Assembly: GCF_000219725.1 (NCBI RefSeq)
Contig: NC_015732.1
Location: 496,001 to 560,000 of the forward strand
DNA: 64,000 nucleotides
Source of the DNA: Gracilinema caldarium DSM 7334
GTDB taxonomy: Bacteria > Spirochaetota > Spirochaetia > Treponematales > Breznakiellaceae
Direction: 5' to 3'
Numbering within the stretch: position 1 is the stretch's first letter; each line of letters begins with the position of its first letter. The notes beneath the pieces were generated by a model. The model worked only from the letters and a program-made list of their open reading frames with translations. It ran no database searches and had not been told where the DNA came from. A program made the translations under genes and the position numbers. This document shows positions 1 to 64,000 of the stretch, piece after piece.

Positions 1-1350
1 TCGGATGAGCGCTTTGACCATATCTTCTGGATGATATCCAAGATAGTTGATAATAAACTCTTTTTCTTTTTGTGATGCCTTATCCAACCATCCTTTCATA
101 GTATCGTTATCATGGGTTCCTGTGTATACAACGCTTAAGGGGGTATACATGTGAGGTAAGAAGCCATTCAGTGTATTAAGGCCTTTACCGCTTTCATTGG
201 CATCAAAGGCAAACTGTAGTATTTTCATGCCTGGAAGCTCAAATGAATCCCGCAAGTCACGAACTTCTTCTGTAATAAACCCGAGATCTTCTGCAAGTAT
301 GGGAATATCTCCAAGCTCTTCCTTTAGTTTTTTAAAGAATGCATGCCCCGGAGCCTTTTCCCAACGACCATATTCTGCGGTTTGGTTGCCAAAGGGTATA
401 GCCCAATAGGCTTCAAATCCACGGAAATGGTCAACCCTGAGGTAATCGAAAAGGCGCATGTTTCCTTTTATACGTTTAATCCACCAGGAAAAATCTTCTG
501 CCTCATGGGCTTTCCAATTATAAAGGGGATTTCCCCATAACTGCCCAGTAGCACTAAAATAATCTGGCGGTACTCCTGCTACAGCTATTGGCTGGCCATC
601 ATCATTAATTTGAAAAAGATGCCGGTGAGCCCATACATCAACAGAGTCTGCCGCGACAAATATCGGAATATCGCCAATAATGGAAATCCCCTTGGTATTT
701 GCATAGCTTTTTAAGGCTTTCCATTGGGAGAAGAAGAAAAACTGAATTACTCTTCGTTCTTCCATGGATGCCTGGTGCTCCGGGTCAGATATCCATTTTT
801 CTATGGCTTCGGCCTTTTTAAGGGCAAGATCCTTTGGCCAATAATTAGACCACATGGCTCCAAAACGACCTTCTGCGATAGCTTTTTTATCAAAATGCTC
901 TTTTATATCCATAAATAAGACATAATCATCGAGCCACCAGGATTCTTCGTTTTTAAAATTGTTAAACGTTTCGTGGGCGGAACTTGTTTTAGAGGAAAGA
1001 AAACGCTGTGCAGCAAGATAAAGTTTACTAAACTTCCAAGGAATAATCATCCCATAATCTACATTACCCTCTAGAGGGGCAGGACAATCAGAAAGGTCCT
1101 GTTCACTGAGATACCCCTCTGAGATGAGTGTATCAAGGCTCACCAGTAGTGGATTTCCTGCAAAGGTGGAAAAAGATGCATAGGGGGAATCACCGTACCC
1201 AGTCGGTCCTAAGGGTAAAACCTGCCATATTTTTTGACCAGACTGTACAAGCCAATCTATAAAAGAAAAGGCTTTTTTCCCAATATCACCAATACCATAG
1301 GGGCCAGGAAGACTGGTGGGATGTAGTAAAATACCGCTTTTTCGATGCAT
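1..1350 (-). CDS. malQ: 4-alpha-glucanotransferase (amylomaltase), C-terminus off window
   Basis: The reading frame opens at ATG 1350-1348 and stays open to base 1, giving 450 residues of an enzyme usually about 500 long, so roughly the last 50 are outside the window. Seen: the N-terminus has the HPTSLPGPYGIGD motif of GH77 enzymes. The catalytic nucleophile is Asp307 in RVDHFRGF, the acid/base is Glu354 in AEDLG, and the third carboxylate is Asp414 in THDND. Family knowledge: cytoplasmic transfer of glucan segments between maltodextrins in glycogen or maltose use. GGAGG sits 5 nt before the ATG, and a good promoter with an operator-like palindrome lies just upstream, so sugar-responsive control is likely. 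It is divergent in function from its neighbour and separated from it by a terminator. Confidence 0.95.
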   Translation of the reverse strand, partial: MHRKSGILLHPTSLPGPYGIGDIGKKAFSFIDWLVQSGQKIWQVLPLGPTGYGDSPYASFSTFAGNPLLVSLDTLISEGYLSEQDLSDCPAPLEGNVDYGMIIPWKFSKLYLAAQRFLSSKTSSAHETFNNFKNEESWWLDDYVLFMDIKEHFDKKAIAEGRFGAMWSNYWPKDLALKKAEAIEKWISDPEHQASMEERRVIQFFFFSQWKALKSYANTKGISIIGDIPIFVAADSVDVWAHRHLFQINDDGQPIAVAGVPPDYFSATGQLWGNPLYNWKAHEAEDFSWWIKRIKGNMRLFDYLRVDHFRGFEAYWAIPFGNQTAEYGRWEKAPGHAFFKKLKEELGDIPILAEDLGFITEEVRDLRDSFELPGMKILQFAFDANESGKGLNTLNGFLPHMYTPLSVVYTGTHDNDTMKGWLDKASQKEKEFIINYLGYHPEDMVKALIR

Positions 1351-1363
1351 AAAACCTCCATTT

Positions 1364-1371
1364 AACCGGTT
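1364..1371. promoter_or_regulatory. Operator-like palindrome at malQ transcription start
   Basis: AACCGGTT is an 8-bp perfect palindrome with a central CG, as in LacI-family operators. It covers the predicted +1 of malQ (about 1366). Binding there would block initiation. No LacI-type gene is in the window, so the regulator is unknown. Confidence 0.35.
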
Positions 1372-1372
1372 T

Positions 1373-1402
1373 AGTATAGCATTATTTTTTATAAAAAAGC
1401 AA
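1373..1402 (-). promoter_or_regulatory. malQ promoter
   Basis: On the minus strand TTGCTT (1402-1397), an 18-nt spacer and TATACT (1378-1373) form a sigma70-type promoter. TGC directly before the -10 makes it an extended -10 element. Expected start is near 1366, leaving a short leader of about 16 nt. Confidence 0.6.
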
Positions 1403-1430
1403 TAATAAGAATTAAAATCTGTTTAATCAA

Positions 1431-1464
1431 CAAAAAAGGCCGTTCATGGATTACATGAACAGCC
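1431..1464 (-). terminator. Rho-independent terminator after the RecA-fold ATPase gene
   Basis: Read on the minus strand, GGCTGTTCATG pairs with CATGAACGGCC around a 5-nt loop with one internal mismatch, followed directly by TTTTTTG. It lies 70 nt past the stop of the 1534-2238 gene and isolates malQ from the fusA operon. Confidence 0.85.
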
Positions 1465-1533
1465 CTTAGCAAATTGTTTAAGACAAACTTTTAAAAAACA
1501 CAGGTTTCTCAAGGGCCTCTTTAAAGAGACTCA

Positions 1534-2238
1534 TTAAGCCTCAGCGATGAGAAGCGTCTTGATATCCAATTTTAAATCCAGGTGAGTTGGATTTAAAACA
1601 GTACGATCCTTAACAACACTAAATTGAACATAATCTTGTTTGGGTTCAAGCACCACGATAATGTCAAGAAGATCTGCGTAATCCTGTAAAACTTGAGGAA
1701 TACCCAATTTTTCAATTTTTGATTCATCAGGATTGATGTTGCAGCTGTACCATATTTCAAGGTGGAGTTCTTTTGCAAACTCCTTCATAGCTGCAACCCG
1801 TTCCTTTGTAGCCCGGCTGAAGTCATAACCATCGATAATAAGTGCATCGGCCTTAAAACCGCCATCGATAATCATGGCCCGGAGACTGCGAATGATCTGT
1901 TCGCTTGTTACCCCATCCTGGTTAAAATTCATTAACACCCGATTTTTTACCAAGTCATTTTTAACTTCAAGCGCATGTTCAAGATTTTTTTTCTTTGCAA
2001 TTTCTGAAAATATATCTTCATACCAGGCAATAACATAGTCGGTGTGCTGAGAAAAAGATACGTGGATAACCTTTTTCCCCTGCATCAACTTGTCAAGGGC
2101 AATCTGGACGAGGACAGAGGTCTTGCCTACACCCTTTCTGGATGCAATGACCCCAATTTCACCCGCCTTAAGACCACCGTGGATGGACTTTTCGAATACA
2201 CGGACGGGACTGCGTTGAATAAGTTCTTGCTTAACCAT
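1534..2238 (-). CDS. RecA/KaiC-fold ATPase, spirochaete conserved protein of unknown role
   Basis: 234 residues. Seen: a P-loop-like segment at residues 33-41 (SRKGVGKTS), where Ser33 replaces the usual first glycine, and a Walker B-like hydrophobic strand ADALIIDGYDF near residues 150-160. The layout matches small cytoplasmic RecA-superfamily ATPases; there is no membrane segment. It starts 12 nt after the stop of the EF-G gene and is followed by a terminator, so the two form one transcript. The pairing suggests a role linked to translation, stress or polysome state, but that is inference. I do not recognise a named family; a DnaB- or RadA-like helicase core is the closest fold-level description. 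Confidence 0.8.
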   Translation of the reverse strand: MVKQELIQRSPVRVFEKSIHGGLKAGEIGVIASRKGVGKTSVLVQIALDKLMQGKKVIHVSFSQHTDYVIAWYEDIFSEIAKKKNLEHALEVKNDLVKNRVLMNFNQDGVTSEQIIRSLRAMIIDGGFKADALIIDGYDFSRATKERVAAMKEFAKELHLEIWYSCNINPDESKIEKLGIPQVLQDYADLLDIIVVLEPKQDYVQFSVVKDRTVLNPTHLDLKLDIKTLLIAEA

Positions 2239-2250
2239 GACCTCTCCTTC

Positions 2251-4341
2251 CTAGTGTTGTTCCTTCTTCCGTTTCTCTTCAAATTCTTTGATGAGAGCGT
2301 CAGAAATACTGGATGGGACTTTCCCGTATTTCTCAAATTCCATGGTAAACTCGGCCTTGCCTTGCGTCAAGGATCGGAGTACCGTGGAATAACCGAACAT
2401 TTCGCTGAGCGGAACTTCGGCTTCGACACGGGAATAGGACCCCTCTTCAGTGGACGAGGTTATTATACCACGACGTTGGTTAAGTGAGGCAAAAATATTT
2501 CCCTGGAATTCAGTGGGGCCTTCTACGGAAACCTTCATGATGGGTTCCAGAATACAGGGTTTCGCCTTTGCATAACCTTCGCGGAAAGCGCCAATGGCAG
2601 CCAATTGGAAAGCGATATCAGAAGAGTCAACCGGGTGTGATTGACCATCATTGATAACACAGCGGACACCAACAATGGGGAATCCGATGAGAGAACCCTT
2701 TTTGAGGGCTTCCCTGAACCCTTTATCACAGCTGGGAATATACTCGTTCGGGATGGCACCGCCCTTAATATTGTCCACGAATTCGTAATCACCCGTTTCG
2801 AGGGGTTCCATATAACCGGCTACGCGGCCGTACTGACCGGAACCACCGGTCTGTTTCTTATGGGTGTAGTTAAAGTCTGCCCGCTGGGTAATGGTTTCCC
2901 GATAGGCAACCTGGGGCATACCGGTCTCTACTTCACATTTATATTCCCGCTTCATCCGTTCGATGTATACTTCAAGATGGAGCTCACCCATGCCCTTAAT
3001 AATGGTTTGGTTGGATTCAGGATCCACAAAGGTCTGGAATGTGGGGTCCTCTTTGGTAAAGCGGTTGAGGGCTTTGGCCATCTGATCGGCAGATTTCTTG
3101 TCCTTGGGGGTAATGGCTAGTGAGATAACCGGTTCCGGAACATACATACTAGTCATGGCATAGTTAATCGAAGGCGAACAGAAGGTGTCACCGGAGGCAC
3201 AGTCAATACCAAAGAGAGCAACGATATCACCTGGATAGCCTTCATTAATATCTTCCATGCTGTTGGCATGCATACGTACAAGACGACCAACCTTAAACTT
3301 CTTGTGGGCCCGAGAGTTATAGAGTTCATCACCCTTTTTAATTGATCCCTGATAAATACGAACGTAGGTCAGCTGTCCATACTGTCCATCTTCGAGCTTA
3401 AAGCCGAGAGCTACCGTGGGGAGGTTATCTTCGGCCTTGAGCTTTACCGGAGCTTCGTTGTTATCCAGATCTAAGGCCACGTTCTCTACTTCGTTGGGAT
3501 TGGGGAGATACCGCATAACCCCATCGAGGAGGAGCTGCACCCCCTTGTTTTTATAGGCAGAACCCATCATGACTGCTACAAACTGTTCTGCAATGGTTGC
3601 TTTCCGGATAGTAGCATAGATGAGGTCTTCAGGAATTGCTTCTCCTGCCAGGTACAACTCTGCAAGCTCGTCGGAGAACATGGAAAGACCATCCAGGAGT
3701 TCTTCCCGATACTTAGCCGCATCAGCCTGGAGGTGGGCTGGAATTTCAGCATAACGGATCTGAGTGCCCTGATCTCCATCAAAATATACTGCTTTCATGG
3801 TAATGAGATCGACAAGTCCTTCCAGTTTATCCTCGAGTCCAATCGGAATCTGAACAAGGTACGCATTGAGACCGAGCTTCTCCCGGAGCTGCATGCGTAC
3901 TTTAAAGGGATTAGCACCGGTCCGATCACATTTGTTTACAAAGGCAATACGGGGTACGTGGTATCGTTTTAACTGCCGGTCTACGGTGATAGACTGGGAC
4001 TGAACTCCGGCAACAGCACAGAGTACTAATATAGCACCGTCAAGGACCCGAAGGGACCGTTCTACTTCGATGGTGAAATCGACATGTCCGGGAGTATCGA
4101 TTAGATTGATGGTATGGTCTTTCCATGTAACCTGGGTAGCCGCAGATTGGATAGTAATACCCCGTTCCCGCTCCAGTTCCATATGGTCCATGGTTGCCCC
4201 GACGCCGTCTTTTCCGCGTACTTCATGAATGGCATGTATTTTGTTACAATAGAACAAAATACGTTCTGAAAGCGTTGTTTTACCAGAATCGATGTGTGCG
4301 CTGATTCCGATATTCCGCATCTTGCTTATATCGATGCCCAT
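2251..4341 (-). CDS. fusA: Elongation factor G, spdEFG1/mitochondrial EFG1-like type
   Basis: 696 residues with all EF-G parts. The GTPase domain has G1 (AHIDSGKTT), switch II (DTPGHVDF) and G4 (NKCD), followed by domains II-V ending about residue 685. Family knowledge: spirochaetes carry two EF-Gs, one for translocation and one for ribosome recycling. The GKDGVGA insert and IQSAAT segment match the mitochondrial EFG1-like translocase class. NKCD rather than NKxD with Leu/Met is a minor variant. A strong promoter lies about 160 nt upstream of the start, giving a long leader with a small hairpin. The gene is first of a two-gene operon with the RecA-fold ATPase. Confidence 0.95.
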
Positions 4342-4507
4342 CTCGTATTATACCTCTTATCCCTAGTATAGCTTCCCGCTCACAGGCGGGTTCGACTCAA
4401 CGTTCGAACTGTATGTAGCAGCCCTGAGATTCCCTTTGTTGTGAGTCCAACCATTAAGCTGTCCAGGGTAATCGTAAGGATGGCTACTATATACTTTCAG
4501 TCCGTAC

Positions 4508-4536
4508 AATATAGTAATATTTGCGATAAGTTTCAA
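4508..4536 (-). promoter_or_regulatory. fusA promoter
   Basis: Minus strand TTGAAA (4536-4531), exactly 17 nt, then TATATT (4513-4508). The predicted start near 4501 leaves an mRNA leader of about 160 nt that contains the CCCGC/GCGGG hairpin at 4376-4391. Confidence 0.65.
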
Positions 4537-4565
4537 GGGGCTCAAGTGTGTAAATGGCAGAGGAT

Positions 4566-6095
4566 TTACCATACCCAGGTCATTGAGAGTTGTATGTTTC
4601 CATCGGCGTTTTGAGCAAGGGGTATGTTCACAGAGCTTGATACATTAACATAATCCTTTTTATAACTTAGTTTTAGGTTGATGGACTCCTGGTGCAAAGA
4701 TGAGTCTTTCTTTGTTACCGTGGTACCAATCTGTATGCTGGTGCTTTTAAATTGTATCCCCAACATTCCCTCACAGGAATATTTAAGGTCTCTTTTACTT
4801 GTTGATGACCGCATCTGGGCCTGGTCTGAAAAGATCTCTATGCGATTTTGCATATTTGCCCACCAGGTTACTCCATTTGTCCCTTGTCGTTGTCGTAACC
4901 TCTTACTTAGCTTATAGCTTACTAAGAGAGCCCCGTTGTAGGGAAGCTCTTCATGTTTTGTATAATTTACTCTTAGTGTTGTATTGGCAGGAATGATCCA
5001 CCATGGGGTCAATAATTGTCCTTTAATGAAATATATATAGTTTTTACTTTCATCAATATAGTATGGACTTGCTATTTCATCTCTACTAAATCTAGTTTCA
5101 GAATTAAGAATAAGATTTCCCAGGTTTTTGTTTCTCATATATATCTGAAAACGGCTTCGGTTTTTTACTTCATGCGGTGTATTTATCTGTAGGTTTCCTG
5201 CACTATCCCTGAATGGTCCTTGAATAGTGTCGTATCCACCGGAAAGACGAAACGATGGGGAGCCAAAAGCAAAAGCCCCTTTCCAATAATAACCTATACC
5301 CTCCCAGGATGTATAGGATGAAGCCATTTCTCCTATAAATTGTAACCAGGGACCAAACCACTGAAAACTTATGCTGGTTATATAATGATTGCGATTAGGA
5401 AGGAATGGAGCTGAAGAAAACCAGGTATTTGCTGATGTTTCAGGGATTGTATGGTAGCCAAAGCCTGCTTCAATACGTAGTGGCTGTCCACTAATATGGA
5501 AGGTTTCGAAGCCTATGGTTCCATGAAGATGTTCCTGTTCCCTCTTATGTAACAAAGAATACAAAAGCCTCCTCTCTCCTAAGGGTATGCTAATAAATCC
5601 TGCGATATCTTGTTGTTGCTGTAAGGATGTGGTCCGTAAAAGTTCTGCGCCTGTTTTGGTATAAGATGCAGGAAGGATAAAGGCCTTTTCCCAAAGATTT
5701 TGAATCCGTTCTTCAATACCATTAATTGATAGGGCTCCATAGAGAAAACGATACCCTCCTTGAGGGGCATACAGCCCAACACCTAATACTTTGGGAATCA
5801 ATGACTCCTGAGTGTGTAATTTCATTGAGTCACTTGTATCCAACGTGATGCTCTGTAACGAATAAACACGAATTCGTGGTAATGGTATGAAAAGCTTAGT
5901 GGGAGAAACATTAACCCTGATGTCAGTTTGTTGAAGCAATTTAGGAATGTCCGCCCAAGGATTTACACTGGTATCTGAATAGATTGATAGGCTAGTACTA
6001 TTGGTTTTATTCTGAGCACCGAGTTTTTGATCAATGATTGAAAGAAACAAACATAGTAATAAAAAACAACTGCGAATCATACCGATATACGGCAT
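4566..6095 (-). CDS. Probable outer-membrane beta-barrel protein, unknown function
   Basis: 509 residues. Seen: an N-terminal signal peptide (basic MIRS, hydrophobic residues to about 24, then LGAQ), and a long body rich in alternating polar/aromatic strands with many Tyr, Trp, Ser and Gly. It ends in a final strand whose last residue is Trp (SMTWVW), typical of barrel proteins inserted by BAM. No lipobox is seen. Met6 is an equally plausible start because neither has a clear ribosome site. It has its own promoter just upstream and stands 224 nt from fusA. I do not recognise the family; substrate and function are unknown. Confidence 0.75.
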   Translation of the reverse strand: MPYIGMIRSCFLLLCLFLSIIDQKLGAQNKTNSTSLSIYSDTSVNPWADIPKLLQQTDIRVNVSPTKLFIPLPRIRVYSLQSITLDTSDSMKLHTQESLIPKVLGVGLYAPQGGYRFLYGALSINGIEERIQNLWEKAFILPASYTKTGAELLRTTSLQQQQDIAGFISIPLGERRLLYSLLHKREQEHLHGTIGFETFHISGQPLRIEAGFGYHTIPETSANTWFSSAPFLPNRNHYITSISFQWFGPWLQFIGEMASSYTSWEGIGYYWKGAFAFGSPSFRLSGGYDTIQGPFRDSAGNLQINTPHEVKNRSRFQIYMRNKNLGNLILNSETRFSRDEIASPYYIDESKNYIYFIKGQLLTPWWIIPANTTLRVNYTKHEELPYNGALLVSYKLSKRLRQRQGTNGVTWWANMQNRIEIFSDQAQMRSSTSKRDLKYSCEGMLGIQFKSTSIQIGTTVTKKDSSLHQESINLKLSYKKDYVNVSSSVNIPLAQNADGNIQLSMTWVW

Positions 6096-6128
6096 GCTTC
6101 GCAGATTTTGCTTTAATTAAGTGCCTGT

Positions 6129-6157
6129 ATTATAATGTTGGGCGGTTTCCTTTTCAG
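6129..6157 (-). promoter_or_regulatory. Promoter of the beta-barrel protein gene
   Basis: Minus strand CTGAAA (6157-6152), 17 nt, TATAAT (6134-6129). Expected start near 6122 gives a leader of about 26 nt to the ATG at 6095. Confidence 0.5.
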
Positions 6158-6190
6158 GCTCCTTGTAACCTCATAGAGGTTAGAAGCCTT

Positions 6191-7168
6191 TTATCGTTTT
6201 ACCTGAACGGAGCTGATATAGCTTTCAGAAAAACCATCAATATTTTTTACCAGGGCAAGCCAGTATTGGGCTTCTTTTTGTGTGGTGTAGGGACCGATGC
6301 GAACCCGGTAATAGGTTTTCCCGTTTACATCCTTTACATCCAGAACAGAGGTGATTCCCTTGGTCTGGAGCTGTTCTTTAACTGATTCAGCTCGTACTTT
6401 GGTAGAGTAAGCTCCTGTCTGCACCCAGTAATCGGTATATACTTTTGGCGTACTCTTGGTTGTGGTTGTTTTGGGTGCTGCCGTTTCTGCAGAAGTCTTT
6501 GTGGAACCTGTTGTTTTAGTCTGGGTGATCTGTACTGAAGGAGAAACATCTTGGGTTGATTTTGTCTCTACCGTCTGTACTGTGCTGGTGCTTCCGGTTA
6601 TGGTAGTACCGGAGGTAGGGGAAACTATTCCTTGGGGGGATGGTACCTGAATCACTACACTGTTAGGATCAGTCCCTGTACCAGGAAGAGTACCGGTGGT
6701 TTTACTGGTAACCGTATTGTCTCCATAGACAATAATCACATCACCGCGGCTTGCAGGGGTTGTTGCAGGAGGCGGCTGGAGGCCCTGGACCGTTTGGGGG
6801 TTCTTGACCCACTCGGTGGGATTAACCCGGTTATCAGCCGATGCCGGCCCCTGTCCGCCAGCTAGGTTTGAAGCGCCGGTAGGGCTCACTGAGCCAACAG
6901 TGCCGGCAGGCCCAGCAACGGAATTCTGTGTATCTGTTGCCATAGTCCCTGCAGTAAGGTTGCCTGCCGCCTGGGCACTGCTTGCTGGGCTGCCGGCTGT
7001 AGGGAAGTTCACTCCAGGGCCTCCAGCCGCCGTCCCAATACTTTGGACTGAGGCGAGGGAATTTGCGGATTGCTTTTTGGTTGAAAGAAGCCAGATTGCT
7101 CCTACAATGAACAAAATTAGGGCCAGGCCTACGGATGTTATGATATACAGTAATTGTTTCTTTTCCAT
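6191..7168 (-). CDS. Single-pass membrane protein with C-terminal SPOR domain
   Basis: 325 residues from the Met at 7168, chosen because MEKKQLLY precedes the membrane helix (about residues 6-28) and the start falls 2 nt after the coaE stop. After the helix comes a long Ser/Thr/Pro/Gly-rich linker (about 30-240), then a SPOR domain in the last 80 residues (WVQTGAY, ... YYRVRIGPY). Family knowledge: SPOR domains bind denuded septal peptidoglycan, so this is probably a periplasmic cell-division or wall-associated protein. It is last in the polA-coaE unit. The longer in-frame extension upstream lies inside coaE and lacks protein-like character. Confidence 0.85.
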   Translation of the reverse strand: MEKKQLLYIITSVGLALILFIVGAIWLLSTKKQSANSLASVQSIGTAAGGPGVNFPTAGSPASSAQAAGNLTAGTMATDTQNSVAGPAGTVGSVSPTGASNLAGGQGPASADNRVNPTEWVKNPQTVQGLQPPPATTPASRGDVIIVYGDNTVTSKTTGTLPGTGTDPNSVVIQVPSPQGIVSPTSGTTITGSTSTVQTVETKSTQDVSPSVQITQTKTTGSTKTSAETAAPKTTTTKSTPKVYTDYWVQTGAYSTKVRAESVKEQLQTKGITSVLDVKDVNGKTYYRVRIGPYTTQKEAQYWLALVKNIDGFSESYISSVQVKR

Positions 7169-7170
7169 AA

Positions 7171-7836
7171 TTAATGCCCTATCCCCTCCCGTTGTAAAAT
7201 TGCATCGATACGGCGTTCCAGGCGGCTCCGATACCACCGGGTAAAGATACCCAGAACGCCCCGATTCTTTACAGTATAGGTATCGGCATTTCCTTGAAAG
7301 TATTGAGCATTGAATTTTTTTTGACTTTTAAAACGTTTCAGAAGCTCCTGTAAGGGCAACCTGTCCCGCTGTTTTCCCCTGATCAATCTGGTTATTAATC
7401 CAGCCTGAACTATAATAATACAACGGAGCCTCGGGAACACAACCGACCGGTGGAGCAGGGCTGCATTGATAGCCACTGCCTTTTTATCCCCCTGGTTCAG
7501 GATCCATGCTTCGGTAAGCTGGTTCGCCCGGGGATGCACGATAGCTTCCAGGTCTGCCAGGTCTTGGGGATTACTGAATACCTGGGCTCCCAGGGCTTTC
7601 CGGTCGATGTTCCCCTCTGGATTTAGTATGGCGGTGCCGAACCTCCCTATGATTGCATCCTTTTCCTGCTCCAGGGCCAGATGGCCCAGTTTATCCACAT
7701 CGAGGACAGGGATTCCCCGTCGCTCAAGCAGGGCTGCGACGTAGTTTTTTCCGGCACAGTATGGGCCGGTAAGGCCTATTAATATAGGTTCTGAACTATG
7801 TTCATCTGCATTGTCCAGGGGCGGCTTTATAATCAT
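7171..7836 (-). CDS. coaE: Dephospho-CoA kinase
   Basis: 221 residues. The ATG at 7836 shares its A with the polA stop (TGATG), so translation is coupled. Seen: a P-loop near residues 22-31 (GPYCAGKN) and a conserved adenylate-kinase-like core with VDKLGH and HP(R) motifs; the LID/C-terminal region is rich in basic residues. Family knowledge: phosphorylates the 3'-OH of dephospho-CoA in the last step of CoA synthesis. Odd: the P-loop Ser/Thr after GK is Asn, and the usual DAD motif reads DVD. It is the only CoaE-like gene visible here. An upstream in-frame extension of 42 residues overlaps polA and is rejected. Confidence 0.85.
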   Translation of the reverse strand: MIIKPPLDNADEHSSEPILIGLTGPYCAGKNYVAALLERRGIPVLDVDKLGHLALEQEKDAIIGRFGTAILNPEGNIDRKALGAQVFSNPQDLADLEAIVHPRANQLTEAWILNQGDKKAVAINAALLHRSVVFPRLRCIIIVQAGLITRLIRGKQRDRLPLQELLKRFKSQKKFNAQYFQGNADTYTVKNRGVLGIFTRWYRSRLERRIDAILQREGIGH

Positions 7837-10790
7837 CAGTGGAAATCTCCCCAGCGTTTGCCTGTTTCCACACTGACCCGGAGCGGGACCCGCAGGACGA
7901 TAGCCTGTTCCATTTCTTCCTTTACCAGCCGGGCAGTTTCTTCTGCCAGGGCTTCGGGACACTCAAGGATCAGCTCATCATGGACCTGGAGCAGCATCTG
8001 GGCGGGATTTCCCTTTTTACGCAAAGCCCGGTCCAGCCGGATCATGGCGAGCTTTACAATATCCGCTGCGGAACCCTGAATCGGAGTATTAATGGCCACC
8101 CGTTCAGCGGCAGCCTTTTCTGTTTTGTTTCGGGAATTAATGGTGGGAATATAGCGGCGCCGGCCCAGAATAGTCTGGGAATAGCCGGTCCGTTCTGTTT
8201 CCTGGATGGTGGTATCGATAAAAGATCGGATCCCCTTATAGGTCGTAAAATAAGTGTTGATGAATGTCTGGGCCTCGGTGCGGCTTATACCGAGTTCGTT
8301 GGATAGCCTGAAGGCGCTCATCCCATACATAACACCAAAATTGATGGTCTTGGCAATGCGGCGCTGTTCGCTGCTTACCTGGTCTTCCGGAACACCAAAA
8401 ATTAGGCTCGCAGTTCGGCGGTGTACATCCACCCCCTTAAGAAAGGCTTCGATAAGGCCCGGATCCTGAGACAGGTGGGCCAACACGACAAGCTCAATCT
8501 GGCTGTAATCGGCTGATATAAGCAGAGTTCCCGGTTCTGCCACAAAGGCCTGACGGATACGCCGGCCCTCCTCATCCCGGATGGGAATGTTTTGCAGATT
8601 GGGATCCCGGCTCGAAAGACGCCCTGTGGCGGTGCCGGTCTGGACAAAGTGGGTGTGGAGCCGGCCGTCACGACCTGCCTGGTCGGCCAGGGTATCCACA
8701 TAGGTCGATTTCAGTTTGGCAAGGGTCCGGTATCGAAGTATGTATGCCGGTACCGGATCTTCCCGGGCGAGCTCTTCCAGAACTGCCACATCGGTAGAGT
8801 AGCCGGTCTTGGTTTTTTTAGAAGCCTGCAGTTTCCGTTCTTTGAACAATACATCCTGCAGTTGTTTGGTGGAGGCAATGTTAAATTCATGGCCCACGAG
8901 CTCGTAAATGCTCTTTTCAATGGACCTGAGTTCTCCTGCCAGTTCTTTGCCATAGGATCGGAGCACCTCCGCTTCGATTTTAATACCCCGGCCTTCCATT
9001 TCGCTCAAAATGGGCAGGAGGGGCATTTCCAAATTGCGGAACAGGTCCAGACAGCCCATGGCCTGCAATGTAGGTTCCAGTATCGCCTTCATTCTCAGGG
9101 TGTAATCCGCATCTTCGCAGGAATAGGCCGTCGCAGTTTCCAGGTTGATGGTATCGAAGGTGCTGCCCTTGGGAACCACCTGGTCGTAGGGTGTGGTACT
9201 GAGTCCCAGATGGGCTGTAATGAGTGAATCCAGGGCGTAGTTACCCCGTTCTGGGTCCTGTACCCAGGCGGCCACCATGGTGTCCCATATACGGCCTTCC
9301 CAGCGGGGGATGCCCCAGTGACGGGCTACGGCATAATCATATTTTCCATTATGGGCCACAATGGTCATGGCAGGGTCTAAGAGGATCTTTTGAAGCTCTG
9401 CTCTGGCCTGGTTTTCATCAATATAGGGGCTGATTCCCTGATGGGCCATGACCGGTACATAGTAGGCGGTACCGGCTTCGAGGGCAAAGGAAAAGCCAAC
9501 CACCCGGGCCTCCCAGGCTTCCAGGGAATTGGTTTCAAAATCCAGGGTCATCATGCCCTGCTCACGGGCTTTGGCTAATAGGGTCTGCAGTTCAGCCAGG
9601 TCGGTGATGGCTCGATAGGTCCCAGGCTGTCGCAGTTGTTCCGGAATAGACTCTGTCTCCAGGGCCTTGCCCGGGAAATTGCCGAAGAGGCTGGTATCGG
9701 GACTCAGTGCAGATCTGGCGCTGGATGTTCCAACAGGGGCATTGGGGGCTGGCGAGCCGGAGCTGCCCGCAGGGGCACGGGGGGACAGGGCTGGACTGCC
9801 AGACTGGACTGGGTTGGATGCGGTTCCGACAGTGTTTAGACCTTTGGTGGCTTCCGGATCCAGGAACAACGCCGCCTGTTTCATTCCCTGCTGGAGGAGA
9901 AACTGGGCTGCCTCTCGGGTCCCTAAGTCATGAATGGCCAGAGCATCCAAACTGCTTATGGGAAGGGGAACGGTACTGTATAGTTCGATAAGGGAACGGG
10001 AAAAATAGGCCATTTCCCGGCCCTCGGCGAGTTTTTTCCCCACAGATCCTTCGATGCTGGCAAGATTTTTATAGATTTCATCAAGAGAACCGTAGCGGGT
10101 CATCAATTTAACAGCAGTTTTTTCACCGATTCCCTTTACTCCGGGAATATTGTCCGAACTGTCGCCGATAAGGGCCAGGATATCCAGCACTTTGGCTGGA
10201 GGCACGCCCCATTCTGCTTTTACCTGTTCAGGCCCGACCAATTCCAGGGATATACCTTCCTGGGGCAGGGTGCTTTTCCCTGGCCGTAACTGGTAAATCC
10301 CATCCCCTACGAGCTGGAGCAGGTCCTTGTCAGAGGAAATGGTATAACAGGGGCGGCCTTCCCGCCGGCATTGTTCGGCGATGGTGGCTATTATGTCATC
10401 TGCTTCATAACCCGGTACCTGCAGGAGAGGAACTTTAAGCAGTTCAAGAAATTGCTGTACCAGGGGCACCTGGGCATGGAGATCCTCCGGGGCTTTTTGC
10501 CGGGTTGCCTTATAGGCTTCGTATTTTTGATGCCGGAAGGTCGGTCCCGGTGAGTCGAAGGCTACTGCCAGATGGTCCGGTCTGATCCGGTTGGGAAGCA
10601 GGGTCCCTGCTTTATCTGCCAGGGGGGCTCCGTCATTGAGTAAACTGCCGATGGTTCGGGCAAATCCGAACAGGGCAGAGACGTTTTCACCCTTACTGTT
10701 ACGGAGCGGACGATTCATGAATGCAAAATAGAACCGGTATATGAGACCGTATGCATCGATGAGATAGATGGGATCTTTCTGGGTGTTCAT
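7836..10790 (-). CDS. polA: DNA polymerase I (5'-3' exo, 3'-5' exo and polymerase domains)
   Basis: 984 residues. The 5' nuclease domain spans about 1-310. The 3'-5' proofreading domain (about 400-575) looks active, with Asp417 and Glu419 in DFETN, Asn481-Asp485 in the Exo II region and Tyr-x3-Asp near 556-561. The polymerase domain has catalytic Asp761 (DYSQIE) and Asp938 (VHDE), with the O-helix around 810-826. A linker at about 317-370 is rich in Pro, Ala and Ser. It roughly replaces any structured link between the two nucleases. Start ATG overlaps the flgN stop by 4 nt (ATGA). Role: Okazaki fragment processing and repair. Confidence 0.97.
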   Translation of the reverse strand: MNTQKDPIYLIDAYGLIYRFYFAFMNRPLRNSKGENVSALFGFARTIGSLLNDGAPLADKAGTLLPNRIRPDHLAVAFDSPGPTFRHQKYEAYKATRQKAPEDLHAQVPLVQQFLELLKVPLLQVPGYEADDIIATIAEQCRREGRPCYTISSDKDLLQLVGDGIYQLRPGKSTLPQEGISLELVGPEQVKAEWGVPPAKVLDILALIGDSSDNIPGVKGIGEKTAVKLMTRYGSLDEIYKNLASIEGSVGKKLAEGREMAYFSRSLIELYSTVPLPISSLDALAIHDLGTREAAQFLLQQGMKQAALFLDPEATKGLNTVGTASNPVQSGSPALSPRAPAGSSGSPAPNAPVGTSSARSALSPDTSLFGNFPGKALETESIPEQLRQPGTYRAITDLAELQTLLAKAREQGMMTLDFETNSLEAWEARVVGFSFALEAGTAYYVPVMAHQGISPYIDENQARAELQKILLDPAMTIVAHNGKYDYAVARHWGIPRWEGRIWDTMVAAWVQDPERGNYALDSLITAHLGLSTTPYDQVVPKGSTFDTINLETATAYSCEDADYTLRMKAILEPTLQAMGCLDLFRNLEMPLLPILSEMEGRGIKIEAEVLRSYGKELAGELRSIEKSIYELVGHEFNIASTKQLQDVLFKERKLQASKKTKTGYSTDVAVLEELAREDPVPAYILRYRTLAKLKSTYVDTLADQAGRDGRLHTHFVQTGTATGRLSSRDPNLQNIPIRDEEGRRIRQAFVAEPGTLLISADYSQIELVVLAHLSQDPGLIEAFLKGVDVHRRTASLIFGVPEDQVSSEQRRIAKTINFGVMYGMSAFRLSNELGISRTEAQTFINTYFTTYKGIRSFIDTTIQETERTGYSQTILGRRRYIPTINSRNKTEKAAAERVAINTPIQGSAADIVKLAMIRLDRALRKKGNPAQMLLQVHDELILECPEALAEETARLVKEEMEQAIVLRVPLRVSVETGKRWGDFH

Positions 10791-11281
10791 CCTTTAATAT
10801 CGATGAGAGAAGCAGCTCCAGAGTTATCATAGACGGAGCGCCGGGCGGCAAAGGGATTGTTACGGAGGGTTTTAATTTCACTGCGGAGTTTTTCCATGCG
10901 TTCAGAGAGCAAATTTCGGTTCCGCTGAGAACGCTGTACAGCCTCATGTTTGAGTTCTTCCAGGGCCGCCTTTAGTTTTGGGACCTCTGTCTCGCGCTCA
11001 GGATAGCTGGCCCTATAGAGGTCTTCCAGGGGATCAATTACCTTTTGTATGGCAAAGATATCCGATACTATTTTTTCTTCGAGTTCTACATGGGAAAGGA
11101 GGGCGTCAGTGTCGCCCTTTTCGATCACATCCTTTTGTTTATCTAGGACGACCAGGTATTCCTGAAAGCGGTTCCGTTGTTCCAGAAGGAGTTCACGAAA
11201 CCGTTTCATTACCGCAACCCGATGTGCAAGCTCCTCTTCTGTTAATGGTGTTTGTTTTGTTTCAGATTCGGTGCTTGCCAT
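10787..11281 (-). CDS. flgN: FlgN-type flagellar chaperone
   Basis: 164 residues, almost entirely helical and charged with heptad-like spacing, consistent with FlgN, the export chaperone for hook-associated proteins FlgK and FlgL. The C-terminus carries an NPFAARRSVYDNSG tail like FlgN relatives that end in a flexible hook-protein-like segment. Position supports the call: fliS is 9 nt upstream and polA overlaps downstream by 4 nt. Sequence alone is only weakly diagnostic, so the name rests largely on context. Confidence 0.75.
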   Translation of the reverse strand: MASTESETKQTPLTEEELAHRVAVMKRFRELLLEQRNRFQEYLVVLDKQKDVIEKGDTDALLSHVELEEKIVSDIFAIQKVIDPLEDLYRASYPERETEVPKLKAALEELKHEAVQRSQRNRNLLSERMEKLRSEIKTLRNNPFAARRSVYDNSGAASLIDIKG

Positions 11282-11290
11282 TGGTTTACC

Positions 11291-11737
11291 TCATCCAGCA
11301 ATATTAATTCCGGCAGAAGGGTTGCCTTTGTGTTCTGTAGCGGTTTTTGTTACCACTTCCTGCCAGGCAACCCGCAGCTCATGCATCATGGTCCGTACTG
11401 CTTTTATTCGCTCCACATCCTTAGCCAGGTTTGCTTCGAGTAATTCCCGGTTAAACCAGGTATATAAAGAAAATAAATTTTTAGCGATGTCACCGCCCTG
11501 GTCAAAGTCCAGAGATACCATCAATTCGGTAATGATATCCTGGGCCTTTACTAGAGCCTTATGTATAGGTTCAATCCGAGATGGGTCAGGTTTCCCTTTT
11601 TGATTAAGGGTTAGCAATTCAATGCCCTGGTCGAGCTGTTTAATTGCTTCATCATAGAGCATGATGATGAGCTGTCCCTGACTTGCAGTACGGACCCTTG
11701 TTTCCCGGTATGCGGATAGTGCATTAGGATAAGCCAA
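11291..11737 (-). CDS. fliS: Flagellin export chaperone FliS, TTG start
   Basis: 148 residues beginning AYPNALSAYRE, the typical FliS N-terminus. The start is TTG at 11737-11735 because GGAGGGG lies 7 nt before it and the family N-terminus begins there; the upstream in-frame ATG would add 24 unrelated residues. FliS binds the flagellin C-terminus and prevents polymerisation in the cytoplasm. The core (ASQGQLIIMLYDEAIKQL) is well conserved. It is followed closely by flgN. A perfect 15-bp inverted repeat lies 33 nt upstream and could control it. Confidence 0.92.
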   Translation of the reverse strand: MAYPNALSAYRETRVRTASQGQLIIMLYDEAIKQLDQGIELLTLNQKGKPDPSRIEPIHKALVKAQDIITELMVSLDFDQGGDIAKNLFSLYTWFNRELLEANLAKDVERIKAVRTMMHELRVAWQEVVTKTATEHKGNPSAGINIAG

Positions 11738-11770
11738 AGCGTTTCCCCTCCAAAAATGATACACCCTAGG

Positions 11771-11807
11771 GATCCTTTTAAAAAGGTAGCTGCTTTTTAA
11801 AAGGATC
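11771..11807. repeat. Perfect 15-bp inverted repeat upstream of fliS
   Basis: GATCCTTTTAAAAAG at 11771-11785 and its exact complement at 11793-11807, with a 7-nt loop. It lies between galK and fliS. No T-run follows on either strand, so a classical terminator is not clear; an operator or leader structure is possible. Confidence 0.8.
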
Positions 11808-11868
11808 ACCTACTGTTTTAGTATCGACTGTATAGTATCCGAAGTAAATGCTTTTTTAAAGGGTTTTA

Positions 11869-13194
11869 CTATTCAAAGTGCAGTTCCGATGCCCCAATCG
11901 GACGGATTCTCAGTTGGGTCACCGCTTTTTCACCGAAGGTAGGTGCCATCCATACACGATAGTCATGGACCGATTCGAGGGGGATATAAACCTGAATCGT
12001 TCCTGCAAAGCCTCCTCCATGAACCCGGCAGGCGCCTCGCCCCAGATTCCGGATAAACTCTCTGGTCATGGCTAAAGCCAGAGACGGCCCCTGTTCTTTG
12101 ACTGATTTTACTGAAAAGACATTCTGCAGTAACTCCCAGGAGGAATTGCCTGACTCGTTCACGAGATACAGGAAGGTTTCTATGGTAGTTTGCCGTTCTG
12201 TAGCAGTTCTTGCAGTATGGTTGGCAGTTATGGCCCGAAGCATGGCGTCGACCCGGTCGTTTTCTGCAAGGAAGTGGAGGGCTCGCAATATGGCCCGGTC
12301 TCCGACGCTCCTTCTCAGATCGGGGATAGCCTTACGCAGGTCATCCTTACTGATGTCCCGGAGCACTGTTTTTCCAAAATGGGCTGCGACCGCCTTCATT
12401 TCAGTGGGAACAGCGGCGTACTCATCGGTCAGGTCCGCATGGCTTCCACCGGTATCCACAACGCAGAGGGCATAGCCGGAAAGGCTTGGATCAAAGGGCA
12501 CCTGGGTTACTATGGGCTGAGCGGGATCCTTAAAATCAATGGCTACAGCACCGCCTGAGGCACAAGCTACCTGATCCATAAGACCGCAGGGTTTACCAAA
12601 ATACTCATTCTCTGCTTTCTGACCGATTTGGGCAATTTCTACAGCAGATCGTTTTCCCTCCCCATAGAGGCGGTCAAAAATGGTGCCGAAGAGGACTTCA
12701 ACCGATGCAGAAGAAGAGAGTCCTGATCCGGAAAGGACCGTATTGTGGGCATTAGCCGTAAAACCCCGGACTGCTACCCCCCGCTTTTTAAACTCTGCGG
12801 CGATTCCCCGGATTAAAGCGGCGGTGGTCCCCCGTTCCTCTGTTTTTGATGTGGTGTCCGCAATATCCAAGACTACATCGGGGTACCCGGTGGACCGGAA
12901 TATCACTTTGGTATCTTGTCGGGGGGCAACAAAGGCCAGGGCATCGAGCTGGATCGATGCGGCTAAGACCTTACCGTGATTATGGTCCGTATGGTTGCCT
13001 CCGAGCTCAGTCCTGCCTGCGGCGGTAAAGACATGGATATCCCCTTCGGATTCAGGAAAGGCCTGCAGGGTAGCTTCGAGCAAAGCCCTGTATCGCATGA
13101 GCGCTTCATCAACCTGGGATGTTCCATATAATTCGGCTAATATGTCTCGGCTGCTGGCCTTGGAAAGCCGATGGAGTAATTCGTGACCTGTCAT
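11869..13194 (-). CDS. galK: Galactokinase
   Basis: 441 residues, a GHMP-fold sugar kinase. Seen: the galactokinase signature near residue 60 in the variant form GRTELGGNHTDHN (classic GRVNLIGEHTDY), the ATP loop LSGSGLSSSAS near 155, the KAENEYFGKPCGLMDQ segment with the catalytic Asp, and a C-terminal GGGFAGT motif. It phosphorylates galactose at C1 in the Leloir pathway. The variant signature also occurs in some Clostridia as far as I recall. The start overlaps the galT stop by 4 nt, so galT-galK are translationally coupled; no epimerase gene follows. Confidence 0.93.
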   Translation of the reverse strand: MTGHELLHRLSKASSRDILAELYGTSQVDEALMRYRALLEATLQAFPESEGDIHVFTAAGRTELGGNHTDHNHGKVLAASIQLDALAFVAPRQDTKVIFRSTGYPDVVLDIADTTSKTEERGTTAALIRGIAAEFKKRGVAVRGFTANAHNTVLSGSGLSSSASVEVLFGTIFDRLYGEGKRSAVEIAQIGQKAENEYFGKPCGLMDQVACASGGAVAIDFKDPAQPIVTQVPFDPSLSGYALCVVDTGGSHADLTDEYAAVPTEMKAVAAHFGKTVLRDISKDDLRKAIPDLRRSVGDRAILRALHFLAENDRVDAMLRAITANHTARTATERQTTIETFLYLVNESGNSSWELLQNVFSVKSVKEQGPSLALAMTREFIRNLGRGACRVHGGGFAGTIQVYIPLESVHDYRVWMAPTFGEKAVTQLRIRPIGASELHFE

Positions 13195-14252
13195 GATTGT
13201 TGCTCCATATAATGTAGTTCCGAAAGACTTCTGAGGCGTTCAGCCGCTGATTCGGGGGTAATATCCCGTTGGGGCATGGCCAGAAGTTCAAATCCTACCA
13301 TAAATTTCCTGACTGTCGCACTGCGGAGAAGCGGCGGGAAGTAATGCACATGGAAATGCCAGGCTGCATCAGCCTCAGGATCCTCTACAGGTTTTGTGGG
13401 TTTTTGATGAAAGCCCATGGAGTAGGGGAAGGAGGTCAGGAACAGGTTGTCGAATCGGGTGCCCATCCGTTTAAGGGCATCGGCAAAGTCGGTTACTTCC
13501 TGGTCGGTCATCTGGTCTATCGACGCAAAGTGACGTTTGGGAAGTATCATGACCTCATAGGGCCAGACTGCCCAGAAGGGCACCAGGGCGGCAAAGGAAT
13601 CGTTCTGGAAAATAATCCGTTCGTTTCTCGCAAGTTCTTCCTGCACATAATCACAGAGTAGGCATGTGCCATGTCCTTTTCTATAAGAGCGCTGGCGGCT
13701 ATCTTCCTTTGCCGGCAGGTCTGGAACATGTTCATTCGCCCAGATCTGACCATGGGGATGAGGGTTGGAACAGCCCATGATGGAGCCGCGGTTTTCAAAG
13801 ATCTGCACATACGAAATGAGCGGATCCGATCCAAGGGTTATATATTTCTCCTGCCATACCCGGATTACTGCCTTTATCGAAGAAATATCCATCCGAGGGA
13901 GGGTAAGATCATGCCGGGGAGAGAAACAAAGTACTTCACAGCGGCCCCGTTCGGTAACAGCCTGAAAGAGCCCCTTACCTTCATTCATGGATTCTTCCGG
14001 GGCATCGTGAAGGAGGGCGGCAAAATCGTTGGGGAAGGTATAGACCCCTTCGTAGGCGGGGTTTTTTACCCCTCCAGCCCGTTCGTTTCCCGGGCAGAGG
14101 TAACAGGTTTCATCGTATTCGGGCAATTTGTCCAGGTTCGGTTTTTCTACCTGTCCCTGCCAGGGCCGCTTGGTTCGGTGGGGGGAAACCAGCACCCATT
14201 CACCAGCCAGGGGATTAAAACGCCGCTGGGGGTAATCCGCTAAGTGCATCAT
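13191..14252 (-). CDS. galT: Galactose-1-phosphate uridylyltransferase
   Basis: 353 residues, class I GalT of the HIT superfamily. Seen: the zinc-type CYLCPGN pair near residue 51, the catalytic HPHGQ motif near 164-168 with the nucleophilic His, and a second half with HFHVHYFPPLLR. It exchanges UMP between UDP-glucose and galactose-1-phosphate. GGAG lies about 9 nt before the start; the second Met is also possible. It leads the galT-galK unit and points away from the DUF432-like gene, sharing a 139-nt intergenic region. Confidence 0.95.
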   Translation of the reverse strand: MMHLADYPQRRFNPLAGEWVLVSPHRTKRPWQGQVEKPNLDKLPEYDETCYLCPGNERAGGVKNPAYEGVYTFPNDFAALLHDAPEESMNEGKGLFQAVTERGRCEVLCFSPRHDLTLPRMDISSIKAVIRVWQEKYITLGSDPLISYVQIFENRGSIMGCSNPHPHGQIWANEHVPDLPAKEDSRQRSYRKGHGTCLLCDYVQEELARNERIIFQNDSFAALVPFWAVWPYEVMILPKRHFASIDQMTDQEVTDFADALKRMGTRFDNLFLTSFPYSMGFHQKPTKPVEDPEADAAWHFHVHYFPPLLRSATVRKFMVGFELLAMPQRDITPESAAERLRSLSELHYMEQQS

Positions 14253-14354
14253 ACAATACTCCGTTAGATAGATATATCAGGGGGCTTTTAGATGCCCTAA
14301 AGAAGGTTGCCTGATGGTATCATAGTTTTCAAGCTAAATGAAGGTCCTTTGCAA

Positions 14355-14383
14355 GTGACAAGAATACCGGTTTTGTATATATT
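14355..14383 (+). promoter_or_regulatory. Promoter of the DUF432-like gene, close to the start codon
   Basis: GTGACA (14355-14360), 17 nt, TATATT (14378-14383). Only 8 nt separate the -10 from the ATG at 14392, so transcription should begin within about 0-3 nt of the start codon. Confidence 0.55.
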
Positions 14384-14391
14384 TTGATAGC

Positions 14392-15207
14392 ATGTGGGAC
14401 TATTTTACACCGAATGAGATTACCTGGTATCAATGGCGGCTTGATGGAGGCCGCGCTTATCTACGAAAGAATGGAGAAGAGTGGCGTCTCGCATTTATTG
14501 CAGGCACCTATATGGAAGTGCTTCCCGATTCCGGCGGCCCCGAACCGGTTGAACAGCCAGGCAATGCGGAAGTTGCCTTTGCAGTGGGTAAGGGGAAGAA
14601 GATCGCGCTGCGGCCACACTTTGCAAAACAGCCCTATCTAATTACAGTCCGGAATGAAATTCGATTATTACCTGGAGCGGAGGCGCATTTTACTGTAGCC
14701 TTGCCGCCCCTGCTGCGTTTTGAACTCGAAGACGGTACGGTTTTAGCTGAAAAACAGCTCTTTAACCTTTCTCCTACTTGGTTTGGTGATAAGGAATCGG
14801 GGAATCTTTGTTTATCATTACCACTTAAACTGGATCCGCAATGCAAAGGAGAGGTAGAGACCCTTAAATCGACCGATGGTAATACCGGTATCGATACCCT
14901 TTCACGAACTTCAGAGTGCAAATCCCTTATTCATTGCGATATTATGGTGCGAAACAGTACAAAAAATGAGCTTGATTTAAAACGGCTTGCCATTTTTACC
15001 GATCTGATGAGTATTTATGAACAGCATGGTATGCTCCTGGGAGACACGGTACTAATTGATACAACCAGTGAAGGGGGCCTCAGAATGAGTGTTGATGAAG
15101 GAACCCATAGGAGCAGAAAGAAGGTACATGAAGGGAATAAATCAGGCTTGAGCGAACTCCTTGTACGGCGGGGTATGAATTTCTTAAAAGTAATTACCGG
15201 TATGTAG
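14392..15207 (+). CDS. DUF432-like protein beside an MscS channel
   Basis: 271 residues without signal or membrane segments. The central region (PPLLRFELEDG, then a Leu/Pro-rich strand and a segment on cytoplasmic DIMVRN) resembles DUF432 proteins, which in other genomes lie next to MscS genes; this match is from memory and is moderate. The MscS gene begins 13 nt after its stop. The two are probably one transcript, and the protein may modulate or sense something for the channel. No ribosome site is seen before the ATG and the promoter is only 8 nt away, so the mRNA may be leaderless. Confidence 0.7.
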   Translation: MWDYFTPNEITWYQWRLDGGRAYLRKNGEEWRLAFIAGTYMEVLPDSGGPEPVEQPGNAEVAFAVGKGKKIALRPHFAKQPYLITVRNEIRLLPGAEAHFTVALPPLLRFELEDGTVLAEKQLFNLSPTWFGDKESGNLCLSLPLKLDPQCKGEVETLKSTDGNTGIDTLSRTSECKSLIHCDIMVRNSTKNELDLKRLAIFTDLMSIYEQHGMLLGDTVLIDTTSEGGLRMSVDEGTHRSRKKVHEGNKSGLSELLVRRGMNFLKVITGM

Positions 15208-15220
15208 GCAGGAAATTGGT

Positions 15221-16051
15221 ATGAAAACGGATGTGCTTTTTTCGAATATCACGACATTTCTTTCACAATTTGCTTCGGCAGATTTTTATAGTAAAATTCT
15301 CGGTACTGCCATCGCCATTGGTCTGGTTCTGATTGTCTTTGGAATTGCGAATCGTATTGTTAGTAAAATGGCCGCCGCTGCATTACCCCAACCGCGGGCC
15401 TTTGTAATTAAAAAAATAATCCGCTATGCGGGCTATGTGGTAGCGATCATGACCCTCTTTAATGCCCTGGGAATTGATTTGAGCGCCCTCCTGGGGGCTG
15501 CTGGAATTGCTGGTATAGCGGTCGGTTTTGCAGCCCAAACCTCGGTATCCAATGTTATTTCTGGTCTCTTTTTAGTTTCTGAAAAACACTTCCAGATAGG
15601 AGATGTTATTCAAGTTGGAGATGTGAGTGGCGTAGTGCAATCCATCGATCTCCTTTCTATAAAAATCCAAACCTTTGATAACCGGTATATCAGAATACCC
15701 AACGAAACATTAATAAAGACTAATGTTATCAATATTACCCGATTCCCCATACGACGGCTTGATGTATGGGTCTCCGTGGCTTATACCTCTGATCTGGAGC
15801 GGGTTCGAACCATACTTCTGGATGTTGCAGGGAAAAACCCCTATGTACTCGATAATCCAGAACCGCTGATTGTATTTGATAAGTTTGACAGTTCAGGAAT
15901 TAATATCCTTGTAGGCCTCTGGTTTGAGAAATCCGAATATCTTAACCTTAAAAACTCTATAATGGTTGATATCCATCGCCGCTTTGCCGAAGAAGGTATC
16001 GAGATCCCCTATCCGAAGCTGGATGTGTTTATGAGGGAAACTATGGTGTAG
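15221..16051 (+). CDS. mscS: Small-conductance mechanosensitive channel (MscS family)
   Basis: 276 residues, near the length of E. coli MscS. Three membrane helices are seen at about 22-44, 64-84 and 88-118. The last is the Gly/Ala-rich pore helix (LLGAAGIAGIAVGFAAQT), followed by the beta domain (GDVIQVGDVSGVVQSI) and the cytoplasmic cage domain. It opens under membrane tension to release solutes on osmotic downshock. It follows the DUF432-like gene by 13 nt. A small stem with a downstream T-run follows at 16113-16139. Confidence 0.93.
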   Translation: MKTDVLFSNITTFLSQFASADFYSKILGTAIAIGLVLIVFGIANRIVSKMAAAALPQPRAFVIKKIIRYAGYVVAIMTLFNALGIDLSALLGAAGIAGIAVGFAAQTSVSNVISGLFLVSEKHFQIGDVIQVGDVSGVVQSIDLLSIKIQTFDNRYIRIPNETLIKTNVINITRFPIRRLDVWVSVAYTSDLERVRTILLDVAGKNPYVLDNPEPLIVFDKFDSSGINILVGLWFEKSEYLNLKNSIMVDIHRRFAEEGIEIPYPKLDVFMRETMV

Positions 16052-16112
16052 TATAAGGCGGCCCAGTGGTTATGGATAGTTTTGTCAGTTGCTGATCTGC
16101 TGAAAATAAAGC

Positions 16113-16139
16113 CAGAGTAAAAACTCTGTGAGCATTTTT
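16113..16139 (+). terminator. Weak possible terminator after mscS
   Basis: CAGAG pairs with CTCTG around a 6-nt loop, and a run of five T follows 6 nt later. The stem is short, so this is tentative. Confidence 0.3.
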
Positions 16140-16170
16140 ATACAATACGGTAGCCGATAGAAGGGAAATT

Positions 16171-16200
16171 AGATATTTTACTACTTAGGAGTAAATATCT
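16171..16200 (+). promoter_or_regulatory. AU-rich hairpin over the ftsH ribosome-binding site
   Basis: AGATATTTTACT (16171-16182) pairs with AGTAAATATCT (16190-16200) with one bulged T, loop ACTTAGG. The ribosome site AGGAG (16187-16191) straddles loop and stem, 10 nt before the ATG. The placement suggests translational control, possibly by temperature. Confidence 0.6.
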
Positions 16201-16201
16201 C

Positions 16202-18172
16202 ATGAGTAATGAACCGAAACGCAAACCAACCAAACGGACCAAAAAGGGTTTGCCGAAAAAGAATTTCAATTTTCCCTTTGGAGGCAGTCCAGATCCGGTG
16301 CCTGGCAACAGTCCCTTTGGTAACTGGCAATGGCGTTTTTCCCTGGGGTATGTGGTGGTACTCATCGTTCTGATGAGCCTTTTTAATTATGTATTTTTGA
16401 ATAATGTAAATCCAACCATCGACTTTTCTGAATTTAAAGCAAAGATTGCCTCAGGAGAAATTAAACGGGTAGAATTGGATGCAAATTATTATACCGGCTA
16501 TACCACTGAAAAAAAACAGTCTCCAGACTTATTAACCAGAAAATATACACCCCCTGAAGCTGCCTACCGGACTGTTCCCATTTATGATCCGGAGCTCATT
16601 AAATTGATGGATGAAAAAAAGGTGAGCTACTATGCGGTGTCTAAAGAGGGGAGTGCAGTTTTGGACTTTATTTTCAGCTGGGTTCTGCCCTTTGCCTTCT
16701 TTTTCTTTATCTGGCGTATCCTGATACGGCGGATGGGAAATATGGGTAACAATGTCCTCTCTATCGGACAGAACCGTGCCGTCATTGTTGCTGAAGGCGA
16801 TGTGGTAACCCGCTTTTCCGATGTGGCTGGAGTGGATGAAGCCAAGGAGGAGTTGGTCGAAGTTGTCGACTTCCTGAAAAATCCAAAAAAATATACCGAC
16901 ATAGGAGGAAAAATCCCTAAGGGGGTCCTCCTGGTTGGTCCACCCGGAACCGGTAAGACCCTGCTGGCCCGGGCAGTAGCCGGTGAAGCGGGGGTGCCCT
17001 TCTTTAAGATGAGCGGCGCTGACTTTGTAGAGATGTTTGTTGGTGTCGGTGCTGCCCGGGTCCGGGATCTGTTTAAGCAGGCCCGGGGGAAAGCCCCCTG
17101 TATCATTTTTATTGATGAATTGGATGCAATCGGTAAGAGTCGTATCACCGGTGCCATCGGCGGTAATGACGAGCGGGAACAGACCCTGAATCAGCTGCTC
17201 GTCGAAATGGATGGCTTTGATGCTACCAGTGGACTCATCATCCTTGCCGCTACCAACCGACCCGATGTGCTTGATCCAGCTCTTCTCCGGCCTGGCCGTT
17301 TCGACCGGCAGGTCCTGGTAGACCGGCCCGATCTAGCTGGTCGTGAAGCGATACTCAAAATTCATGCCCGGAATGTAAAACTTTCACCAGAGGTAGATCT
17401 CAGCAAGGTCGCCCGAAAAACCTCAGGTTTTGCCGGTGCAGATCTGGCAAATATCGTCAATGAAGCAGCTCTGCTCGCGGTTCGTGCCGGCAGAAAGATG
17501 GTGGAACAACAGGACTTTGATGAGGCTATCGAAAAAACTGTAGCAGGCCTACAGAAGAAAAATCGGGCAATTAACGAAGAGGAACGGACGATTGTGGCCT
17601 ATCACGAGACAGGACATGCTCTTGTCGCTGCTTTTACCCCCGGATCCGATCCGGTACAAAAAATTTCTATTGTACCCCGAGGTTTTGGCGCTTTAGGCTA
17701 CACCCTGCAGATGCCAGTAGAAGACCGGTATCTTATGACTGAAGAGGAACTCTTAGGTAAGATTGATGTACTTCTAGGTGGGCGTGCTGCTGAAGATGTC
17801 GTGTTCGGGAAAATTTCTACGGGGGCCGCCAATGACCTGACGAAAGCGACCGACATTGCCCGCCGTATGATTACCGATTATGGCATGAGCCCCCGGTTCC
17901 GCCATGTGGCTTTAACGCAGCGGGGGGCTTCTATGTTAGGGCCCGCCAATGCAGAACCGGTGATGCACCGAGAGTACTCTGAATCGACACAGCAATATAT
18001 TGATGAAGAAATCGCCCGTATTGTGAATGAACGGTATCTTAAAGCAAAGAACCTACTCCTGGAAAAGAAGCCGCTTCTTGAAAAGATTTCTCAGCACCTA
18101 CTTGAAAAGGAAACCCTGGAAGAACAGGAATTTAAAACCCTGCTTTCCGCGGGGGCCCAGTCTGCTAGTTGA
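16202..18172 (+). CDS. ftsH: ATP-dependent zinc metalloprotease FtsH
   Basis: 656 residues. Seen: membrane helices at about 46-66 and 153-172 flanking a periplasmic domain, the AAA+ Walker A GPPGTGKT at 246-253, Walker [11 protein letters not shown] at 301-310, the arginine-finger region LRPGRFDRQ at 362-370, and the zinc site HETGH at 468-472 (usual HEAGH). FtsH is a hexameric inner-membrane protease that removes misassembled membrane proteins and some regulators. Flanked by hypothetical proteins and yhbY; upstream is an AU-rich hairpin covering part of the ribosome site. Confidence 0.98.
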
Positions 18173-18203
18173 CGGAACGGGCGGCTCGTCCTATGCTTGA
18201 TAT

Positions 18204-18872
18204 ATGGTGTTGAATAGAGCCGCCCGAAAAGAGGCCGATGCTCGGCTCGGCCAATTACGTCGTTCCGTAAATATTCATGTTTTTACCCATCGCTTCGAAG
18301 ATAGCCTGTCCCGCGAAGTACGCCAGTTAGCCGAAGAACTGGCAGAAGTATCCAGCCGGATATCGGTTGAAATCAGTGATGCCTCTGAAAGTGGTGACCT
18401 GTTACGAAAATACAGACTGGATACTATCCCCGCACTGGTTCTTACCACAAAGGATGCTCCGGAAATCCGAATTTATGGTTTACCCCTCGTGTATGGTTTT
18501 GATTTTCTGTTAGATATTCTGCTTGGGTTAGGATCCAATGTAGAACCAAAGCATGAATTAGTAACCTTTCTACAAAATCACAGCGATCAAGCACCCCATG
18601 CTCCGGTTCCTGTTGATCTCCTGGTATCCCGATATCAGATAGTTTCCATAGAGGCTGCCGCCGCATTGTGGCGTCTTGTTAAGGCCGAAAAAGCTGGTTG
18701 GGGTACGAACCACTGCATAGCATCAATTCGTATCATCGAAGACTTTCCCTATTGGATACATCGTGTTAATGCTCTGCATCTGCCCTGTCTCTCTTTTGAA
18801 TCGGGGGAAAATCTGCTGTGGCCCTTTGCTGATGAACTTATTGCAGAAAAGGCTCTCTTCGGGCATAAATAG
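18204..18872 (+). CDS. Thioredoxin-fold-like protein lacking redox cysteines
   Basis: 222 residues. The first 110 resemble the first half of glutaredoxin/PDO-type thioredoxin folds: a strand VNIHVFTH, a second strand SVEISDA, and IPALVL where a cis-proline would sit. No CxxC motif is present, so a redox role is unlikely from sequence. The second half has no family I recognise. No strong ribosome site precedes the ATG, so the start is uncertain. It lies 31 nt after ftsH and 16 nt before yhbY, so it is probably cotranscribed with both. Confidence 0.7.
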   Translation: MVLNRAARKEADARLGQLRRSVNIHVFTHRFEDSLSREVRQLAEELAEVSSRISVEISDASESGDLLRKYRLDTIPALVLTTKDAPEIRIYGLPLVYGFDFLLDILLGLGSNVEPKHELVTFLQNHSDQAPHAPVPVDLLVSRYQIVSIEAAAALWRLVKAEKAGWGTNHCIASIRIIEDFPYWIHRVNALHLPCLSFESGENLLWPFADELIAEKALFGHK

Positions 18873-18888
18873 GGTCACGGAGGATATC

Positions 18889-19182
18889 ATGTTAACAAGC
18901 AAACAGCGGGGATACCTGTCTGGTTTAGCCGCCACCATTCAGCCTACGGTGATGATTGGTAAGGAAGGTCTTTCCGAAGGGGTTGTCCGGGCACTCGAAC
19001 ATGAATTAAACAATCGCGAATTGGTAAAACTTCGTTTTATTGCTTCTAAAGAAGATCGGCGGAGTTTCTCCGAACAGCTCGCTCAAGAAGTGCATGCAGA
19101 ATTGGTTCGTGTTATTGGGAACGTAGCTATTTTTTATAAAATGGCTGAAGATGCCGAAAAACGTTCAATAAATCTGCCTTAA
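18889..19182 (+). CDS. yhbY: YhbY/CRS1-family RNA-binding protein
   Basis: 97 residues from the ATG at 18889, chosen for the ribosome site GGAGGA 6 nt upstream and the family-typical start LTSKQRGYLSGLA. The CRM domain has the GKEGLSEGVV loop (GxxG-type RNA-binding) near residues 24-33. Family knowledge: binds pre-50S ribosomes and takes part in large-subunit assembly. It often lies next to ftsH in bacteria, as here. Confidence 0.93.
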   Translation: MLTSKQRGYLSGLAATIQPTVMIGKEGLSEGVVRALEHELNNRELVKLRFIASKEDRRSFSEQLAQEVHAELVRVIGNVAIFYKMAEDAEKRSINLP

Positions 19183-19324
19183 TATTGGCAAGCAAATGAA
19201 ACCTACCGCTCCATTTATTATGCTCATTAATTAAACAGCGCTCATATCTTAGTTTCAAGTATCTTGCGCTTTGAGGCCCTACCGGATACTATATAACCTA
19301 AGTATAATTAATGAGGTGTATGCT

Positions 19325-20014
19325 GTGAGACGATGGTCCACGTTTTTTATTACTATGTTTTCTGGTATGATCGTTGTCCTGTCTGTAAGCGGTCAGGAAA
19401 TATTAACCGCAGAAAAGTACCTGGCCCAGGTTGCAGAAACCTATAGCGGTATTAAGGATTATAGTGCAAAAATAACAGTAAGTACCGGCAAGACAGATAT
19501 GTATGGTACGATTATTTATAAGAATCCGAATCTGGTTCGTATCGATTTTACCAAACCGGAAGAACAAGTTATTGCCTATAATGGGGAAACACTGACGGTC
19601 TATCTCCCTGAATACCGGGCGGTATTAAGCCAGACAACCAGTGCCAGTGGAGGCACTTCCGGAGCAGGACTTGCATCAGCCCAGGGGTTGGGATTACTAC
19701 GGAGAAATTACAATAGTGCCTATACCACCAGCCCCGATCCGGTTCCACTGGATCAGGGATCTTTAGAGCTTGTTATAAAATTAACTCTAACACGACGTAC
19801 CGTATCGGAAGGCTTTCGTGAGCTTAAGATAAGTATACATCCGGAGACCAAACTGATACGGAGAATCGAAGGGGTAACCTTAGCAGGAGAAACAATTATT
19901 TTTAATTTTACTGATATTAAACTGAATCAGGGAATTGGAGAATCTCGCTTCGCCTATGATTCTCCCGCTTCAGCAAATGTGTATAACAATTTTCTTTTTA
20001 AAGAATCAGAATAG
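19325..20014 (+). CDS. LolA-like outer-membrane lipoprotein carrier protein
   Basis: 229 residues from GTG 19325, chosen for the GAGGTG ribosome site 6 nt before it; an upstream in-frame codon would add 18 residues. A signal peptide covers about 1-24 (FFITMFSGMIVVLSVSG). The body matches the LolA fold: AQVAETYSGIKDYSAKI, then GTIIYKNPNLVRIDFTKP, YNGETLTVYLPEYR and later beta strands. LolA carries lipoproteins across the periplasm. An inserted Ser/Gly/Ala-rich stretch lies at about 105-125. It is separated from rodZ by a small hairpin. Confidence 0.8.
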   Translation: MRRWSTFFITMFSGMIVVLSVSGQEILTAEKYLAQVAETYSGIKDYSAKITVSTGKTDMYGTIIYKNPNLVRIDFTKPEEQVIAYNGETLTVYLPEYRAVLSQTTSASGGTSGAGLASAQGLGLLRRNYNSAYTTSPDPVPLDQGSLELVIKLTLTRRTVSEGFRELKISIHPETKLIRRIEGVTLAGETIIFNFTDIKLNQGIGESRFAYDSPASANVYNNFLFKESE

Positions 20015-20020
20015 GGCGCC

Positions 20021-20042
20021 TCTAAAAACTGAAGTTTTTAGA
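20021..20042. repeat. Hairpin between the lolA-like gene and rodZ
   Basis: TCTAAAAAC at 20021-20029 and its exact complement at 20034-20042, loop TGAA. It begins 7 nt after the lolA-like stop and ends 30 nt before the rodZ start. There is no T-run, so it may stabilise or separate messages rather than terminate. Confidence 0.55.
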
Positions 20043-20072
20043 AGTCCCCAAGAGGTAAAATAGGAGGCTGTT

Positions 20073-21209
20073 GTGGAATCTATTGGAGGACAGTTACGAT
20101 CTGCTCGGGAAAGTAAGGGCATTACCTTTGAACAAATATATCGGGATACGAACATTCCCAAAAAATATCTGGAAGCTATGGAAGCTGAGGATTTTTCTCA
20201 GTTTCCGGGGGAAACCTATCTCTTAGGCTTTATGAGAAGTTATAGTGATTATTTAGGTTTAGATTCCAAGGATCTTATTTCTTTGTATAAATCTATAAAA
20301 ATACAAGAACAACCAGTGCCAATGGAACAATTGCTTCGAGATCCGAAACCGGCAAATCGAATCCCCTTTATTATAGCATTAGTAGCTGTGGTGCTGATCA
20401 TTGGAGGGGGACTCTTTTTTATATTTCGTCCAAAGCAAGATACGGTTGCAGCAGAACAAAAGGTACGTAAACCTGTTGAGTATACCCTATCTGGGGGAAC
20501 CCTCGAAAAGCGATATTATATCGGTGACACTACAATTTTACAACTTGATACTCAAAAATATAAGATTGAAGTTAGCCAGATTACTGACCGGGTTGTACTA
20601 ACCAGCCCAGTCGGTGATACTGCAGTAGAACTTGGTCAGGAAATTCCTCTTGATATTAATGCCGATGGAACGGCCGATGTGAAAATATTTGTTGCGGACC
20701 TGGTAAAAAATAAAAGCGATAAAGGTGTGGTTTTGCGCATGGCTATGGACAAGGCTGCTGGTTCTGAAATTGCTTCTACTGAGAATTCAACAGCCGCTGC
20801 TTCAACAGGCACCAACAACAGTACTGAAAATACGGTAACCACGTCTGTGGCCGAAGCTACCCCGAGCAATCCCGCTCCGGCAAATGCACCGGTTTTGCTT
20901 TCTTCTCCGAATCCCTATCCCTTTACCTTACAGGCCACATTTAAAGGGAACTGCCTCCTTCGTTGGGAAAGTGACCGAAAAGACCGGGATGAACGATACT
21001 TCCAGAAAGCGGATATTCTGAATGTTCAGGCTCAGAACGGAATTCGGCTCTGGCTTTCTAATGCCAGTGCAGTAAAATTCCAGGTCATCGGTGGCGGTAA
21101 AACGGTGGATGTCGAAATAGGATCGCCAGGGGAAGTTGTCGTTACCGATCTGAAATGGGTTAAAGATGACGATGGCCGCTATAAACTTACGACGGTTCGG
21201 CTTGATTAA
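20073..21209 (+). CDS. rodZ: RodZ-like membrane protein with N-terminal helix-turn-helix
   Basis: 378 residues from GTG 20073 with AGGAGG 6 nt before it. Seen: an HTH_25-type domain at about 3-70 (LRSARESKGITFEQI, NIPKKYLEAMEAEDF), one membrane helix at about 92-115, a Thr/Ser/Ala-rich stretch at about 225-270, and a C-terminal beta domain (DUF4115-like). RodZ links MreB to the wall synthesis machinery and sets cell shape; in spirochaetes the exact role is not established. The stop shares its A with the rimO start. Confidence 0.85.
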   Translation: MESIGGQLRSARESKGITFEQIYRDTNIPKKYLEAMEAEDFSQFPGETYLLGFMRSYSDYLGLDSKDLISLYKSIKIQEQPVPMEQLLRDPKPANRIPFIIALVAVVLIIGGGLFFIFRPKQDTVAAEQKVRKPVEYTLSGGTLEKRYYIGDTTILQLDTQKYKIEVSQITDRVVLTSPVGDTAVELGQEIPLDINADGTADVKIFVADLVKNKSDKGVVLRMAMDKAAGSEIASTENSTAAASTGTNNSTENTVTTSVAEATPSNPAPANAPVLLSSPNPYPFTLQATFKGNCLLRWESDRKDRDERYFQKADILNVQAQNGIRLWLSNASAVKFQVIGGGKTVDVEIGSPGEVVVTDLKWVKDDDGRYKLTTVRLD

Positions 21210-22573
21210 TGAATAAACGCTTTTATCTTGATCCCCATGGTTGTGCTAAAAACCAGGTCGATGGAGAAATCCTCATGTCAGTGCTGGCACAGTCTGGTTG
21301 GGAGGCCTGTGCCGAGGCAGAGGATGCAGATCTGGTTATAGTCAATTCCTGTGGTTTTATCGAAAGTGCAAAACGGGAATCTATAGAGGCGGTACTTTCC
21401 TATAAACAGCTCTATCCGCAAAAACGGGTGTTGTTAGCCGGCTGTCTTGCCCAGCGCTATGCCGATGAGCTTGCGGCGGAATTACAGGAAGCGGATGCCC
21501 TTTTTGGAAACACCGATTTATCCCGTATTGCGGAAGCCGCAGAACAGGCCATGTCAAGTTCCCATAAGGCGCTGGTGCCGCCTTTGGATAATACAGGAAA
21601 AACTGACTTTGCCCGTTGTTCCGATGACCGGCCCCTGCTTTCGCTTCCAGGTTCTGCCTATGTGAAAATTACTGAGGGCTGTGACAACCGCTGTACCTAT
21701 TGTGCCATCCCTCTCATCCGGGGCAATCTTCGCAGCCGGAGCATAGATTCTGTCGTTGCTGAATGTTCAGGCCTCCTCAAGCGGGGAGTGAAAGAACTCT
21801 GCCTGATTGGTCAGGACCTGGGCTCTTATGGCAAAGACGGTGCCGCCGGAGCATTTGCAGCAGGCCAGTGCAGATTGGCGGAATTGCTTTCCGCTATTTC
21901 TGCGCTTCCCGGTGATTTCTGGGTGCGGCTTCTCTACATCCATCCTGATCATTTCCCCTTTGAAATCCTGCCCATCTGCAAAAGAGATTCCCGTATTCTG
22001 CCCTACTTTGATCTCCCCTTTCAGCATGCGTCAGAGCGAATCCTCAGGTTGATGAATCGGCGAGGCAATGCTGAAGCCTACCTAAATTTACTTACTACCA
22101 TCCAGAAGGAACTGCCCGATGCGACCATTCGTTCCACCTTTCTGGTTGGTTTTCCCGGAGAAACCGACGAAGATATGCAGATCCTCCTGGATTTTCAACA
22201 GAGAGCGCAATTGGATTGGCTTGGGGTCTTTACCTATTCCCGTGAAGAGGATACTCCTGCCTATTCCATGAAGGGCCGGGTACCAAAAAAAGTTGCTGAA
22301 GGCCGGAAACGACAGATTGAAGCTGCCCAAATCCCTATAACTGAATCCCGCATGGATCGCTTTGTTGGCAGAACCTTACCAGTTCTCATAGAAGAGCGGG
22401 TCGAAAATGAAGATGGCCTGTATCTGGGCCGTACCCTTTGTCAGGCCCCTGAGGTAGATGGATCTACCGTACTTAGTGCGGACCAGAATCTTACCCCAGG
22501 AACTTTTGTATCTGCCAGAGTGTTTTCCCGGGCAGGCTTTGACCTAGATGCGGCCTTTCGCACCATGGGTTGA
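21209..22573 (+). CDS. rimO: Ribosomal protein S12 methylthiotransferase RimO
   Basis: 454 residues. Three N-terminal cysteines for the second Fe-S cluster are seen in PHGCAKNQ, VNSCGFIES and LAGCLAQRY. The radical-SAM CxxxCxxC lies in GCDNRCTYCAIPLIRG near 150, and a C-terminal TRAM domain ends the protein. The PHGC start and GCDNRCTYC context place it with RimO rather than MiaB. It adds a methylthio group to an aspartate of S12. Start overlaps the rodZ stop by one base. Confidence 0.95.
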   Translation: MNKRFYLDPHGCAKNQVDGEILMSVLAQSGWEACAEAEDADLVIVNSCGFIESAKRESIEAVLSYKQLYPQKRVLLAGCLAQRYADELAAELQEADALFGNTDLSRIAEAAEQAMSSSHKALVPPLDNTGKTDFARCSDDRPLLSLPGSAYVKITEGCDNRCTYCAIPLIRGNLRSRSIDSVVAECSGLLKRGVKELCLIGQDLGSYGKDGAAGAFAAGQCRLAELLSAISALPGDFWVRLLYIHPDHFPFEILPICKRDSRILPYFDLPFQHASERILRLMNRRGNAEAYLNLLTTIQKELPDATIRSTFLVGFPGETDEDMQILLDFQQRAQLDWLGVFTYSREEDTPAYSMKGRVPKKVAEGRKRQIEAAQIPITESRMDRFVGRTLPVLIEERVENEDGLYLGRTLCQAPEVDGSTVLSADQNLTPGTFVSARVFSRAGFDLDAAFRTMG

Positions 22574-22581
22574 GTATTGAT

Positions 22582-24870
22582 ATGGAAAACTACCTTTCAG
22601 TGCTGAATCCGGAACAACGACAGGCGGTACTGCATTGGGGTAAGCCCCTTCTCATCCTGGCTGGAGCTGGTTCTGGAAAAACTCGGGTTATTACCACAAA
22701 AATTGCCTACCTTGTTCGGGAACGAGGGGTAGACCCACGCTCAATTCTTGCAGTTACCTTTACCAACAAAGCGGCCCGGGAAATGGCTGAACGGGCCCAA
22801 CTTATCGATAGTCGGGCCGCCGAGGCAATGATACGGACATTCCATTCCTTTGGAGCCTGGTTTCTGAGACGTAACGGAGCACTTATCGGTCTGGACAGCA
22901 ATTTTGTTATTTATGATGATGATGACACGGTAACCCTTCTTTCGAGTATCATGCCCAATACAACAAGGGCAGAGGCGGCAAAGGTCGCCCATCATATAGC
23001 CCGAGCAAAGGACTATTTTCTTACCCCCGATGACCCAGAACTGGCCTTAATTGATCATCGACCCCAATTCAGAAATATCTACAAGCTCTATGAAGAACGG
23101 CTTAAGGCGATTGGAAATGTAGACTTTGGTGATCTCATAAAAAAACCTGTAGAAATTCTGCGAGCCTTTCCTGAGGTAAGACAACGGTTCCAAGATCGTT
23201 TTCAAGTCATTTTAGTTGATGAATATCAGGATTCCAATGTAGCTCAATTTGAGCTTCTCAAGGAACTCTATACATCCCAAACGTATCTTTGTGTGGTTGG
23301 CGATGACGATCAGTCTATTTACCGGTTCCGGGGCGCCGAGGTCCGCAACATTTTGGAGTTCCCCGATCGTTTCTCCGAAACGGACATCATCCGCCTAGAG
23401 CGAAACTATCGTTCTACAGCCCCCATACTTGCGGTGGCGGGAGCTGTTGTCGACAACAACCAGGGACGGCTTGGCAAGACCCTACAGGCAGAGCGGGGGA
23501 ATGGGAAATTGCCTACCCTGGTTTTTTTACCGGATCAGGAAACAGAGGCTTCATTTTGTGCAGAGCTTATCGAAAAATCCCTTCGTAGTCGAGGTGGGAC
23601 CTATTCAGACTGGGCTATACTTTATCGAACCAATGCCCAATCTCTTACCTTTGAGACTGAATTATTACGCCGTCACATCCCTTATAAAGTAGTTGGCTCC
23701 TTAAAATTTTATGAACGGGAAGAAATTAAGGATGCCCTGGCACTCCTTTCTATTATGGTAAACCCCCGGGATGAGATTGCCTTTAAGCGGGTCATCAATA
23801 AACCTGCACGCGGTCTTGGTCAGGTTACGATTGATAAAATCATCGAAGCCGCTTCCCATGCGGAACCTGCTTCACGGGGAAATCTTTTGGAATCCTGCCG
23901 AAACATCTTGCCAGAACTTTCTAAAAAAGCCCGTAATGGCCTTGAGGGCTTTTTAAGGATTCTGGCGCAGAGCCGTTCGATGATCACTACCGAAGGGGAT
24001 GTATGTAAGAACAGCAGTGTAGCATCAGACCGGCTCACCGCCGGGGATGGCCTTTCGGCGCTCATTGTCTATATTCTGGAAGCCAGCGGTATTGCTGAGT
24101 ATCACGCAACAGAAGATGAAATTGCCGGGACTCAGCGCCTATCCAACTTACAGGAACTGGCTAATGCAGCGAGCCTCTATCCGGCTACAGAGGAAGGACT
24201 CGCGGAATTTCTTGAACATATTGAACTTGACCGTTCTCTGGAAAGCGGCGAAGAAAGTAACGATTCGGTTACCCTTATTACGGTTCATAACACCAAGGGA
24301 CTCGAATTCCGTAAGGTTATTATTACCGGCCTTGAACAGGGAATCTTCCCTCGGGATGATAAACAAGATGAAGATCTGGAAGAAGAACGGAGGCTTTTTT
24401 ACGTAGGGGTAACCCGGGCCAAGGATGAATTGTACCTAACCACCTGTGCGCTTCGCCGGATGTATGGCCGGGCCAGTTATAATCAGCCATCCCTCTTTCT
24501 GTCTGAAATCCCTTTGGACTATATAAAAATCCTAGGACAGATTCCCCGAGGGTTTAAATCGGGCCCAAAAAGTGCTTCCATTTGTGATCCGAGCCTTCAT
24601 GGTGCAGGCCAACGCGATGCCGAAGACGGCAGATTGGGCCCTTATGCTCGACAGCTGCCGCGGGCCCCTCGGACTGTCTCTAGTGATGGCCTATGGCGGA
24701 TCGGCGCTTCCCTCTTCCACGATGATTACGGCTATGGTCAGGTTGTCCGAATCTCCGAGGGGCCCGAAGGCCCCCTGATAGAGGCCCAGTTTGAAACAGG
24801 AAAACAGGTTCGCTTTTTGAGTAAATACCAGAGCGAACGCTTTATGAGGATTGAACGGGATGGATACTAG
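22582..24870 (+). CDS. pcrA: UvrD/PcrA-type DNA helicase
   Basis: 762 residues from ATG 22582; a TTG at 22570 overlapping the rimO stop would add 4. Superfamily 1 motifs are seen in order: Q-motif LNPEQRQAV, Walker A AGAGSGKT near 33, VDEYQDSN near 210, GDDDQSIYRFRGA, HNTKGLEF near 560 and VGVTRAKDELYLT near 605. The last 50 residues form a PcrA-like C-terminal domain. It acts in mismatch and excision repair and replication conflict resolution. Its end overlaps the next gene by 11 nt. Confidence 0.95.
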   Translation: MENYLSVLNPEQRQAVLHWGKPLLILAGAGSGKTRVITTKIAYLVRERGVDPRSILAVTFTNKAAREMAERAQLIDSRAAEAMIRTFHSFGAWFLRRNGALIGLDSNFVIYDDDDTVTLLSSIMPNTTRAEAAKVAHHIARAKDYFLTPDDPELALIDHRPQFRNIYKLYEERLKAIGNVDFGDLIKKPVEILRAFPEVRQRFQDRFQVILVDEYQDSNVAQFELLKELYTSQTYLCVVGDDDQSIYRFRGAEVRNILEFPDRFSETDIIRLERNYRSTAPILAVAGAVVDNNQGRLGKTLQAERGNGKLPTLVFLPDQETEASFCAELIEKSLRSRGGTYSDWAILYRTNAQSLTFETELLRRHIPYKVVGSLKFYEREEIKDALALLSIMVNPRDEIAFKRVINKPARGLGQVTIDKIIEAASHAEPASRGNLLESCRNILPELSKKARNGLEGFLRILAQSRSMITTEGDVCKNSSVASDRLTAGDGLSALIVYILEASGIAEYHATEDEIAGTQRLSNLQELANAASLYPATEEGLAEFLEHIELDRSLESGEESNDSVTLITVHNTKGLEFRKVIITGLEQGIFPRDDKQDEDLEEERRLFYVGVTRAKDELYLTTCALRRMYGRASYNQPSLFLSEIPLDYIKILGQIPRGFKSGPKSASICDPSLHGAGQRDAEDGRLGPYARQLPRAPRTVSSDGLWRIGASLFHDDYGYGQVVRISEGPEGPLIEAQFETGKQVRFLSKYQSERFMRIERDGY

Positions 24871-25741
24871 GTTACTGAATTATGTAGAACCCATTCGTCG
24901 GGCCAGGGGCGATTTTCTCTATACCTACCGGGGAAATCGACTGGTGGACCTCTGGAAGCAGGGCGGCAGGGCCATACTTGGCCACGGTAAAAGCCACCAT
25001 CTGACCGGTCTCAAGGATACCCTTGCTCGTGGGGTATGGATGCCTGTGCCGCATCCCGGTATGCGCCACTTGGAAAAGGCGTTGCAAAAACTTTTCCCTG
25101 GCAAGGTCCTGCGCATATACCGTGGTCTTAACCGAACCTTAACGGTGGTTGGGAATTTTCTGGCGCAACAGATTACCTGGGAAGACATTCCAGACCCTGC
25201 CTATCCTGGCTTGCGACCAGCATGGAGCCGTTTCAGCAATCGTATTACCCTGTGGCGCCCCTGGATTGATACTGTAGGGGAGGTATCAAGCCTGAGGGCC
25301 CCCCACCTTCAGGACTATCACCAGGATATTATCGTCCCTCTGTTACCCCTGGCCTGGCCAGAGGAAGTAGCGGTGCTCATCCTCTCTGATTCGGTGGCAC
25401 CTTTGTTTCCACCCAGTGAACTGCTTTCGCCGGTTTTTGCAGAATATGCACAACGGGCTGTATATGACTTACTACAAGCTATCGAACAGGCCCCGAAAGT
25501 GATGCTGCCAAAGACCCAACAAGCGCTTCTCAATTCATCAATATGGAAAGGTTCCAGTGTGTATTGGTATGTAGATGCATCTTTTGCTCAGAATGACTAT
25601 GAAGGTCTGTTTCGGGAAGGCCTTCAGAAAGGTTTCCTCCTCCCCCCAATAGTAGAAGACCCCCTCATCTTGCCCTGGTCTCTCAGCCCGGGCCTGGATG
25701 TAAAACTGGCGCAGCTCTTGTCTTTTAATGCCGAAGCATAG
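24860..25741 (+). CDS. Class III aminotransferase-like protein, probably non-catalytic
   Basis: 293 residues from ATG 24860 (GAGGA 10 nt upstream). The N-terminal 100 residues resemble class III aminotransferases (RARGDFLYTYRGNRLVDLW, then AILGHG and an ordered helix pair), a region that in true enzymes is followed by the PLP-binding domain. Here the PLP domain appears shortened and no convincing PLP lysine motif is seen. The protein is about 130 residues shorter than active enzymes of the family. It overlaps pcrA by 11 nt. The rest is unrecognised; it may be a degenerate or repurposed fold. Confidence 0.65.
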   Translation: MDTRLLNYVEPIRRARGDFLYTYRGNRLVDLWKQGGRAILGHGKSHHLTGLKDTLARGVWMPVPHPGMRHLEKALQKLFPGKVLRIYRGLNRTLTVVGNFLAQQITWEDIPDPAYPGLRPAWSRFSNRITLWRPWIDTVGEVSSLRAPHLQDYHQDIIVPLLPLAWPEEVAVLILSDSVAPLFPPSELLSPVFAEYAQRAVYDLLQAIEQAPKVMLPKTQQALLNSSIWKGSSVYWYVDASFAQNDYEGLFREGLQKGFLLPPIVEDPLILPWSLSPGLDVKLAQLLSFNAEA

Positions 25742-25752
25742 ATACTATAGCT

Positions 25753-26055
25753 ATGGATAGTGGTCAGCTTATTTTTATCGTAAGCCGTCTTTTTTTGGGG
25801 GCCCTTGCATCCTTTTTTGCTATTATGCTGTGGGCAAAAATCAGAGATATCCCCTGGATGCTTATGGTTATTGGAACCATAGCCGCCTATGCTGAAACGG
25901 TCTATTCAATCCTGAACACCCTGGGAATTACTGATGGTTTTGAAACAAAAATAGGTTCTGTACCGGTGGCTGCTATCGTCTTGCCAAACCTGCCAACAAT
26001 TTTTTATAGTATGGCATTCCTGGTGATGATTATTAAAAAATCCCGGCATCGGTAG
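25753..26055 (+). CDS. Small membrane protein, three predicted helices
   Basis: 100 residues with hydrophobic stretches at about 5-25, 34-53 and 70-93 and a basic C-terminal KKSRHR. I do not recognise a family. It begins 11 nt after the aminotransferase-like gene and is followed 31 nt later by another small membrane protein, so the two may be partners. Confidence 0.7.
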   Translation: MDSGQLIFIVSRLFLGALASFFAIMLWAKIRDIPWMLMVIGTIAAYAETVYSILNTLGITDGFETKIGSVPVAAIVLPNLPTIFYSMAFLVMIIKKSRHR

Positions 26056-26086
26056 ATGCTGGACAGTGTAACGTGGAGGTTATAAC

Positions 26087-26329
26087 ATGGTTGCATTAAT
26101 TGTAGGTATTGTAGCAATTGCCTTTGCAGTACTGGCTGTTATTCCTGTAGGTCTAGCCTGGTGGCAGGATGTTCTGCTCTTTTTACGGGGTGCTATCCCT
26201 GTAATGGCTGTTCTTATCGGTCTATTAGCTGTATTTATTGGTATAGCGGATATCAAAGACCAGATTGAAGCAAAAAAAGAAGAGGCTGAAGAAAAAGCAA
26301 AAGCCGATGCCTCTGCTGAATCTAAATAA
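26087..26329 (+). CDS. Small membrane protein with charged C-terminal tail
   Basis: 80 residues. GGAGG lies 7 nt before the ATG. Two hydrophobic segments at about 3-24 and 33-55, then a Glu/Lys/Ala-rich tail (about 58-80) likely helical and cytoplasmic. No known family recognised. It is last in the run before the ribosomal-protein operon. Confidence 0.72.
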   Translation: MVALIVGIVAIAFAVLAVIPVGLAWWQDVLLFLRGAIPVMAVLIGLLAVFIGIADIKDQIEAKKEEAEEKAKADASAESK

Positions 26330-26402
26330 TTACGGGGTACCTCTAGGATACGGGCAGTTTTGTGAGGTTCCCTGGTTTAGTGGATGCTCTCAAGGTCCTA
26401 TC

Positions 26403-26431
26403 TTGACATTGATCTCATATTATGGGATTAT
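26403..26431 (+). promoter_or_regulatory. rplM-rpsI promoter and leader
   Basis: A perfect -35 TTGACA (26403-26408), 17 nt, GATTAT (26426-26431). The leader of about 85 nt to the ATG at 26524 can fold: GACTA pairs with TAGTC around an inner CCCAAGCTGGG hairpin (about 26453-26486), a layout that could serve autoregulation of the operon. Confidence 0.5.
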
Positions 26432-26523
26432 TCGACATTGCCCCGTATACAGGACTATCCGCGCGATGCCCAAGCTGGGTAGTCTATAAATCCGTGGTTG
26501 GAAAACCCTTTTAAAGGTACGAT

Positions 26524-26952
26524 ATGAAGACTGTGTTCGTTAAACCCGCTGAAGCGGAGCGTAAATGGTATGTAATCGATGCGGAAGGTAAGGTTCTTGG
26601 CCGTGTAGCCGCCAAGGTAGCATCGATTCTTCGAGGTAAAACAAAAGCGACCTTTGCACCTCATCAGGAAATTGGTGATTATGTGGTAGTTATCAATGCC
26701 GATAAGGTAATCGTAACCGGCAGAAAAACCACTCAGAAGATGTACTATCACCATACTGGTTATCCTGGTGGTATGAAGTCGACCAATTTTGAGAGTTTGA
26801 TTGCCCGCCATCCCGCAGATCCGCTGGAACTGGCAATTAAGGGTATGCTTCCCAAGGGCCCTCTTGGCCGGAAGCTGTTTAAAAACGTTAAGGTTTATGC
26901 GGGTGCCAATCACCCCCATGCGGCCCAGAATCCGCAGGTTATTGAACTCTAA
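26524..26952 (+). CDS. rplM: 50S ribosomal protein L13
   Basis: 142 residues, the usual length. Family segments are WYVIDAEGKVLGRVAAKVA near the start, DYVVVINADK, and YYHHTGYPGG in the middle, with GMLPKGPLGRK. An early assembly protein of the large subunit. The S9 gene follows after 15 nt, the universal rplM-rpsI order. Confidence 0.98.
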   Translation: MKTVFVKPAEAERKWYVIDAEGKVLGRVAAKVASILRGKTKATFAPHQEIGDYVVVINADKVIVTGRKTTQKMYYHHTGYPGGMKSTNFESLIARHPADPLELAIKGMLPKGPLGRKLFKNVKVYAGANHPHAAQNPQVIEL

Positions 26953-26967
26953 GCGAGAGGTAGCAAG

Positions 26968-27360
26968 GTGATTAAGAATCTCGGTATTGGAACCGGAAGA
27001 AGAAAGACCGCTGTAGCCCGGGTGTTTGTTCGGGATGGTAGCGGCAAAATTGTGGTAAATGGTAAGGAACTGAACCAATATTTCACACTCAGTGAACATG
27101 CCCTGATGGTTCGTCAACCATTAATGGTAACCGCCAGTGAAAATAAGTATGATATTTTGATTAACGTGTATGGCGGCGGCCCGAATGGTCAGGCTGGTGC
27201 ATGCCGACATGGGCTTGCCCGGGCTCTGTGCCAGGTAGATCATACCAATTATACTTCCCTGCGGACTAACGGATACCTTACCCGGGATCCCCGTATGGTC
27301 GAACGAAAGAAGTACGGTCAGGCTGGTGCCCGCCGGCGCTTCCAGTTCTCCAAGCGTTAA
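26968..27360 (+). CDS. rpsI: 30S ribosomal protein S9, GTG start
   Basis: 130 residues from GTG 26968 with AGAGG about 10 nt upstream. Seen: GTGRRKTAVARVFVRDG at the start, and the conserved KYGQAGARRRFQFSKR end whose C-terminal Lys-Arg contacts P-site tRNA. The stop shares its A with the recX start. Confidence 0.98.
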   Translation: MIKNLGIGTGRRKTAVARVFVRDGSGKIVVNGKELNQYFTLSEHALMVRQPLMVTASENKYDILINVYGGGPNGQAGACRHGLARALCQVDHTNYTSLRTNGYLTRDPRMVERKKYGQAGARRRFQFSKR

Positions 27361-28034
27361 TGTACTCTGGCGAACCTGCCGGTTCGTCCACTACTATGAC
27401 GGTTACTTCCGTCAAACCAGGAGCCGATGCGGATTTACTCAAAATTGGGTTGTCTGACGGCTCTTTGTTTTTTATACGCCTTAGTTATCTTCCCCAAACG
27501 ATTAAGGGCCGCGTATCGTTATACATATCCCACAGTTCTTGCAGCAACCTGGATCTCACCGATGAGGATTACCGGTCTCTCTCTTTTGCTTCTGAATGTG
27601 TACGGGTTGAACGAAAGGCCTTACAATTGATAAACCGGGCTGAACAGACCCGTTTGGGGTTGATGCAGAAGCTTTTGCACAAACAGTACTCAGAACAGAC
27701 TGTTAAGATTGTGCTGGATAGGTTAGAGGCGCTTCTGTTTGTGGATGATAAACGATTTGCGAAAGCCTGGATACAAAGCCGGTTGAGACATTCAGGATCA
27801 AAAAGTGCTTCACAACTTGTTTATGGGCTTTTAAAACGTGGTGTGGATAGCCGCATTGCAACAGTACTGGTTAGAGAGCTGTATCCCCCTGAATTAGAAA
27901 AAAAAGCAATACAGCAGTTTATCGAAAAAAAGCATCTTTTACTTGATCATTTAACTCCCTTTGAACTCAAGCAGATACTGCTTAAAGCTCAATTTTCGAA
28001 AAGAGCTATTTTACTCTATTTAGAAGACCGTTAA
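27360..28034 (+). CDS. recX: RecX-family regulator of RecA
   Basis: 224 residues. The C-terminal 150 form RecX three-helix repeats (ALQLINRAEQTRLGL, LLFVDDKRFAKAWI, GVDSRIATVLV). RecX blocks extension of RecA filaments; recA itself is not in the window. The first 60 residues form an N-terminal extension seen in some spirochaete and Firmicute RecX proteins. It is translationally coupled to rpsI (TAATG). Confidence 0.88.
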   Translation: MYSGEPAGSSTTMTVTSVKPGADADLLKIGLSDGSLFFIRLSYLPQTIKGRVSLYISHSSCSNLDLTDEDYRSLSFASECVRVERKALQLINRAEQTRLGLMQKLLHKQYSEQTVKIVLDRLEALLFVDDKRFAKAWIQSRLRHSGSKSASQLVYGLLKRGVDSRIATVLVRELYPPELEKKAIQQFIEKKHLLLDHLTPFELKQILLKAQFSKRAILLYLEDR

Positions 28035-28078
28035 TATACAAAAGCATAAAAAAGTGGTATAATAGTATATCCGTTGCG

Positions 28079-28106
28079 TTGACTATATGGATTTTATAGA
28101 TATAAT
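28079..28106 (+). promoter_or_regulatory. Promoter of the HTH-receiver gene
   Basis: TTGACT (28079-28084), 16 nt, perfect TATAAT (28101-28106). Start expected near 28113, giving a leader of about 63 nt. A second TATAAT (28069-28074) lacks a good -35. Confidence 0.7.
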
Positions 28107-28175
28107 TTAAGTATTGGACTTAATGGAATTAGCTGTAGGCTGTCCCGGGTATTTTTATAAGATAAGGAAGCTGAT

Positions 28176-28799
28176 ATGGCAAAAAATGACAGAAAGATAC
28201 GAATATTTTCTGCACTTGAAGTAGCAAATATTTGCGGGGTTGTCAATCAGACTGCGATAAATTGGATTCGAAATGGCTATTTAAAAGCCTTTACTACCCC
28301 TGGTGGCCAGTACCGTGTCTATGCGGAGGACCTTAAGTCCTTCCTCGATGAACGGGGAATGCGCATTCCCGATGAATTAAGTGCTCTCATGCAGGATGAG
28401 GTAGAGTGGAAATCAGTTCTTATTGTAGATGATGATAAGGACTTAAATGATTTAATGAAAAAATATCTTGAAAAAAAGCTAGGAGATTATATCGTATACC
28501 AAGCCTTTGATGGCTTTGAGGCAGGAAAGGCCCTGGCAGATTACCGTCCTGGTTTTATCTTTTTAGATATCGACTTGCCTGGAATAGATGGTCATAAACT
28601 GTGTCGGAAAATAAAGGAAGATCCCACCTTCGGAAAACCCTTTGTTATTGCCATGACTGGACTTGATATTCCCGAAGAAAAGCGTGCTATTTTAGATGAA
28701 GGAGCTGATGCGTTTTTCGGAAAACCCCTCGATTTTGATCAAGTTTTAACAACAATACATGAACTTTCTATCAAGCTTACCGCGGGTATCCATGAATAA
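28176..28799 (+). CDS. Response regulator with N-terminal MerR/excisionase-type HTH
   Basis: 207 residues. Residues 10-62 form a winged HTH of the excisionase/MerR class (FSALEVANICGVVNQTAINWIRNG, then a TTPGGQYRV wing). Residues about 79-200 are a receiver domain with acidic D85-D87, the phosphorylatable Asp131 and the GKP lysine near 183. This order is the reverse of most DNA-binding response regulators, where the receiver comes first. No histidine kinase is adjacent. It overlaps the next receiver gene by 8 nt. Confidence 0.85.
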   Translation: MAKNDRKIRIFSALEVANICGVVNQTAINWIRNGYLKAFTTPGGQYRVYAEDLKSFLDERGMRIPDELSALMQDEVEWKSVLIVDDDKDLNDLMKKYLEKKLGDYIVYQAFDGFEAGKALADYRPGFIFLDIDLPGIDGHKLCRKIKEDPTFGKPFVIAMTGLDIPEEKRAILDEGADAFFGKPLDFDQVLTTIHELSIKLTAGIHE

Positions 28800-29157
28800 T
28801 TCAAATTTTGTAGTTCTTCTTGTTGAAGATGATGATGATATCCGCCTTTCTTTACGGGACTATCTGAAAGCAAAGGGATTTACCGTTCTTGTTTCTTCTG
28901 ATGGTGTAGGGGCAATTAAAATATTACTAGATGCTAAGGTTGATGTGATTGTATCCGATTATCGTATGGATATTTTAGGTGGTGACTACTGGGTTCGGTT
29001 TCTTAAGACTTTTTGTCCAAACATCGATGTGATTATTACCTCAGGGTATCTTCGTCAGGAATATACAATCCCCTATCCGGTATTGTATAAACCCTTTGAC
29101 TATGCTGAAATTGCTGCCATGCTTACGGAAATTCGAGATAAAAAGCAGAAAGGATAA
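28792..29157 (+). CDS. Single-domain response regulator
   Basis: 121 residues from the ATG at 28792, which overlaps the previous stop by 8 nt. Receiver features: acidic pocket VEDDDD near residue 12, phosphoryl Asp56 (VSDYRMD) and the conserved lysine in YKPFDY. There is no output domain, so it may act like CheY or as a phosphate sink for the HTH-receiver protein made from the same transcript. Confidence 0.88.
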   Translation: MNNSNFVVLLVEDDDDIRLSLRDYLKAKGFTVLVSSDGVGAIKILLDAKVDVIVSDYRMDILGGDYWVRFLKTFCPNIDVIITSGYLRQEYTIPYPVLYKPFDYAEIAAMLTEIRDKKQKG

Positions 29158-29162
29158 TACCC

Positions 29163-29459
29163 GTGTCTTTGGATGATGCGCTTCCTAAAGAAGCTGTTCT
29201 GGTCCAGGTATATGGTATTGTCCAGGGGGTTGGTTTCCGTTATGCAGCCCAGGCTCAAGCTCGAAAATTGGGTGTTGTTGGATGGGTCAAAAATTGCCAT
29301 GATGGATCTGTAGAGGTCTATGCAGAAGGAAATCCTGCAAAGCTTTCGAAATTAATATCCTGGTTGCATCATGGTCCCCCTGCTGCAACGGTCGACCGTG
29401 TACAACTAACACGGGTTCGTCCTATAGGGAGTTTTCACCGCTTTTCTATTGAATACTGA
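29163..29459 (+). CDS. acyP: Acylphosphatase
   Basis: 98 residues from GTG 29163. Both active-site residues of the family are seen: Arg in YGIVQGVGFR (near residue 28) and Asn in GWVKNCHDGSVEV (near 45). It hydrolyses acyl phosphates such as acetyl phosphate. That would fit a place beside response regulators, which can be charged by acetyl phosphate; this link is inference. It starts 5 nt after the receiver gene. Confidence 0.93.
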   Translation: MSLDDALPKEAVLVQVYGIVQGVGFRYAAQAQARKLGVVGWVKNCHDGSVEVYAEGNPAKLSKLISWLHHGPPAATVDRVQLTRVRPIGSFHRFSIEY

Positions 29460-29467
29460 CCGAATTC

Positions 29468-29497
29468 TTGACAGGCGGTCAATCTTTTTGGTATAGT
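29468..29497 (+). promoter_or_regulatory. tRNA-Gly promoter
   Basis: TTGACA (29468-29473), 18 nt, TATAGT (29492-29497). Start expected near 29504, leaving a 5' leader of about 17 nt that includes the arm pairing past the CCA end. Confidence 0.7.
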
Positions 29498-29510
29498 TAC
29501 GCTACCTTCT

Positions 29511-29600
29511 GCCCCCTGGAGCGGCCGTCGTATAACGGCATTACCCGAGCTTCCCAAGCTCGTGACGCGGGTTCGACTCCCGTCGGCCGCTCCAGGGGGC
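29511..29600. repeat. 17-bp inverted repeat formed by the tRNA acceptor stem and its flanks
   Basis: GCCCCCTGGAGCGGCCG (29511-29527) and its exact complement at 29584-29600. The inner 7 bp are the acceptor stem. The outer 10 bp pair the discriminator and CCA with the 5' leader and add a GCCCCC/GGGGGC clamp. Confidence 0.9.
29521..29594 (+). tRNA. tRNA-Gly, anticodon CCC
   Basis: 74 nt folding as a cloverleaf: acceptor GCGGCCG/CGGCCGC, the GTATAACGGCATTAC D arm typical of glycine tRNAs, anticodon stem CGAGC/GCTCG with loop TTCCCAA (CCC), and T arm CGGGTTCGACTCCCG. CCA is encoded. It has its own promoter and lies tail-to-tail with luxS. Confidence 0.96.
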
Positions 29601-29606
29601 GGTGTT

Positions 29607-30086
29607 TTATGACGGGTACTCTAGGTTTTCCGATAAGGGATGTTTGAGCACATCCAGGAAACGGAGCGCCTCCCACCGTGCCATATCCAGATTATGGTCT
29701 CGCCAGTTGCCACATTCAGCCGCCGACGCCCCCGGAATTTCATCAACATATGACGCAATCCATTGGTACATCTCGGTTATGACAGACAAGACATCGAGGG
29801 ATGAAAGATTCCCTTCGAGGATGACATAGAAGCCGGTTCTGCAGCCCATGGGGCCAAAATAAACAATCCGGCTTCCCCATTGGGGATGGGATCGAAGAAA
29901 GGTGGCGCCCAAGTGTTCTATAGTGTGGGATGTGGGGACATCTAATACGGGTTCACGGTTGGGTTCTTTCATACGAATGTCAAAGGTGGTGAGAACTGTG
30001 TTACCGAAGCGATCTTTCCGGGATACAAAGATACCCCGTTTCATACGGATATGATCTACGGTAAAGCTGGCTATTTTTTTCATCAA
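29607..30086 (-). CDS. luxS: S-ribosylhomocysteine lyase (AI-2 synthase)
   Basis: 159 residues. Metal ligands His54 and His58 (HTIEH) and Cys125, catalytic Cys82 in FGPMGCRTGFY and Glu57 are all present, matching the known B. subtilis residues. It converts S-ribosylhomocysteine to homocysteine and the AI-2 precursor DPD. mtnN is 33 nt upstream on the same strand, giving the full two-step recycling of S-adenosylhomocysteine. Confidence 0.97.
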   Translation of the reverse strand: MMKKIASFTVDHIRMKRGIFVSRKDRFGNTVLTTFDIRMKEPNREPVLDVPTSHTIEHLGATFLRSHPQWGSRIVYFGPMGCRTGFYVILEGNLSSLDVLSVITEMYQWIASYVDEIPGASAAECGNWRDHNLDMARWEALRFLDVLKHPLSENLEYPS

Positions 30087-30119
30087 TGCCTCCTGTTGGT
30101 TACTTCATGTTGCTGGTTT

Positions 30120-30830
30120 TTATAGGTTCTGTACAAGTTCCATGACAATTTCACTAGAATTCCGAGCTGCAAGGGGAAGAAACTCATCGAATTTCATGGG
30201 AGATTCCTGGCCTGCTATGTCTGAGAGAGATCTGAGGACTAGAAAGGGGACATGAAACAGGGTACAACAATGAGCAATAGCGGCGCCTTCCATTTCTACA
30301 GCCTTAACGTGAGGAAAGGTTTTTCGCATTTGCTCGATTTTTTGTTGTTCATGCATGAAGATATCTCCTGAACTGATAATACCCTTTTCATAGTTCAGTG
30401 ATGATGGGAGTTTTCTCGTTTGTTTCAGGCTTACTATGGCTTTTTCAGCCAGCATTTGCAGTGTTTTGTCTGTAGTGAAAATCTGGGGTTGGCCTGGTAT
30501 TTGACCGGGCAGGTAGCCAAAGGCGGTTACATCCACATCGTGATACATGAGTCCTTCAGAAATGACTACATCGCCGAAATGCAGGTTTGGAGCTATCCCC
30601 CCTGCGGAACCTGTGTTGATGAGGGCTGTGGGTTGGAACGATTGCAGCATAAGAGCACAGCCAATGGCGGCCTGGACTTTGCCGATACCACATTGGAGTA
30701 ATACTACATCTTTGTTAGCCAGGATTCCTTGGTAGTAGGTAAATGGTCCTATTGTTTTTTTCTGTATTATATTCAGAGCTGAACTAAGGATTTCTACTTC
30801 TGCTTCCATGGCACCAATTATTCCAATCAT
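30120..30830 (-). CDS. mtnN: Methylthioadenosine/S-adenosylhomocysteine nucleosidase
   Basis: 236 residues of the nucleoside phosphorylase fold. Seen: MIGIIGAMEAEV start, GIGKVQAA, NTGSAGGI, the substrate glutamate in VEMEGAAIAHC, and the catalytic Asp in RSLSDIAG near 205. It cleaves adenine from MTA and SAH and feeds luxS downstream. AAGGAGC is 8 nt before the ATG and an extended -10 promoter lies just upstream. Confidence 0.97.
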   Translation of the reverse strand: MIGIIGAMEAEVEILSSALNIIQKKTIGPFTYYQGILANKDVVLLQCGIGKVQAAIGCALMLQSFQPTALINTGSAGGIAPNLHFGDVVISEGLMYHDVDVTAFGYLPGQIPGQPQIFTTDKTLQMLAEKAIVSLKQTRKLPSSLNYEKGIISSGDIFMHEQQKIEQMRKTFPHVKAVEMEGAAIAHCCTLFHVPFLVLRSLSDIAGQESPMKFDEFLPLAARNSSEIVMELVQNL

Positions 30831-30880
30831 CCTGAGCTCCTTGGGGGTGAGTATATTGGGAAACTGTATAAAACAGATAT

Positions 30881-30909
30881 ATTATACCAGTTATACAAAG
30901 ACCCTTCCA
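30881..30909 (-). promoter_or_regulatory. mtnN-luxS promoter (extended -10)
   Basis: Minus strand TGGTATAAT: perfect -10 (30886-30881) with TG one base upstream, and a weak -35 TGGAAG (30909-30904) at 17 nt. Expected start near 30874, leader about 44 nt. Confidence 0.6.
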
Positions 30910-30944
30910 GTATAGCAAAAAGAGTAAGAAGGGACGAGATGGGC

Positions 30945-31493
30945 TCATATAGGGCCGCTAATCTGGGCCCCATTGGTAAACCAGCGAACTACACCAACCT
31001 TATTTTTCTTATTATTATAAATCATACCTCCATTCCAATATTCCAGAGCTGCAATAAGGCTGTTTCCGCCATCATCTGCATCACTATGGGGACCTCGATA
31101 GTTTGCCATACTGAGAAATGTATCAAAATCCTCCCGATAGAGAGCTTCTTGGCGTTTCCGATAATATTCGTTCCATGCTTCCAGATTGGTGAAACCTTCT
31201 CCTTCATCTTCCACGATGAAACGAACCCGCTTCCGCAGGTCATACCAAACCTTAAGTTTCTTTGAAGGGTCCTTTTTATTGCCATGTTTTATGCCATTTT
31301 TAATGATTTCTGATAGTTGTTGTTCTAATAAATTCCCTTCTTTAAATTCTTCTGGACAATTTTGCAGGATGAATGCGGTATACTCACGAATACGATGGTA
31401 GTCACTGGGAAATTCAACATAGCGCATGCCCTGAGCGTCAAAAAGCTCGTTGTTTTCATCTACAATGAGTTTTCGTATAATTAGTTGATGCAT
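30945..31493 (-). CDS. Anti-sigma-factor-type serine kinase (HATPase, RsbW/SpoIIAB-like)
   Basis: 182 residues. GHKL ATPase motifs are seen: N box EIIKNGIKHGN near 63-73 and G1 box VEDEGEGF near 94-101. The last third (FLSMANYRGPHSDADDGGNSL) is longer than typical RsbW. Family knowledge: binds and inhibits a sigma factor or phosphorylates a STAS antagonist. A STAS gene lies 80 nt upstream on the same strand and a PP2C phosphatase is divergent next to it, which together form a partner-switching set. The target sigma factor is not in the window. Confidence 0.85.
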   Translation of the reverse strand: MHQLIIRKLIVDENNELFDAQGMRYVEFPSDYHRIREYTAFILQNCPEEFKEGNLLEQQLSEIIKNGIKHGNKKDPSKKLKVWYDLRKRVRFIVEDEGEGFTNLEAWNEYYRKRQEALYREDFDTFLSMANYRGPHSDADDGGNSLIAALEYWNGGMIYNNKKNKVGVVRWFTNGAQISGPI

Positions 31494-31573
31494 GGTAAAT
31501 TACCTTTATTTGAAAGTATAACCGTTATAAACCATAACAAGTTTTAATAAATACGTTTTCAAAGGTCCCCTTT

Positions 31574-31894
31574 TTAATATGGTGGATTGGTTTCCGTGAG
31601 GATGGGGAGTATGTTTGCCATTGAAAGTACCTTTCTTGGAGTTCCCTGTATGCCTGAGAAGGTCATGGTAATTCCCTTAGCTTTGGCAGCTTGGAGTGTT
31701 TTAATGATAGTTCCTACCCCTGAGCTGTCCAAATAGCTCACCCTCGAAAAGTCTATATGAAAGCGATTAAGTGGCTGCTGTAAAATCTGCAATGTCTTTG
31801 ACAGCAGTTCCGGTGCGGAGTACAAGTCTAGATCTCCGCTGATTTCTAACGCATACCAGCCATAATTAGGATTGTTCATATCTATCATTTCCAT
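31574..31894 (-). CDS. STAS-domain anti-sigma factor antagonist
   Basis: 106 residues, a single STAS domain. The conserved phosphorylatable serine lies in VSYLDSSGVGTI near residue 62. In partner switching the unphosphorylated form binds the anti-sigma kinase and frees the sigma factor. It is upstream of the kinase gene on the same strand and divergent from the PP2C gene, 52 nt away. Confidence 0.92.
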   Translation of the reverse strand: MEMIDMNNPNYGWYALEISGDLDLYSAPELLSKTLQILQQPLNRFHIDFSRVSYLDSSGVGTIIKTLQAAKAKGITMTFSGIQGTPRKVLSMANILPILTETNPPY

Positions 31895-31946
31895 GGCTCT
31901 ACTAAAAAGTGTGATAATGAAAAAACTATAAAAGAACTATGAGAAA

Positions 31947-33221
31947 ATGATAAATTCGAATTCCTTTAATAGTTATTTAACACAGTTGTGGGATAGTTTG
32001 CTTGCTATGAAAACTTTAGAAGCCAAGGGAACCTTGCTTTCCCAAATAAATCCACAGAAACGGTACTCCAACTCGATTCTCACCATAGCAAATTATCTGT
32101 GGTATGTATCGGAATCGGCCAAGGTGCTTGAATTGACCGATGAATTATTATTGTTTCCTGAAGTTTCCGTTTTTGCAGTAATTGATAAAAATGGCAAATA
32201 TCTGGGTTTGGTTGAACGGGATGAACTTTTTACTTTAGTGGGGAAACCCTTTGGAAGAGAGGTGCTTCAACGAAGCCTAATTAAAGAATTGATGCAATCA
32301 ATTAACCCCTTCGATGCAAGATTGCACTTTCTTACTGTGGCGCAATATTTGCATCAAATGGATGAAGGAACTTCCTCTAAAACAGACGATGGAATCCCAA
32401 GAGATAAGATCACCCGGTTTTTTCCACTCGTAAATGAATATGGACAATTTCAAGGGATTTTTTCTCGTTATGATCTGCATGAGTATCTAGCTACAATTAC
32501 GAGAAATGATATTGAACTAGCTGGTACCATTCAGGATCGGCTCTTATCGAATAAGTTTTTACAAAAAGATACTTATTCAATTATCGGCTGGTCCCGTTCT
32601 GCAAAAGGTGTTGGCGGTGATTTTTATTATGTTCAAGAAATTTATAAAGAGATGCTATTTGCGACCCTCTGTGATGTTTCCGGAAAAGGAGTGTCTGCTT
32701 CATTAATAGTATCAATGCTTTGGGGGATGTTAAAAACCTACGATTTTAGACGGGGCTTACGCGATCTTATCGTTACAATCAATAAAGCAATTGTATCAAC
32801 ATTCCATATGGAAAAATACCTTACTGGATTTTTTATGTTCTTTGATCAAGAGCATTCAAAACTGCTATGTGCAGATATGGGCCATTCTCATGTCTATTTA
32901 ATTCGTAATAATGATATAAGAGCTTTAAAGGGGCGTCTGCTAAACCTTCCTATAGGTATAGATTTGGAGATTGCTCCTTCGCTTATGGGAATCACTTTAC
33001 AAAAGGGAGATCGTCTTTTTATTTATACCGATGGTATAACAGAACAAGTTAATGGATCTGGCGAAGAATTTGGAGAAGAACGATTAAAGACCTTTTTACG
33101 TACCTTGCCAGCTAATGAACAACAGATAACCAACGTACTGATCGAACAGATTGATCAATTTAGGGAAGGCGTCCCTCAGCAGGATGATATGTCGTTTCTT
33201 TTATTCACCTATACGGCTTGA
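31947..33221 (+). CDS. PP2C (SpoIIE/RsbU-type) phosphatase with N-terminal sensory region
   Basis: 424 residues. The first 180 contain two CBS-like segments (FAVIDKNGKYLGLVERDEL near 57-75 and FPLVNEYGQFQGIFSRYDL near 155-175). The C-terminal 230 are a SpoIIE phosphatase: GVGGDFYYV, CDVSGKGVSASL, TDGITEQ and QQDDMSFL carry the metal-binding acidic residues. It probably dephosphorylates the adjacent STAS protein when a ligand binds the sensory part; this is inference. Its 3' end overlaps the convergent GGDEF gene by 21 nt. Confidence 0.87.
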   Translation: MINSNSFNSYLTQLWDSLLAMKTLEAKGTLLSQINPQKRYSNSILTIANYLWYVSESAKVLELTDELLLFPEVSVFAVIDKNGKYLGLVERDELFTLVGKPFGREVLQRSLIKELMQSINPFDARLHFLTVAQYLHQMDEGTSSKTDDGIPRDKITRFFPLVNEYGQFQGIFSRYDLHEYLATITRNDIELAGTIQDRLLSNKFLQKDTYSIIGWSRSAKGVGGDFYYVQEIYKEMLFATLCDVSGKGVSASLIVSMLWGMLKTYDFRRGLRDLIVTINKAIVSTFHMEKYLTGFFMFFDQEHSKLLCADMGHSHVYLIRNNDIRALKGRLLNLPIGIDLEIAPSLMGITLQKGDRLFIYTDGITEQVNGSGEEFGEERLKTFLRTLPANEQQITNVLIEQIDQFREGVPQQDDMSFLLFTYTA

Positions 33222-34343
33222 TCTCATTTGTTGAGTTTTGTGCAAAAGTCCAGATCCCCAAACGGTAGTTCTGTTTCGTCCTCGTTGTTTTGATTGATAT
33301 AGAGCTTGATCTGCCCGTTGTATTAGTGCATCTGAATCCAATTGTTCTGAACCGTCATAAATAGCAACACCAAGGCTAATGGTAACCTGTGGTAGATTTT
33401 GTTCCCATGGGATGTTCAATGAGGCTACTGCCGTTCGAAGCCGCTCAGCAACAATCCATGCCGACGCGCGATTCGTTTCTGGAAGTAAAATGGTAAATTC
33501 CTCACCACCAAAACGAGATGGAATATCTTGGCTTCTTAGGTTCTTTTGAATAACACCCGCAAGATGTTCCAAAACAGCATCACCTGCAAGATGTCCATAG
33601 GTATCATTAAAATGTTTGAATTTATCTACATCCATAATGATAAGTGCAAAGGGTTGGTGAAGCCGGTTCGAGCGTGCCATTTCATCTTTTAGTCGAACTA
33701 TAAAGAATCCATGATTGTACAGACCTGTTTTCCCATCTCGAACTGAATATTGATAATGAATATAATTTTGTATAGCCAGGCTGGTAAAGGACATAAGTTT
33801 ATCTAAAAAGGATAATTCATGAAGTGCGTACTGTTCTTCAAGTAGTTTAGGGCCAATAAGAATGAGTCCATATAGACCTGATGGCCCTAAGATTGGGATT
33901 ACAAGATCAGGTTTTTGTTGTTTCATTGGCTCAGTAACCGATGGATTGTTGAGTTGGTATTCCAACAAATCAAAACTAATTGGCTGGGAATATTGTTTAA
34001 AAAAGCTTTCAAAGGGTGATAAATCTTCTAGTTGTAAAGGTGTTTCAAAGGTCTTAAAATTTTGATACCCCCGGATGACCAAATCCTTGTGGTTGCTAGA
34101 TGGTCTCCAGAGGAAGATGAGGAAAGATGGTAAAAAACGATCAGATATTTCTTTTACTGTACTTTCTAAAATTTCATCTATGGTTTTGCTATTTAGAATT
34201 GTTTTTGCCGCATTGATAATTGCCTCATAATTACGAATGTCCTTTTTAAGTATATCTATATAATGAAATACACCCAGTTCCTGAAGCTGATTGTATTGAC
34301 TTAATACTTTGGGATTTTTCAGGAATTCATCCGTATCCTGCAT
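33201..34343 (-). CDS. Diguanylate cyclase with GAF-like sensory region
   Basis: 380 residues. The middle third (about 45-205) looks like a GAF domain by strand/helix pattern and position. The GGDEF domain is intact: DVDKFKHFNDTYGH, then RFGGEEF as the active loop. A product-inhibition I-site RSQD sits five residues before GGEEF, so it should make c-di-GMP and be feedback controlled. It ends tail-to-tail with the PP2C gene, overlapping 21 nt, and begins 9 nt after the upstream zinc-ribbon gene. Confidence 0.92.
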   Translation of the reverse strand: MQDTDEFLKNPKVLSQYNQLQELGVFHYIDILKKDIRNYEAIINAAKTILNSKTIDEILESTVKEISDRFLPSFLIFLWRPSSNHKDLVIRGYQNFKTFETPLQLEDLSPFESFFKQYSQPISFDLLEYQLNNPSVTEPMKQQKPDLVIPILGPSGLYGLILIGPKLLEEQYALHELSFLDKLMSFTSLAIQNYIHYQYSVRDGKTGLYNHGFFIVRLKDEMARSNRLHQPFALIIMDVDKFKHFNDTYGHLAGDAVLEHLAGVIQKNLRSQDIPSRFGGEEFTILLPETNRASAWIVAERLRTAVASLNIPWEQNLPQVTISLGVAIYDGSEQLDSDALIQRADQALYQSKQRGRNRTTVWGSGLLHKTQQMRSSRIGE

Positions 34344-34352
34344 AAGCCTTAC

Positions 34353-34841
34353 CTAAGTGAGAGAGAAATTATCGGCTACGGTTCTACGCCAGGGGGCCCG
34401 TTTTTCCTTATCTTCCCATTGGATAATTCGTTTTATTACAAAATGATCAGTATCTTGAGGATTGGGAAATTGGATCACACCAAAACGACCGCCCCCAATG
34501 TAGGTGAGGCTTTCACCTTCCTGTAAAGATTCCCGATCGGAAAGCTTCCTGAGAACACAATCGAAATGGATAGGTGTTCCTGTTGCTGGATCGCTTAAGG
34601 CGCTCGATAGATCATTGACTGGTTTCCCACAATAGGGACACTCTGATCGAGGAAGCTGGTTCTGCCCTAATTTGGGTGGAATCCATTGGGGTCGGTCGAT
34701 GAGGGTCCCCTTTTGTTTATCAAAACGAGGTTTTTCTACTGTCTTTTGCTGGCCCTTCTGAGGGCTTCTTTCTTTATTATGCTGCCGATCCTTGAATTTA
34801 TTTTTACGGCGGTTATATCCATCTCTGCCGTTTTCTACCAT
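34353..34841 (-). CDS. Basic protein with a zinc-ribbon-like CxxC pair
   Basis: 162 residues from the Met at 34841, chosen for GAGGAG 8 nt upstream; the longer frame lies inside the preceding small gene. The first 45 residues are Lys/Arg/Gln-rich and disordered-looking. Then CPYCGKP followed by HFDC at about 93-120 forms a possible zinc site, and a C-terminal strand region follows (FGVIQFP, FVIKRIIQWED). It suggests nucleic-acid binding, but no family is recognised. Neighbours are yraN and a 60-residue protein. Confidence 0.7.
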   Translation of the reverse strand: MVENGRDGYNRRKNKFKDRQHNKERSPQKGQQKTVEKPRFDKQKGTLIDRPQWIPPKLGQNQLPRSECPYCGKPVNDLSSALSDPATGTPIHFDCVLRKLSDRESLQEGESLTYIGGGRFGVIQFPNPQDTDHFVIKRIIQWEDKEKRAPWRRTVADNFSLT

Positions 34842-34995
34842 GAACTGCTCCTCTGCTTTGTTCTTCCAATAGTTCTTCGCTGAGAACCTGGGCGATTCTC
34901 TGTATAGCACCAGCTAAGTACAAATCATCATTAATAAGCTTTTTAAGTTCTTCCAGTTTTTGTCTGTTCTGGTGGTTCTCAGTTTGAACCATCAT
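34813..34995 (-). CDS. Small conserved-looking protein overlapping yraN and the zinc-ribbon gene
   Basis: 60 residues. ATG 34995 overlaps the yraN stop (ATGA), and its 3' end overlaps the next start by 29 nt, the pattern expected of a translationally coupled gene. The chain is helical (EELKKLINDDLYLAGAIQRIAQVLSEELLE). No family recognised. It fills an otherwise empty 150-nt gap between two coupled genes. Confidence 0.6.
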   Translation of the reverse strand: MMVQTENHQNRQKLEELKKLINDDLYLAGAIQRIAQVLSEELLEEQSRGAVHGRKRQRWI

Positions 34996-35348
34996 AATAC
35001 ACGCTCCATAAAGGCTGAGGCAAGATGGTGAATACCCTGGGATCCAATAAATATAATATCAAAGCGAAGGGTCATACAGTTATATTCTCGATGGGTTGCA
35101 AGGAAAAACTTAGCCGTTTTAATGATTCTTTGCTGTTTTTGTTGATTCACCGCATACTCAAGATTTTCCATGCCAAAGTAGGACCAGGCTTTAACTTCGA
35201 TAAAAACCAGAGTATCCTGTTCCCGGGCTATGATATCAATTTCACCTAGATTACTACGAAAATTACGGTCGATAATTTCATAGCCCTGTGCTGTTAGATA
35301 CGCCGCAGCCCGGTCTTCTCCATTCTGGCCTTTTTTCTTGTTATTCAC
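34992..35348 (-). CDS. yraN: YraN/UPF0102-family endonuclease-like protein
   Basis: 118 residues. Family signatures are seen: [22 protein letters not shown], then the nuclease-like GEIDIIA...LVFIEVK (PD-(D/E)xK pattern, Asp and Glu-x-Lys). Holliday-junction-resolvase fold, biochemical role unsettled. It overlaps the HD-GYP stop by 8 nt and the small 60-residue gene by 4. Confidence 0.93.
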
Positions 35349-36534
35349 GGCCTTTGGCTAATTCTTTGGGATCAATTGCTCGGGCAATGAACATGCTCTT
35401 TTCCTGCAGCAGGTTGATGATTTCGCCCTCATCATTATTAAAAGCATTACCAAACTCATCGACCAGAATCCTGATTTTTGGTCGCAGCGGAGCTTCGCTA
35501 TGTCCCTCTATGACCCGAGCAATAGCCCCTGTATTCAGTAATACGATGGATCCAATCGGGTAAATCCCCATAGTTTTTATGAAGGCCTTAAGAACCTCTG
35601 GATCAAAACGTCTTGCATTATCTGAAAGTAAATTCTTCATTGCCTGATACCCGATCATGGAATTACGATAAGGTTTTTCGCTTACCATGGCTTCAAAGGC
35701 ATCTGCTACACTGACAATACGAGCTCCAAGATCAATGGCCTCACCAGCTAGCCGACGAGGATAACCTTCACCATCCCACCTTTCGTGGTGCTGGAGTGCG
35801 ATGACGCCCACTTCTTCAGGATACAGAAGCTCTTTGCAAATCATCTTATAAGCATACAATGGGTGTGCTTGAATTCGAGAGATCTCAGTCTCCGATAGGC
35901 CGCCTTTTTTTTCAACGATGTCCTTGGGCAGTTTCAACATGCCAATATCGTGCATGAGGGCACCAGTGGTTACCTGAAGTATTTTATGGTTCGGCATCTT
36001 TTGTTCCATAGCTATAAGTGTAGAAAGAATTGCCGTGTTTACTGAACTTTTCGCAAGGGGATAATTAGTAACCTCCCCACCCAAAATGTATCCCACAATC
36101 TGGTCCCGGTGTTCCCGGACCGCCTGGAGTAGTCTTCCTGCAATTCCGTCGATACTACGGCTTTCGACAGAAAGCCCCTCGGCAATATTCTGAAACAAAG
36201 CATCCAGTTTGTTGATAAGGTCTGTGTAGGTACGGTAGCTTGGGGCGTTATCTATAACCGATGGCAGAGAAATGAGGCTTATGGGAGCTTCCGGTGTTAT
36301 GCTCTGGCTGTTAGCACTCGATGTAGCTTCTGGGCGGTCCTTTGGTGTTGATACATTTTCAGAAATTGTGACTCCTTCTGTTTGTACACTGTCAATGCCC
36401 CACTTTATAAGCCGGTCAATATCCTTTTTCTTTACCGGGATTCCCGCGGGGACAAAAAGGTTGTTATCCTGGATATATACCGGTTCAGTAAAAACTTGTC
36501 CTGGTCGCAATGCTGTAACTGCTATTTTTCTCAC
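35341..36534 (-). CDS. HD-GYP-like protein with altered catalytic residues
   Basis: 397 residues. The HD-GYP part (about 140-320) keeps H195-D196 (MHDIG), H224, H249-H250 ([12 protein letters not shown]) and D278. The first histidine of the family (HSxNVA position) is Ser163, and the Lys of DIGK is Met199. Active members hydrolyse c-di-GMP, so hydrolysis may be weakened or lost. The N-terminal 60 residues resemble DUF3391-like extensions, and the C-terminal 80 may be a binding module. It is coupled to the FlhB-like gene (ATGA). Confidence 0.88.
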
Positions 36535-36785
36535 GATAGTTCCTCGTTTTTAATGATTGCAAATACTTTCGCTACAAGCTCCCAGCACCAGGGAGGAATA
36601 TAGTCTCCAACAGACATTTGATCTGTTAACATAGCCGCCAGGTTGGCATCTTCAATTATAGCTATACCAGCTTTTTCAGCAAGTTCTATAATATGATCTG
36701 CGGTTTTTCCTTTTCCCGAAGCTATAATCCGGGGGGCATAATCTCTGTCGATGTATTGTAATGCACTCGCCCGTTTTATTTCCAT
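36531..36785 (-). CDS. FlhB C-terminal-like protein (FlhX type)
   Basis: 84 residues matching only the cytoplasmic tail of FlhB/Ysc[17 protein letters not shown] then [15 protein letters not shown]. The NPTH autocleavage motif is absent, as in stand-alone FlhX proteins that can partly replace the FlhB tail in flagellar export. Upstream is the FliK-like gene, downstream the HD-GYP gene; all three overlap or abut. Confidence 0.85.
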
Positions 36786-36797
36786 ATTATAGACCCT

Positions 36798-37766
36798 TTA
36801 TGCTTGGATTTCAAAGCTGGTATACCCAGTCTCTCGAAATTCTGAAAAAGATTCCGATTTTTCAAAGCTGATACTTACAGTATCGGAAACAGATGTAAGA
36901 GCATTAACCAGCGTTTCGGAATTCTTGGGAGGAGGATAGACTCGTAGGTTAAGTGCCAATCCTCCAGCATCATTTTTAAGAGCCTGTACATACCATTGAT
37001 GCTTTTGAGTGACCGCTTCTATAACAAGCTGTGGCACATCCACAATTCCCCCAGGTCTATCAATACAAAAAAGTCTCAGGGTACCCTGCAAAACAAATGA
37101 AGCTTCTGAAAATTGAAAGGGAATAACGAGATAATGTTGGTTATTACGATCTGTCAAACGGTTGAGAAAGTCTATGGCAGGATGGGTTCTACTGGCTTCG
37201 CTGAAATAGAGAGCTGTCTGGCCTGGGGTGAGTGGTAGTTCCTGATGTTGTTCTGATTCTGAAGGCTCTATTTCATGGTTTGTATCTTTTAGAGATGTTT
37301 TATATTGATGAACCGCTGGGCTCTTATGATTTGTCCCTTTTGCTTGTGTTTCACCTTTCGTATAGGTGGTGAATAATCGCGCTACTTGTCCTAAGGTTTC
37401 ATCTGACAGCTTTAATCCTTTGGATAAAGCAAGGATCGTGCTGAAAAGACCTGCTTCCTGGTACTGTAAGGGAAGTTTAAGTACCTGCTTCATGTTCTGT
37501 TCAAGGGTTTCCTTCTTCAGGGGTAACTGGAAGGACAAGGCGTAACGAAGAGCTGATAGGTTCAGTTTCGTAGCTGCTATATGAAGTTTTTGGGCAAGTT
37601 CTTGAATCTCTAAGGTGTTTTGTGTTTTACAAAGTACATCATGCGCGAAATTAACCTGTGAACGGGTATGGTCCGTTGTTTTTAAAGGCTTTTCAGAAAA
37701 AAACGAATCTGATGGCAGAGACCGAAGGAGAGACGGCCTAGTACCATCAGATTTCTCGCTTTTCAT
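36798..37766 (-). CDS. Hypothetical protein, possibly FliK-like
   Basis: 322 residues. The N-terminal half is helical, with a variable, Gln/Lys/Thr-rich middle (about 140-180). The C-terminal third (HYLVIPFQFSEASFVLQGTLRLF, LRVYPPP) has the beta pattern seen in the C-terminal domain of hook-length control protein FliK, which interacts with the FlhB tail. The FlhX-type gene 12 nt downstream supports this, but similarity is weak. It begins 11 nt after rplS. Confidence 0.55.
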   Translation of the reverse strand: MKSEKSDGTRPSLLRSLPSDSFFSEKPLKTTDHTRSQVNFAHDVLCKTQNTLEIQELAQKLHIAATKLNLSALRYALSFQLPLKKETLEQNMKQVLKLPLQYQEAGLFSTILALSKGLKLSDETLGQVARLFTTYTKGETQAKGTNHKSPAVHQYKTSLKDTNHEIEPSESEQHQELPLTPGQTALYFSEASRTHPAIDFLNRLTDRNNQHYLVIPFQFSEASFVLQGTLRLFCIDRPGGIVDVPQLVIEAVTQKHQWYVQALKNDAGGLALNLRVYPPPKNSETLVNALTSVSDTVSISFEKSESFSEFRETGYTSFEIQA

Positions 37767-37777
37767 AGGCCGTACAC

Positions 37778-38167
37778 TTAGGCCTGGGCGCTTTCCTGGC
37801 CGGTTGCAGCCTCGTGGGGCTTCTTGGAAATAAGCTCCTTAATCTTGGCAGCCTTACCAATCTTGTCCCGAATGTAGTAGAGCTTAGCCCGGCGAACCTT
37901 ACCAGGCCGCATAAGCTCAACCTTTACAACCCGGGGGGAGTGCAGGGGGAATACCCGTTCAACTCCAACTCCGTAGGAGTTTTTCCGTACGGTGAAGGTC
38001 TTCCCGATACGGGAATTCTTCATGGCGATAACCAGTCCCTCATAGGCCTGGATCCGTTCGGTTTTGCCTTCGACAATCTTGAAATGGACTTTTACGGTAT
38101 CCCCTACCTTGAATTCATCCAGCTCGCTCTTCATCTGAGCAGCTTCGATAGCTTTAATTTCGTTCAT
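37778..38167 (-). CDS. rplS: 50S ribosomal protein L19
   Basis: 129 residues. The start overlaps trmD by 14 nt. Family core: [42 protein letters not shown] and [12 protein letters not shown]. It lies at the 30S-50S interface. The C-terminal 20 residues extend beyond the usual length with an Ala/Gln/Glu tail. It is the last gene of the classic rpsP-trmD-rplS operon, here continued into flagellar genes. Confidence 0.98.
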
Positions 38168-38996
38168 CTGTATCCCCTTGACTGTGCAGAACCTGGTCCT
38201 GCAATTCAGCTATAAGTTTTCGTGTCTCAGCAGAAAAACAACCAGCTTTCAGCCCCTTTTCAATTAAATCGGGCCGGACGTTTAGGGTCTTTTCGATCCG
38301 TTTCTTTAAACGCCACTGACGTATCTGCTCGTGATGCCCCGAAAGCAACACCTCCGGGACCCGTACTGTATCATAAATCTCCGGTCTTGTATACTGGGGA
38401 TACTCAAGAAGTCCATCGGAAAAACTCTCTTCTTCGAGGGATTCTGCAGAAATGACCCCATCTATAAGCCGGTAGGTTGCATCTATCAATACCAGGGCTG
38501 ATACTTCCCCTGAGGAAAGGATGTAATCGCCAATGGAAATTTCGTCATCCACATAGGAATCGATAATCCGCTGGTCAATTCCTTCATATCGGCCGCAGAG
38601 GAGTATCAATTCATCCTCTGCAGCAAGTTCTCGGGCCAGGTCCTGATTAAAGAGCCTTCCCGAAGGGGAAAGGTAAATGACCCTTCTCCGTTTTTGTTGC
38701 AAGTGGGCGGGCTCGGAGCATGCAGTTCCAAAGTTTATAGCAGCTTGTTTTTTTACCGCTCCGGCTGATTCTAAAGCCCTGCCTATAGGCTCGGGAAGCA
38801 TCAGCATCCCCGCTCCACCCCCATAGGGGGCATCATCGCATTTGTGATGTTTATCTGTGGCATAATCCCTGATATTGATGGATCTATATTGGATAACTCC
38901 ACGTTTGATAGCCTTGGCCATTATGGAGGTATTAAAAAAGGTGTCCACAATTTCAGGGAACAGGGTAAGTACGGTGTACTTCACTCCAGAATCCAC
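38154..38996 (-). CDS. trmD: tRNA (guanine-37-N1)-methyltransferase
   Basis: 280 residues. Seen: [14 protein letters not shown] start, [26 protein letters not shown] and the trefoil-knot DYILSSGE with conserved [17 protein letters not shown]. It makes m1G37, which prevents +1 frameshifting. An insert at about 90-110 is longer than in the E. coli protein. It overlaps rimM by 16 nt. Confidence 0.97.
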
Positions 38997-39493
38997 CCTT
39001 CTTTGAGCACCACCGTTCCGCCAGCAATATCAATTCTCTCGATAAACTCATTTCTGAAGGGGATAAACCGGTGCTCCCCTTGAGTTGTTGCAATTTCCAT
39101 GAGCTGTCCGCCACCGCCCTCTACCACATCAGTAACGGTACCAACCACGGGACCGGACACTACATGCAGATGTACCGCCAGGCCCCGGAGGTCTTCGATA
39201 TAATATTCATTCTCTGCGAGCGGCGCCGCATTAACTCGATGTACCAGGATTTCACCGCCCTGCAAAGCCTTTGCAGCTTCGGGGCTGTCATACCCTTTAA
39301 ATTTAATGATAAATGAACTGGGAGCTTGTCCAGTAGCTTCAATGATCAGGGATTTTTCCTGGGTGCCAAGGCGGACCGTTACCTGCTTTAATTGTTCAAA
39401 GTGACTGCTGTCTCCTGACGGCAGGCGAACTTTGACATAGCCCTTTATCCCAAAGGGCTGTCCAATAATTCCGGTAATAAAACGATCGGTCAC
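38981..39493 (-). CDS. rimM: Ribosome maturation factor RimM
   Basis: 170 residues with the N-terminal GIIGQPFGIKGYVKV motif and a C-terminal PRC-barrel (YYIEDLRGLAVH, GTVTDVVEGGGGQLMEI). It helps S19 assembly into the 30S head. Follows khpA by 12 nt and overlaps trmD. Confidence 0.97.
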   Translation of the reverse strand: MTDRFITGIIGQPFGIKGYVKVRLPSGDSSHFEQLKQVTVRLGTQEKSLIIEATGQAPSSFIIKFKGYDSPEAAKALQGGEILVHRVNAAPLAENEYYIEDLRGLAVHLHVVSGPVVGTVTDVVEGGGGQLMEIATTQGEHRFIPFRNEFIERIDIAGGTVVLKEGWILE

Positions 39494-39505
39494 ACCTGTA
39501 ATCCG

Positions 39506-39739
39506 TCAGTCCAGTATTTCCAGAACAGTTCGCTTGCCGGTGGTGACTGTGGCGGCCTGCAGAATGGTTCGGATTGCCTTAGCAATTCGTCCCTGCTTGC
39601 CAATGACCTTACCGATATCTTCCGGAGCCACACGGAGTTCCAGAATGGTACTTTTTTCACCTTCAATCACATTCACCTGCACTGCGGAAGGATCATCAAC
39701 AAGACTTTTCGCAATATATTCAACAAGATCCTTTTCCAT
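39506..39739 (-). CDS. khpA: KH-domain RNA-binding protein KhpA
   Basis: 77 residues, one KH domain with the GxxG loop IGKQGR near 44-49, helix AKAIRTIL after it. Binds RNA, usually with KhpB/EloR, influencing division and wall growth in Gram-positives. Lies between rpsP and rimM, the normal site in spirochaetes and Firmicutes. Confidence 0.95.
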
Positions 39740-39757
39740 AAATGCTCCTTTTCCCTA

Positions 39758-40006
39758 TTAGAAGGTGAAGTTGCTGTTATTCAGGATCTTGCGAACCGTA
39801 TCGGTTGGCTGCGCACCCTTGCTGAGCCAGGATTTTACTTTTTCTGCATCAAAAGAAACCTGGGAACCCTCAGCTGCAATGGGGTGATAGATTCCTACTT
39901 CATCGATGGTTTTGCCATCCCGGGGAGCTCGAGAATCCATAATAACAATCCGGTAGTAGGGCCGTTTCTTGGTTCCGAACTTCTTTAGTCGAATGCGTGC
40001 ACTCAA
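39758..40006 (-). CDS. rpsP: 30S ribosomal protein S16, TTG start
   Basis: 82 residues from TTG 40006, chosen because GAGGAGG lies 6 nt before it and S16 proteins begin SARIRLKKFG. Conserved segments are KKRPYYRIVIMDSRAPRDG and DAEKVKSWLSKGAQPTDTV. First gene of the translation operon; the 235-nt region upstream holds its promoter and a GC-rich leader. Confidence 0.95.
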   Translation of the reverse strand: MSARIRLKKFGTKKRPYYRIVIMDSRAPRDGKTIDEVGIYHPIAAEGSQVSFDAEKVKSWLSKGAQPTDTVRKILNNSNFTF

Positions 40007-40129
40007 AGGTATCCTCCTCAAATTCTTCCCATTGGGGAATGCCCGTTTCTGTACTTATGCGTCGGCGGGAATGCGGGCAAAACAAGCCCGTCGGCGCGGT
40101 TGCGCTGAATTGGGGGCGCGTAAGCCTTA

Positions 40130-40158
40130 TATGTACAGGAAAATCGCCCTTTAGTCAA
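40130..40158 (-). promoter_or_regulatory. Probable rpsP promoter
   Basis: Minus strand TTGACT (40158-40153), 17 nt, TACATA (40135-40130). The resulting leader of about 115 nt contains a GGGC/GCCC hairpin (about 40082-40099) and other GC-rich pairings. Confidence 0.45.
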
Positions 40159-40190
40159 CGGTCAGAGCCTCGGTTTACAGCGGGCACCTC

Positions 40191-40255
40191 TACAGGCCGC
40201 CGCACATAACGCCGGGGTGCTTTATTTAAAAGCCGCCGCGCTTACAGGCCGCCGC
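40191..40255. repeat. 13-bp direct repeat copying the ffh 3' end
   Basis: TACAGGCCGCCGC occurs at 40191-40203 and 40243-40255, the second copy containing the ffh stop region. Two further GCCGCCGCGC-like units lie between. This looks like a local duplication. Confidence 0.7.
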
Positions 40256-41603
40256 GCCCGCCCATCCCGCCCATTCTGCTCATCATCGCCTGGGCTGCCT
40301 TTGGATTCTTCCCCAATTTGGCCATTTTTTTCATCATGGTCCGCATCTTTTCGAATTTTTTAAGGAGCCGGGCGACCTCAGCGACTGATGTTCCCGATCC
40401 CCGAGCAATGCGGGCGCGGCGGGACGGCCCAATGATCAGGTAGTTTTCCCGTTCCTTTTTGGTCATGGAACAGATGATCGCTTCTTGGGTTTTCATGTCC
40501 GCCTTGTTAAGGTCCTCTTCCGAAATTTGACCTGCCATGCCGGGGAGCATTTCCAGCATGGACTGGAGGGAGCCCATTTTTTTTACCGCCCGGAGCTGGT
40601 CGAGCCAGTCCTGGAGGGTAAAGTCCTCGGAGAGCATCTTTTTCTGAAGGGCGGCGGCCTCTTCCTGGTTCACCACCTGCTGGGCCTTTTCTACGAGGCT
40701 TACAATATCCCCCATGCCGAGGATGCGGCTTGCAACCCGGTCCGGGTAAAAGGGTTCGAAGTCTTCGGGCTTTTCGCCAACACCGACAAATTTTAAGGGT
40801 TTGCCGGTGATGGTTTTCAGGGAAAGGGCGGCGCCGCCACGGGTATCGGAGTCGAACTTGGTAAGGATTACCCCGGTAAGGCCGATCTGTTCATCAAAAG
40901 CCTTGGCTATATCCACCGCAGACTGGCCGGTCATGGCATCGGCTACGAGGAGTAATTCATCGGGTTTCGCCGCATCCCGAAGCCGGACGAGTTCGGTCAT
41001 CATTTCCTGGTCAATCTGGAGCCGGCCTGTGGTATCGACGATGATGGTGTCGTAGAGGTTTTTCCGGGCCGTTTCCAGGGCCCCCTTATAGACCTTAACC
41101 GGATCCTTAGCGCCCTCTTCTTTATATACGGGAACCCCAATCTGGGATCCTAATACAGAAAGCTGTTCTATAGCGGCGGGGCGGATGAGGTCGCAGGCAA
41201 CGAGAAGGACCTTTCGGCCTTCCTTTTTAAGCCTCAAAGCCAGCTTGGCAGAACTCGTGGTTTTACCGGAACCCTGCAAACCAAGCATCAGGATCACCGA
41301 CTGGGTGTCGGGGCCCTTCAGGTTCAGGTCCTGTTTCGCATCCCCTAAAAAGGCGACCAGTTTATCATGGACAATCTTGATGAACTGCTGGCCCGGGTCT
41401 ACGGAACGGAGTACCCGTTCACCCTTGGCTTCTTCTATGGTGGAGTTGACAAAGCGCCGAACCACCCGGAGGTTTACATCGGCCTCGAGGAGGGCCATTT
41501 TAATGGCTTCTACGGCGTCTTCTATGTTTTTTTCGGTGATGGTAGCCTTGCCGTTGATGGTGCGCAGGGCATCCTGAATTTTTCCGGTCAGTTTCTCAAG
41601 CAT
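40242..41603 (-). CDS. ffh: Signal recognition particle protein Ffh
   Basis: 453 residues. N domain, then G domain with GLQGSGKTT near 107, DTTGRLQID near 190 and TKFDSDTRGGAALS near 245. The Met-rich M domain ends in a Gly/Arg/Met tail (RMGGMGGRGG). It binds 4.5S RNA and signal peptides with FtsY. It starts 4 nt after gpsA. Confidence 0.98.
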   Translation of the reverse strand: MLEKLTGKIQDALRTINGKATITEKNIEDAVEAIKMALLEADVNLRVVRRFVNSTIEEAKGERVLRSVDPGQQFIKIVHDKLVAFLGDAKQDLNLKGPDTQSVILMLGLQGSGKTTSSAKLALRLKKEGRKVLLVACDLIRPAAIEQLSVLGSQIGVPVYKEEGAKDPVKVYKGALETARKNLYDTIIVDTTGRLQIDQEMMTELVRLRDAAKPDELLLVADAMTGQSAVDIAKAFDEQIGLTGVILTKFDSDTRGGAALSLKTITGKPLKFVGVGEKPEDFEPFYPDRVASRILGMGDIVSLVEKAQQVVNQEEAAALQKKMLSEDFTLQDWLDQLRAVKKMGSLQSMLEMLPGMAGQISEEDLNKADMKTQEAIICSMTKKERENYLIIGPSRRARIARGSGTSVAEVARLLKKFEKMRTMMKKMAKLGKNPKAAQAMMSRMGGMGGRGGL

Positions 41604-41607
41604 ACTG

Positions 41608-42678
41608 TTATCCCAGGTCCTTTATAAAGGCATGTAAGAATTCTAGAGGGGTTATTTCCCGGTTCAAAATCCGGTAAAGCCCCAAGGATATGGGCATTTT
41701 CAGGTTGTGCTGTTCTGCGAGCATTTTCACATATTTAGCCGCAACCACCCCTTCGGGCAGGTAGCCCACTTCACTGATGCGGGTAATGAGGTCATCCAGA
41801 CTGCTGTAGGGCTTCAGGATATCCTTTTCGATGATTTCCCGGCCGAAGCGGCGGTTTCTGCCGAATATGGACCGGCAGGTTACATCCAGGTCGCCGACGC
41901 CGGAAATGGAGGTAAAGGTTTCTGGATGAGTTGCTCCCATGGCCCGGCCCAGGGTCTGGATTTCATTGAGCCCCGCCGCAAGCAGGAGGGACTCGGTCCC
42001 GTCGCCGAAAATGTCTTCCATGCCCCGTTCCGCGGCGCTGGTTTTAAGGGCGTCCAGCATACCAAAGGCGATGGCGATGACGTTTTTCGAGGCCGCCGCT
42101 ACCTGCACACCCCGGACATCAAAGGAAGAGAAGACGAGAAGCCGGTTGGTTTTTAAGAGGTCCCGGAAATGGATCGACTGTTTCGCGCTTTCACTGGCGG
42201 CGATGAGCCCCGTGATTTTGCCCCGGGATACTTCTTCTGCATGGCTGGGGCCGGCAATATACACTAAGGATTGGCGGTAAAAGCCGGGAAGGTAGTCTTC
42301 CAGGGTTTCGAGAATGAGCCGGGGGCCCTTGGCGGTCGGAATGAAGCCCTTGGTAATGACTCCGATGGCGGTTTCGCCTTCCCGAATGGAGGGAACAGAC
42401 AGAATTTTTTTAACCGAATCCAAAAGGTATAGGGATGGGCTGGCGAGAATGAGAAATTCCTTGCCGTCGGCGGTTTCTGCAGAGTCCGTGTAGGCCCGAA
42501 GATTTTCAGGCAGTACCACATCGGGTAAATAGCGGGAATTAATGTGGCGGAGGTTGATATCCTCAGCGGTCTCCTTTTCGTGACTCCAAATATCAACATC
42601 AATACCCTTTTCTGCAATAACCTTGGCAACCGCGGTTCCCCAGGCGCCGGCGCCGAGAACTCCTACTTTCGCGCTCAT
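41608..42678 (-). CDS. gpsA: Glycerol-3-phosphate dehydrogenase, NAD(P)+
   Basis: 356 residues. Rossmann motif GAGAWGTAVA at 8-17, substrate segment AGPSHAEEVSRG and catalytic Lys in AAASKNVIAIAFG. Makes sn-glycerol-3-phosphate for phospholipids. It overlaps pepF by 4 nt. Confidence 0.96.
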   Translation of the reverse strand: MSAKVGVLGAGAWGTAVAKVIAEKGIDVDIWSHEKETAEDINLRHINSRYLPDVVLPENLRAYTDSAETADGKEFLILASPSLYLLDSVKKILSVPSIREGETAIGVITKGFIPTAKGPRLILETLEDYLPGFYRQSLVYIAGPSHAEEVSRGKITGLIAASESAKQSIHFRDLLKTNRLLVFSSFDVRGVQVAAASKNVIAIAFGMLDALKTSAAERGMEDIFGDGTESLLLAAGLNEIQTLGRAMGATHPETFTSISGVGDLDVTCRSIFGRNRRFGREIIEKDILKPYSSLDDLITRISEVGYLPEGVVAAKYVKMLAEQHNLKMPISLGLYRILNREITPLEFLHAFIKDLG

Positions 42679-44483
42679 TTCGTTTCTTCCTCCAGAGTGT
42701 GAATCAGTGTTTCCAGTTCGGTGACCCGTTCGGCGATAAGATTGATGCCATTTTGCCAGAATTCGGGGCCTTCCAGGTTAAAGCCCGCGGCCCGGCCTAC
42801 ATCTTCTGCACTGGCCCGGCCGGTGAGTCTCAGAATTTCCTTGTAGGTTCCTGCAAAGGAGCTTCCCTGTTCCCGGGCGCGGGAATAGAGGCCCAGTGCA
42901 AAGAGCTGACCAAAGGCGTAGGGGAAATTATAGAAGGCTAAACCGGTGCTGTAATAATGGCTTTTTACAGCCCACATGTAGGGATGCAGAAGCTCGGCAT
43001 CGAGACCATCCCCATAGGTAGCAAGCTGGGCTTCTTTCATCAATCTGCAGAATTCTTCCGGCGAAAGTTCGCCCTGTTCCCGTCGTTCAAAGACGGCCCG
43101 TTCAAAGTAGAACCGGGACAGAATGTCTACGATAATTTGGCAGGCATCCTTTAGACTGCCTTCTATCAGGCTGAGCCGTTCCTGGTTCGAAGATGTTTTT
43201 AAGGCCCCTTCCAGAATGATGGTTTCTGCAAAGGTGCTGGCAGTTTCTGCCAGGGTCATGGGATAGGCGGTGAGGGTGCTGGGCAGGTCCTTAATAACTT
43301 CGTGATGCCAGGCGTGGCCTAATTCATGGGCTACGGTGGTTACCGAATCGAAGGAACCTTCGAAGTTGCAGAGTATCCGGGATTCCTTTGCCAGGGGGAA
43401 ATCGGTACAGTAGGCACCGCCGACTTTTCCTTCCCGACCTTCGGCGTCTATCCATGAAAAAGTAAAGGCGTGGCGGGCAAAATTACCCATGGCAGGGTCA
43501 AAGGCGGAGAATTTGTCTATTATAAAGTCCCGGCTTTCTTCCCAAGTCCATTTCCGGCTTGCGGTCCCTACCGGGGCAAAGAGGTCGTAAAAGGCGCATT
43601 TTTCTATGCGGAGGATGCGGGCTTTTGCTTTCAGGTACCGGCGGAAGAGGGGCAGGGATTGCTCCATAACGGAAATGAGGGCATCCAAAGTTTTCCGGCT
43701 GATCCGCGACTGGTAGGCGGCCTTATCCAGGGCGGACTGCCAGCCCCGGCGCTTGTCCACCGTAATGGCAAAACCCTTAACCCCATTGAGGGAGGCGGCC
43801 AGGGGAATTTCCATGGACGCCCAGGCAGAGAGCTCTGCCTTATAGGCCCGTTCCCGGATGGACCGGTCGGGATCGTGGGCCAGGTCCCGCAGGGCGATGA
43901 CGGTTTTCTTTTCGCCGGTGGCCGGATCCCATACCGCACTTACCGTCGAAGAAATGGCTTCCTGAAGCCGGCTCCAGGCATCGCCGCCGCTCCGGGCCAG
44001 GTCGTTGGCGAGGTCTTCCAGTTCCGGGGACATCTGGTACTTGGCCCGCTTCAGGGCATCGGTAAGGAAGAAGCGGTATTCGGCCAGGTTCGGATCAGTG
44101 GCTATCAGGTTCTGCACCAGCTCTGCCTGTTCGGCAAGGCGGGATCGCAGGATTACCGCCGCCTTTCCCAGGGGAAGGGCGAGGGCTTCCAGGGCATTAA
44201 TTTCATTCAAGGCCCGGGAATTGCGGGTGTCGGTGGTATACACCGCTGAGGCATAGGCTTCCAGGTTTTCTGCCAGGTCAGCGGTATCTTCGTAGCTGTG
44301 GATCCAGCTTAGGATGAGATGCCCTGCCTGGGTCTTGTCCTGGGGCCAGGGCTGTTCAAGCTGGGTGAGCAGTTTGTTTGCATGCTCTGCCAAAAGTTCC
44401 TTGTCCCGGATATATTCTGGGGCATCAAAAGATGTGTACACGCTGGCCAAATTCCAGCGGGGAAGTTTAGAACCAGCGCTCAT
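42675..44483 (-). CDS. pepF: Oligoendopeptidase F-family M3 metallopeptidase
   Basis: 603 residues from the Met at 44483, chosen for GGAGG 6 nt upstream; an earlier start would overlap ndk further. Zinc motif HELGH at about 379-383 (VAHELGHAWHH), with the downstream Glu in ETASTFAET near 410. Cytoplasmic peptidase cutting short peptides. Its start overlaps ndk by 17 nt. Confidence 0.95.
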   Translation of the reverse strand: MSAGSKLPRWNLASVYTSFDAPEYIRDKELLAEHANKLLTQLEQPWPQDKTQAGHLILSWIHSYEDTADLAENLEAYASAVYTTDTRNSRALNEINALEALALPLGKAAVILRSRLAEQAELVQNLIATDPNLAEYRFFLTDALKRAKYQMSPELEDLANDLARSGGDAWSRLQEAISSTVSAVWDPATGEKKTVIALRDLAHDPDRSIRERAYKAELSAWASMEIPLAASLNGVKGFAITVDKRRGWQSALDKAAYQSRISRKTLDALISVMEQSLPLFRRYLKAKARILRIEKCAFYDLFAPVGTASRKWTWEESRDFIIDKFSAFDPAMGNFARHAFTFSWIDAEGREGKVGGAYCTDFPLAKESRILCNFEGSFDSVTTVAHELGHAWHHEVIKDLPSTLTAYPMTLAETASTFAETIILEGALKTSSNQERLSLIEGSLKDACQIIVDILSRFYFERAVFERREQGELSPEEFCRLMKEAQLATYGDGLDAELLHPYMWAVKSHYYSTGLAFYNFPYAFGQLFALGLYSRAREQGSSFAGTYKEILRLTGRASAEDVGRAAGFNLEGPEFWQNGINLIAERVTELETLIHTLEEETK

Positions 44484-44910
44484 TGCCATCCTCCCAATCG
44501 ATAAGTTCCTGTTCTTTAAAGAATAGGTTGATTTCCCGTTCTGCACTGGCCGGGGAGTCTGAAGCATGAACAATATTCAGCCTGGTTTGATAGGCAAAGT
44601 CACCCCGGATGGTGCCGGGCTGAGCATTGGTTACGTCCGTTGGTCCCACAAGGCGCCGCACCGTGGCGATGACTCCATCACCCTGCAGTACCATGGCTAC
44701 CACGGGGCCTGAGAGGGTATAGGAGACCAATTTTTCGTAAAATTCCTTACCCACATGTTCCTTGTAGTGGGCTTCCACCAGACTGCGGTCCATTTGCATG
44801 AGTTTTAATCCAACAATTTTAAGTCCCTTCCGTTCAAAGCGGGAGAGCACTTCTCCAACAATACGGCGCTGTAATACGCCGGGTTTCAGCATGGCAAAGG
44901 TGCGTTCCAT
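44467..44910 (-). CDS. ndk: Nucleoside diphosphate kinase
   Basis: 147 residues. Seen: ERTFAMLKPGVLQR start and active-site His in LNIVHASDSP near 117. It balances NTP pools. ndk, pepF, gpsA and ffh form one minus-strand run with overlaps. Confidence 0.97.
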   Translation of the reverse strand: MERTFAMLKPGVLQRRIVGEVLSRFERKGLKIVGLKLMQMDRSLVEAHYKEHVGKEFYEKLVSYTLSGPVVAMVLQGDGVIATVRRLVGPTDVTNAQPGTIRGDFAYQTRLNIVHASDSPASAEREINLFFKEQELIDWEDGNERWF

Positions 44911-44945
44911 AATGGTTGTACTATATCAATAATGAGCGGCCTCGG

Positions 44946-45746
44946 CTACTCTTTGTAGGATACGGAATAGAGACAGAGCCCTTTTGCTGGGGCTGGTTCC
45001 GGGGCGAGGGAACGATTTTTTGCTTCCAGGAGGGCGGCCACGCCGGTGGGGGACATAGTGCCGAGGCCGGCCTGGACCAGCACCATGGTCATGATACGGA
45101 CCTGGTTCCAGAGAAAGCTGTCGGCGGTGTAGTAGATATGTAGCTCAGGGACTGCCCATTCAAAATGGATATCAGTTATGGTTCTCACCCGGTTCGACTT
45201 TGATTTATCCGCGGTGAAGCTTGTAAAGTCATGGGTTCCCTGTAACAAGGCGGCGGCCTGTTTCATGGTCTCCAGGTTCAGCTTTTCCGGGATGTTCCAG
45301 GTATAGGCCGCTCTGAAGGGATTTCCCACTGGGCCGCAGATGATGCTGTAGCGGTAGGTGCGGCTTGTGGCATGGTAGCGGGCATGGAACCGGTCCGGGG
45401 CAGGGGTTATGGACTTAATGGCTATGTCAGAGGGAAGCTCGGTGTTGACCGCCGAGAGCAGGGCCTCCAGGGAGACTGATGCGGGCAGTATGGCGCTTGC
45501 GGCTTGTCCTTCCGCATGAACCCCCGCATCGGTGCGGCCGGCTCCGGCAAGCTGCAGGTCTGCCTCGGTGTACGTACCGGGGTGTATTGCCCCGCCTGAA
45601 GCACGGGGGAGGGCGGTGATGAGGGTCTGCTCCAGCACTCCCTGGACGGTCCGGCCGTTGCCTTTTTGCCAGCCCTTAAAGCGGGTTCCATCGTAAGCTA
45701 CGATGAGCTTCACCCATCGGCGGGACGCAGGCTTGCGGGAATTCAT
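44946..45746 (-). CDS. truA: tRNA pseudouridine synthase A
   Basis: 266 residues. KLIVAYDGTRFKGWQ start, catalytic Asp in AGAGRTDAGVHA near 73, and RTYRYSI. Makes pseudouridine at tRNA positions 38-40. Its start shares one base with the trpS stop (TAATG). Confidence 0.97.
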   Translation of the reverse strand: MNSRKPASRRWVKLIVAYDGTRFKGWQKGNGRTVQGVLEQTLITALPRASGGAIHPGTYTEADLQLAGAGRTDAGVHAEGQAASAILPASVSLEALLSAVNTELPSDIAIKSITPAPDRFHARYHATSRTYRYSIICGPVGNPFRAAYTWNIPEKLNLETMKQAAALLQGTHDFTSFTADKSKSNRVRTITDIHFEWAVPELHIYYTADSFLWNQVRIMTMVLVQAGLGTMSPTGVAALLEAKNRSLAPEPAPAKGLCLYSVSYKE

Positions 45747-46747
45747 TACAGGTCGATGCCGATGGCCTTGCGAAGTCGGGCTATTGTTTTGCTTGCAATA
45801 GCCCGGGCTTTTTCAGCGCCTTCTTGTAGGGTCTTGTTCAAACCTGCGGGATCGGCGATAAGGGCTTCGAAGCGTTCGCGCATGGGGGCTAGTTCCCGGT
45901 TGACCACCTGGAAGAGGGCCTCCTTGGCCTCTCCCCAGCCCATGCCCCCTGCCCGGTATCGTTGTGCCAGGGCATCCTGTTCTTCCTTGGTAGCAAAAAG
46001 TTTATAGAGGGCAAATATCTGACAGGTGTCGGGATTTTTCGGTTCTTCTACGGTCTGGGAATTGGTTACGATCCGCATGATGAGCTTGCGGAGCTGTTTT
46101 TCCGGTGCGAAGAGGGGAATGGTATTGTTGTAGCTTTTACTCATCTTTCGGCCATCTAAGCCGGGGATAACTGCCACCGATTCCTGTATAAGGGCCTGGG
46201 GAATGACGAGGAGATCCTTTTTATAGTTAAAGTTGATGGCCTGAGCGATGTCCTGGGCCATTTCGACATGCTGAACCTGATCTTTTCCCACGGGGACCAC
46301 ATCGGTGTCGAACAGCAATATATCCGCCGCCATGAGCACCGGGTAGGTGTAGAGCCCCATATTGATGCCCGCATCGGGGTCTTCTCCCTTTTCATTATTC
46401 GCCTGGACAGCGGCCTTATATGCGTGAGCCCGATTCATGAGCCCCTTGGCGGTAAAGGCCATCAATATGGTAGAAAGCTCAAAGGTCTCGGGGACTGAAC
46501 TTTGCCGGTAGAATACCACTTTTTCTGGGTCGAGCCCTGCGGCGAGCCAGCCTGCGGCGACTTCCCTGATATAGGTAGCCAGTTCCTTGCTGTCCTTGAC
46601 CGAATTTAAGGCATGATAGTCCGCTATGAAATACCGGGCATCATAGTCCTTTGCCAGTTCCAATGCTGGTTTGATGGCCCCGAAATAGTTGCCTATATGT
46701 AAAGATCCGGTGGGTTTTATACCGGTAAGGGAAATTTTTCTCATCAT
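45746..46747 (-). CDS. trpS: Tryptophanyl-tRNA synthetase
   Basis: 333 residues from the ATG at 46747, chosen for GAGGAG 6 nt before it (the next codon is also ATG). Class I motifs: GSLHIGNYFG (HIGH) near residue 17 and KMSKS near 203. A leader of about 95 nt contains two small hairpins. Confidence 0.96.
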   Translation of the reverse strand: MMRKISLTGIKPTGSLHIGNYFGAIKPALELAKDYDARYFIADYHALNSVKDSKELATYIREVAAGWLAAGLDPEKVVFYRQSSVPETFELSTILMAFTAKGLMNRAHAYKAAVQANNEKGEDPDAGINMGLYTYPVLMAADILLFDTDVVPVGKDQVQHVEMAQDIAQAINFNYKKDLLVIPQALIQESVAVIPGLDGRKMSKSYNNTIPLFAPEKQLRKLIMRIVTNSQTVEEPKNPDTCQIFALYKLFATKEEQDALAQRYRAGGMGWGEAKEALFQVVNRELAPMRERFEALIADPAGLNKTLQEGAEKARAIASKTIARLRKAIGIDL

Positions 46748-46848
46748 CCTACTCCTCTCGAATGTTCTATAAATACGTATATTGCGATGGTTTTGCAATA
46801 TCGGAATCCGGAAATGTCCGGCCGTTGGGCTCTCCGGGATTAAAGTTC

Positions 46849-46877
46849 ATTATACTGTTCAGCTCTGGTCAGAACAA
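46849..46877 (-). promoter_or_regulatory. trpS promoter
   Basis: Minus strand TTGTTC (46877-46872), 17 nt, TATAAT (46854-46849). Leader about 95 nt with ATATTGC/GCAATAT and CCGG/CCGG hairpins. Confidence 0.5.
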
Positions 46878-46928
46878 GGTTTGCTGGGGAAAATACCCCT
46901 TCATGATACTGGGTGTTTTACAGCCGGC

Positions 46929-47486
46929 CTATAACTCAAGCTCCCGCACGGTAAGGTTTCCTAGGACTCCGGGGCTTACGGTCCAGAACCGGATTTCGAA
47001 CCATTTCCCTGGCGGACAGGTGATGGTGGCAAAGGTGGGCCCCTGGGGATTCCGGGGCTTACCGAGACTGCCCGGGTTCAGTACGAGGCGGTGGTCCAGT
47101 TCCTCCCAATAGGGTCGATGAATGTGGCCAAAGAGGATGGCATCCACTTCTTCCATGGCGGCCACCCTGAGGAGGGTATCCAGACTGTCGTGGACCCCCT
47201 GGATATGACCGTGGGTGAGAAACAAGCGTTTATCGGCAAATTGTACTGTTTGTTGTAATGGCAGGTGGTGTTCAAAGTCCCCATTACCCCGTACCAGGGT
47301 CCATGCAGGCCGGTAGCCCACCCGTTCCGCCACTATCGGCAGGTCCGCCGCTCCGTCTCCCAGAAAGGCGAGATGGGTAATATCCTTGCGGTTTTTTGCC
47401 CAGTTCAGAACTGCCGCAAGATTTTGAAGTACTCCATGGGTGTCGGAAAGAACCAGCAAAGTAGGGGCAGTAAGACCAGAAGCCAT
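46929..47486 (-). CDS. yfcE: YfcE/MJ0936-type metallophosphodiesterase
   Basis: 185 residues from ATG 47486. Metal-binding motifs of the calcineurin-like fold: VLSDTHG, GDGAAD, RGNGD, LTHGH and FGHIHRP, in order. Small cytoplasmic phosphodiesterases of this kind act on cyclic or small phosphodiesters; the natural substrate is unknown. The start was chosen because the promoter -10 is only 6 nt upstream of it; no ribosome site is seen, so the mRNA is probably leaderless. Divergent from the DUF3798-type gene. Confidence 0.93.
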   Translation of the reverse strand: MASGLTAPTLLVLSDTHGVLQNLAAVLNWAKNRKDITHLAFLGDGAADLPIVAERVGYRPAWTLVRGNGDFEHHLPLQQTVQFADKRLFLTHGHIQGVHDSLDTLLRVAAMEEVDAILFGHIHRPYWEELDHRLVLNPGSLGKPRNPQGPTFATITCPPGKWFEIRFWTVSPGVLGNLTVRELEL

Positions 47487-47492
47487 AGGGGA

Positions 47493-47521
47493 ATTATAGA
47501 GGGCTTTGTATCGATTTTCAA
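47493..47521 (-). promoter_or_regulatory. yfcE promoter giving a leaderless mRNA
   Basis: Minus strand TTGAAA (47521-47516), 17 nt, perfect TATAAT (47498-47493), then TCCCCT and ATG. The expected start falls on the A of the ATG. Confidence 0.75.
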
Positions 47522-47531
47522 TCGGTTTGTC

Positions 47532-47559
47532 TTGACTGCTTTTCAAAGAGGATTACAAT
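47532..47559 (+). promoter_or_regulatory. Promoter of the DUF3798-type gene
   Basis: TTGACT (47532-47537), 16 nt, TACAAT (47554-47559). Its -35 is 10 nt from the -35 of the divergent yfcE promoter, so the two may share a control site. Confidence 0.65.
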
Positions 47560-47637
47560 GAAAAAGGCTCTCGTTTGGTTTTTCTGTAAACTGCTGTTTG
47601 CAGAAGGGCCAAGATGTTATTCAGCCAAGGAGGTTCT

Positions 47638-48852
47638 ATGAAAAAGATGACGAAGCTCACCGCCCTGTCGTTGGCGCTGATCTTCACCCTGGGCAGTGCA
47701 AGCCTTTTTGCACAGGCTAAAGCAAAGTTCCATATCGGTGTGGTAACCGGTACGGTATCCCAGTCAGAGGATGATCTGCGGGGTGCGGAACGTCTCATTC
47801 AGGATTATGGTTCAGTTAAGACCGGAGGAATGATTCAACATATCACTTATCCTGATGACTTTATGTCCCAGCAGGAAACCTATATTTCTTCCGTCGTTGC
47901 CCTGGCCGATGATCCTCTCATGAAGGCCATCATTGTAAACCAGGCAATTCCCGGCACCACCGAAGCCTTTAAGCGGGTTCGGGCAAAACGGCCCGACATT
48001 CTCCTTTTGGCCGGTGAACCCCACGAAGATCCCCTGGTTATTCAGAGTGCCGCTGATCTGGCGCTGTCTGCAGACTTTGTGTCCCGGGGTTACCTTATTC
48101 CCTGGGCGGCCAAACAGCTGGGAGCCAAGTCCTTCGTACACATCTCCTTTGCACGGCACATGAGCTATGAGTCCCTGGGCCGCCGTCGGGCTATAATGGA
48201 AGAAGCCTGTAAAGATCTGGGGATTAAGTTCTATTTTGAAACCGCTCCCGATCCTACCGGTGATATCGGTATGCCCGGTGCACAGCAGTTCATGCTGGAA
48301 AAGGTCCCCCAGTGGATCGAAAAATACGGCAAGGATGCGGCCTTCTTCTGCACCAACGATGGCGAGACCGAACCTCTGCTGAAACAGATGCTGGCCTATG
48401 GTGGTATCTTTGTAGAAGCGGATCTTCCCTCTCCGTTAATGGGTTACCCGGGAGCCCTTGGGCTGGATCTTTCCAAGGAAGCAGGTAACTTCCCGGCTAT
48501 TCTTAAAAAGGTTGAAGAAGCGGTTATCGCAAAGGGTGGCAAGGGGCGCTTCGGTACCTGGGCTTTCTCTTATGGGTATACCCTCACCGCCGGCCTTGGC
48601 GAATTTGCCAAGAATGTTATCGAAGGAAAGGCTAAAAAAGACAGCCTTAAGGATGTCTTTGCCGCCCTGGGTAAATTTACCCCCGGTGCAAAATGGAATG
48701 GCGCCTACTATGTTGATATGGGAACCGGTGTCCGGGCCAAGAACCAGGTCCTGATCTATATGGATACCTATATCTTCGGTAAGGGCTTCCTCCCCACTAC
48801 CGCCCAAACAGTTCCGGAAAAGTATTATAAAATCCAGATGAAGAAACAGTAA
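47638..48852 (+). CDS. Exported DUF3798-type substrate-binding-like protein
   Basis: 404 residues from ATG 47638 with AAGGAGG 5 nt before it. Signal peptide at 1-25 (LTALSLALIFTLGSASLFA), no lipobox. The body has a periplasmic-binding-like pattern (HIGVVTGTVSQSEDD, KAIIVNQAIPGT, DAAFFCTNDGETEPL). The DUF3798 match is from memory. No ABC transporter gene is adjacent. Strong ribosome site, own promoter and clear terminator suggest an abundant single-gene product. Confidence 0.85.
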   Translation: MKKMTKLTALSLALIFTLGSASLFAQAKAKFHIGVVTGTVSQSEDDLRGAERLIQDYGSVKTGGMIQHITYPDDFMSQQETYISSVVALADDPLMKAIIVNQAIPGTTEAFKRVRAKRPDILLLAGEPHEDPLVIQSAADLALSADFVSRGYLIPWAAKQLGAKSFVHISFARHMSYESLGRRRAIMEEACKDLGIKFYFETAPDPTGDIGMPGAQQFMLEKVPQWIEKYGKDAAFFCTNDGETEPLLKQMLAYGGIFVEADLPSPLMGYPGALGLDLSKEAGNFPAILKKVEEAVIAKGGKGRFGTWAFSYGYTLTAGLGEFAKNVIEGKAKKDSLKDVFAALGKFTPGAKWNGAYYVDMGTGVRAKNQVLIYMDTYIFGKGFLPTTAQTVPEKYYKIQMKKQ

Positions 48853-48867
48853 TATTCGGAAAAAACT

Positions 48868-48902
48868 GGGAAGCGCTTAAAAGCGTTTCCCGGTATTTTT
48901 TT
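48868..48902 (+). terminator. Rho-independent terminator after the DUF3798-type gene
   Basis: GGGAAGCGCTT pairs with AAGCGTTTCCC (one G-U) followed after 4 nt by seven T. Confidence 0.9.
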
Positions 48903-48943
48903 GTCCTGTCGGAGGCTTTGTTCCTGCACCAGGGCAGACCTTC

Positions 48944-50068
48944 CTACACTTCCGTTACAAGCACCGCCTTATCATCATCTGACTGGCCGAGAAGGGCAAA
49001 TTTGTTTACCAGTTCTTGTGGCAGGGATGGGAGGTCTGTATTTTTTAATTCATCTGCAAACTGTTCAAGAAGGGACAATGAATCGACCCAGCTCTTTGTT
49101 TTTCCTGTTTTTGGGTCATGAAATTCCAAAAGGCCATCGGTGCAAAGGATGAACCGGTCACCCGGGGCAATATCGAGGGTTTCTGTGTGATACTGGACCC
49201 CTTCGAGCATTGCCACGGGAGGATTTTTGGTCTGCAATTGCTGGATCGTCCCCTTGGTTGGAATATACAGTATAGGTGGGTGTCCTGCGGTAAGATAAAT
49301 TGCCTTACGGGAGCGGCGGTTAATTTTCAAGGCTGCTGCGGTAAGGTATGTATCCTGACAGACCGTCTGGGTAAGTATATCCCCTAGGTATCCAAAGGCC
49401 TCTTCCATAGTATAGGTGGGGTTTGAAAATTGTTTAAGCAGGACTTTCACTGCCGGAGTGATAAAGCTGGTTTTTACATCATGCCCTGCTACATCGACAA
49501 TCATATAAAAGTAAATATCTTCGGCAAGCTGCTCTACTTCGTAAAAGTCACCTCCCGCTTCGTGAAGCGACTGGTAATAGACAGAAAAATGGGCATCCGG
49601 TAAATCTTTGGGTTGTAAGAGGAGGGCCTGCTGGGCCGCCTTTATCTGCCCCAGGCTTTCAATTTTGCTCTGGAGGAGATCCCGGTTTGCCATGCTGAGC
49701 CGGATATGGACCCGGATCCGGGCTTTTATCTCTGCGGGGTTGGCAGACTTGACAATATAATCCACCGCTCCCAGCTCAAAGGCTTTAATCTTTGACTGTT
49801 GGTCATCCATACTGGTGAGCATGATCACCGGAGTCCAGGCCATCGCCGGATCGGCCTTGAGGTGCCGCAAGGTTTCAAATCCATCAATTCCGCCCATGAC
49901 CACATCTAAGAGGATCAGCATGGGCCGCTGTTTCTGAACCATGGCAAGGCATGCCTCGCCGCTCGGGGCTTCCCAGACCTCATAGCCCTCTTCGTCCAGA
50001 ATATAGTGGAGATAGCTGCGATTCACCGTGGAATCATCGACAATCAAGACCGAATAGATGGTGTCCAT
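48944..50068 (-). CDS. Response regulator with PP2C phosphatase output (RsbU-like)
   Basis: 374 residues. Receiver at 1-125: acidic D11-D12, phosphoryl Asp55 (LLDVVMGG), conserved Lys in VDYIVKSANP. A coiled linker (about 125-150) leads to the SpoIIE-type phosphatase: AGGDFYEV, VDVAGHDV, TDGLLEF and a final QSDDDKAVL. It probably turns a two-component signal into dephosphorylation of a STAS protein; the target could be the one at 31.6 kb (inference). Its promoter is only 9 nt from the ATG. Confidence 0.93.
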   Translation of the reverse strand: MDTIYSVLIVDDSTVNRSYLHYILDEEGYEVWEAPSGEACLAMVQKQRPMLILLDVVMGGIDGFETLRHLKADPAMAWTPVIMLTSMDDQQSKIKAFELGAVDYIVKSANPAEIKARIRVHIRLSMANRDLLQSKIESLGQIKAAQQALLLQPKDLPDAHFSVYYQSLHEAGGDFYEVEQLAEDIYFYMIVDVAGHDVKTSFITPAVKVLLKQFSNPTYTMEEAFGYLGDILTQTVCQDTYLTAAALKINRRSRKAIYLTAGHPPILYIPTKGTIQQLQTKNPPVAMLEGVQYHTETLDIAPGDRFILCTDGLLEFHDPKTGKTKSWVDSLSLLEQFADELKNTDLPSLPQELVNKFALLGQSDDDKAVLVTEV

Positions 50069-50077
50069 TACCTAATA

Positions 50078-50106
50078 ACTATAAACTGAGATGGGGAAGA
50101 ATGCAA
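50078..50106 (-). promoter_or_regulatory. Promoter of the receiver-PP2C gene, near-leaderless
   Basis: Minus strand TTGCAT (50106-50101), 17 nt, TATAGT (50083-50078), then 9 nt to the ATG, placing the start within about 1-3 nt of the coding region. Confidence 0.5.
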
Positions 50107-50191
50107 AGTTGTAATAGGGTGCTGGTTATAAATAGGTTCCCCAGATAATTTGTTGCATATAGGTACCTTTAGGCAGTACAATAATTATACC

Positions 50192-51890
50192 ATGGTAAAA
50201 TTAGAAGCAATTAAGCCAAATATTCAATTGAATGGGGTTACTCCCTTCACGGTCTGTTACGGTTGTACAAAGTAAGTGGTATGGATCCGATGCGATAGAG
50301 TTAACCTATAAGGATGTCGATGGCCGACTAGCCAACCAATTACTATATCGTTCAGATGAGGATCGTTTAGCAATTCTTTCTCAGGAGAAGCCCTGGAGTT
50401 TTACCGGTGATGGAAACCTATTTCGATTAGTTGCTGAGGCGCAGCGTATCAGATTAGCCCATCTGTATGATCCAGTTTTAGCGGTTCATACTTCCATGGT
50501 TAAACCACTGCCACACCAAATAACTGCTGTATATGAAAATATGTTACCAAAACAGCCATTACGATTTTTATTAGCCGATGATCCCGGTGCGGGAAAAACA
50601 ATAATGGCTGGTTTATTGATAAAGGAGCTTATGGTTAGGGGCGATTTAGAGCGATGTCTTGTGGTGTGTCCGGGAAATTTAGTTGAGCAATGGCAGGATG
50701 AACTCTACCATCGTTTTAATTTGCCCTTTGAAATTATGACTCGAGAAAAAATTGAAAGTGCAAAGTCGGGCAATTGGTTTTTAGAGAATGATCTTGTCAT
50801 TGCTCGTCTTGATATGCTATCCCGCAATCCAGAGCTTCAGGAAAAAATAAAGATTCCAGATTGTAGATGGGACCTGGTTGTCTGCGATGAAGCCCATAAG
50901 ATGTCTGCTACATTTTATAATAGTGAAATAAGTTATACAAAACGATTTCAATTAGGGAAACTGCTTTCTACTACGACACGGCATCTGCTTTTACTGACAG
51001 CAACTCCACACAATGGAAAAGAAGCGGATTTTCAGCTTTTTTTATCATTATTGGACCAGGATCGGTTCGAAGGAAAATTTAGGGATGGGGTACACACCAT
51101 AGATGTCCAGGACATAATGCGAAGAATGGTAAAGGAGCAATTGTTAACCTTTGAAGGTAAACCCCTTTTCCCAGAGCGCATAGCCACTACTGTACCATTT
51201 GAACTTTCAGAAGAAGAAGAAAATCTGTACGAAGCTGTAACAAGCTATGTACGGGATGAATTTAACCGGGCAGAAGGTTTGGGAAATGATAAATATAAAC
51301 GAACTGTTGGTCTTGCTCTTACAATTTTGCAACGCAGATTAGCATCTTCTCCTGAAGCTATTTACCAATCGCTTAAACGACGCAGAGAACGCCTGCAAAC
51401 AAGATTGCGGGAAATACAGGAACAACAGCGTAAAAATGCAAATTATGATTTGAACAGGTTTGAGGAAAACGAAATTTTAGATGAATTGGATGAAATAGAT
51501 GATGCTCCGGATGCAGAGGTGGAACGGTTAGAAAACACTATTCTGGATCAGGCGACTGCAGCACGGACCATACATGAGCTGGAAGCAGAAATTAGAACGC
51601 TTCAGCATTTGGAACAGCTTGCGGCAATCATCCGCCGGAGTGGCAACGATACAAAGTGGAGAGAACTCGCACATTTACTCCAATATCTTTTTTCACCAAT
51701 AGAACATGCTGACACGGAAAAGCTACCCGGTTTTCACCCTTCACCGCAAGAGAAGATTGTTATATTTACAGAACATCGGGATGCCCTTGAATATCTTCGT
51801 ATCCGAATTGGAACTCTTTTAGGCAGAAGTGAGGCCATTGTAGTAATTCATGGCGGCATGGGGCGGGAGGAGCGATTCCGAGCGGAAAAC
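50192..51890 (+). pseudogene. DISARM/SNF2-like helicase, frameshifted and truncated
   Basis: The frame from ATG 50192 begins LEAIKPNIQLNGV, as in these helicases, but breaks at 50241-50247. Removing one C there continues as the main frame (SRSVTVVQSKWYG...), which is open from 50232 for 566 codons. Seen: Walker A ADDPGAGKT, DEAHK box, TATPHNGK and VIFTEHRDAL. The protein stops in homology at IHGGMGREER, before motifs V and VI, and then reads into antisense wecA-like sequence. Family knowledge: such helicases occur in DISARM (DrmD) and related methylase-linked defence clusters. No methylase partner is present, so I regard it as dead. Confidence 0.85.
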
Positions 51891-52252
51891 CGGTATCCCG
51901 CCGCCACCACAAGGATGGCCGCTACAAGCTGAACCAAAGCCTTATACTGGGCCCGCAGGGGCTTAAAGTCGTCCCAGATGCCGAACACCACGATAAACAC
52001 CATCGCAACCAGCACGAGCACAAAGGAACCGGTTACCTGTTCCTTCCAGATGCCCGTAAGTGTAAGTATAATGATAACAATAAGATAGGCCGGAATAAAA
52101 GCGACGCCGCCCAGCCGGGGAACCTGCCCCGTATGAACCTTTCGTTCATCAATATGATCATACCAGGAAAACCGGTGGGCCGCCTTAATGATGAACCTTA
52201 CGAGGATGGCAGAAAAGAGCAGGGTTACAGCAAACAACAGCACTAAGGTCAT
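51848..52252 (-). pseudogene. WecA/MraY-family glycosyl-1-phosphate transferase, 5' fragment
   Basis: Opens at ATG 52252 with three or four membrane helices. Conserved motifs of the polyprenyl-phosphate transferase family are seen: DERKVHTGQVPRLGG near 35-50 and GIWDDFKPL near 90. Homology ends near residue 122 (AAGYRF), about a third of full length, and the last residues are helicase sequence read backwards. The intact enzyme would start O-antigen or wall-polymer synthesis. Missing the catalytic HIPH-type loop, the fragment cannot work. Confidence 0.85.
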
Positions 52253-52549
52253 GGTTATATTCTATCCCGTACTAAGTATTTTTTTCTAACAAAATTCACT
52301 GTATAATGAATAATTTGATAAATCAAGGGGGATTAAAAATTAAGTTCAGATAAGATGTTCAAATATTGAACAATTAAAGCATAAAGCTCTTGATATTTTT
52401 TCATTCACCGTGATAGCCTGTAATCACAAAAGGGAAGTATCCCCTGTTCGGTTAGCCTGTTTCGGCGGCAACTGAATAGTCTTCAATCCAGGTGTAAGGC
52501 GCATTCGCGGCAGGCCGCGGACCAGGCTCTTACTGCAGAGGAAGTCTCC
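52253..52549. other. AT-rich non-coding spacer
   Basis: No supported gene. The first 120 nt are AT-rich and may hold the old promoter of the wecA-like fragment. A short GGGA/TCCC stem lies near 52431-52442. From about 52430 a frame runs open into the next small ORF without a clear start. Confidence 0.5.
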
Positions 52550-52672
52550 ATGAAAAAGCTTCCCATTATAAAGCTCAGCTTTGGCAGTGGTGCCTTTACT
52601 ACCCCAGAGGACCTGCAGAATACTATCGAGGCCAGCCTCGATGAAATAGCAGAAAAACAGGGGAAGGGATGA
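52550..52672 (+). CDS. Small ORF coupled to an ATPase remnant
   Basis: 40 codons from ATG 52550; the frame is open upstream to about 52423, so it may be the tail of a longer broken gene. Its stop overlaps the next ATG (ATGA). Sequence KKLPIIKLSFGSGAFTTPEDLQ is unrecognised. Its position resembles a small partner in front of an ATPase. Confidence 0.4.
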   Translation: MKKLPIIKLSFGSGAFTTPEDLQNTIEASLDEIAEKQGKG

Positions 52673-52830
52673 TCAACCAAATAAACATTGATAATTTTGG
52701 GCCGTAGATCAGCATGGATTGGAAAGTGCTAAGCACTATTAATTTGATTATTGGCGACAACGGTAGCGGCAAGACATTTCTGCTCAAAGCCATTTATAGG
52801 AAGTACTGTCACTACAGAACATCATTCTGA
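52669..52830 (+). pseudogene. AAA ATPase N-terminal remnant with internal stop
   Basis: Frame from ATG 52669 reads INQINIDNFGP, then TAG at 52705, then continues in frame with a P-loop IIGDNGSGKTFLLKAIY and ends at 52830. This is the start of an SMC/ABC-like ATPase similar in plan to the intact gene at 53024. It is dead by the stop codon and truncation. Confidence 0.75.
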
Positions 52831-52850
52831 AATCACGAGAACAAGATAAG

Positions 52851-53027
52851 ATGTTTGGTTTTGATGACACTTACTTTGATCTTGCTAAAGCACTACGTAT
52901 TCCTATGCTGTCCGCCAGTGGTGGAAGCTTGGTGTGTGATAACCTTAAGAATGGTATGCCGGATAATCCCATCATAGCCGAGTCGATCCGCCTTTACCGA
53001 CAGGAAGTGAAGTTGGCACTGCAATGA
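52851..53027 (+). pseudogene. Unrecognised 58-codon remnant before the intact ATPase
   Basis: ATG 52851 to TGA 53025-53027, overlapping the next ATG (ATGA). Sequence such as FGFDDTYFDLAKALRIPML is unrecognised and has no clear start signal. It may be the 3' part of the gene whose 5' part is the remnant at 52669. Confidence 0.5.
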
Positions 53028-54325
53028 GTGAACAAAGCGTAAATATTAAGTCATTCGGTCCCATAAAGAATGTTGTTCTCCCTATTTATGATATAATTAT
53101 TTTTAATGGCAGGCAAAGTAGTGGAAAAAGTACTATTGCAAAGGTTGTATACCTTTTTAAGTCATTGCCCGATATTATTTCCCAGTTGATTGTATCAGAC
53201 AGAAATTTACTACAAGATTTTGATAAGAAGTTAGTGATAACAGTTCGCAATCAAATTTTGGCAATGTTTGGAACCACAAAGCATTTTAATGATTTTGAAA
53301 TTATACTAACCTATGGGGAGCAAAAATTTATAAAAATAGTAAAAGATTATAACTCTGGACATGCCAGGGTGACATATTCTAAAGAGTTAAAAGATGCATT
53401 AAAAGAAGTTGCTAATTCCAGTGAAATTTTTTGGAAAAGTTCTGCGAATGAATCGATTAATAATTTTAATGCCTTTTATATTTCCAGAGCTTATTTTTTT
53501 AACGAAATACATGAAAAGATAAGCAAAATTTTTGATGAACAACGAGAAGCTCTTTATGTACCAGCCGGTAGAAGTCTCGTAAGCACCCTGTCTGGAGAGC
53601 TCAGAAATATTGATTCATATAATTTTGACTCTTTAATGAAAGATTTTGTACAAAAAATATTGCACTATAGAGACCGGTTTTCTAAAAACCTGGATGAGAT
53701 CATAGAAGATAAAAAAAGGCTTACAGCAAATCCTATAGATTTTGAAAAAGTTTCCGCGGCAAAAAAGCTAATTACAGATATTATTCAAGGTGAATATCGA
53801 TATGAAAATGGCGAAGAAAAGCTGATGCTTGATAAAGAAACCTATGTAAAAATAAAGTTTTCATCATCAGGACAGCAGGAAGCTCTCTGGATATTGAACT
53901 TATTGTTTTTGCAAATTCTGGATAATAAAAAATCCTTTATGGTTTTTGAAGAGCCAGAATCTCATTTGTACCCAGAAGCTCAGTATGCAATCGTGAAATT
54001 TATAGCCTTATTTTTTTCAAATACGGAGAACCAGGGAATCATAACTACCCATAGCCCGTATGTCATGGCTGCACTAAACACTCTTTTACTCGCCGGACAA
54101 GCAAAGGATAAAAATGCCGAAAAAATCAAAAGAATAATTAACAAGCAATTCTGGATAGATATTTCAAGGGTTTCGGCATATTTTGTAGAGAATGGGGAAA
54201 TCAAAAGTATTCTGGATAATGAAACGAATCTTATTGATCCGTATTACATTGACTCTGCCAGTAGTGCTATTAATGAAGATTTTGATGCCCTGTTAGAGCT
54301 CGGGGGTGCTAATGTTCCCCAATAG
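53024..54325 (+). CDS. SMC-like AAA ATPase (AAA_15/21, OLD-type)
   Basis: 433 residues, AT-rich. P-loop GRQSSGKST near 29-37, ABC-like signature FSSSGQQE near 285, Walker B FMVFEEPESHLYP near 306-318 and the His switch TTHSPYVM near 341. A helical insertion at about 60-270 separates the lobes. These ATPases pair with an effector encoded just downstream in many anti-phage loci. A short ORF overlaps its 3' end by 14 nt and may be that partner, truncated. Confidence 0.88.
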   Translation: MSEQSVNIKSFGPIKNVVLPIYDIIIFNGRQSSGKSTIAKVVYLFKSLPDIISQLIVSDRNLLQDFDKKLVITVRNQILAMFGTTKHFNDFEIILTYGEQKFIKIVKDYNSGHARVTYSKELKDALKEVANSSEIFWKSSANESINNFNAFYISRAYFFNEIHEKISKIFDEQREALYVPAGRSLVSTLSGELRNIDSYNFDSLMKDFVQKILHYRDRFSKNLDEIIEDKKRLTANPIDFEKVSAAKKLITDIIQGEYRYENGEEKLMLDKETYVKIKFSSSGQQEALWILNLLFLQILDNKKSFMVFEEPESHLYPEAQYAIVKFIALFFSNTENQGIITTHSPYVMAALNTLLLAGQAKDKNAEKIKRIINKQFWIDISRVSAYFVENGEIKSILDNETNLIDPYYIDSASSAINEDFDALLELGGANVPQ

Positions 54326-54464
54326 TTGTGTAGAAAAGACGAATCAAATAAATGTAGTGCTAAAAGAAAACCAGAGAACATTTATTGCAGTAAATAACAA
54401 TAGTTTATTGTTAAGAAAAATTAGGTTTGATGGTTGTGTAATTAAAATCACAGCAATAATTTAA
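54312..54464 (+). CDS. Short ORF overlapping the ATPase, possible truncated effector
   Basis: 50 codons from ATG 54312, overlapping the ATPase end. The segment SLLLRKIRFDGCVI resembles the N-terminus of nuclease-like proteins encoded after such ATPases (a match from memory, weak). It stops soon after, so only the first part of a partner may remain. Confidence 0.45.
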   Translation: MFPNSCVEKTNQINVVLKENQRTFIAVNNNSLLLRKIRFDGCVIKITAII

Positions 54465-54493
54465 CGTAACAAGTTGATGAAATACATAGACCA

Positions 54494-54931
54494 ATGACTA
54501 CGGTTGATGTTTTAATAAACAGTCTTTGCAAAGCCATCGAGGGTTTCCCCGGATTGCGCTTTGCAGTTCTCTTTGGATCCCGCGCCCGAGGCGAGGCGCG
54601 AGATACAAGCGATGTTGATATAGGCTTGTCTTTTTTGTCGCCGCCTCCGCTTTTACAGCTTGGCGGTATGGTGAGCGCCCTTGAGGAAGCAACCGGGATA
54701 CCTGTGGACATTGTCGAGCTTGATGGACTTGCCTCACGGAATCCACTCTTGGCCTACAAAATCGCAACGGAAGGCCTGCTCCTTGCGGAGCGTGAACCAG
54801 GCGCCTTTGATGCCTTCCGTGCTCTGGCATATTCGATGTACTTTGATGCGGAGCCTTTCCTGGAAGCCGTCCGCGCCACACTGTCGGAGCGCATTCGAAC
54901 CGGTAATTTCGCGAGGCCAAACCATGCTTGA
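54494..54931 (+). CDS. mntA: MNT-domain antitoxin MntA
   Basis: 145 residues, G+C-rich compared with the ATPase before it. The nucleotidyltransferase motif GSX10DXD is complete (GSRARGEARDTSDVD near 28-42), with a third acid in VDIVELD near 75. Family knowledge: MntA AMPylates the HEPN partner to neutralise it. It overlaps the HEPN gene by 8 nt. Confidence 0.92.
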   Translation: MTTVDVLINSLCKAIEGFPGLRFAVLFGSRARGEARDTSDVDIGLSFLSPPPLLQLGGMVSALEEATGIPVDIVELDGLASRNPLLAYKIATEGLLLAEREPGAFDAFRALAYSMYFDAEPFLEAVRATLSERIRTGNFARPNHA

Positions 54932-55229
54932 ACGGCTGATTCAGCTCGAAGAAAACTTGAAACAAATAGTCATCGATACAGCCTGCGCTATCTGCGCACG
55001 CTATAACCTGGGCACGCCGCGCAGTTACGGAGATTGCCTGCGCCTCATGGGTGATGCGGGGTATGTTCCTAAAGATCTCGCACGTATCCTGGTCAGTGTC
55101 GTAGGATTGAGGAACCTCCTTATCCATGAGTATGTCAGTGTGGATGAGGAGCGTATCATGAGCTTTCTTAATGAGCTCGATGTGTTCCGCCGCTACGCCA
55201 CTGTGGTGCGACAGTACTTGGAGACATAA
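54924..55229 (+). CDS. hepT: HEPN-domain toxin HepT
   Basis: 101 residues from ATG 54924. The HEPN RNase motif RX4HXY is intact (RNLLIHEY near 72-79). Toxins of this type cleave RNA, including tRNA ends, and are blocked by MntA-added AMP on the Tyr. The ATG lies 8 nt inside mntA, typical of coupled antitoxin-toxin pairs. Confidence 0.92.
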   Translation: MLERLIQLEENLKQIVIDTACAICARYNLGTPRSYGDCLRLMGDAGYVPKDLARILVSVVGLRNLLIHEYVSVDEERIMSFLNELDVFRRYATVVRQYLET

Positions 55230-55529
55230 GGAACCCTTCTCTGTCACCTGAGGCAGAACGAATAAAAGGTGCTGGTAAACGCAGTACACAAGATACACCC
55301 GGATGCGAAAATATGGCTCTTTGGTTCCTGTGTAGACGAAAGCAAACACGGTGGAGTTATCGATATAGCAGTGCTTTCTGCTTTTATTGGCCTTGAGGAA
55401 CGGAGTGCAATACGTCAGACAATAGAAGATGCACTCGGCGAACAGCATATCGATATTGTTGTTTCTGCTGATGGAAACGCATCCTGCTTTAAGCTAGCAA
55501 CAGAAAAGGAAATGCGGATTGATGAGTGA
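55226..55529 (+). pseudogene. Second MNT nucleotidyltransferase, degenerate
   Basis: The frame AGG AAC CCT... from about 55229 reads LSPEAERIK and should continue VLVNAVHK, but one extra G at 55268-55269 breaks it; the rest is open to 55529. The codon where a start is expected is ATA (55226). In the motif, GSCVDESKHGGVIDI, the first Asp of DxD is Val and the usual Arg is Cys. Three lesions together indicate a dead gene. Confidence 0.75.
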
Positions 55530-55593
55530 CACTGCGCTTCTCGTTCTGGAACAGAATCTGGCAAGCCTCATGTTGAGTCTTGAGGTAGCTTAA
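55522..55593 (+). pseudogene. HEPN partner remnant
   Basis: ATG 55522 overlaps the end of the second MNT frame and reads SDTALLVLEQNLASLMLSLEVA before a stop. This resembles the first helix of a HEPN-type partner, cut off after 23 residues. Confidence 0.5.
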
Positions 55594-55695
55594 GCGTTCA
55601 TACGGGCGATGTACAGCCATAGGTGTACGAGATGTTTATACCGACGAAATTTTTAAGGAAACTAGTTACCAAACTAAAATAAGGGAACCATTTAT

Positions 55696-56694
55696 ATGAC
55701 ATTAACAGGAAAAAGCGTTTTAGTTACCGGTGCCGACGGGTTTATTGGCAGTCATCTTGTAGAGGGTCTTATTGCAGAAGGTGCAAAGGTAAGAGCTTTT
55801 GTTTTTTATAACAGTTTTAATTCCTGGGGCTGGCTTGATACCTTTCCAAAAGAAATTTTACAACAGATTGATATTTTTGCCGGCGATATTCGTGATCCTA
55901 ACGGTGTTAGGAAGGCAATGGAGGGAATCGATATTGTTTTTCATCTTGCAGCGCTCATTGCAATACCATTTAGTTATCATTCACCGGATAGCTATGTTGA
56001 TACAAACATAAAGGGAACGCTTAATGTTTTACAGGCTGCCCGTGATAGCCACGTACAAAAAGTACTCGTAACTTCAACATCAGAAGTTTATGGAACCGCT
56101 CAGTACGTTCCTATTGATGAAAAGCATCCTTTTCAGGGGCAATCGCCGTATTCAGCAACTAAAATTGGTGCAGACAGACTTGCAGAAAGTTTTTATCGCA
56201 GTTTTAGTTTACCTGTTACAATTGTTAGGCCATTTAATACCTATGGTCCACGACAATCAGCCCGTGCGATAATACCAACAATTATTACTCAGCTATTAAC
56301 AGGGGAAACAGAAGTTAAGTTAGGAGCTCTTACACCAACGAGAGATTTTAATTATGTTAAAGATACGGTAGCTGGCTTTATTGCTATCGCTAAATCTGAC
56401 AAGACTGTTGGAGAAGAAATAAATATTGCATCACAGCAGGAGATATCAATTGAAAAGCTTGCCGCTGAACTAATAGCACAAATAAATCCTAATGCACAAA
56501 TTAAAACCGATGCAGTACGCTTAAGGCCTGAAAAAAGTGAAGTAGAGCGTTTGCTCGGTTCTTGTCAGAAAATAAAAGAGCTTACTGATTGGAATCCCAA
56601 ATACGATCTGTCAAAAGGGCTTGCTGAGACGATTGAATGGTTTCGGGTGCCTCAAAATTTACAAAAGTATAAAACAGAAATTTATAATCTCTGA
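55696..56694 (+). CDS. legB: Sugar-nucleotide 4,6-dehydratase LegB-like
   Basis: 332 residues, extended SDR. GADGFIGSH near 11-19 binds NAD, and YSATK (Tyr-x3-Lys) near 155 is catalytic, with TSTSEVYG before it. In the Campylobacter pathway LegB dehydrates GDP-GlcNAc as the first committed step to legionaminic acid. It leads a nine-gene operon; AAGGG lies upstream of the ATG. No clear promoter is seen in 55594-55695. Confidence 0.88.
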   Translation: MTLTGKSVLVTGADGFIGSHLVEGLIAEGAKVRAFVFYNSFNSWGWLDTFPKEILQQIDIFAGDIRDPNGVRKAMEGIDIVFHLAALIAIPFSYHSPDSYVDTNIKGTLNVLQAARDSHVQKVLVTSTSEVYGTAQYVPIDEKHPFQGQSPYSATKIGADRLAESFYRSFSLPVTIVRPFNTYGPRQSARAIIPTIITQLLTGETEVKLGALTPTRDFNYVKDTVAGFIAIAKSDKTVGEEINIASQQEISIEKLAAELIAQINPNAQIKTDAVRLRPEKSEVERLLGSCQKIKELTDWNPKYDLSKGLAETIEWFRVPQNLQKYKTEIYNL

Positions 56695-56713
56695 TTGATA
56701 CAAGGAGTTTGCA

Positions 56714-57862
56714 ATGGAAAAATTTAAAACAATCATAGACTTTATAAAAACACTGTATCCGAACGAAAATCCTGTTCCATTGCATGCGCCGCGTTTTTTG
56801 GGCAATGAAAAAAAATATCTTGCAGAATGTGTGGATACAACATTTGTTTCTTATGTTGGGAAGTTTGTAACAGATTTTGAAGATCATATTAAACGCATAA
56901 CAGGTAGTCCGTATGCTGCGGCTTTTGTTAATGGCACAGCAGCATTGCAAATAGCGCTTATTGCCTCAGGTGTACAGCCTGATGATGAAGTTATAACTCA
57001 AGCTTTGACCTTTGCAGCTACTTCTGCTGCAATTTGTCATGCAGGGGCTAATCCTGTTTTTATTGATGTAGAACCGGATACCCTTGGAATGAGTCCTGAT
57101 GCGCTTTCGAAGTTTTTATCAAATCATGCAGAAACAAAAAATGGTTTCGTAGTTAATAAGAAAACCGGGAAAAGAATTGCCGCAGTTGTTCCAATGCATA
57201 CTTTTGGACATCCTGTAAGAATCGACGAAATTTCTGAAATATGTAAATCATATGGTATTCTGCTTATAGAAGATGCAGCAGAATCATTAGGTTCATATTA
57301 CAAGGGTAAACATACAGGAACGTATGGTTCTGCAGCAATTCTTTCATTTAATGGAAATAAGCCTGTAACAACAGGCGGCGGGGGTATGATTATTTCCAAT
57401 GATGAAGCGCTCATAGAAAAAGCAAGGCATTTAAGTACAACCGCAAAGAGAAAGCATCCCTGGGAATTTTTTCATGATGAAATTGGTTTTAACCTCCGTT
57501 TGCCTAATGTGAATGCAGCTTTGGGTTGTGCTCAAATGGAATATTTTGATACAATCATTGCAAACAAGCGTGAAACTGCCTTAAAGTATAAAGAGTTTTT
57601 TACTAATAATGGTATTCAATTTTTCACCGAGCCGCACAATTCTGTGTCAAATTATTGGCTCAATGTGATAATGCTTAACGACAGGGCAGAGCGAGATAGT
57701 TTCCTTGAATACAGCAACAGCCAGGGCATTCAAACTCGTCCAGTATGGAAGCTTATACCAACCTTGCCACCTTATCAAAAGTATCAGTGTATGGAAATAC
57801 CTGTTGCAAAAATGCTTGAAGATAAAATTGTGAATATACCTAGTAGTGTGAGAGCAGAATGA
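56714..57862 (+). CDS. legC: PLP-dependent aminotransferase LegC-like (DegT/DnrJ family)
   Basis: 382 residues. The PLP lysine is in FNGNKPVTTGGGG near 220; NGTAALQIAL and VIEDAAESLG-like (LLIEDAAES) segments fit the family. It adds the 4-amino group to the 4-keto sugar made by LegB. Overlaps the acetyltransferase gene by 4 nt. Confidence 0.9.
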   Translation: MEKFKTIIDFIKTLYPNENPVPLHAPRFLGNEKKYLAECVDTTFVSYVGKFVTDFEDHIKRITGSPYAAAFVNGTAALQIALIASGVQPDDEVITQALTFAATSAAICHAGANPVFIDVEPDTLGMSPDALSKFLSNHAETKNGFVVNKKTGKRIAAVVPMHTFGHPVRIDEISEICKSYGILLIEDAAESLGSYYKGKHTGTYGSAAILSFNGNKPVTTGGGGMIISNDEALIEKARHLSTTAKRKHPWEFFHDEIGFNLRLPNVNAALGCAQMEYFDTIIANKRETALKYKEFFTNNGIQFFTEPHNSVSNYWLNVIMLNDRAERDSFLEYSNSQGIQTRPVWKLIPTLPPYQKYQCMEIPVAKMLEDKIVNIPSSVRAE

Positions 57863-58431
57863 AAAAAATAATATTGATTGGTGGAGGAGGACATTGTAAA
57901 TCGGTTATTGATGTAATAGAAAGAACAAAGAGATTTAAAATTGTTGGAATAATTGATAAGCCTGAACGCATTGGAGAATATGTTCTTGGTTATAAAATTA
58001 TAGGCTGTGATAACGATTTAGAAATAATTAGAAAATATATACAATATGCTTTTATTACAGTAGGACAGATTGGATCAGGTGAGATTAGAGCAGGTTTATA
58101 TAATAAGCTCTGCTCTCTTGGGTATACATTACCTGTAGTAATATCACCCTTAGCATATGTGTCTAAACATGCAAAAATAGAAAGCGGTACTATTATAATG
58201 CATCATGCATTAGTCAATGCTAATGCAAAGATAGGTTTTAATTGCATTATTAATAGTAAAGCACTTATTGAACATGATGCTGTTATAGGAAATCATTGCC
58301 ATGTTGCGACGGCAGCTGTTGTAAATGGTGGTGTAGTTATTCGAGATCATACATTTTTTGGCAGTAATGCTACTTCAAAACAAATGTGTATAATTGAAGG
58401 TTTTATTAAAGCAGGAAGTATTGCAAAATGA
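57859..58431 (+). CDS. legH: Acyltransferase LegH/PglD-like
   Basis: 190 residues. N-terminal Rossmann-like part (ILIGGGGHCKSVIDVI) then left-handed beta-helix hexapeptide repeats (about 95-180). The catalytic His is in IEHDAVIGNHCHV. Acetylates the C4 amino group. Overlaps neighbours by 4 nt each side. Confidence 0.88.
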   Translation: MKKIILIGGGGHCKSVIDVIERTKRFKIVGIIDKPERIGEYVLGYKIIGCDNDLEIIRKYIQYAFITVGQIGSGEIRAGLYNKLCSLGYTLPVVISPLAYVSKHAKIESGTIIMHHALVNANAKIGFNCIINSKALIEHDAVIGNHCHVATAAVVNGGVVIRDHTFFGSNATSKQMCIIEGFIKAGSIAK

Positions 58432-59432
58432 AAAAGGTGTTTATTATAGCTGAAGCTGGTGTAAATCATAATGGCAGTTTTGAGTTGGCAAAAAAACTTG
58501 TTGACGCAGCTAAAGATGCAGGGGCAGATGCAGTCAAGTTCCAAACATTTAAATCTGAAAATTTGGTGAGCCGGAAAGCAGAAAAAGCGGATTATCAAAA
58601 GAAAAATACAGGAAGTAATGAATCACAATTAGAAATGCTTAAAAAATTAGAGCTAGATTATGATAGTTTTTTAAAACTGGCCGATTACTGCAAATTTAAA
58701 GGTATAGCATTTATGTCTACGGTATTTGATAATGAAAGCATTCAGTTCTTAAGTAACATTGAAATGCCGTATTGGAAAATACCCTCTGGTGAAATAACCA
58801 ACCTTCCTTACTTAAAAAAGATAGGTGCTTTTAATAAACCAGTTTTATTATCTACAGGAATGGCTGATTTAGGAGAAGTTGAAGACGCAATACAGGTGCT
58901 CACTAATTCAGGCTTGGATTATAATAAAATAACGGTATTGCATTGTACTACGGAATATCCTGCGCCTATTGAGGAAGTAAACTTGTTAGCAATGAAAAGT
59001 ATGGGAAGAGCTTTTAATTTGCGATATGGGTATTCTGATCATACAGAAGGTATTGCAATACCAATTGCCGCAGCAGCTTTGGGAGCGGAGGTTATAGAAA
59101 AGCATTTTACGCTTGATAAAGGCATGGAAGGACCAGATCATAAAGCAAGTTTGGAGCCTGTTGAATTAGCGGAAATGGTAAATAGTATACGCATAATAGA
59201 AAAAGCGATGGGTGATGGTGTAAAACGCGTGACAAAAACAGAGTTAAAAAACAGGAGTGCAGCAAGAAAAAGCATAGTAGCAGCACGTCCTATAAAAAAA
59301 GGTGCAGTAATCACAGAAGATGACATCACGATAAAAAGGCCTGGTGATGGTATTAGTCCTATGTGTTGGGAATTGGTCATTAACAGTATAGCTGCTCATG
59401 ATTTCGAAGAGGATGAGGTTTTTAGATGGTAA
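58428..59432 (+). CDS. legI: Legionaminate synthase LegI (NeuB family)
   Basis: 334 residues. EAGVNHNGSFELAKKL start, VKFQTFKSENL, HCTTEYPAP and GYSDHTEGI are NeuB motifs; the last 60 residues are a SAF (antifreeze-like) domain. Condenses PEP with a 6-deoxy-diamino hexose to form the nine-carbon acid. Confidence 0.92.
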   Translation: MKKVFIIAEAGVNHNGSFELAKKLVDAAKDAGADAVKFQTFKSENLVSRKAEKADYQKKNTGSNESQLEMLKKLELDYDSFLKLADYCKFKGIAFMSTVFDNESIQFLSNIEMPYWKIPSGEITNLPYLKKIGAFNKPVLLSTGMADLGEVEDAIQVLTNSGLDYNKITVLHCTTEYPAPIEEVNLLAMKSMGRAFNLRYGYSDHTEGIAIPIAAAALGAEVIEKHFTLDKGMEGPDHKASLEPVELAEMVNSIRIIEKAMGDGVKRVTKTELKNRSAARKSIVAARPIKKGAVITEDDITIKRPGDGISPMCWELVINSIAAHDFEEDEVFRW

Positions 59433-60595
59433 AAAAGAAGTTAGCATTTTTTACTGGTACCAGAGCTGAGTATGGTTTGCTGAGACCTTTAATGGATTTA
59501 GCATTAAAGGATTCAGATTTACAATTTGAGCTTTATGTAACAGGGATGCATTTATCTCTGGAATTTGGCCATACTGTTGATCAAATAAAACAAGACAGGA
59601 TCCCAATAACAGAAGAAATTGAAATACTGCTTAGTGGTGATACACCTACTGCAATAACTAAATCTATGGGGCTTGCTTTAATTGGCTTTGGCGATATTCT
59701 AAAAAAAAGAAAACCAGACATGCTGGTAATTTTAGGTGATAGATTCGAAGCTTTTTGCGTTGCAGCAGCTGCTACTGTAGCACATATTCCTATAGCGCAT
59801 TTGCATGGTGGTGAACTTACATTAGGAGCAATTGATGATACTTTTAGGCATTCAATAACTAAAATGAGCTATTTACATTTTGTTGCAACTGAACAGTATA
59901 AACAAAGAGTAATTCAATTGGGAGAGTTCCCGGATAGAGTATTCAATGTTGGAGCAATTGGTATAGATAATATATTAAAACTTAAGCTATTAGATAAAAA
60001 TGAAATACAAAATGTAATAAGCGATAAGATTAAATATCCTTATGTTGTAATAACATTTCATCCAGAAACAATAGATTGCCAAAGTGCTGAAGATCAAATC
60101 AAAGAAATATTAAAAGCTTTAGATAAATTCAACGATATGTTTTTAATTTTTACAAAGGCAAACTCGGATGCTGGGGGGAGGATAATTAATACATTAATAG
60201 AAGAATTTGTAAGTAGAAACCCAGATAGATCTATACTTTTTTCTAGTTTAGGGCAGTTAAAATATCTTTCTTTAATTAAGCATTCTTTGATGGTTATAGG
60301 AAATTCTTCTAGTGGAATAATTGAAGCACCTAGTCTTAACGTTCCTACGGTTAATATTGGGAAAAGACAGGATGGTCGTATAAAAGCAAAAAGTGTTTAT
60401 GATTGTGGATTGTTTGCTAATGATATATATAAAACAATAAATAATGTAAAAGAAGATATAAAAAATAATAGAATAAACTATGAAAACCCATATTATAAAA
60501 AGGATACTACCATTACTATTTACGATACAATTAAAAAATATTTAAATTATAATAAGTTTATTAAAAATTTCTTTGATTTAACTTTAAAATACTAG
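59426..60595 (+). CDS. legG: Hydrolysing sugar-nucleotide 2-epimerase LegG (NeuC family)
   Basis: 389 residues, GT-B fold. FTGTRAEYGLLRPLM start, HLHGGELTLGAIDD with the conserved His/Asp, and FHPET. It releases the nucleotide and epimerises C2, feeding LegI. A+T content is among the highest in the window here. Confidence 0.9.
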   Translation: MVKKKLAFFTGTRAEYGLLRPLMDLALKDSDLQFELYVTGMHLSLEFGHTVDQIKQDRIPITEEIEILLSGDTPTAITKSMGLALIGFGDILKKRKPDMLVILGDRFEAFCVAAAATVAHIPIAHLHGGELTLGAIDDTFRHSITKMSYLHFVATEQYKQRVIQLGEFPDRVFNVGAIGIDNILKLKLLDKNEIQNVISDKIKYPYVVITFHPETIDCQSAEDQIKEILKALDKFNDMFLIFTKANSDAGGRIINTLIEEFVSRNPDRSILFSSLGQLKYLSLIKHSLMVIGNSSSGIIEAPSLNVPTVNIGKRQDGRIKAKSVYDCGLFANDIYKTINNVKEDIKNNRINYENPYYKKDTTITIYDTIKKYLNYNKFIKNFFDLTLKY

Positions 60596-60621
60596 TATTT
60601 TATGTCATTTTGAGGTTGTTT

Positions 60622-61701
60622 ATGCATAGTTTAAATGAGAAAGTTATTATAATTAAAGAAAGCGCAAGAATTAAAGATGCACTTAAACTAATAGATTCCA
60701 ATAGTGAAGGGCTCTTATTTGTAGTTGATAATAAAAACAAGTTAATTGGTGCATTGTCTGATGGAGATATTAGGAGAGCTTTGATTTCCGGAAAAAGTTT
60801 GGTTGATACAATTGATGATATTTATAACAAAAATCCATTTTACATATTTAATGACGAATATAATGAAGAATATGTAAAAGAAGTGATGGTTAAAAATAGG
60901 TATGAAGTAGTTCCAATTATTAATTCATCATTTTTTATTGAGGCCTATGTTACCTGGGATGATTTACTTTCCACAGATGAATACAAAAAACAGTGGAAAA
61001 AGCTCAATATTCCAGTTGTTATTATGGCCGGTGGTAAGGGAACAAGAATGGCACCCTTTACTAATGTGCTTCCTAAGCCGTTAATTCCAATTGGTAATAA
61101 AACTATACTTGAATTAATAATACAAGAATTCCTAAAACATAACATTTTATTGTATTATTTTACCATTAACTATAAAGGTGAAATGATTCGCGCATATTTT
61201 GAAGGTATAGAAAAAAATTATGAAATAAAATATCTTAAAGAGGATGATTTCTATGGAACTGCAGGTAGTTTAAAGTTGCTGCCGTCAGAATTAAAAGGGC
61301 CTATAATTGTTTCTAATTGTGATATAATGGTAAAAGCAGATTATGCGGATGTTATAAAATTTCATACTGAAACAAATGCTTCATTAACCATATTATCTTC
61401 AATACAACATCATACAATACCTTATGGTGTAATAAAATATAAAGAGGGCGGGATTGTAACTGAGATTGAAGAAAAGCCAGAATATTCAATGTGTGTTAAC
61501 ACGGGTGTTTATGTTGTAAATGCTGAATGTCTTAGTTTAATACCTGATAAAAAAGTTTTTCATATGACAGATTTAATAGAAGTATTGATGAAAAATGGTA
61601 AAAAAGTAGTCGCATACCCAATAAATGAAAATGAGTTTATTGATATTGGGCAATGGGATGAATATAGAAAGGTTGTACAGAAGATTTCCGTCGATTTTTA
61701 G
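60622..61701 (+). CDS. ptmE: Nucleotidyltransferase with CBS pair, PtmE-like
   Basis: 359 residues from ATG 60622, with GAGG 6 nt upstream. Two CBS repeats at about 1-110, then a nucleotidyltransferase with MAGGKGTRMAPFT near 138 and PKPLIPIGN. PtmE in Campylobacter makes GDP-glucosamine, the entry substrate. Its presence supports GDP- rather than UDP-linked intermediates. Confidence 0.87.
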   Translation: MHSLNEKVIIIKESARIKDALKLIDSNSEGLLFVVDNKNKLIGALSDGDIRRALISGKSLVDTIDDIYNKNPFYIFNDEYNEEYVKEVMVKNRYEVVPIINSSFFIEAYVTWDDLLSTDEYKKQWKKLNIPVVIMAGGKGTRMAPFTNVLPKPLIPIGNKTILELIIQEFLKHNILLYYFTINYKGEMIRAYFEGIEKNYEIKYLKEDDFYGTAGSLKLLPSELKGPIIVSNCDIMVKADYADVIKFHTETNASLTILSSIQHHTIPYGVIKYKEGGIVTEIEEKPEYSMCVNTGVYVVNAECLSLIPDKKVFHMTDLIEVLMKNGKKVVAYPINENEFIDIGQWDEYRKVVQKISVDF

Positions 61702-61724
61702 CCAAGATTGTTGTGGTAAACAAA

Positions 61725-62648
61725 ATGAGAATTTTGATTGTTGGATTTGGCTCCATAGGGACGAGGCATTTTGATGTGTTGTCAGGATTATATCCCGACT
61801 CGGAAATAGCGATTGTTAGCAGGCATTCGTCACACAAGAACGTGAAATACAAAACGATTGACGAAGTTGAAGACCTAAGGAAGTATGACTATTACGTAAT
61901 CGCGTCTGAAACTTCACTGCATGAAGAGCAGCTCAGGAAAATCGATGAAGTCGCACGCGGCAAGAAAATTTTGGTTGAAAAGCCCTTGTTTGCTCGGCCG
62001 GGCAAGTTCAGACCGGTGAACAATGTGGTTTTTGTCGGGTATAATCTACGGTATCATCCGCTTGTGGAATATGTTAGGAATATTTCGTCAAAGGTCATTT
62101 CAGTTTCCGTGTTTACCGGACAGTATCTTCCAAACTGGCGCCCAGGATCCGACTATTCCAAATCCTACAGTGCCTCGATTGAGCAAGGCGGTGGCGTGTT
62201 GCTTGACCTTAGTCATGAAATCGACTATATCCAGAATCTATTCGGAAACCTATTGGTTACAGGTGCGGTTGGCGGCAAGATATCCGATTTACGAATAGTC
62301 ACCGAAGACTATGCTTCCTTTGTGGGAGTGGTAGGGGGACGGACCAAAATCAGTATAACCGTCGAATATTTGTCAAGGATTCCCATTCGGGCAATGCATG
62401 TAAACACGGTAGATGGTACGTATATCGCGGATTTTATCCAGGGCACAATGAAAATTAAAACGGAAGGAATGCAAGAAATGGAAGAACTGCAGATGGGGTG
62501 CAAAAGAAACTATACATACTCCAGAATGCATCGTGACATTATCGAGGGCGAAGGATCTGTTGCCTGTAGTTACGAACAAGGTTGTTCGGTCCTTGAGGTT
62601 GTTTCTAGGATAAAAAACTTGATGGGATGGTCAGAACATGGGAAGTGA
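61725..62648 (+). CDS. ptmF: Gfo/Idh/MocA-type oxidoreductase, PtmF-like
   Basis: 308 residues from ATG 61725; GTG 61713 is possible. NAD fold ILIVGFGSIGTRHFDVL and EKPLF near 90. C-terminal sheet domain follows. In Campylobacter PtmF is implicated with PtmA in supplying the amino-sugar precursor. G+C is clearly higher from here on than in legB-ptmE. Confidence 0.82.
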   Translation: MRILIVGFGSIGTRHFDVLSGLYPDSEIAIVSRHSSHKNVKYKTIDEVEDLRKYDYYVIASETSLHEEQLRKIDEVARGKKILVEKPLFARPGKFRPVNNVVFVGYNLRYHPLVEYVRNISSKVISVSVFTGQYLPNWRPGSDYSKSYSASIEQGGGVLLDLSHEIDYIQNLFGNLLVTGAVGGKISDLRIVTEDYASFVGVVGGRTKISITVEYLSRIPIRAMHVNTVDGTYIADFIQGTMKIKTEGMQEMEELQMGCKRNYTYSRMHRDIIEGEGSVACSYEQGCSVLEVVSRIKNLMGWSEHGK

Positions 62649-63342
62649 AATATTATGCACAATCTGCGCTCGTGGTGGATCGCAGGGGGTAAAGAACAAG
62701 AATATCAGGGAGTTAGCTGGGAAGCCCCTTATAGCTTACACAATAGAAACCGCCAAGGCTGCGGGAATCTTTGAACACATAGTTATCAGTACCGACTCGG
62801 ACGCCATCGCTGAAGCCGCAGAAACCTGCGGAGCAGAAGTATTTTTCAGGAGGCCTGACGAACTGGCAACCTCGACAGCCGCCAAGATCCCCGTAATACG
62901 GCATGCCTTGCTCGAATCGGAAAAATATTATGGTAGGAAGTTCACTTCGCTGATGGATCTTGACGCGACATCCCCGCTCCGTAGTGTTGATGATATAATG
63001 GGAGCTTGGAATTTGTTTATTCAAGGAGGATACGACAACGTGATCACAGCCATGCCTTCTAGAAAGTCGCCGTATTTCAATATTGTGGAAGTTGATGAAA
63101 ATGGCAATGTGCATCTTTCAAAAACGCTGGAAAAACCGATAGTCCGAAGGCAAGACGCGCCCAAATGCTTTGACATGAATGCCTCAATTTATATCTGGAA
63201 GCGTGAAACATTGCTTGGTTGCGATAGTGTCATTACTGAAAACACGGGACTATACATCATGCCTGAGGAACGTTCCATAGATATCGACACAGAATTGGAT
63301 TTTGCTTTCGTAGAATTCTTGTTTTCCAAAAGGTTGGTTTGA
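62638..63342 (+). CDS. legF: CMP-legionaminate synthetase LegF/PtmB-like
   Basis: 234 residues. CTICARGGSQGVKNKNIRELAGKPLI is the cytidylyltransferase signature; DATSPLRS and VISTDSD follow. Activates the nonulosonate with CTP. Start overlaps the previous gene by 11 nt. Confidence 0.9.
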   Translation: MGSEILCTICARGGSQGVKNKNIRELAGKPLIAYTIETAKAAGIFEHIVISTDSDAIAEAAETCGAEVFFRRPDELATSTAAKIPVIRHALLESEKYYGRKFTSLMDLDATSPLRSVDDIMGAWNLFIQGGYDNVITAMPSRKSPYFNIVEVDENGNVHLSKTLEKPIVRRQDAPKCFDMNASIYIWKRETLLGCDSVITENTGLYIMPEERSIDIDTELDFAFVEFLFSKRLV

Positions 63343-63345
63343 TAT

Positions 63346-64000
63346 ATGAGCGGTATTAGCGCTTTGCTCGAATTGGATGGAAAGCGTATTGTTGTTGTCG
63401 GCGGAGCGGGATTGCTAGGTTCGAAGATATGCGAAGCAATCTCCCGTGCTGGTGCAAGGTGCGTTATCGCGGATATAAACGTCGCTCGCGCAGAGGAAAT
63501 CGCAGAAAAAATAGGGTCAGACACCGGGGCTAGACCCGAAGTAACTACCGTTTCGATTGTCGACCCATCTTCCGTCGATGAAATGATTAATTCGGTTGCT
63601 CGTAAAATTGGTGGCATAGATGTGCTGATTAACTCTTCCTATCCGAGAAATTCCAATTATGGTAGAAAATTCGAAAATGTTGAGTTCAAGGATTTTTGTG
63701 AGAACGTGAATCTGCATCTGGGGGGCTATTTCCTTGTTTCGCAGAAAGTGCTGGAGTATTTTAAGGCCAATGGCGGGGGTGTCTTGCTCAATATGTCTTC
63801 CGTTTATGGCATGATCGCGCCACGATTCAGAATCTACGATGGCACAGCCATGACCATGCCAGTGGAATACGCAGCAATCAAGTCCGCTATCATACACCTA
63901 ACCAAGTACATGGCGGCATATTACGCCGGCAACAATATCCGGGTAAATTGCATCAGTCTTGGCGGTTTGTGGGACCATCAACCCGAATCGTTCCTCAGTG
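63346..64000 (+). CDS. ptmA: Short-chain dehydrogenase PtmA-like, C-terminus off window
   Basis: First 218 residues. GGAGLLGSKICEAI near 20 binds NAD(P), NSSYPRN, NMSSVYGMIAP with the active Ser, and YAAIK the Tyr-x3-Lys. The order neuC-ptmE-ptmF-ptmB-ptmA matches the Campylobacter ptm locus. Confidence 0.9.
   Translation, partial: MSGISALLELDGKRIVVVGGAGLLGSKICEAISRAGARCVIADINVARAEEIAEKIGSDTGARPEVTTVSIVDPSSVDEMINSVARKIGGIDVLINSSYPRNSNYGRKFENVEFKDFCENVNLHLGGYFLVSQKVLEYFKANGGGVLLNMSSVYGMIAPRFRIYDGTAMTMPVEYAAIKSAIIHLTKYMAAYYAGNNIRVNCISLGGLWDHQPESFLS

Follow-up and report, generated by a model that had tools for sequence, protein, structure and literature searches.

In a monocistronic tRNA-Gly(CCC) gene, leader and trailer probably make up an intrinsic terminator stem, with the folded tRNA itself as the loop. 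The gene is the sole tRNA gene that ARAGORN finds in the 64-kb window (the whole stretch of DNA analyzed here, 64,000 nt from Gracilinema caldarium), and the host genome is one contig of 3,239,340 bases. As the preliminary description had claimed, the leader pairs perfectly with the discriminator, CCA and the next six bases: the reverse complement of 29511-29520 (GCCCCCTGGA) matches 29591-29600 (TCCAGGGGGC) at every base, and these ten Watson-Crick pairs, here called the arm, sit atop the 7-bp acceptor stem without a bulge, making a continuous helix of 17 bp.

If this reading is true, the tRNA gene dispenses with a separate terminator, its own fold becoming the terminator loop; termination would be tied to correct tRNA folding and would yield a precursor that RNase P should dislike. 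In the few isoacceptors concerned, experiments could directly address how pre-tRNAs with a sequestered 3' end are processed. The reading also bears on the odd encoded CCA in a phylum that a survey reports to encode none (PMC5143459) and leads on to nested tRNA loci in relatives. A literature search confined mostly to journals outside subscription turned up no description that we recognized of a tRNA as the loop of its own terminator, or of a tRNA nested within a tRNA.

Architecture of the Locus

The features of the locus are collected in Table 1; between 29163 and 30830 the gene order is acylphosphatase, tRNA-Gly(CCC), luxS and a gene of the nucleoside phosphorylase superfamily (Pfam). The tRNA-Gly(CCC) has the cloverleaf and anticodon of a tRNA gene, with T at 29591 as discriminator and CCA at 29592-29594. 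Folding extends the arm by U29510·G29601 and C29509-G29602, to 12 pairs, or 19 bp in total with the acceptor stem. The 108 nt of 29505-29612 fold at -64.9 kcal/mol; shuffles average -39.6 kcal/mol (z -7.4), and none of the 200 is as stable.

Table 1. Features at and around the tRNA-Gly(CCC) gene, in window coordinates.
Feature	Position	Strand	Basis and remarks
Acylphosphatase gene, upstream of tRNA-Gly(CCC)	29163-29459	+	Pfam 3.7e-26
-35 hexamer TTGACA of predicted promoter	29468-29473	+	Consensus scan
-10 hexamer TATAGT of predicted promoter	29492-29497	+	Consensus scan; spacer 18, extended -10 TG at 29489-29490
Arm, 5' strand (leader)	29509-29520	+	Partner 29591-29602; kept in L004-L006
tRNA-Gly(CCC) with encoded CCA	29521-29594	+	ARAGORN; Rfam RF00005 at 29521-29591, 56.4 bits, above cut-off
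Arm, 3' strand (discriminator, CCA, GGGGGC, GG)	29591-29602	+	Sequence, fold
U-tract TGTTTTAT, 6/8 T, directly 3' of arm	29603-29610	+	Sequence; GTTTTAT kept in L004-L006
luxS, convergent, stop codon within U-tract	29607-30086	-	ORF; Pfam LuxS 1.7e-55

The predicted promoter matches 11 of 12 consensus bases over both hexamers (one such match found, 0.4 expected in shuffles). The usual spacing from -10 to start predicts that transcription begins at ~29504, a few bases 5' of the arm, so the arm should be part of the RNA; a start within the extension, which the preliminary description had named as fatal to its idea, is not what the promoter predicts. On the other side of the gene, UGUUUUAU follows the arm directly and overlaps the stop codon of luxS, and CCA lies only 12 nt from that codon. 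Promoter, arm, tRNA, second arm strand and U-tract thus succeed one another with almost nothing in between.

A terminator scan finds no separate terminator between tRNA-Gly(CCC) and luxS. Its sole match there is a 7-pair hairpin at 29586-29603, which borrows the acceptor strand and precedes the arm's own U's. This hairpin was set aside as the terminator because it uses the acceptor strand; by eye, it carries one mismatch in L004-L006. It could still terminate if the acceptor stem were given up, and in that respect it counts against the arm as terminator.

Like bacterial intrinsic terminators, the locus offers a GC-rich stem and then a U-rich tract at the end of a transcription unit. The stem is stable (12 arm pairs, ending at 29602), and a U-tract of 8 nt (TGTTTTAT, 29603-29610) begins directly after it, inside the 0-2 nt usual for such terminators. 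The difference is that the strands flank a gene: a whole tRNA lies between them and the stem is stacked on the acceptor stem, so that in place of a short loop of 3-8 nt there are 70 nt of tRNA (29521-29590). To our knowledge, such a structured loop is unlike that of any intrinsic terminator described, which counts against the terminator reading. The helix and its energy, the promoter match directly upstream, the U-tract and the short distance to the luxS stop codon argue for it.

From the helix with its conservation and recurrence, the promoter match, the U-tract and the missing separate terminator, all read from sequence, we infer start and stop sites, termination and the order of processing as follows. 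RNA polymerase would start at ~29504, just 5' of the arm, and transcribe the arm, the tRNA and the second arm strand; folding of the tRNA during transcription would bring the two arm strands together; and the 19-bp coaxial helix would close directly before UGUUUUAU, releasing the polymerase at ~29606-29610, in the luxS overlap. The product would be a panhandle precursor of ~105 nt, almost without free ends, whose arm would have to be opened by RNase P, aided by the encoded RCCA or acting after RNase III has cut the stalk, before the tRNA could mature.

Standing of the Arm in Its Genome and Genus

The comparison with other tRNA genes of the genome, for which the preliminary description had called, sets tRNA-Gly(CCC) apart. 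The Rfam tRNA model finds 48 tRNA genes, and when the flanks of all 48 are compared, contiguous pairing outward from -1/73 reaches 12 pairs (one G·U) at tRNA-Gly(CCC) and at most four at any other. A hairpin terminator lies close 3' of 19 of the 48 genes by our own criterion; tRNA-Gly(CCC) is without one. The tRNA-Arg(UCU) gene of the same genome (L063) may have a weak relative of the arm: a distal leader-trailer helix of 7 bp, past eight positions of which only two form Watson-Crick pairs. At tRNA-Val(CAC), a sister genome (G001, L290) has an 11-bp arm and a U-tract, and the arm of the host's counterpart (L296) looks degenerate.

Conservation of the flanks, the other comparison called for, is likewise found. 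The arm is present in all four genomes of the genus searched (the host's and those of L004, L005 and L006). In L004-L006, CTGCCCCCTGGA precedes the tRNA and TCCAGGGGGCAG follows it, forming 12 Watson-Crick pairs; the host has G at 29601 where the others have A, and the pair is kept as U·G. The GTTTTAT motif is retained across L004-L006 while other flanking letters vary. By tblastn over 16 loci, where some contigs end nearby, luxS lies behind tRNA-Gly(CCC) in L003-L007 and the acylphosphatase gene near it in L003, L005, L006, L008, L011, L012, L013 and L016. The acylphosphatase-tRNA-Gly(CCC) neighborhood is thus common to several genera, and the common neighbors indicate that this is largely one and the same locus.

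In L007 (G017), where luxS is likewise convergent, a classical terminator, AAGCCCC...GGGGCTT and then TCTATTTTT, stands right after the discriminator, and the 10 leader bases present on that contig do not pair and form no arm. To judge by these letters, the difference between L007 and the genus reads as though one type of terminator had been swapped for the other. The arm and GTTTTAT kept in four of four genomes, together with a classical hairpin at the same place in L007, argue for the terminator reading.

Recurrence of Arms Among Spirochaete tRNA Genes

Differently lettered arms occupy the same position in other genera. Among the 30 loci L003-L032 (the host's included) they are found in L011 and L019, from other genera of the family, in L016 and L017, from one genus of another family, and in L025, from a further genus there. 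Arms were scored ungapped from -1/73, so that those with bulges or beginning farther out are missed. In the first samples, 56 distinct tRNA genes formed two groups by score: six had at least 8.5, one had 5.5 and the others 2.5 or less. The threshold of 8 was set after this split; in the samples added later the gap is filled, for 15 of the 368 genes score between 4 and 8, and nine of these are Val(CAC), Pro(GGG) or Gly(CCC).

A scan of genomes for tRNA-Gly with a TGGA leader returned 18 contigs; a tRNA-Gly was found in five, all from spirochaetes, and not in the other 13. Two of the five (L105 and L112) are genus members already seen. L104 (Treponema sp. SZUA-426) has a Gly(CCC) arm, GCTTCTTGGA/TCCAAGAAGC, of 10 Watson-Crick pairs followed by TTTTTTATTTT, or 14 pairs if those running into the T run count. 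The tRNA-Gly(UCC) genes of L107 and L108 have 14 and 12 arm pairs and U-tracts. Nearly all tRNA genes of three arm-bearing genomes were scored, and tRNA-Pro(GGG) and tRNA-Val(CAC) carry arms as well: G027 has arms at Gly, Pro and, weaker, Val (44 genes), G019 at Gly, Pro and Val (42 genes), and G012 at Gly (38 genes). One Pro arm (L267) ends in GCGGC-TTTTTT.

Altogether, 56 of 368 distinct spirochaete tRNA genes with at least 20 nt of flank carry arms scoring at least 8, in a set that is enriched for the isoacceptors searched for and whose genes are related, so that p-values overstate independence. The arms belong to Val(CAC) (35/66), Pro(GGG) (11/34), Gly(CCC) (7/46), Gly(UCC) (2/9) and Val(GAC) (1/5), and all other isoacceptors have none among 208 spirochaete genes. 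For these counts, duplicate genes were collapsed by sequence; cloverleaves of low score, genes flanked by less than 20 nt and 13 non-spirochaete contigs were excluded. The first Pro(GGG) sample is biased upward, its query having contained arms; the Val(CAC) query was the tRNA body alone, with the best matches taken first and then two further batches. Pattern matching brought in the two Gly(UCC) cases and L336; L360 was chosen for its partial copies and L336-L340 for matching the nested pattern described below, only L336 adding a gene to the counts.

Chance complementarity of GC-rich flanks could be entertained on the grounds that only one gene of the host genome shows an arm. Yet when the leaders of all genes then sampled are re-mated with the trailers, 32 of 16416 combinations reach the threshold, and with shuffled trailers 20 of 32900 do, against the 7/46 of Gly(CCC) and 35/66 of Val(CAC), and within the genus the arm stands in all four genomes with one pair-preserving change. 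These sequence comparisons already refute chance, to which we assign a vanishingly small probability. Re-mating within an isoacceptor gives scores of at least 8 in 22 of 8999 Gly, 328 of 6381 Pro and 130 of 6014 Val combinations, Pro arms being partly homologous. No arm scores at least 8 among 43 distinct tRNA genes of three spirochaete genomes not chosen for arms (the best 30 loci, with few relevant isoacceptors), and none exceeds 3.5 among 82 tRNA genes of four non-spirochaete genomes, a gene set without Val(CAC), Pro(GGG) and Gly(CCC).

U-Tracts and Promoters

A U-tract, defined as at least 6 T in some 8 bases beginning -3 to +4 from the arm end, is found at 31 of the 56 arms; of 297 non-arm genes, 5.7% have one at the corresponding offsets. 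Before the last gene batch it was present in 16 of 25 Val(CAC), four of seven Gly(CCC), two of two Gly(UCC) and two of 11 Pro(GGG) arm genes. It is absent by this definition from 25 of 56 arms, including nine of the 11 Pro(GGG) arms, and termination therefore cannot be their sole role.

Promoter matches are found in 24 of the 35 arm genes examined. In eight of these 24, 21-28 nt separate the end of the -10 box from +1, which would leave a leader of little more than the arm. In the other 16 the -10 box lies 38-91 nt away, and this, with the 11 of 35 genes that have no promoter match, speaks against the arm as a pure terminator. Differently lettered arms in other genera, U-tracts at more than half of the arms and these short leaders favor the terminator reading. 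Separate downstream terminators are not significantly rarer in arm genes (3/34 versus 19/79 non-arm genes, p 0.07), which counts against the arm as terminator; terminator avoidance was accordingly dropped as a test of arm function.

Of the two roles that had been suggested at the outset for the extended stem, that of a terminator has gained ground from the U-tract after the arm, the lack of a separate terminator before luxS, the L007 hairpin and the recurrent U-tracts. Protection of CCA as the general purpose of the arm finds no such backing, for 40 of the 56 arm genes have no exact CCA.

Covariation and the Arm as a Possible Processing Helix

In nine homologous Pro(GGG) arms, from genes chosen for having arms, eight of 13 pairs have changed on both sides and 92.3% of cells pair. 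None of 500 shuffles reaches the observed value on four of five measures, the fifth (further pair types) being reached by 148 of 500, and no slide reaches it. Nine Val(CAC) genes of genus g28, comprising all genus genes matched irrespective of arm score (6.5 to 12), pair in 82.5% of cells, and three of 14 pairs have changed on both sides; the covariation score exceeds that of all 500 shuffles, and the count of three double changes is reached by 31 of 500. Several g28 members have mismatches near the tRNA end of the arm. The pattern of changes indicates that the arm is maintained as a helix in both sets. Covariation on a first alignment of eight chosen Gly genes was inflated because its rows had been picked for pairing, and the g28 set and the re-mating null were used instead.

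Pairing kept through two-sided changes (8/13 and 3/14 pairs), as well as the existence of arms without a U-tract, also fits a different role, in which the arm is a leader-trailer helix cut by RNase III or another double-strand nuclease, RNase P and exonucleases then finishing the ends. The model would be the leader-trailer helices of pre-16S and pre-23S rRNA, which are described as RNase III substrates (PMC10250234): there, too, complementary flanks close a structured precursor RNA and covary between relatives, and complementary flanks surround the mature tRNA-Gly(CCC) in the same way. The arm, the acceptor stem and the T stem could together form a continuous helix of ~24 bp, judging from tRNA geometry, and both RNase III and RNase Z are encoded. 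The rRNA helices, however, are given as 25-40 bp (PMC10250234), and here only 12 bp lie past the acceptor stem, or 19 with it, short of 25 bp outside the mature RNA, around a monocistronic tRNA and with a U-tract at the end. A processing helix would also leave unexplained the U-tracts that stand at the arm end in over half of cases. We regard it as an unlikely but serious alternative to the terminator reading.

Encoded CCA and Precursor Processing

CCA is encoded in 16 of the 56 arm genes and in five of the 312 others (p 1e-10, relatedness not corrected). Before the last gene batch, bases 74, 75 and 76 were C, C and A in 73%, 62% and 64% of 45 arm genes, against 16%, 16% and 54% of 87 non-arm genes of the same isoacceptors. 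In a survey of CCA templating, the Spirochaetae are entered as templating CCA in no gene (PMC5143459), which makes the CCA of tRNA-Gly(CCC) unusual; with only two of the 48 host genes having CCA after the discriminator, tRNA-Gly(CCC) and tRNA-Glu(UUC), it is an exception in its own right. The tRNA-Glu(UUC) gene is followed by CCA in three spirochaete genomes (the host's own L067, L229 and L169), in a phylum reported to encode none.

Arm and encoded CCA coincide more than expected, and an unusual 3' route for arm precursors is plausible on these sequence counts. In E. coli, leader bases -1 and -2 that pair with the discriminator and CCA likewise extend the acceptor stem and slow RNase P, two RCCA pairs being reported to lower its kcat/Km 13-fold (PMC9433436); here the pairs number 10-12, not two, and run past CCA. 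If two pairs have such an effect in that report, an arm of 10-12 bp should matter for the order of processing, and its opening should be a distinct step. RNase P might compete better with the arm thanks to the encoded RCCA, or the RCCA might be required where an exonuclease replaces RNase Z, and the excess of CCA in arm genes fits both roles. The exonuclease route, in place of RNase Z and CCA addition, is also what the processing-helix alternative would use, and the excess of CCA in arm genes is a further point in its favor.

Possible Template Switching and Nested tRNA Loci

Perfect arms might also have arisen without function. A template switch by the replication fork at the tRNA hairpin would copy leader into trailer or the reverse and make a perfect palindrome in one step, and arms and nested copies would then be functionless traces at dispensable isoacceptors. 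Monttinen and Loytynoja report that template switching creates and mends RNA stems (PMC8794818), and by analogy it offers a one-step origin for perfect arms. Many arms begin exactly at -1/73 without a bulge, although the score, anchored there and ungapped, favors such arms, and the genes concerned are also where palindromes, hairpin inserts and nested partial copies cluster. The likeness to the published cases lies in the perfect inverted repeats at the stem; the difference is that those concern rRNA and microRNA genes (PMC8794818), whereas here the repeats sit at tRNA ends, recur at the same isoacceptors and are tied to U-tracts. The confinement to few isoacceptors (0/208 others), the U-tracts, the CCA-like bases 74-76 and the upkeep within genera point to selection instead, and arms as mere by-products of mutation seem improbable to us. 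An origin by template switching is compatible with later use as a terminator.

In six Pro(GGG) loci (L188, L243, L245, L255, L264 and L360) and seven Val(CAC) genes (L336, L337, L338, L339, L293, L297 and one in L299; L337, L338 and L339 are the genes of L283, L298 and L291), the arm-tRNA-arm unit is flanked on both sides by fragments of another copy of its tRNA. A piece of positions 1-26 lies upstream, mostly ending at position 26 or within 2 bases of it, and a piece from beyond ~27 lies downstream. A recognized second copy is found on one side only in L172 and L285. All 14 modules examined have, outside the arm and separated from it by 5-17 unpaired bases per strand, a further helix of 8-16 bp that closes the insert; its letters differ in most modules, and it is reached by 0 to 19 of 500 shuffles.

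L291 has three 5' halves preceding the intact tRNA, and by eye its matching arms stand at two levels. In L298 only the insert interrupts an otherwise whole outer tRNA, which carries an arm and a U-tract of its own, and both levels fold as a single nested structure at -124.1 kcal/mol. In nested loci, an inner arm with its U's lies upstream of the outer 3' half; constant termination at the inner arm would leave that half untranscribed, yet it is intact in L298, a point against a pure terminator. Promoter matches lie upstream of some nested loci, and hairpins with T runs are seen by eye downstream in L188, L245, L255 and L264. The strict two-copy Val pattern occurs in five of 390 genomes of the order. 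Misassembly is an unlikely source of such loci, since the levels have unlike arms and the contig that carries L360, from a genome of ~10 contigs, is 176 kb long.

Taken with the terminator reading, these loci allow a doubtful and quite tentative proposal: the arm-tRNA-arm unit may be a self-contained module that ends its own transcript, often encodes RCCA contrary to what is usual in its phylum and in relatives has repeatedly inserted itself at 26/27 of its own isoacceptor, giving tRNAs nested in tRNAs, each level with its own complementary stalk. The tRNA-Gly(CCC) gene of the window, at which no outer tRNA copy is found, would be the simplest member. In L016/L074, a second copy of tRNA-Gly(CCC) lies downstream of the first, with hairpin-rich insertions in the D loop and T loop and again with the trailer TCAAGGGGCG; upstream, the leader is tandemly duplicated.
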